Below, in pieces: positions 1 to 21,521 of a DNA stretch of 21,521 bases. The stretch covers positions 1 to 21,521 of the IMG/VR virus record IMGVR_UViG_3300037245_004359. One strand, given 5' to 3'. Position 1 is the first letter of the stretch; each line of letters opens with the position of its first letter. The notes under the pieces are model-generated. The model ran no database searches. It worked only from the letters and a program-made list of their open reading frames with translations, and was not told the origin of the DNA. Position numbers and translations under genes: made by a program. This DNA is from a virus.

Positions 1-2844
1 GGAATGTACTGGGTCGAGGTCGCGCCGAACCAGCACAACGATACACAGCAGAGCGACATCGTGAACCTCATTTCGTATTCCGAAGATATGACACAAGCTG
101 CATGGGCTGACATCGGCGCGCCAGTAGTTACACCGACAACGCTCGAAGATGATTCTGCCGCCGCCTTTGAGGCCGTATCCCAAGACGTAGCCATTGCGAA
201 TGATGCTGAAACATACAGCGCGAGCGCCTTCTTTCTCAAAGATTCTGACACGACGCGATTCCCTGAAATTCAACTATACCTCAAGGGTGGAACTCAGCAA
301 GACATCTTTGTGCAGCTAAACACACAGACGGGCGCAATCAATACCCGCGATTCTACTGGCGTCGCCTCAGCGGCAGTCACAGACGAAGGCACACACTGGC
401 GGCTGGACGTGCGTGTCACCAATAACTCATCCGGTAATACAACCGCCGAAATGAGAACATACCCCGCCGTAACAACTACGTGGGGCGTCGCCGAGGCTTC
501 TGCAACAGGCTCCGTGACGGTAACGAAGTTTCAGCTTGAGATTGGCAGTGCCGCGAGCGCATACTCGGGGCCAACCGGCGCGAACGCACCTCAAACCATC
601 ACGCTCACCACCGGAGGCCTCACCCTCCTCGCATGGACCGGTGGCTACATTCTCAATGTCACCCGCTCCCAACTCCGCGCGACGGTCTCGCATACTGCCG
701 ACAAATTCACTCTTGAGGGCGACGTCACGACGTGGCAGGCGGGGGATACGCTAGAGGTCTACGACGCGTGGTCTACGATTCAGGCGGCGGCGGATCAACT
801 CTTCACGGATCAAGGGTCGGCGACATTCACGGCGCTTCAGTATGTTCGCATCTTCGCTGGGACATATGCGGAAGCCGTGGTGTTCAACACTAATTTGAAG
901 CCGAGCCTCTTGAATGCTTACGCCTTAATTATCGAGGGCGACCCCACGGCCCCAAGATCCGACATAATTATTCAGCCGCCCGGCGGCAGTGGCAACGGCC
1001 TGATGGCACAAGTGGAGTTGCTCGTGGTTCGACACCTGACAGGCGACGGTATAAACATTACGGGGACATTCAATTCGATGGTGTCCTTCGCCAACGTGAT
1101 AGATGGGCTAGTCTCAGATTGCAGTATCACTGCGAGTGGGGGTAGTTGTATCGTCGCAAGTGCCACGATAACTGTTGCCGACTGCGAACTCACGCAGTTT
1201 GGTAACCGATTCTGTATTGCTGCTAGCAGCCTCCTCATTACGGTGCGAAATACGATACTCGTCAATTCAGCCCTGTCGGGTGTACGGTACGGTATTGAGG
1301 CAGGTTTCGATTCGCGCTTTGAGGGCTGCACGTTTCGGAATTGCGCCATAGGCATATTGCTGCACAACAATGTAAACTCGCGAGGTGATCTTCGTGTTTT
1401 GAATTGTAGCTTTTATGCTTGTACCATCGGCGTCTACATGCTCAAGAATATGGGCGCTGGCACGGCGCAACTGACGAACAACATTTTCAAAGACTGCACG
1501 ACAGTGATTCGCGTGCGGAACTGGCCCGACGAAGCAACGGAAGGCCACTCGGCGCAGCGGTGGGTCTTGCGCAATAATGCTATTCACGGCGAGACCGATT
1601 TTGCTTCGGATGTCCTGACCGCATCAACGAAGACCTATTCCGAGTTCGCGGTTCTCGATGGCGTAGACGCATCCGGCGACATCTTCACCGACCCCCTCCT
1701 CACCGACCCAGCCGCAGGCGACTTCAGCCTAGCCGCCGGCAGCCCCTGCATCTGGACCGGGCACGGCTCGGGCGTCATCACCGGGATCAACGGCGTTGCG
1801 TTCGACAAGTACCACCCAGACATCGGCGCATGGTCGTCGGGCGTGGTCCCGGCTCCGAGTTGGCCCGGCGGGTCAAACATCGTAGCAACGGATCGTATGA
1901 AGAATGGCGAAGTGGGCCTAACGTGCGACGAGCCCCTTGCAACGACGCTGACAAATCTCAGCAAGGGCTACATTTGGAAGTCCAAGATTGGCGCGGGCGC
2001 GTACACGGAGCATGGGCGCTCAACTACTAACAGCTTCAACGTGGGAATGCTAACTAACGACGTAGAGCGCATATTCCACGTCACCGCATACACGCGCGTC
2101 ACCGCGGAGCCCGCAACAGCCGCAAGCGATACGTCTACCGCGACGGCTACAAGTGGAACCACGCCCGCAGTAACGCCAACGCTCGCAGTAGTAAACGACG
2201 GCACAGGCAATTCGTTTACGGTAACGTTCGTCGCCGACGACGAAACGGATATCATGCACCTGTCGTACAAGCGCGCGGAACTTGCAGACTGGACCGACGC
2301 GGAACGCACAGGCAGCGGCGACAAGCAGATAACGGGCTTAAAGCCCGGAATTCACGATGTTCTCGGATATGCAGAGGACGATAATGGCTTCTTCAGCGCA
2401 CCTACCTCGCTAACGCGGCTTCTCGTTATAGCAGACTCCGGCGAGTTCGAAGCGCTGACGTCATACATACGCGCGCGCTTTAAGACTTTCATCGCGGATG
2501 CGGAGTCGCTGGCTACGCAGTATGATAACGACGGCGGCTTCGTCAAGCCGAACGACGGACTGTGGTGCCGCTGGACTGTGCTTCCCGGCGAAAGTCGCCA
2601 AGCATCAACTGGCGCTTCCAAACGCTACCGCACCCCGGGCGTTGCTATCGCAAGCGTCTTCGTTCCTATGTCCGAAGGCGAAAGCGCGCTTTGGCCCATA
2701 GTCGACGCAATCAACCTTGCTTTCCGCGGTATTACAGCGGACGGCGTTCGTTATCTTATACCGAAAGTCTCCAAGGTGGGGCGAACGGGAACGTCATTCC
2801 AGGCCAATGTGACCTGCCCGTTCGAGTCCGACGTGATAAGCTAG
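1..2844 (+). CDS. Beta-helix tail protein with C-terminal tail-terminator-like domain (5' partial)
   Basis: The frame is open at the left edge. The first in-frame ATG is at 4 and no ribosome site is visible, so the N-terminus may lie outside the window. Numbered from that ATG (946 residues): residues about 20-195 form a jelly-roll/CBM-like module opening with NLISYSEDM, common in phage receptor-binding proteins. Residues about 255-600 are a right-handed parallel beta-helix with repeated short Asn/Cys/Gly-rich turns, ending in PDIGAWSSG (605-613), the usual end of such helices. Residues about 620-810 look like two Fn3-like domains. Residues about 814-946 (WCRWTVLPGESRQAS, RYRTPGVAIASVFVP, TCPF) resemble DUF4128-type tail terminators, which cap the tail tube at the neck. 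The next gene is the major tail protein, where a terminator gene normally sits. A beta-helix joined to a neck protein is unusual. Domain calls are from remembered family patterns, not a search. Confidence 0.8.
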   Translation, partial: GMYWVEVAPNQHNDTQQSDIVNLISYSEDMTQAAWADIGAPVVTPTTLEDDSAAAFEAVSQDVAIANDAETYSASAFFLKDSDTTRFPEIQLYLKGGTQQDIFVQLNTQTGAINTRDSTGVASAAVTDEGTHWRLDVRVTNNSSGNTTAEMRTYPAVTTTWGVAEASATGSVTVTKFQLEIGSAASAYSGPTGANAPQTITLTTGGLTLLAWTGGYILNVTRSQLRATVSHTADKFTLEGDVTTWQAGDTLEVYDAWSTIQAAADQLFTDQGSATFTALQYVRIFAGTYAEAVVFNTNLKPSLLNAYALIIEGDPTAPRSDIIIQPPGGSGNGLMAQVELLVVRHLTGDGINITGTFNSMVSFANVIDGLVSDCSITASGGSCIVASATITVADCELTQFGNRFCIAASSLLITVRNTILVNSALSGVRYGIEAGFDSRFEGCTFRNCAIGILLHNNVNSRGDLRVLNCSFYACTIGVYMLKNMGAGTAQLTNNIFKDCTTVIRVRNWPDEATEGHSAQRWVLRNNAIHGETDFASDVLTASTKTYSEFAVLDGVDASGDIFTDPLLTDPAAGDFSLAAGSPCIWTGHGSGVITGINGVAFDKYHPDIGAWSSGVVPAPSWPGGSNIVATDRMKNGEVGLTCDEPLATTLTNLSKGYIWKSKIGAGAYTEHGRSTTNSFNVGMLTNDVERIFHVTAYTRVTAEPATAASDTSTATATSGTTPAVTPTLAVVNDGTGNSFTVTFVADDETDIMHLSYKRAELADWTDAERTGSGDKQITGLKPGIHDVLGYAEDDNGFFSAPTSLTRLLVIADSGEFEALTSYIRARFKTFIADAESLATQYDNDGGFVKPNDGLWCRWTVLPGESRQASTGASKRYRTPGVAIASVFVPMSEGESALWPIVDAINLAFRGITADGVRYLIPKVSKVGRTGTSFQANVTCPFESDVIS

Positions 2845-2869
2845 AGCCCCACGGGGCGAGGAGGACGAA

Positions 2870-4273
2870 ATGTCTGATGCCGACAGAGTATCCATGCGCT
2901 TTGTGGAAGAGGATACGTGGGGCACTACGCCCGCTGGCGAAACACTCGCCGACATCACGATTGACGCTATCGCGGTGGACCAGTCATTCAACGACTCGGA
3001 CACTGCATTCGTGACGAACGGCTTCGTCGCGGGCCAGCGCATTCTGGTCTCCGGCTTCACGCTCGACGCCAACAACGGCTTCTTCACCATCGTCTCCGTT
3101 GTAGCTGCGAAGATGATCGTTGCAAAGGGCGCGTTGGCTATCGTCGACGAAGCGGAAGGCGATAGCGTTTCCATCGTCACCGCTATGACCGAGATGCGCT
3201 ACACTGCGGACAGCTTCAAGCAGGAAAACACTAGCGTCGAAAGCGCTGAGATTCGCGGCGACCGGCAGATTGCAGACGTCAAGCGTTCCAGCGTCGAAGC
3301 GAGCGGCGACCTCAGCTTTGAGCTTTCGTACGCGGCTCACGACGACTTCTTCGAAGCAGCGTTGCAGTCGCCCGACTGGTCGGACGTCGCCACGGACACG
3401 CAGATTACTTTCAGCGCTGCTATCAGCGACAACTCGTTCAACGACTCGGGCAGCGGGTTTGTCTCCGCGGGCTTCCTGCAGTACCAGTGGATAAAGGTCT
3501 CGGGCTTTACGCTCGCAGCCAACAACGGGTACTTCAAGATCGCGTCTGTAGTCGCGGGCAAGATTATCGTAACGGGCGGAACGCTTGCAGACGAGGTCGC
3601 TGGCGACACGGTTACCATCGAAATGGGAGCGCAGATTTACAATGCCACCACGCAGCGCTCGTTCTCCGTGGAGAAGGAATTCACGGACTTGCCGAACGAA
3701 TTCCTCATTTACGTGGGCATGACGCTCAGCACCATGAACTTGGCCGTAGACGCGTCCAGCATTGTCACGGGCGACTTCGGCTTCATGGGCAAGACAGAAG
3801 CGAGCGCCACCGCTTCTGCCGCAGGAGCTGGCGGCAGTGAGGACGCCGCAGAGAACGACATCATGGGCGCTGTTGACGAGGTAGAGTCATTCCTCGAAGC
3901 GCAGTCCGCGCTGTCCATCGTGTCGGCGACCATTTCGCTGGATAACAACCTCCGCTCTCGCATGGAGGTCGGCGAAGTTGGCCCCGTTAGCTTCGGCGCG
4001 GGCAAGTCCTCGGTCTCCGGCGACGTGGAGATCTACTTTGAGTCGAAGGCTATCATGGACAAATTCCGCGACCAGACAGAAACGTCCCTCGCGCTTACGT
4101 TCGAGGACGAGGACGGGAACGGATATGTTATTGACATGCCCCGCGTCAAGTACTCCGCTGCCGAGCAGGCAGTGTCTGGTGAGAATACAGACGTCGTAGC
4201 CAAGCTCGGCTTCGTCGCGTATCGCGAGGAGGACGAGGACATTACAATTCGCATCGCCCGGTTCGCTGCCTAA
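2870..4273 (+). CDS. Major tail (tube) protein with a duplicated inserted domain
   Basis: 467 residues, starting at an ATG behind a strong GAGGAGGA ribosome site (2859-2866). The N-terminus (RVSMRFVEEDTWGTTP) and later segments such as TEMRYTADSFKQENTSVES, GDLSFELSY and RSFSVEKEF match the phage tail tube protein family, whose stacked rings build the tail tube. The position between the terminator-like domain and the tail chaperone agrees. The protein is longer than many relatives because a segment of about 60 residues occurs twice: about 40-102 and 190-250, both FNDS..xF followed by VSGFTL.ANNG.F.I.SVV..K.IV. Both copies are small beta-rich units that would probably project from the tube surface. 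The C-terminal half (about 310-467) continues the tube fold. A 10-bp hairpin follows the gene. Confidence 0.88.
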   Translation: MSDADRVSMRFVEEDTWGTTPAGETLADITIDAIAVDQSFNDSDTAFVTNGFVAGQRILVSGFTLDANNGFFTIVSVVAAKMIVAKGALAIVDEAEGDSVSIVTAMTEMRYTADSFKQENTSVESAEIRGDRQIADVKRSSVEASGDLSFELSYAAHDDFFEAALQSPDWSDVATDTQITFSAAISDNSFNDSGSGFVSAGFLQYQWIKVSGFTLAANNGYFKIASVVAGKIIVTGGTLADEVAGDTVTIEMGAQIYNATTQRSFSVEKEFTDLPNEFLIYVGMTLSTMNLAVDASSIVTGDFGFMGKTEASATASAAGAGGSEDAAENDIMGAVDEVESFLEAQSALSIVSATISLDNNLRSRMEVGEVGPVSFGAGKSSVSGDVEIYFESKAIMDKFRDQTETSLALTFEDEDGNGYVIDMPRVKYSAAEQAVSGENTDVVAKLGFVAYREEDEDITIRIARFAA

Positions 4274-4298
4274 CCCGCAGCGCGTATGGCGCACCGTC

Positions 4299-4323
4299 GC
4301 TCCGTAGCATTCGGCTGCGGAGC
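4299..4323 (+). other. RNA hairpin after the major tail protein gene
   Basis: A 10-bp stem (4299-4308 with 4314-4323, one G-U pair) closes a 5-nt loop (ATTCG) in the 70-bp gap between the major tail protein and the chaperone. No T-run follows, so it is not a classical intrinsic terminator. It could stabilise the 3' end of the tail protein mRNA or reduce read-through, which would suit an abundant protein followed by a low-dose chaperone. That role is inferred. Confidence 0.5.
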
Positions 4324-4343
4324 AGAAACGCAAGGAGTGTAGC

Positions 4344-4742
4344 ATGCCTTCGCTTGTGAGTCTCAAGACGGATCTAGTAGCTGAGGTCAAGGGCGTTTGG
4401 ATTCCTGTATTCGGCGGACTTCGGTTGCTCATCGGGCGCATGGGTTCCGTTACCTACAAGCGCGAGGCGCGCCGCCTTAGCCAGCCGCATCTCCGCAGGC
4501 TGCGCAACGGCGATACGGAGCTTATGGAGGACATCAACCGACAGGTGATGGCCGCCACCGTATTGCTGGGCTGGGAAAACCTGCAGGACGAAGAGACTGG
4601 CGAGAACGTGCCCTTCAGCAAGAAGGCAGCGCTCGAGCTTCTCACGAAGTATCCGGAGTTCCTCGAGATGGTGCAGGAGTACGCGAGCAGCTTTAACACC
4701 TTCGCCGTAAAGGAGAAGCAGGACGCCGAGGAAAACTCCTAG
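4344..4742 (+). CDS. Tail assembly chaperone, short (gpG-like) form
   Basis: 132 residues, ATG preceded by AAGGAG (4332-4337) at 6-nt spacing. Size, position between the major tail protein and the tape measure, and the link to a second frame downstream match the lambda gpG class of tail assembly chaperones. These bind the tape measure and tail tube subunits during tail assembly and are absent from the virion. The body is charged and mainly helical, with ENVPFSKKAALELLTKYPEFL near residues 92-112 followed by an acidic/lysine tail. The following frame is -1 relative to this one and is open across the stop codon, the arrangement used for gpG/gpGT frameshifting. The sequence is too divergent to name a Pfam family with confidence; the call rests mostly on context. 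Confidence 0.8.
   Translation: MPSLVSLKTDLVAEVKGVWIPVFGGLRLLIGRMGSVTYKREARRLSQPHLRRLRNGDTELMEDINRQVMAATVLLGWENLQDEETGENVPFSKKAALELLTKYPEFLEMVQEYASSFNTFAVKEKQDAEENS
4697..4742 (+). promoter_or_regulatory. Probable -1 ribosomal frameshift window of the tail chaperone
   Basis: The downstream frame is open from 4697 (after a TAA at 4694) and the upstream frame stops at TAG 4740-4742, so a -1 slip must happen in these 46 bases. No textbook X-XXY-YYZ heptamer is present. The best candidates are G-GAA-AAC at 4730-4736, just before the stop, and GTA-AAG at 4707-4712. In both, the second-codon tRNA can re-pair on AAA. Confidence 0.55.
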
Positions 4743-4789
4743 CGGTCCTGCGCTGGTCGCTCGATTGGGGCGACGACAAGATTTTAGCA

Positions 4790-5059
4790 GTGCTTGAAGC
4801 GCGGGCGCGCAAGGGGCAGTCGGCGCCCGCGCTGGACCGAGAGCCAGTTCTGTTTGACGACTTGCGTTCCGTATGGGAAGTATTCTTACGTATTAGCCCG
4901 CGCCGTGCGCAGGGCTTTAACGGGCCTATGCCTTTGGGGACGCGGGAGATTTATGACACGCTTGCCCTATACGGTTTTGAGGGCGAGGAAATTGTCACTG
5001 CGTTTGAGCTGATAGCTGTGCTCGACGCGGAACTCCTGCGCAAGAACGAATCGAAGTAG
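4790..5059 (+). CDS. Tail assembly chaperone, frameshift extension (T-like part)
   Basis: As a free gene this would start at GTG 4790 (89 residues), but no ribosome site precedes that codon. The same frame is open back to 4697 and reads AVLRWSLDWGDDKILAVLEA between the upstream stop and this point. It is therefore best read as the C-terminal part of a -1 frameshift fusion of roughly 238 residues with the preceding chaperone. The T-like part (DLRSVWEVFLRISPRRAQGF, REIYDTLALYGFEGEEIV) is helical. In the lambda model the extension contacts the major tail protein while the G part binds the tape measure. It ends 2 bases before the tape measure start, consistent with translational coupling. Confidence 0.7.
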   Translation: MLEARARKGQSAPALDREPVLFDDLRSVWEVFLRISPRRAQGFNGPMPLGTREIYDTLALYGFEGEEIVTAFELIAVLDAELLRKNESK

Positions 5060-5061
5060 CC

Positions 5062-7380
5062 ATGCCCGTACTCCCCGTAGCTATTGACGGACGCCTAGCA
5101 GTTGCTGGCGCAGCGCAAGCGCGCGGCGCTATGGCAAGCGTGCAGACTGGCGCAAAGGCTACCACAGGCGCTCTAAAGTTCATGGGCGCGGCGCTCGTCG
5201 GTGCGTTCGCTGTAAGCAAAGTCATCAAGGTTTTCGCGGGCTTCGAGGAGACGATGAAAACGGTGCGCGGCGTTACGGGCGCGACCGCTAATGAGTTTGC
5301 AGTTCTCGAAAAGCAAGCACGCGCGCTGGGCGCAACTACGCGCTTCACTGCGCAGGAAGCGGGCGAGGGTCTGCTATTCCTCGCGCGTGCTGGCTTCACA
5401 GTAGACGAGTCCCTTGCAGCGCTCCCCCACACGCTGGACCTCGCAGTCGCGGGCGTGCTGGACCTCGGCACTGCGGCAGACATTGCGTCAAACGTGCTGA
5501 CACAGTTTAACCTTACCGCGGACGAGACGCAGCGCGTGGTCGACGTGCTTGTGACTACGGCGAACTCCGCAAACACAAGCGTGGGCCAGCTTGCAGAAGG
5601 TATGAAAATGGTCGGCCCCGTGGCGGGCGCGCTTGGCAAAACTGTAGAAGAAACTTCCGCAGCGCTGGGCGTGTTGGGCAATAGCGGCATACAGGCGTCC
5701 ATGGCAGGTACAAACCTCCGCGGAATGCTCGCCAAGCTGCTCGACCTAACGGGCAAGTCCGGGCGCGAGCTTCGCAAGATGGGAATTGAGCTAAAGGACA
5801 TAAACCCAGCCACAAACGATCTTGCGGACATCTTCCAGAAGCTCGGGGACGCGCAGCTTACAGCGGGCCAAGCAACAAAGATATTTGGCCGGCGAAATGC
5901 AGCGGCCGCGCTCATTCTCTCGCGGAATGTGGACGAAGTGCGCAAGCTTACGATAGCGAACGAGAAGGCGCGCAACGTTGCTAAGAAGTTGGCGAAGGAG
6001 ATCGACGACTCGCTCTCTGGATCCATGCGCGCGCTCAAGTCCGCTACTGAGGAAGCTATGATCCAGATGGGCGAGGGCGCGCTGGGCAGCGCGTTCCGTT
6101 CGCTAGTTGATACCGCGACCGAATTTATGCTCGCCATTGGCGGCGTCGAGTCGAAGTACACGGCAATGCGCGCAGCGGCTGCGCGAGCTATCTTCTTTAT
6201 GATGCGTCTGTGGGAAGACCTCAAGTTTAGCGCTACGGTCGTGGCGCTTGAGCTACAGTTCCAGTGGAAGGACTTCTTCGACGGCGTGGTCGCAATGGCA
6301 AGTTGGGTAGGCGCCCGGCTCGACTCCGCATGGCTCGGTATTAAGCATGCGGGCGGGGTGCTAGTCGACACGCTCCGTGGCTACTGGGATGGCTTCTTTA
6401 AGTTCCTCGATGCAGGACTTTTGAAAGTAGTTAAGGGTCTCGCCGCCGTAAGTCTTGCAGGGGATCAGCTCCTAGCGGGGCTTGGGGGAAAGGGCACAAC
6501 GGCCGTAACTGATCGTCTTCAAAGATTCGTAGCAGATGATCAGCAGCAGAAACTCCTGGAAAGACGACGCGCAGCGGCCGGTGGTGGGGGCGTAGGTATT
6601 GTAAACAATGCCGCGGAGCGGCAGCGTGAGCGCGCAGCGTTTGACGCTGCGCAGCTTCGAGCGGATGCTAGCTATATCGCACAAAGCGGGGCGCTGCAGG
6701 ACACTGCAAATGCCGCGCAGCTCACTGCGGCTAGAGAGCGCGCTCGCGCACGCCAGCAGCTTCTAATCGAAGAGCAGGGCCTTTTGCGGGATATGTACGT
6801 TGCCGCGATAGAAGCAGAGAATGGAACTGCGGATGCGAGTGAACGCGCAGCGCTAGGCGTTAAGAAAATAGGCCTTGCGGCTGACGATGCTAACGCCAAG
6901 CTCAGCGCGCTCGAAGAGGCTTCGCAAAGCATTGCACAAACCGTTGGCGATTCCGTCGGAAAACTCTTCAGCGACCTCATCTTCGAGGCTAATTCGTGGA
7001 AGGACGCGCTCGAGAACCTCTTGCGTGGCGTGACGGAAGCAATCGTTCAGCAACTTATTGTAACTCGCATCGCAAGCGGGATCGCCGGCGCTATTGGCGG
7101 AGCGCCTGCAGTTGGCGGGGCGCCAAGCGTTGGGCCTACCGCCCTATCTATTCCTGCGGCGTCCCCGGGCGGGCTTCGCGGACTGCTGGGCCCCGCAGGT
7201 AGTGCGCCCGCTTCCGGCGGGAAGACGGGTGGTGGACGCGAAGCTGCAACGCGTGGCAGCAATATAAGCCAAACGATGGTTTTCAACATGCCTAGCGTGC
7301 GCAATCCCGACGACTTCCGACGGTCGCGTTCGCAAATGTTGTCTTTGGGCCAACGCATGGCGGCAAGCGAAGGGCGGTAG
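5062..7380 (+). CDS. Tape measure protein (TP901 family)
   Basis: 772 residues. The ATG lies 2 bases after the chaperone stop with only a weak ribosome site, suggesting translational coupling. Residues about 65-290 match the TP901/PhageMin_Tail core: ARALGATTRFTAQEAGEGL, then AADIASNVLTQF and VVDVLVTTANSANTSVGQLA, then GNSGIQASMAGTNLRGML. A hydrophobic stretch near residues 37-55 (FMGAALVGAFAVSKVIKVF) and another around 660-685 are typical of tape measures, which pass into the host envelope during DNA delivery. The middle (about 490-620) is Ala/Arg/Glu-rich and helical. The C-terminus (DDFRRSRSQMLSLGQRM) resembles lambda-like tape measure ends. Length sets tail length: at the usual ~0.15 nm per residue this implies a tail near 115 nm, an estimate only. 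Confidence 0.93.
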   Translation: MPVLPVAIDGRLAVAGAAQARGAMASVQTGAKATTGALKFMGAALVGAFAVSKVIKVFAGFEETMKTVRGVTGATANEFAVLEKQARALGATTRFTAQEAGEGLLFLARAGFTVDESLAALPHTLDLAVAGVLDLGTAADIASNVLTQFNLTADETQRVVDVLVTTANSANTSVGQLAEGMKMVGPVAGALGKTVEETSAALGVLGNSGIQASMAGTNLRGMLAKLLDLTGKSGRELRKMGIELKDINPATNDLADIFQKLGDAQLTAGQATKIFGRRNAAAALILSRNVDEVRKLTIANEKARNVAKKLAKEIDDSLSGSMRALKSATEEAMIQMGEGALGSAFRSLVDTATEFMLAIGGVESKYTAMRAAAARAIFFMMRLWEDLKFSATVVALELQFQWKDFFDGVVAMASWVGARLDSAWLGIKHAGGVLVDTLRGYWDGFFKFLDAGLLKVVKGLAAVSLAGDQLLAGLGGKGTTAVTDRLQRFVADDQQQKLLERRRAAAGGGGVGIVNNAAERQRERAAFDAAQLRADASYIAQSGALQDTANAAQLTAARERARARQQLLIEEQGLLRDMYVAAIEAENGTADASERAALGVKKIGLAADDANAKLSALEEASQSIAQTVGDSVGKLFSDLIFEANSWKDALENLLRGVTEAIVQQLIVTRIASGIAGAIGGAPAVGGAPSVGPTALSIPAASPGGLRGLLGPAGSAPASGGKTGGGREAATRGSNISQTMVFNMPSVRNPDDFRRSRSQMLSLGQRMAASEGR

Positions 7381-7381
7381 C

Positions 7382-8335
7382 ATGTCATTCCACGAGATAC
7401 AGTTTCCCACCGATATAAGCTACGGCTCCGCCGGTGGGCCGGGGTTCTTGACGCATATCATCGAGCTTGACTCAGGCTCCGAGGAGCGCGTTTCCCGCTG
7501 GAATACGCCGCGCCGTCGTTATGACGTAGCGTATGGCATCAAGTCCAACGAGCAGATGGCAATACTCTTGAACTTCTACCTCGGTAGGCTTGGCGCAGCG
7601 GCGGGCTTCCGGTACAAGGACTTCAGCGACTTCACCACTGCGGAGGACCACGTAAGCGCGCCCGCGGATACGGATACAGAGCTGGGCATTGGCGACGACG
7701 CACAGGTCGACTTCCAGTTGCTAAAGAAGTACACGTCGGGCCCGACAACGTTGAACCGCAATATCACAAAGCCTGTAGCGGACACTGTGGTAGTTTCGAT
7801 CGACGACGTAGCGCAGCCGACAGGCTGGACCGTGGACATAACTACTGGCATAATTACACTCGCAGTGGCGCCCGCTGCGGCAGAGAGCGTCAAAGCGGGC
7901 TGCGAGTTTGACGTGCCTGTGCGTTTTGGCGTGGAAGCGGACCAAGCTCTCCAGCTGGTACGCAACGCGTATCAAATCAACAGCTTGCCTAGCATCCCGC
8001 TAGTAGAGATTCGCGACGAGCTCGTAAATACCGAGGACTTCTTCTACGGCGGCGGGCAGGCTTTCGCTTTGACGGCGGACCGCGCAATAACCCTCGGCGA
8101 CGGACGCGCGCTCAGCATCACGCCGGACGCGAGCGGGCACAAGATTACGCTGCCAAACCTCGCAAGCCTCACAGGCGGCGGGCCCTACTTTTACATGGAA
8201 AACACCTCGGGCGCATTCACGTTTGAGGTGCGGGATACCGACGACACGCTAGTTACTACGGTGGCTGTAAGTTCGACCGCGACTTTGCTGATATCCGACG
8301 ACGGCGCGGGCAACCTTACTTGGCTCGCGATCTAG
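7382..8335 (+). CDS. Distal tail protein, DUF2460 / GTA Orfg12-like, with extra C-terminal module
   Basis: 317 residues. Residues 1-210 follow DUF2460 closely: FHEIQFPTDISYGSAGGPGF at the start, WNTPRRRYDVAYGI, LLNFYLGRLGAAAGFRYKDF, a central GDDAQVDFQLLKKY...ITKPVADTV block and the FDVPVRFGVEAD end. In the Rhodobacter gene transfer agent the homologue is the distal tail (Dit) ring joining tail tube to hub. DUF2460 proteins normally end near residue 210; here about 90 residues (227-317) are added. The addition (LSITPDASGHKITLPNL, GGPYFYMENTSGAFTFEVRD, DGAGNLTWLAI) is beta-rich and matches the small protein encoded next. It could be an adhesion or decoration module on the tail tip, but no ligand can be named. 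The start follows the tape measure stop by one base. Confidence 0.88.
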   Translation: MSFHEIQFPTDISYGSAGGPGFLTHIIELDSGSEERVSRWNTPRRRYDVAYGIKSNEQMAILLNFYLGRLGAAAGFRYKDFSDFTTAEDHVSAPADTDTELGIGDDAQVDFQLLKKYTSGPTTLNRNITKPVADTVVVSIDDVAQPTGWTVDITTGIITLAVAPAAAESVKAGCEFDVPVRFGVEADQALQLVRNAYQINSLPSIPLVEIRDELVNTEDFFYGGGQAFALTADRAITLGDGRALSITPDASGHKITLPNLASLTGGGPYFYMENTSGAFTFEVRDTDDTLVTTVAVSSTATLLISDDGAGNLTWLAI

Positions 8336-8343
8336 GAGTTCGC

Positions 8344-8661
8344 ATGATAAGCCTAGCAACCTTTATGGGCGGTGGTGCTGAGAGCGTCGTGCCCGCGCAC
8401 GTTCGGCTTCTAGCAAACGCTGCGCGCGTGCAACACTTGACGCCCAGCTCCAATCGCAATATCATAATGCCCGACGCGACTTTACTGGAAGTCGGTGGGC
8501 CTACGTTTTACATTGCGAATTCTTCAGTTGCTCGCACGCTTTTCATCTACGACGACCAACTGGCCTTGATTGACACTATTCCGCCAAGCACCGGCGCAAT
8601 ACTCGCGCTTGTGGAAAACGATACCGCAGCGGGCAACTGGATTTTTGCGGAGCGCCTCTAA
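8344..8661 (+). CDS. Small beta-rich tail accessory protein, paralogue of the preceding protein's C-terminal module
   Basis: 105 residues from ATG 8344. AGGAG at 8334-8338 overlaps the previous stop and sets this start; an in-frame TTG at 8320 lies inside the previous gene and is less likely. Residues about 26-105 align with the C-terminal module of the DUF2460 protein: LTPSSNRNIIMPDA against ITPDASGHKITLPNL, GGPTFYIANSSVARTLFIYDD against GGPYFYMENTSGAFTFEVRD, and AAGNWIFAERL against GAGNLTWLAI. This indicates domain duplication, one copy fused to the tail tip and one free. It sits between tail-tip and hub genes and shares a TAATG overlap with the hub gene, so a virion tail-tip role is likely. 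I know no named family for it. Confidence 0.75.
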   Translation: MISLATFMGGGAESVVPAHVRLLANAARVQHLTPSSNRNIIMPDATLLEVGGPTFYIANSSVARTLFIYDDQLALIDTIPPSTGAILALVENDTAAGNWIFAERL

Positions 8662-9527
8662 TGTATAGCCACCTAACAGCGGCAAGCCGCGCGCTTCTCT
8701 CGCAGAAGTGGCATCGCCAAGCAACTTGCTGGCAACTGGAGCGCGCCGACGGGACTATTCTGCGCTTCACGGACAATGCTACGCCGCTAGTATTCAATGG
8801 CAGCACGTTTACACCCACCGCGGGACTTTCCGCGTCGGCGCGTGAGCGGCAGGCAGGCGCAAAAGTTCATAACCTCGAGGTGCAGGGCGTTCTCGCAAGC
8901 AACGCAATCACGCATGACGATATTCGTGCGGGCTTGTACGACAATGCGCAGGTTACCGAGTATCTCATCGACTGGCGTTATCCGTGGGCGGGCGCAATCG
9001 TCACGAACGTTTACTGGATTACAGGCTTGCGGTACACAAGCGAGGGTTGGGAAGCTTCCCTTGAAAGCGTTATGCGTCGTTTGCAGCGGGTGCGCGGTAG
9101 CACGTATCGCCGCTCTTGCCGCTACGAGCTGGGCTCGACGGACTGCGGCGTTACGCTTGCGACGTATACAGAGGCAGCAACGGTCACAGACGTTTCGGGC
9201 GCAGGGCTCGACGCGCGGCGAACGTTTCTCGTCGCGGGGCCTGCCGAAGCGGCGGGCTTCTACGACCTCGGCTACATAGAGTGGCTAACAGGTGCGAACG
9301 CGGGACTTGTATCACAGGTAAAAGCTTTTACCGCCGGACCGCTAAAAGTAGTTGTCCAGCTGAAAACGCCGTTTGCACTGGAAGTAGGCGATACGGGGAA
9401 CCTCGTGGCGGGTTGCGATAAGTTGAGCGCTACTTGTATAGCAAAGTTCGACAACCTCGTCAACTTTGGCGGGTTCCCGTTCCTGCCCGGGAACGATAAG
9501 ATGCTGGAAACGCCAGGTGCAACCTAA
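8661..9527 (+). CDS. Tail hub protein, DUF2163 / phage BR0599 family (GTA Orfg13-like)
   Basis: 288 residues, start overlapping the previous stop (TAATG). The first half (CWQLERADGTILRFTDNATPL, a DUF2163-type opening; YLIDWRYPW) and second half (RRSCRYELGSTDCG, FYDLGYIEWLTGANAG, GGFPFLPGNDKM) match DUF2163 followed by the BR0599 domain. In the Rhodobacter gene transfer agent this protein forms the hub below the distal tail ring, and both it and lambda gpL hold an iron-sulfur cluster. Four cysteines sit where such a cluster would be expected: C153, C162, C252 and C259, in two pairs. The neighbours are the DUF2460 ring on one side and the NlpC/P60 peptidase and J-like protein on the other, the same order as in gene transfer agents. 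The cluster itself is inferred. Confidence 0.88.
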   Translation: MYSHLTAASRALLSQKWHRQATCWQLERADGTILRFTDNATPLVFNGSTFTPTAGLSASARERQAGAKVHNLEVQGVLASNAITHDDIRAGLYDNAQVTEYLIDWRYPWAGAIVTNVYWITGLRYTSEGWEASLESVMRRLQRVRGSTYRRSCRYELGSTDCGVTLATYTEAATVTDVSGAGLDARRTFLVAGPAEAAGFYDLGYIEWLTGANAGLVSQVKAFTAGPLKVVVQLKTPFALEVGDTGNLVAGCDKLSATCIAKFDNLVNFGGFPFLPGNDKMLETPGAT

Positions 9528-9943
9528 TGGATAAGCGTGCCGCCGCAATCATAGCAACAGCGCGTACATACGTCGGCACGCCCTTTCAGCACCAAGGCCG
9601 CTTAAAGGGCGTGGCGTTAGACTGCGCGGGCTTAATCGTCGGGGTTGCACAAGAGCTGGAGTTGTTTACGCATACGAACATCGCATACGCGCGCCAGCCC
9701 GACGGACATTCGCTTTTGGTCGAGCTGCGCGGTTGGCTGGACGAGATTCCTGTTGGCGAGCATATTCCGGGCGACGTATTGGTTTTCTGGTTCCTCCGCA
9801 ACGTGCGGTGGCCGCAGCATCTTGGCATTGAGACAGACGTTGGACTGCTCCACACCTGCCAGCATACGGGCCGCGTGGTGGAGCATGGGCTAGACGAGCG
9901 CTGGCGCAAAAGACTCTGCCATGCGTTCCGCTTTCGGAGTTAA
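9527..9943 (+). CDS. NlpC/P60 family tail peptidase (GTA Orfg14-like)
   Basis: 138 residues, TAATG overlap with the hub gene. The fold is recognised from AIIATARTYVGTPFQHQGR, then LDCAGLI with the nucleophile C33, GDVLVFWF, and QHLGIE with H98; H109 is a plausible third catalytic residue. NlpC/P60 enzymes cleave peptide bonds in peptidoglycan stem peptides. In phage tails and gene transfer agents this gene lies between hub and central fibre genes, and the enzyme is thought to open the cell wall locally during DNA entry. Position and short length argue that it is a tail component and not the lysis endolysin. All catalytic residues look intact. Confidence 0.9.
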   Translation: MDKRAAAIIATARTYVGTPFQHQGRLKGVALDCAGLIVGVAQELELFTHTNIAYARQPDGHSLLVELRGWLDEIPVGEHIPGDVLVFWFLRNVRWPQHLGIETDVGLLHTCQHTGRVVEHGLDERWRKRLCHAFRFRS

Positions 9944-9945
9944 CT

Positions 9946-12900
9946 ATGTCAGCGATTATCCTTACAGCTGTCGGCGTTGGCGTAGGCGGTCCAGCGGGCG
10001 CAGCGCTGGGCGTAATAGCAGGCACGCTCGGCGCTTTCGCGGATTCGCGCTACATTTTCCCAGCGCTGTTTGGCGTTCCCGAGATTGTAGGCGGAAAGCT
10101 AGGGGACCGAAAGCTCCAAGTAGCCTCCGAAGGAAGTCCAATAAACTACCTACTGGGGCCCGAGAATCGTTGCGCGGGCACAGTTATCTGGAAAACGGAT
10201 CTAATAGAGCAGCGGATTGTTACTGAGACCGGCGGTGGTGGCGGCAAGGGCGGCGGAAGCCCGGGCGCAAACGTTGTCACGTATGAATATAGTGTAGACG
10301 TAGCAATCGCGGTCTGCGAAGGCGAAATCTCCAAAGTAGGGCGCATTTGGGCAAACGGGAAATTGCTTTACGACGTTTTGCCCGTTGCGACAATCGAGGC
10401 AGATGACATAACTGCAACAGCGTTGGCAAACCCGCCAGGCCATTCGAATCCCAACACACTCATATTGTCAGCGCCGGAAGGTGGCACGGATCTAACGCAG
10501 CTAAAACCGTACTACGTCGGCAATATGACGGGCTGGGCTGCGGAAGCAAATAATCGTAACTTCATTGTGAACAAAACAGAGCAACTAGGAATTGACGGAA
10601 CGCTAGCATATCTGTCGGCGCATCAATTCCCCTCCACCTGGCTATCGGAAGCCCCGGGCAATACGATAGGCATAACGCAAGACCAATCTGCGCAATTCGG
10701 CCGTGGCAAGTACGAAGGCGTAGAAATTCATACCGGCGGCGCGGAGCAAGCGGTAGACTCTCTTATCGAAGCTGCGGAAGAGGCGGGAACGACGCCCGCG
10801 TTTAGAAACATAGCCTACGTCGTATTTGACGGACTGAAGCTTGCGGACTTTGGAAATACGCTGCCGCAGTTTTCGTTCGAAGTGCAAGGCGAGGGCGGCG
10901 GGCAGTACATTACGAGCGAAGTTGACTATCTCAATGACAACATTCTGACAAATAGTCGGACGATGGTTGACTGGACCGACGGAAGTGGTGGCGGCGGAAG
11001 CTATGCAACGATAACAGAAGCCGCGGCGTACAACCACAACGCAAAGCGCGAAGACGCGGTTCGCCTCCAGCTTGTACGGTTAGGCGGCGGCGTGGCTCGC
11101 GTGCAAAGTCCTAACCTCGTTATCAATCCAGACGTATCCGCACCGCGCATGCAGATGGTTACATTTTGGGCGCGGTTAGCCGTAGGCACCGCTGCAAGTA
11201 TGCGCGTAATTTTTGGCGCAACGCATTCTGCAAACGTGTCCTTAACAGCCGCGTGGCAAAAGTTTCAGCTCACAACGCCCATAGCTTCGAGTTCAACGCC
11301 TTGGCTTCAGTTTGGGTCATACGCTGCATTTGCCAACGACGCTAATATTAACGTTTATATTAGCGACATGCGCTACGAAACGGACCCGGAGGGCTCTGAA
11401 GTATTTGGCGATGAAGACGAATATACGGCGGACATCGACGGAACGTTTACTAACGTAGAGCTACCATCTGCGCTTCTTACAATCGAAGACCACATTGGCG
11501 AACATGTTGTGATGGGCAGCGATAGCTATCCCATCGTAGCAAACGGGCTGGGGTGGGCACGCGTAACGGGCGACGCTGTTGGCGATGGGCACGCACGAGG
11601 AAGCGCTCTAACGCTCGGACCGCGTAACGGCGTAACTACAGTGGCCTTTGCACTGGGACAAGTTCTAGAGCGCGCAGGCTGCGTCTCAGCGCAGTATGAC
11701 ACGTCGGGCGTGATAGGTAACCTGCGCGGCGTGCTTGTTGTGGGGCCTTCCGCTCTTGACGGTTTACTGCGCGCGCTTCTTTTCGCGTATGACGTCGTGG
11801 TGCAAGAGCGCGATGGTGTTCTATATTTCAAAACGCGAAGCACGCTAACGGCGGATACTGTGCCTGCGACAGCACTCGTCGCCCACGCTCCGGGCGAAGA
11901 CGTGCCCCGTATCGCGGAGTTCGAGGATCTTCCGCTTGTGGAGCTGCCGTCCGAAATCAAGATCACGTATGTAGACGCGGACGCGGATTCGCAAGCGGGG
12001 GAGCAGTCCGCCCGACTGGGCTTGCCGGAGGCCAACAACGTTGCTACGCTCAGCTTGCCCCTAACGCTTTCGCCAGACGAGGCGAGCGCTATTGCGCTGC
12101 GTGCTTTATATTCCGCGTGGTCCAATAGGCGTGCCATTCGGCTCCAGCTCCCGCCGTCCTATGCGTGGGTGCGAGAAGCGGATCTGTTAACTGCGACGCT
12201 AGAGGGCGAAAGCTACACCGTCCTAGTTACGCGCGCAGCACGTGGCAATAACGGCTTAATTCTCGTGGACTCCGTGGTTGAAGAGACGGCGGCGCTTACA
12301 CAAACGGGCACGGGCGCAACACGCGGCGAAGTGAACGAGGAATTTTATCTCCCGCCCGCACTTACGCTTGAGATGATGGACTTGCCCGCGTTAAATGACG
12401 AAGCAACGCAAGTCGCAGGCTTCTACGCGGCTCTCTGCGCGTCAGACCCAGCCGCGGAGTTTACCGCGGGCGTTCTTTTCGACAGCATCGGCGACAGCAC
12501 GTACTCGATGATTCGCGCCATAACCGTCGAGACTGTTATGGGCCGCTGCGATACTACGCTAGCGGACGGCATTATAGGCTCGTGGGATACTATTAACACG
12601 CTGGAGGTAACCCTCGACCACGGCACGCTGGAAAGCCGAACAGCGCTCGAAGTTCTCAATGGACTAAACTTCGCTCTTGTGGGCGCGGAAGTCATAGGCT
12701 TTCAAACGGCGACGCTTGTTACTGGAACGACGTACACGTTGAGCAACTTGATAAGAGGCATGCGTGGGTCTGAGGGCTTTGCAGGAAGTCACGCCGCAGC
12801 GGAAGCGTTTGTGTTCCTCAATAGCGCGGGCTTGCAATACTTCAAAGCCAACGTGGGGATGCTCGGTCTCAAGCGATACTACAAGGCGGCGGCGAGCGGC

Positions 12901-13278
12901 GCAGCCGTGGCGGATTCCCCGTCGCAATACATGACGTTTACGGGGCGCTCGTTGCGGCCCTTCGCGCCGGCGCATGTTGCAGCTACGCGCGACGGCGCGG
13001 ACAACATTACGCTAACGTGGGAGCGCAGGACGCGCGCGCTTGTCGACGTCTTCAGCACGGGGCGCATGCCGCTGCTCGAGGAGGAAGAGTCCTACGAGAT
13101 CGACATTATGGATGGCGTAACGGTGCTGCGAACAATCACGGCGACAGTAAAGACTGCGGCCTACAGCGCCGCAGAGCAAACGTCAGACGGACTTACGCCC
13201 GGGGATCCCGTGGCGGTGCAAGTATTTCAGATATCCGCCGCAGTAGGGCGCGGGTATACTAACGAGGAGACAGTCTAA
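9946..13278 (+). CDS. Central tail tip protein, GTA Orfg15 / gpJ-like, with inserted ligand-binding-like domain
   Basis: 1110 residues, ATG 2 bases after the NlpC stop. The N-terminus (AIILTAVGVGVGGPAGAALG, about 3-30) is hydrophobic and glycine-rich, as in Orfg15-type proteins. LGDRKLQVASEGSPINYLLG and EYSVDVAIAVCEGEISKVGRIW are typical of gpJ/tail-tip proteins, and the second half (DEASAIALRALYSAWSNRRA, RGMRGSE followed by FAGSHAAAEAFVFL) follows the phage-tail_3/Rcc01698 C-terminal pattern. The protein plugs the tail tip and contacts the receptor. A glycine-rich linker near residues 92-102 precedes the core. Residues about 331-485 (NILTNSRTMVDWTDG ... NINVYISDMRYE) look like a separate jelly-roll/CBM-type domain inserted in the core, resembling the first module of the protein at the left edge. 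The C-terminal part (about 1005-1110) is Fn3-like. It shares a TAATG overlap with the fibre gene. Confidence 0.87.
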   Translation: MSAIILTAVGVGVGGPAGAALGVIAGTLGAFADSRYIFPALFGVPEIVGGKLGDRKLQVASEGSPINYLLGPENRCAGTVIWKTDLIEQRIVTETGGGGGKGGGSPGANVVTYEYSVDVAIAVCEGEISKVGRIWANGKLLYDVLPVATIEADDITATALANPPGHSNPNTLILSAPEGGTDLTQLKPYYVGNMTGWAAEANNRNFIVNKTEQLGIDGTLAYLSAHQFPSTWLSEAPGNTIGITQDQSAQFGRGKYEGVEIHTGGAEQAVDSLIEAAEEAGTTPAFRNIAYVVFDGLKLADFGNTLPQFSFEVQGEGGGQYITSEVDYLNDNILTNSRTMVDWTDGSGGGGSYATITEAAAYNHNAKREDAVRLQLVRLGGGVARVQSPNLVINPDVSAPRMQMVTFWARLAVGTAASMRVIFGATHSANVSLTAAWQKFQLTTPIASSSTPWLQFGSYAAFANDANINVYISDMRYETDPEGSEVFGDEDEYTADIDGTFTNVELPSALLTIEDHIGEHVVMGSDSYPIVANGLGWARVTGDAVGDGHARGSALTLGPRNGVTTVAFALGQVLERAGCVSAQYDTSGVIGNLRGVLVVGPSALDGLLRALLFAYDVVVQERDGVLYFKTRSTLTADTVPATALVAHAPGEDVPRIAEFEDLPLVELPSEIKITYVDADADSQAGEQSARLGLPEANNVATLSLPLTLSPDEASAIALRALYSAWSNRRAIRLQLPPSYAWVREADLLTATLEGESYTVLVTRAARGNNGLILVDSVVEETAALTQTGTGATRGEVNEEFYLPPALTLEMMDLPALNDEATQVAGFYAALCASDPAAEFTAGVLFDSIGDSTYSMIRAITVETVMGRCDTTLADGIIGSWDTINTLEVTLDHGTLESRTALEVLNGLNFALVGAEVIGFQTATLVTGTTYTLSNLIRGMRGSEGFAGSHAAAEAFVFLNSAGLQYFKANVGMLGLKRYYKAAASGAAVADSPSQYMTFTGRSLRPFAPAHVAATRDGADNITLTWERRTRALVDVFSTGRMPLLEEEESYEIDIMDGVTVLRTITATVKTAAYSAAEQTSDGLTPGDPVAVQVFQISAAVGRGYTNEETV

Positions 13279-14936
13279 TGTCCGACACCCCGCGCCTAGG
13301 AATGGCCCAGCTGATCGAAGCACAGCAGAATGGATACATAACGCACAACGAAGCACTGAAAGTGCTTGACGCTCTCGTCAATTGTAGCGTTATTGACAAA
13401 GATCTCACAGCGCCCCCAGGCGGTGAGACGGACGGCGACGCGTATATTGTAGGCGCGGGCGCTACTGGCGACTGGGCTACGCATGACGACGATATTGCGT
13501 TCTACTTTGGCGGCTATATCTACATAACGCCGATTACAGGCTTCCTCACTTACGTTGCGGATGAAGCGCTCACGTACGCGTTTGTAGGCGCTGCATGGGG
13601 AATTCGAACTATATCGCTAGCGGAGCTAGCAGAGATCGCAACCGATAAGCTCCTAGGCAGAGCAACGGCGGGCACTGGCGCAGTCGAGCTAATTTCATGC
13701 ACGGCGGCGGGCCGTGCGCTGCTTGACGACGCGGCGGCGTCAAACCAGCGGACGACACTCGGCTTCGTCGCTGAGATTTTGGACAAAGCGTCGCCGGGCG
13801 CAATCGGCGGCAGCACTCCCAGCACGGGCGCGTTTACGGACTTGTCTGCTTCCGCGAAGCTCGTCCGCTCGACGGCGGTGGGCATTACTGCAAGTACGAC
13901 ACAGAGCCAGGGCCAACAGCCGCTAACGAAGGACATCAACGAGATTGCAGTGTGCGCAAACGCTGACGACGTCGCCACACTGCCGACCGCATCTGCCGGA
14001 CGCCGCGTTGCTATACAGAACAACGGTGCAGAACAGCTACAGATATTTCCAGCCAGCGGTGACGGCATCGACGACAACGGCGCGAACATTAGCGTTACGC
14101 TCGCGGCGGGCGCGTTTGTCGAGTTTGTCACTTCAACTGCCGCGCAGTGGTATACGGCGGCGAGCGCGGGTGGCGGCGCGCCGGCGCTCCACGCTGCAAG
14201 CCATACAGATGGCGCAGACGACATTCAGGACGCCACTGCCGGCCAGAAGGGCGTTGCAACCGCAGCGCAGATTACGAAGCTGGATGCCATTGAGGCGTTG
14301 GCTGACGTGACGGACGCGACTAACGTCAACACGGCGGGCGCGACGATGAACGCCGACACGAACGTGAAGGCGAACGGGTGGGTAATCGACGAGAATGATA
14401 TGTCCTCCGACCTCGATACGAAGGTGCCAACGCAGCAGTCGGTTAAGAAGTATGTCGATGACACCGCTGCAGGCCTAACAGCAGCCAACTTCAACGCGTA
14501 TCGCACAACGGCATTTGACATGGCGGCAGATGACACTTGGTATGACTACCCGTGGAATGTAGCTGCAACGGTGAAAACCGGTTTTACGCATAGCCACACA
14601 GCGAGCGCAGAAGAGGTAACTGTTACGGCAGCGGGCGTGTACCTAGTAACGTGGTATGGCTCGCTGTCGGCAGCAATAAATGGTGGCGGTGCCACAAGGC
14701 TATTGCTCGATGGAACTGAGGTGCCGGGTAGTTACCGAAATATCCACATTGACGGCGGGTCCACCCGCGGTCAGCAGACTTCAACAATGGTTGTAGCGAT
14801 AGGCGCAGGCGAGGTGATAAAGGCACAGTTTGCATGCACAAATAACGGGGCCGACATCGTTTACATAGACCCCGCAAACTTACCGGATCCGACGACGTTT
14901 GTATCAGGATCAATTTCAATTGTTAAAGTAGCGTAG
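13278..14936 (+). CDS. Tail fibre: DUF2793 N-terminus, C1q/TNF-like C-terminus
   Basis: 552 residues. Residues 1-115 follow DUF2793 (LGMAQLIEAQQNGYITHNEA, then GDAYIVGAGATGDW, GFLTYVADEALTYAFVGAAW), common in tail proteins of phages and prophages of Pseudomonadota and probably the attachment end. Residues about 219-294 form a small beta module (LPTASAGRRVAIQNNGAEQL, IFPASGDGID, AQWYTA). Residues about 320-355 contain the fibre-shaft motif AGQKGVATAAQITKLDAIEA. Residues about 406-552 look like a C1q/TNF-type jelly roll (YRTTAFDMAADDTW, YLVTWYGSLSA, VIKAQFACTN), a trimeric head often used for receptor binding. No chaperone gene follows; instead a 92-bp gap carries a remnant of another fibre end. 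Receptor binding is inferred from architecture. Confidence 0.85.
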   Translation: MSDTPRLGMAQLIEAQQNGYITHNEALKVLDALVNCSVIDKDLTAPPGGETDGDAYIVGAGATGDWATHDDDIAFYFGGYIYITPITGFLTYVADEALTYAFVGAAWGIRTISLAELAEIATDKLLGRATAGTGAVELISCTAAGRALLDDAAASNQRTTLGFVAEILDKASPGAIGGSTPSTGAFTDLSASAKLVRSTAVGITASTTQSQGQQPLTKDINEIAVCANADDVATLPTASAGRRVAIQNNGAEQLQIFPASGDGIDDNGANISVTLAAGAFVEFVTSTAAQWYTAASAGGGAPALHAASHTDGADDIQDATAGQKGVATAAQITKLDAIEALADVTDATNVNTAGATMNADTNVKANGWVIDENDMSSDLDTKVPTQQSVKKYVDDTAAGLTAANFNAYRTTAFDMAADDTWYDYPWNVAATVKTGFTHSHTASAEEVTVTAAGVYLVTWYGSLSAAINGGGATRLLLDGTEVPGSYRNIHIDGGSTRGQQTSTMVVAIGAGEVIKAQFACTNNGADIVYIDPANLPDPTTFVSGSISIVKVA

Positions 14937-15009
14937 AATTAGATCCCAACCTCCAGACATTGGTGCATGGTCGTCGGGCAATGGGCCCAACAACGTTTTC
15001 AGTGGGTAG
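14937..15009 (+). pseudogene. Remnant of a beta-helix protein C-terminus
   Basis: Directly after the fibre stop, the frame at 14953-15009 reads PDIGAWSSGNGPNNVFSG and then a stop. Its first 27 bases match 1816-1842, inside the beta-helix protein at the left edge, at 25 of 27 positions, both differences being third-codon-position C/T changes. The frame closes upstream at a TAG (14929-14931) and has no start or ribosome site. It looks like the leftover end of a beta-helix fibre whose body was lost or replaced, perhaps by recombination through the conserved PDIGAW end. Confidence 0.65.
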
Positions 15010-15045
15010 CAACGGAACTTCGTAATAGTGGAAAGTGGGACGCGA

Positions 15046-15456
15046 ATGCTTGCAGCAATCGATGGAACGACCGCGGGTGTATTGTGCGCTGGATTCCTGT
15101 GCTTGGGTGCAATCGCAACGGCCGTTGGACTTTGGTTCAAGAACCGCGGCAAGCCGAACAGCGGGCGCAGCGTTTGCCAGCGTCACGAGGAGTTAGTGCG
15201 GGAAGTCGATCGGCTTCCATGTGCTGAGGGCAAGGTGAAGCACGACAATACTGAGGAAAAGGTTCAAACGCTTTTCCGCAAAGCGGAGTCCCACGACAAG
15301 AGGATCGGCGTTAATGAGGGCATCGCAATTAGAGTGTCCGAAGCGGTGACGCATGTTAAGGAAACGGTTGACGATATCAAGAAGACTATTCTGCCCACTC
15401 TCGCAACGAAGGCGGATATCGTCAACGCAATCGCGCAAGCTGGAGGAAATGGGTAG
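15046..15456 (+). CDS. Single-TM coiled-coil membrane protein, possible holin or lysis accessory
   Basis: 136 residues from ATG 15046; an in-frame GTG at 15028 would add six residues but has no ribosome site. Residues about 8-31 (TTAGVLCAGFLCLGAIATAV and on) form one transmembrane segment, followed by a basic stretch FKNRGK. Then comes VCQRHEELVREVDRLPC (C44 and C59 framing a short helix) and a long amphipathic, probably coiled-coil region to about residue 125. One N-terminal TM plus a soluble coiled coil right after the tail genes is the usual layout of small phage membrane proteins near lysis cassettes, but no endolysin is adjacent and no holin family is recognised. The gene is real by length, coding character and position; its function is unknown. 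Confidence 0.65.
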   Translation: MLAAIDGTTAGVLCAGFLCLGAIATAVGLWFKNRGKPNSGRSVCQRHEELVREVDRLPCAEGKVKHDNTEEKVQTLFRKAESHDKRIGVNEGIAIRVSEAVTHVKETVDDIKKTILPTLATKADIVNAIAQAGGNG

Positions 15457-15490
15457 CGAATTCCGTTTTCACTTTATTTCACTTTTGTGC

Positions 15491-15518
15491 TTGCAATCCC
15501 AGACTCTGGGTGTAGAGT
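15491..15518 (+). promoter_or_regulatory. Promoter P1 (sigma70-like)
   Basis: TTGCAA (15491-15496), 16-bp spacer, TAGAGT (15513-15518), preceded by a T-rich stretch. It shares TTTTGTGCTTGCAATCC and GTGTAGAGT, at identical spacing, with a second site at 16234-16261, while the 10 bases between these blocks differ. It lies 25 bp before the zinc-ribbon gene. Confidence 0.7.
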
Positions 15519-15542
15519 ACTAGTGAAAGTGGGGTGAACGTA

Positions 15543-16085
15543 ATGGCAAATGAAACAAAGACTGCCGCAATTCATGTTTTCGAGAAGGCTGGACTCGGCG
15601 TTGCGCCCTATCGCTTCGGCGGCATGTTCACAATCGTCAAGCAAGGCGCTAACACCAACGCGTTCGCCGGCGAGCTCATCAAGTATCCAAAGCTGGAGGC
15701 AGGCTGCGGAACGTGCGCCTTCTGCGGGCACGCAATAATGAACGTTTTCGTTGTAGTGTCCGCCGACGGCACGCGCTGGGGCGTCGGCTCATCCTGCATT
15801 CACAAGTTCGGCGCTGCAAATTTGGTCAAAACGGTTAAGGCTGCAATCCGGGAAAAGCAGAAGGCGCGTCGCAAAGCAAAAGGCGACGCCGCGCGCGCGG
15901 AACTTATTGCGTGCCTCGACGAGCCGCGCATTCACGGTATGCCGCACTCAAATGCACACTTCGCTCAGCAGGGCAAGACGTTCGCTGACGAGATTCAGTG
16001 GTTTATCGACAACGCTGGAGCTACGGGCCTCATTAACTTGGCAGCGCTTGCCAAGAAGAAAATCGCATCGCTCGGCGTGTTGTAG
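15543..16085 (+). CDS. Zinc-ribbon phage protein of unknown function
   Basis: 180 residues from ATG 15543; an in-frame GTG at 15534 is the alternative, but GGGGTG at 15530-15535 places the ribosome on the ATG. The clear feature is a metal-binding pattern: C55, C58 and C61 (GCGTCAFCGHAI) with H63, then C85 and H87 (WGVGSSCIHKFG). The CxxC...VGSxCxxK form recurs in small phage proteins that I cannot tie to a named function. Residues about 95-120 are strongly basic (IREKQKARRKAKGD), which would suit nucleic-acid binding. The C-terminal 60 residues are helical. It is transcribed from its own promoter, P1, apart from the tail operon, suggesting an early or host-takeover role; that is inference. 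Confidence 0.72.
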   Translation: MANETKTAAIHVFEKAGLGVAPYRFGGMFTIVKQGANTNAFAGELIKYPKLEAGCGTCAFCGHAIMNVFVVVSADGTRWGVGSSCIHKFGAANLVKTVKAAIREKQKARRKAKGDAARAELIACLDEPRIHGMPHSNAHFAQQGKTFADEIQWFIDNAGATGLINLAALAKKKIASLGVL

Positions 16086-16092
16086 TAGCAGA

Positions 16093-16150
16093 TTCCGTTT
16101 CCCGCACAACGCTTTCCGTTTTCCGCACAACGCTTTCCGCTTTTCGCGCA
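16093..16150 (+). repeat. Three tandem 21-bp repeats
   Basis: Units begin at 16093, 16114 and 16135, each starting TTCCG, with exact 21-bp period. The first two are almost identical (TTCCGTTTTCCGCACAACGC, one base different); the third has decayed. TTCCGTTTTC also occurs at 15461-15470, 30 bp upstream of P1. Placement upstream of P2 suggests binding sites for a regulator; there is no direct evidence. Confidence 0.7.
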
Positions 16151-16233
16151 TTTATTTTGTGGCATTCTGCGTTTACGGAGAGCGGATTCTGTACATTGTA
16201 GGAATTACTTTGCAGTAGCGTCTGGTTTTGTGC

Positions 16234-16261
16234 TTGCAATCCTTGCTCTTCGGTGTAGAGT
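16234..16261 (+). promoter_or_regulatory. Promoter P2 (sigma70-like)
   Basis: TTGCAA (16234-16239), 16-bp spacer, TAGAGT (16256-16261). Flanking blocks are identical to P1 (TTTTGTGCTTGCAATCC and GTGTAGAGT). It lies about 50 bp before the ATG at 16311, with the 21-bp tandem repeats upstream. Confidence 0.7.
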
Positions 16262-16310
16262 TCTTACAGTTAAAGCAATAACGCTTTGGCTACCGCACAA
16301 GGAGAGCAAA

Positions 16311-16769
16311 ATGAAGAACGTAACCAAGTTGGAAATGGCGCAGCGGATCACCAAGCAGCTTCTCAATATGGACACGCTTCCCGCCCCTACGCATCATCAC
16401 GTCAAGAAGCTCGCGCGTCAGAAGAAGTCCACGCTGGCGCATCAGCTCACGCTTGCAATTGCAGCAGAAAAGTCCGTCGCTGCAAAGCACGCTGCAGAAG
16501 CGCGCGTCGGCACGAAGGTCGTGGTAATGTGCAGCGGACACATCGTAGACGCAAAAATCGTCAGCGTCGAGCAGACGTATGCTGGCTCGCGCTTCGGCGA
16601 TCCCGCCGTCTATACTTTCACCTGCGAACTCATCTGCATGCACTTCACCGGCGATACACGCATATGCCGCGACGCGGGGCAGAACTGGTTCATCGAGGCC
16701 GGCGAAACATTCCATGCAGGCGAGAATAACATCGACGCCGCCGCGCGCCACGTCTCGCGCGTTGCGTAA
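16311..16769 (+). CDS. Phage protein of unknown function (152 residues)
   Basis: The start is set by AAGGAGA (16299-16305) just before ATG 16311; the frame is open further upstream but that part contains promoter P2. The N-terminal half is basic and helical (VTKLEMAQRITKQLLNMDTL, HHHVKKLARQKKSTLAHQL), which could contact nucleic acid. The second half, from about residue 65 (VGTKVVVMCSGHIVDAKIVS), looks like a compact beta-rich domain containing Cys and His residues in a CELICMHF segment and ending HAGENNIDAAARHV. I do not recognise the family. It has its own promoter, P2, and is followed by a perfect hairpin, so it may be a one-gene transcription unit. Confidence 0.68.
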   Translation: MKNVTKLEMAQRITKQLLNMDTLPAPTHHHVKKLARQKKSTLAHQLTLAIAAEKSVAAKHAAEARVGTKVVVMCSGHIVDAKIVSVEQTYAGSRFGDPAVYTFTCELICMHFTGDTRICRDAGQNWFIEAGETFHAGENNIDAAARHVSRVA

Positions 16770-16780
16770 GCGCAGCCGCC

Positions 16781-16823
16781 GCGCTGTGCGCTGCACTTCT
16801 TAACGAGGTGCAGCGCACAGCGC
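16781..16823 (+). terminator. Perfect 16-bp-stem hairpin, possible terminator or mRNA-end structure
   Basis: GCGCTGTGCGCTGCAC (16781-16796) is exactly complementary to 16808-16823. Three more pairs, including one G-U, reduce the loop to TTAAC (16800-16804). It begins 11 bp after the preceding stop codon. No T-run follows, so intrinsic termination on the + strand would be atypical; blocking of 3' exonucleases or a site for a dimeric protein are alternatives. Confidence 0.55.
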
Positions 16824-16843
16824 ACAAATGCAACGGAGGGCGT

Positions 16844-17059
16844 ATGGCAATCTTGGCTCTAGGCGTCGCGTTTGGCTGCTCTGCAGCGGTAGGCACGTAT
16901 TTCCTGATGGCGCGTGCCGAGCGCTGCTCCTACGTATCCAGCATACGCGCATCCGCCACATTCCAAAGGCTGCAACGTAACGATCTGGCGTGCGCAATAG
17001 GCGCTTTCATCATATCCGCGGCGCTTGCAGCGCTCCTGATAATACGCGTAGGGTATTAA
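16844..17059 (+). CDS. Small two-TM membrane protein
   Basis: 71 residues from ATG 16844, preceded by GGAGG (16835-16839); a GTG further upstream at 16808 falls inside the hairpin stem and is rejected. Two hydrophobic segments, about 2-22 (AILALGVAFGCSAAVGTYFL) and 48-67 (LACAIGAFIISAALAALLII), are joined by a basic/polar loop with several arginines (about 24-47). By the positive-inside rule this loop would be cytoplasmic, so both ends would face out. Two-TM mini-proteins of this size include class II holins, but sequence alone cannot show lysis activity and no endolysin or spanin is next to it. Cysteines occur at 12, 28 and 50. Function unknown. Confidence 0.6.
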   Translation: MAILALGVAFGCSAAVGTYFLMARAERCSYVSSIRASATFQRLQRNDLACAIGAFIISAALAALLIIRVGY

Positions 17060-17432
17060 TAAACAGCCAAACCCAGATTCGCTTGCTGTAAAAATATATG
17101 CACATGCGCACCTCCAACGGTCAGCTGAACAGGTTAAGCTCCTGTGCAGCTTCTACGGGGCACCTGAGCATGTGCATATATTTTTACAGAGGACGGATCC
17201 AGCTTTCGCCTCTTTTTGGAATTGCGCGCTCTTTTCCCAAAACGCAGAAGCTAAACGCAGTAACGTCGATGAAGCTTTTAACTCCGATATAATAATATCT
17301 GGATTTTTGGATTGATTATAGAATAGGACTATTTTTGAGGTAGAGCCTTTCCGTGACATAAGACGCTGCCAGTTCCGGAAATTAGATCCCAGAAATGGGA
17401 AAAAAATAAACGTAGATCGCGCAATTTTGTTG
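17060..17432. other. AT-rich non-coding region with a large inverted repeat
   Basis: No ORF here has a credible ribosome site. The region carries the 104-nt inverted-repeat element at 17086-17189 and a weak hairpin at 17283-17303 followed by TTTTT (17304-17308), a possible weak terminator. A TCCCA-GAAA-TGGGA mini-hairpin runs into an A-tract near 17388-17408. A TATAAT at 17288-17293 has no matching -35 box. Base composition drops sharply towards A+T, as at regulatory regions or replication origins. Confidence 0.6.
17086..17189. repeat. 104-nt element closed by perfect 22-bp inverted arms
   Basis: The left arm 17086-17107 (beginning CTGTAAAAATATATG) is exactly complementary to the right arm 17168-17189. 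The 60-nt interior has its own hairpin: AGCTG and ACAGG (17123-17133, one A-G mismatch) pair with 17141-17151 around a 7-nt loop TTAAGCT. As RNA this would be a very stable nested structure; as DNA it could extrude a cruciform. No target-site duplication flanks it, so a small transposon is not supported. Candidates are a structured phage RNA, a strong transcription barrier or part of a replication origin. Confidence 0.75.
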
Positions 17433-17461
17433 TTTACTTTTGAACCCGTTTGTGGTAGAAT
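17433..17461 (+). promoter_or_regulatory. Promoter P3 of the helicase operon (sigma70-like)
   Basis: TTTACT (17433-17438), 17-bp spacer, TAGAAT (17456-17461). It lies about 57 bp before the helicase ATG at 17518. Its -10 box lies inside the upstream reading-frame extension of that gene, which supports the downstream start. Confidence 0.65.
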
Positions 17462-17517
17462 GGACTCTCACAGTCGAGGAACAGCGTATTTGCACGCATA
17501 CAGAAACGAGAGAAAAG

Positions 17518-19326
17518 ATGGAAAGCCGTCTGCTATTCCGTCTCACCATGTACGACGATAAGAGACTTCTGCTCACGTTTGCGCCGAGCTTGGATTCTAT
17601 CGTCTACGCGGATCTTCACAAGCGCGTGCTAGACTTTCCACAGCGCCGCTTCAACCGCACGCTCGAAGCGTGGCTCCTTAATATCGCCGAAGCTAACTTC
17701 GAGTACCTCTTCTCGTCCTTCGACGAACATGAATATGAGCTTGACCCCGATGCACGTCTCGTCTCAGAATATCACAAGAAAACTTGGGAAGTCCAGCACG
17801 TTAGAGAGCAGCGGCGTTGGCGCTTTACGTTTGATGGCGTAGTGCCGCCGATTGCGGGCTACGTTCCATTTACCAAGCCTTTTAAGCATCAGCAAGTCTG
17901 CTTAGACGCAATGCACGGCGTGGAGTTTTTTGGCGCGCTCATGGAGACAGGCACAGGCAAAACCTGGGTAGCAATTAACAACGCACGCTGGACAGCGGAG
18001 GAACGCGAAGCGGCGGGCAGAAGTGCGCTCAAGGTTTTAGTCGTTTGTCCAACGTCCATTCGCGGCAATTGGCTCGCGGAACTCGACAAGCACCTCCCGC
18101 CGGACTATCCATTCTGGGCGTCCAAGCTGCGCGGTGGCGCGGACTTTATGAACGATCTTATTGCAGGCGTGCGCGCGCAAGCGCCGTTGAAGATTTGGAT
18201 CGCAAGCTACGACTCGCTCAAAAATCAGCTCGAGGGCCTGATGAAAATGGGCTTTCACCAGTGCATACTTGACGAGTCCACGCATATCAAGAACCCGTCG
18301 GCAATACGTGCAAAAGCGGCATACCACCTCAGCGAAACTTGCGAGAGCCGCTTTATCCTCACAGGAACGCCTGTAGCCAACTCCATCTTGGATATGTGGG
18401 GGCAGTTCCACTTCCTCAGCCAAAACGGCATCCTCGGCTACGATACTTACTATGGGTTCAAGCACCACTACAAAGACATACGCAAGGGCTATGGCGGCTT
18501 TGACGAGGACTGGGGCAACCGGAACTTGACAGAGCTGAAGCAGCGCGCGGCTAAATGCTCCTTTGTAGTGCGGAAGCAAGATTGCCTTGACTTGCCGCCA
18601 AAAACGTATACAACGCGCTACGTTGCAATGGGCGAGAAGCAGCGCGAACTCTACGACTCCATGCTCCTGACGTTCGTCGCGTCCCTCGACGACAGTTTCA
18701 CGCCAGCGGGCACAGCACGCGCAACAATCATACTCACTAAGTTTCTCCGCTTGGCGCAAATATGCTCGGGCTTCCTACAGCCCGAAGAGGGGCCGGCGCA
18801 ATCGATCGACGGCCCTTGTCCAAAGTTAGAAGCGCTAGAGGAAATTGTTGACAGCTTTGAGCCGCACTCGCGCTTTATCATCTGGGCGCGCTTTCGCTAC
18901 GACATCGTGCAGATCACCAGACTGCTTGCACGCAAGCAGATTGCCTATCGTACCATAACGGGCGCTGATTCTGAAAGCGCACGAGACGCCACGGTGAAGA
19001 TGTTTGCTGATGATAAAGCGCAAGTGCAAGCGATTGTAGGAAACACGCAAGCGGGCGGCATGGGGCTCACGCTTATTGGAAGCCCGGAGCGTCCTGTTCT
19101 CAACGCTATTTACTACAACAATGGCTTCAGCTTGTTGCAGCGAGTGCAGTCCGAAGATCGCTGCCACCGCATCGGAACAAAGCATCCTGTGACGTATCAC
19201 GACATTGTTTGCGAAGACTCCATCGACGAGAGCATTGCGGAGAGCTTGCAGGACAAGCGTGAAATTAGCGAAATGATGAAGGACATGAGCGGTCTCCGCG
19301 AACTCCTCTTGGGAAGGAACGCATAG
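17518..19326 (+). CDS. SNF2-family DNA helicase/translocase (SMARCAL1-like)
   Basis: 602 residues from ATG 17518, preceded by a purine-rich AGAGAAAAG; a TTG at 17440 in the same frame lies within promoter P3. ATPase motifs are all visible: Walker A GTGKT (145-149) in METGTGKTW, motif II DEST in place of DEAH (252-255), motif III LTGTP (281-285), and motif VI QSEDRCHRIG (544-553), the SNF2 signature, with T for the usual Q after HRIG. The N-terminal ~120 residues (LTFAPSLDSIVYADLHKRVL, RFNRTLEAW) resemble the HARP-like substrate-recognition domain of SMARCAL1 annealing helicases. Such enzymes move on branched or single/double-strand junction DNA using ATP; in phages they occur next to replication and recombination genes, as here. 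It starts the third transcription block and is probably co-transcribed with the genes to the right edge. Confidence 0.92.
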   Translation: MESRLLFRLTMYDDKRLLLTFAPSLDSIVYADLHKRVLDFPQRRFNRTLEAWLLNIAEANFEYLFSSFDEHEYELDPDARLVSEYHKKTWEVQHVREQRRWRFTFDGVVPPIAGYVPFTKPFKHQQVCLDAMHGVEFFGALMETGTGKTWVAINNARWTAEEREAAGRSALKVLVVCPTSIRGNWLAELDKHLPPDYPFWASKLRGGADFMNDLIAGVRAQAPLKIWIASYDSLKNQLEGLMKMGFHQCILDESTHIKNPSAIRAKAAYHLSETCESRFILTGTPVANSILDMWGQFHFLSQNGILGYDTYYGFKHHYKDIRKGYGGFDEDWGNRNLTELKQRAAKCSFVVRKQDCLDLPPKTYTTRYVAMGEKQRELYDSMLLTFVASLDDSFTPAGTARATIILTKFLRLAQICSGFLQPEEGPAQSIDGPCPKLEALEEIVDSFEPHSRFIIWARFRYDIVQITRLLARKQIAYRTITGADSESARDATVKMFADDKAQVQAIVGNTQAGGMGLTLIGSPERPVLNAIYYNNGFSLLQRVQSEDRCHRIGTKHPVTYHDIVCEDSIDESIAESLQDKREISEMMKDMSGLRELLLGRNA

Positions 19327-19704
19327 ATGAAGCGTATTTGGATTCCAAAAGTGGCGCACCACGACTTGACGTCTGCCGATAAGTTCGGCGAACGCTGCGT
19401 TGTGTTCGAAGAGCAATTCTCGCCGTTTATGGTCGAGGCGGCGCAGAACGTTATCCGCAAGCAGTTCCTGAAGACGCCTCCGATGAGCGGGGATTACTTG
19501 CTTTTCAGCGGGTCCGCAGTGCTATCCGCGCTACTTCTGCAAGCGCTTCTCTCTCGCGTTGGCATGCTCACATTGCTCATCTTCCACGCCCGTGAACGGG
19601 TATACGTGGAACGTAACATATTCGCGGATGCTACAGCAGAAGTAAAGGAGGACGCGCATGGACTGCAAAGCACTGGAGCAGATACGGGAGAATCTGGACG
19701 CTAG
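19327..19704 (+). CDS. Phage protein of unknown function (125 residues)
   Basis: The ATG directly abuts the helicase stop, with GGAAGGA about 9 bp upstream inside the helicase gene. The N-terminus (KRIWIPKVAHHDLTSADKFG, ERCVVFEEQFSPF) is followed by a hydrophobic segment, GDYLLFSGSAVLSALLLQAL at about residues 55-74, then VGMLTLLIFHARERVYVERN. The G-x-LL-x-SGS...LLIFHARE pattern could be an alpha/beta core (strand-turn-helix-strand) rather than a membrane segment. The last 25 residues are polar and overlap the next gene by 47 bases in another frame. I do not recognise the family. The location inside a replication-type operon suggests a helper of the helicase or of the following proteins. Confidence 0.7.
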   Translation: MKRIWIPKVAHHDLTSADKFGERCVVFEEQFSPFMVEAAQNVIRKQFLKTPPMSGDYLLFSGSAVLSALLLQALLSRVGMLTLLIFHARERVYVERNIFADATAEVKEDAHGLQSTGADTGESGR

Positions 19705-20194
19705 TTTGGACGAGCTGGCGGCGCACCTCGAAGCAGCGCCCGCGCAAGCACTGGCGGAAACGGACATCGACAAGATAGCAGTATTCTACGAACTGATCGA
19801 CCGCATCAAGAAGACGGTCGATTCCGCGCGCAAGTGCGTCAACAAGGCGGTTGACCACGTTGCGTCGCATCTCTGCGAGAAGCTAGTTCAGGGGGAATAC
19901 CTGCCGTATCGAAACGAGCTCGGCTCGTTCAGCCCCTCTGCTACGATCTTCCCGTCAATCAAGGACCCCGCGACGTTTCTCGCGTGGCTAGAGACGTCGG
20001 GTGCGGAGGACCCGATGGCAGCATTCATGGAAGCAGCTACGCTGAAGACGCCCCTTCGCAAGCGATGCGAGGCGCTGTTCGAGAACGGCGAAAACTTGCC
20101 TGATGGCATAGAGGGGCATTGCAGACGCAGAGTTCGTATCACCCGAAAGCGAAAAGGACTACCGACCGATGGCGAAGAAAAAAGCGAGTTCTGA
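19658..20194 (+). CDS. Phage protein of unknown function (178 residues), DNA-metabolism operon
   Basis: ATG 19658 has an excellent AAAGGAGG site although it lies inside the previous gene (47-bp overlap), so the start is well supported. Residues 1-85 are helical and heptad-like (LEQIRENLDASLDELAAHLE, YELIDRIKKTVDSARKCVNK), probably a coiled coil. Residues about 82-165 (EYLPYRNELGSFSPSATIFP, FLAWLETSG, NLPDGIEGHCRRRVRITRKR) form a compact domain ending in a basic patch. The pattern is one I associate with hypothetical phage proteins beside recombination or replication genes, but I cannot name a family. The gene overlaps the next one by 26 bases, implying coupled translation and perhaps a shared complex. 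Confidence 0.75.
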   Translation: MDCKALEQIRENLDASLDELAAHLEAAPAQALAETDIDKIAVFYELIDRIKKTVDSARKCVNKAVDHVASHLCEKLVQGEYLPYRNELGSFSPSATIFPSIKDPATFLAWLETSGAEDPMAAFMEAATLKTPLRKRCEALFENGENLPDGIEGHCRRRVRITRKRKGLPTDGEEKSEF

Positions 20195-20984
20195 GACGCT
20201 CCCCGCAAAGATTGAAGAGCCGATGCTGCCTGCCGTCCTCATGGAAGACGCACCGAGCTTTATCACAGACGATACGGACCTCGACAAGAACGCCGGCAGG
20301 GAAAACATGTCCGCCGATGACATGCTCGTTCCGCGCCTTCTCATCATGCAGCCGCTTACGCCCCGCGTGGCGGACGGCGACGGCGAAGTTAAACCCGGAG
20401 AAATCTGGCTCAGCTCGCTCGACATTCAGCTTATCGACAAGGGCGAGGAATGCTTCTTCATCCCCGTGTTCCACTACAAAGAGTGGATCAAGTGGGGCGA
20501 CCGCGACGCAAACGAGGGCATGCTCGACCGCTCGACGGATCCGCAGGGCGAGCTTGCAATGTCCGCGCACCGGCGCGAGAAGCGCGAGACGCCCAAGGGC
20601 CCGGTGAACGTCGTTACGCAGTACCACAACTTCATCGTGGTTTTCCCGCACCTCGGCCTGGAAAAGCCGTTCCTCATCTCCTGCGGCAAGTCGAACCACC
20701 GGCACGGGCAGGAGCTTCTCGCTCTTTCCGCATATCGCGGCGAGCGCCCGCTGTGCGCAGGCAAGTATTCTGTGGCTGCGAAGCAGGAAGCCAACCGTAA
20801 GGGCGAGAAGTACCAGGCCTTCGACTTCAAGAATGCGGGCTGGGCGGACCAGCCTGAGTTCGAAGCTGCCAAGATTATGTACAAACGCGCGAAGGAAGCG
20901 CACGAGGCGCAGCAACTCAAGGGCGACCTCGAGACGCAGGAGCCGTCCGGCCCCGCACGCGGCTCCAACGAGACGGAGATGTAA
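20169..20984 (+). CDS. Phage DNA-metabolism protein, possible single-strand-DNA-binding type
   Basis: 271 residues, ATG preceded by AAAGGA (20154-20159). The N-terminus is low-complexity and acidic after a KKK start (about 1-45). A conserved-looking core follows: DDMLVPRLLIMQPLTPRVAD, then VKPGEIWLSSL, CFFIPVFHYKEWIKWGDRD, QYHNFIVVFPHLG and FLISCGKSNHRHGQ, with repeated beta strands to about residue 235. The tail (LETQEPSGPARGSNETEM) is acidic and disordered, as in gp2.5/SSB-type proteins whose acidic ends bind partner enzymes. The order 'P-R-L-x-x-M-Q...G-x-I-W...IPVFHYKEW' matches a family common in phage replication regions, some members of which are annotated as ssDNA-binding. That function is a hypothesis here. 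Confidence 0.78.
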   Translation: MAKKKASSETLPAKIEEPMLPAVLMEDAPSFITDDTDLDKNAGRENMSADDMLVPRLLIMQPLTPRVADGDGEVKPGEIWLSSLDIQLIDKGEECFFIPVFHYKEWIKWGDRDANEGMLDRSTDPQGELAMSAHRREKRETPKGPVNVVTQYHNFIVVFPHLGLEKPFLISCGKSNHRHGQELLALSAYRGERPLCAGKYSVAAKQEANRKGEKYQAFDFKNAGWADQPEFEAAKIMYKRAKEAHEAQQLKGDLETQEPSGPARGSNETEM

Positions 20985-21136
20985 GACGTAATGCGGTTGT
21001 CTGTCCCCTCAGCACAAAACGACGGCGGCTCTCAGGGGTGCGCCCTCATCCGGTACTTGTGTTAAGCAAGCTCCGCTTCTGCGCGCAGTATCCGCCGTTA
21101 GTTCCGTAGCAGTCTGCAACGAGCAAGAGAGACGAC

Positions 21137-21457
21137 ATGCCTGAGAAAAACAAGCCAGCCCGAAATTGCAAATTAGGCGGATGCGCAAAGCGCTCACCGC
21201 GCTATTGCCCCGCGTGCGCAAGTTGGATGCCCTCGCGCCATAGTCGCTATTACGCGTGTCTGCGTTATCAAGCAACGCGCGTCCTCTGCAACCTGCCGTT
21301 GACTGCATGCGCTACTTGCGAATACTGCGAGAGCCGGGACGCAAGCGCCCTTGAACGCGGCAGGCCCAACTTCTCCGGAACGAACTGGGCTAGTCCGCGC
21401 GACCGGCAAACCTACATGCGCGAATATATGCGCAGACGACGCCGAAGGGATAAGTAA
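21137..21457 (+). CDS. Cysteine-rich small protein, probable zinc binder
   Basis: 106 residues, ATG with a modest purine-rich site (AGAGAGACGAC). Nine cysteines lie between residues 11 and 64: C11, C16, C24, C27, C41, C51, C58, C61, C64. CPAC (24-27) and CATCEYC (58-64) are typical zinc-knuckle pairs, so one or two zinc sites are likely. The C-terminus (DRQTYMREYMRRRRRRDK) is a basic helix of the YMREYMRRRR type found in small phage DNA-binding proteins. It may be a transcription factor or nuclease accessory, but no HNH or homing motif is visible. It lies between the possible ssDNA-binding gene (152-bp gap) and the exonuclease-like start, with which it shares a TAATG overlap. Confidence 0.68.
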   Translation: MPEKNKPARNCKLGGCAKRSPRYCPACASWMPSRHSRYYACLRYQATRVLCNLPLTACATCEYCESRDASALERGRPNFSGTNWASPRDRQTYMREYMRRRRRRDK

Positions 21458-21521
21458 TGCCCACGCTACTTGTAGACGGACCTATGCTTGTGCATCGCGC
21501 TCACCGGGGCATGCCTGACTT
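21457..21521 (+). CDS. Start of a 5'-3' exonuclease / flap endonuclease-like gene (3' partial)
   Basis: The ATG at 21457 overlaps the previous stop (TAATG), and 21 codons plus two bases are present before the window ends. They read MPTLLVDGPMLVHRAHRGMP and then D. The opening LLVDGxxLVHRA is the N-terminal signature of the T5-type/polymerase-I 5'-nuclease fold, in which the first aspartate (D7) binds a catalytic metal. Such enzymes remove RNA primers and flaps during replication. The canonical form has N where this has P (DGNNL), so the match is good but short. The position at the end of a replication-type operon fits. Only the first strand and turn can be judged. Confidence 0.5.
   Translation, partial: MPTLLVDGPMLVHRAHRGMPD

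Follow-up and report, generated by a model that had tools for sequence, protein, structure and literature searches.

A phage tail terminator extended into a long N-terminal arm, a possible mount for neck adhesins

The stretch of DNA analysed here (the window) is the whole of a 21,521-base virus record, and its first base already lies inside a gene that joins a multi-domain arm to a tail terminator (Table 1). Because the record opens inside this gene, the ATG at base 4 is an unproven start and the true N-terminus is missing. The genes that follow are those of a tail: the tail tube, chaperone and tape measure genes are succeeded by a tail-tip set (DUF2460, baseplate hub attachment protein and hub), and no head genes were found among the window proteins scanned.

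Table 1. Positions of the fused gene, its domains and the neighbouring tail genes in the window.
Feature	Position	Strand	Details and basis
Fused gene, arm + tail terminator	1..2844	+	5'-open, at least 947 residues, stop 2842-2844
N-terminal beta-rich, jelly-roll/CBM-like module (NLISYSEDMTQAAW...QLEIGSAASAYS), no family	46..600	+	weak matches only; low-confidence beta-rich single-sequence model
Right-handed beta-helix, NosD type, ends HPDIGAW	841..1899, best ~1102-1494	+	Pfam NosD PF05048
First Fn3-like segment, tentative	1897..2172	+	residues 633-724; weakly similar to second Fn3
Second Fn3-like domain, joined straight to terminator	2176..2445	+	residues 726-815; L102 similarity, model, Foldseek
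Tail terminator domain	2446..2841	+	residues 816-947 (132); PHROG 179, PF13554, PDB profile, predicted fold
Major tail tube protein (Phage_tube_2), directly after fusion gene	2870..4273	+	PF18906 5e-38
Two tail assembly chaperone genes	4344..5059 (4344-4742, 4790-5059)	+	phrog_313, phrog_8233
Tape measure protein	5062..7380	+	phrog_1533 1e-75

An earlier reading made from the sequence alone (the sequence-only reading) had proposed that the last ~130 residues are a tail terminator in the slot where that gene belongs, and both parts of this proposal are borne out. The C-terminus matches the tail terminator family PHROG 179 (E = 5.7e-22) as well as PF13554, Phage_tail_terminator_5, which we take to be the former DUF4128, at 28.1 bits, just over the cut-off of 27. 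A profile built from 26 relatives matches terminators of solved structure in the PDB (9jlf, 10lj). An AlphaFold model built on relatives has a pLDDT of ~87-98 across the domain, and Foldseek pairs it with the T1 stopper-terminator (1.2e-5), FCWL1 (2.8e-5) and also lambda gpU. With all four lines of evidence concurring, the possibility that would have overturned the reading, a C-terminal domain of some other kind, fails. The domain sits directly before the tail tube gene; the upstream side, that of Neck1, is outside the record. That the window terminator assembles into a hexameric ring is inferred, without structural or assembly data.

The domain calls are firm for the C-terminus, good for the beta-helix and moderate for the second Fn3-like domain. 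For the beta-helix (residues ~367-578), the Pfam NosD match scores 26.7 bits against a cut-off of 23.6; a DUF5123 match in this region (0.0007) is below its cut-off. The second Fn3-like domain is 35% identical to an Fn3 domain in the related locus L102, which itself reaches only 19.3 bits against Pfam fn3 (cut-off 25); Pfam fn3 has no match in the window. It is modelled as a beta-sandwich with a pLDDT of ~70, and Foldseek matches the model to fn3 structures. The segment before it is unresolved in the structure model, and reading residues 633-724 as another Fn3-like domain is only a suggestion. The N-terminal ~200 residues have a suggestive resemblance to a phage jelly-roll module, with CBM identity unproven: neither a CBM nor any other family matched residues 16-200 above noise, nothing in this first module was recognisable as a binding or enzyme family, and a single-sequence model of residues 1-642 (mean pLDDT 39.5) was unusable. 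Of the arm parts that had been proposed, the beta-helix stands by a family match above cut-off and one Fn3-like domain stands by fold only, but the CBM call has no family match behind it.

The beta-helix DNA had also been described as GC-poor, as expected for an acquired module. The direction is right, at 48.3% and 46.7% for the quoted beta-helix intervals compared with 56.7% and 58.3% for those elsewhere, but the beta-helix stretch is at 53.5% compared with 57.2% overall, and 9% of all 120-base intervals are at or below 50%. Foreign origin does not follow, and we rejected GC content as a sign of acquisition. A further observation concerns the end of the beta-helix, where bases 1816-1842 encode PDIGAWSSG: a 27-base stretch at 14953-14979, just after the tail fibre gene at 13278-14936, is 93% identical and encodes the same residues. 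It looks like what is left of a second beta-helix gene, or like a scar of recombination.

Arm and terminator are continuous, as had been proposed, since positions 1-2844 form a single open frame. The in-frame ATG nearest upstream of the terminator domain is at 2254, without an SD-like sequence; another, at 1897 between the beta-helix and Fn3, has no clear Shine-Dalgarno sequence either. Since no usable internal start lies close to the terminator domain, the ring protein would be made solely as a fusion, barring processing. The extent of the fused domain can be judged against locus L009, a close homologue by its tail tube that has a plain terminator: Glu-Phe-Glu-Ala in the window aligns with the start of the L009 protein, Met-Asn-Leu-Glu-Ala, which indicates that the fusion retains the complete terminator domain and has lost the start codon alone. 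The junction itself is seen on a single contig that has no near-identical counterpart. Even so, we hold with high confidence that the fusion is real.

A direct search of viral contigs with the C-terminal 220 residues, the N-terminal 633 residues or the tail tube protein as queries found no relatives, and these were recovered with family alignments instead. They were gathered via the tail tube and the terminator, and all frames were scanned with the terminator profile. Their gene order is head-tail adaptor, head closure, Neck1, terminator and tail tube, with the Neck1 and terminator genes no more than 10 residues apart in 92 of 112 non-redundant loci. Where the gap exceeds 30 residues (15 loci), it is filled by arms, insertions or extra genes. 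The extra genes include one for a LamG-like protein in L216 (LamG by eye) and, in L005 (4295-4735) and L136 (1300-3800), homologues of gp80, the fibre protein of GP4 (PF23140); L136 has two uncharacterised proteins there as well.

The terminator carries an arm, or in one case contains it, in 11 of 121 non-redundant related loci, the window included. This is not a frequency, because the sampling was non-random. Homologues with the same kind of fusion had been named as a check on the first interpretation, and ten further loci with armed terminators answer to it: L095, L005, L136, L230 (with L232), L244, L247, L262, L264, L256 and L240. PHROG 179 confirms the ring domain of the armed loci, for the L230 group via L232, and the near-identical pairs L136/L117 and L247/L248, perhaps reassemblies of one sample, were each counted once. 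Long frames at alphaproteobacterial terminators (442, 703 and 316 residues) proved spurious, running upstream of ordinary starts, and were left uncounted; no true fusion was found among the ~20 alphaproteobacterial matches. This absence, together with the plain terminator of L009, indicates that the fusion is dispensable.

The arms differ in content from locus to locus, with DUF2341 (59 bits, Pfam), a weak CBM_4_9 match, Gly/Ala/Ser repeats and Fn3 among them. One of the armed loci is L095, whose tail tube is ~51% identical to that of the window: its 306-residue protein has its own start and an SD-like sequence, and an Fn3-like domain runs into the terminator. The CBM_4_9-like module belongs to L240, where it is inserted within the first ring domain (21.1 bits, below the Pfam cut-off), and Pfam recognises DUF2341 and, weakly, GH16 (19.1 bits against a cut-off of 22) in L247. 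In L262 (2511-5795) an 840-residue arm before tandem terminators matched no Pfam or PHROG family; by eye, it may be a glycosidase-like domain. Short Gly/Ala/Ser-rich repeats join the outer domain to the ring in L136 (3821-4820), L230, L247 and L264, as if a repeat shaft were favoured across several unrelated arms. Separately, a module of ~75 residues (DNSFND...GFT.ANNGYF...GDTVTI) occurs twice in the tail tube protein of the window and again as an insertion in the terminators of L095 (1994-2911; 2.3e-14) and L113 (5311-5979; 3.6e-5), so that it is present in two different tail ring proteins. Trees of the 130-residue terminator domain are poorly resolved, and we claim no exact number of fusion origins; for the single-arm terminators, the starred branches require three changes or more. 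Since other phages have repeatedly fused arms to the terminator, it looks as if the neck ring can be reused as a mount for additional host-contacting fibres.

The pair L230 and L232 allows a comparison of arm and ring over a short distance. To either side of the arm the two loci mostly share 94-99% identity, around 97% in the surroundings of the terminator, and in the terminator part itself 94-97%, but only 64-76% within the arm. The ratio dN/dS is 0.77 for the arm and 0.11 for the terminator, and synonymous divergence rises from 0.15 in the terminator to 0.52 in the arm. This jump at synonymous sites points to exchange besides fast change. Judged from these sequences, the divergence is as would be expected of a host-facing module.

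Most of the armed loci (8 of 11) have an unarmed terminator behind the armed one, either in tandem (L005, L136, L262, L256, L240) or as two genes (L230, L247, L264). The second terminator, where relatives have two, lies downstream; the window has none there, and we infer that six arms are to be expected. A separate terminator upstream, which the sequence-only reading had named as a way to be overturned, would lie outside the record. In the T5 tail, the terminator is a hexamer resting on a tube ring that is trimeric but has pseudo-six-fold symmetry (PMC11784142), and we infer that paired terminators could likewise assemble into a ring of three-fold symmetry bearing three arms. Tandem terminator domains also occur without a long arm, in L125, L138, L142, L146, L147, L235 and L243, and in the tree most first domains of these armless tandems group loosely with armed first domains. 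Whether evolution has used the terminator as a general mount for neck adhesins across a broad siphophage group is in our judgement evenly balanced. There would then be two designs, a single armed terminator with six arms, as in the window, and a pair of one armed and one unarmed terminator whose ring would be three-fold and pseudo-hexameric and would carry three arms; the paired design predicts a three-fold ring built from paired terminators.

The reading that we find likely is that the window encodes an armed hexameric terminator whose arms are accessory neck adhesins contacting surface polysaccharide. The C-terminal domain would assemble as a hexameric ring, capping the tail tube and docking to the head, its N-terminus being extended into the long arm (a jelly-roll-like module, a beta-helix and one or two Fn3-like domains). 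Up to six arms would stick out sideways from the neck, where they would most likely act as accessory adhesins whose weak, multivalent contact with surface polysaccharide is reversible and comes ahead of engagement by the tail tip. That the ring assembles, that the arms point outward, how many there are and that they bind the host are all inferences. A position at the neck seems to us well supported, and binding to the host reasonably probable. By analogy with the roseophage R4C structure, in which the main helices of the terminator lie at the ring periphery (PMC10276861), an N-terminal arm outside the ring would be consistent. Against an armed ring, a T5 terminator with an N-terminal His-tag is a soluble monomer, while a C-terminal tag gives fibres (PMC11784142), so additions at the N-terminus may disturb assembly.

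The arm could instead be a structural decoration that stabilises the head-tail joint or shields the neck without touching the host. Fn3/Ig-like domains are frequent virion decorations for which binding has not been shown, and in L102 (642-1361) an Fn3 related to that of the window is joined to the N-terminal end of the head closure protein Hc1 (phrog_161 2e-12), a neck decoration reached by a different route. We consider this unlikely, however, because in L230/L232 the arm has diverged much more quickly than the ring and than most of what surrounds it, and because arm content is wholly different between lineages, sugar-surface domains included. That the arm is a depolymerase enzyme and not a binder is improbable: beta-helices are frequent in phage depolymerases, and the weak GH16 match of L247 and the large undefined domain of L262 lean the same way, but no catalytic family matched in the window and the NosD match indicates a fold only. 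Separate ring and fibre in the virion, through cleavage of a polyprotein or a shorter product, would accord with the processing known for some phage structural proteins and with the in-frame ATG at 1897; it is very improbable given the lack of a clear Shine-Dalgarno sequence at either internal ATG, the absence of any recognised protease and the continuity of arm and ring in relatives too. An assembly chimera of a fibre gene and a terminator gene, which had been named as a way for the reading to fail and for which the single contig beginning inside the gene and the plain terminator of L009 could speak, is largely rejected as the most improbable of all, since the junction is in frame with the whole terminator kept from its second residue and no start codon, L095 has the same type of Fn3-terminator junction, and ten other non-redundant loci have fused terminators, one pair (L230/L232) coming from diverged contigs. 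The sequence-only reading was essentially right, with six neck arms and polysaccharide binding still inferred, and the case generalises beyond the window.

Most known neck adhesins come from lactococcal phages, where they are separate collar proteins. Here the tail-ending ring protein itself would be the mount, in 11 non-redundant loci with different arms; we found no description of terminator-anchored adhesin arms in the open-access literature searched. The terminator would join the tail proteins that take grafted binding modules (Dit, MTP, Tal), and fusion would account for the hypothetical proteins, 300-1100 residues long, that occupy the place of a 130-residue terminator.

The PHROG 179/PF13554 terminators of Nanhaivirus, YuA-like and Xp15-like phages share domain, fold and gene position with that of the window, but those examined are armless, at ~125-150 residues. 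The best phage-record match for the tail tube and hub proteins of the window is MW202657.1 (Siphoviridae sp. ctIqW946), and in its protein UOF80047.1 the terminator is likewise part of a fusion, lying C-terminal to a beta domain and Ser/Gly/Ala repeats; this protein differs in having two terminator domains in tandem and is annotated just as a hypothetical protein. Evolved Dit and TpeX/MTP extensions likewise graft sugar-binding modules on core tail proteins (PMC6669499, PMC4759559), but on the distal tail and tube, not the terminator. The larger terminators of myophages and PVC16 also have extra domains, including a duplicated terminator fold (PMC11784142), but these are described as sheath-binding or structural, not as adhesin-like.

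By analogy, the closest working counterpart of the window arm would be the neck passage structure (NPS) of the lactococcal 936 and P335 phages, likewise an accessory neck adhesin, whose gene in 936 phages lies upstream of the major tail gene. Its outer domain is a CBM or, in two groups, a beta-helix, and the outer end is variable and exchanged while the anchor is fixed (PMC4759559, PMC6669499, PMC10684548, PMC9692632); for one of these neck CBMs host binding has been measured (PMC6669499). The window has such an outer domain in its NosD beta-helix. The NPS differs in being a protein of its own, modelled in 18 copies, that has a BppU-like collar domain at the N-terminus and a coiled coil, whereas in the window the anchoring part is the tail terminator, with the arm on its N-terminal side; a BppU-like collar domain has no Pfam match in the sequenced part of the window protein, whose N-terminus is missing, and the visible anchor is the terminator. 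On the best reading, in which both position and host binding are inferred, the arm has a neck-adhesin role like that of the lactococcal NPS and is anchored differently.
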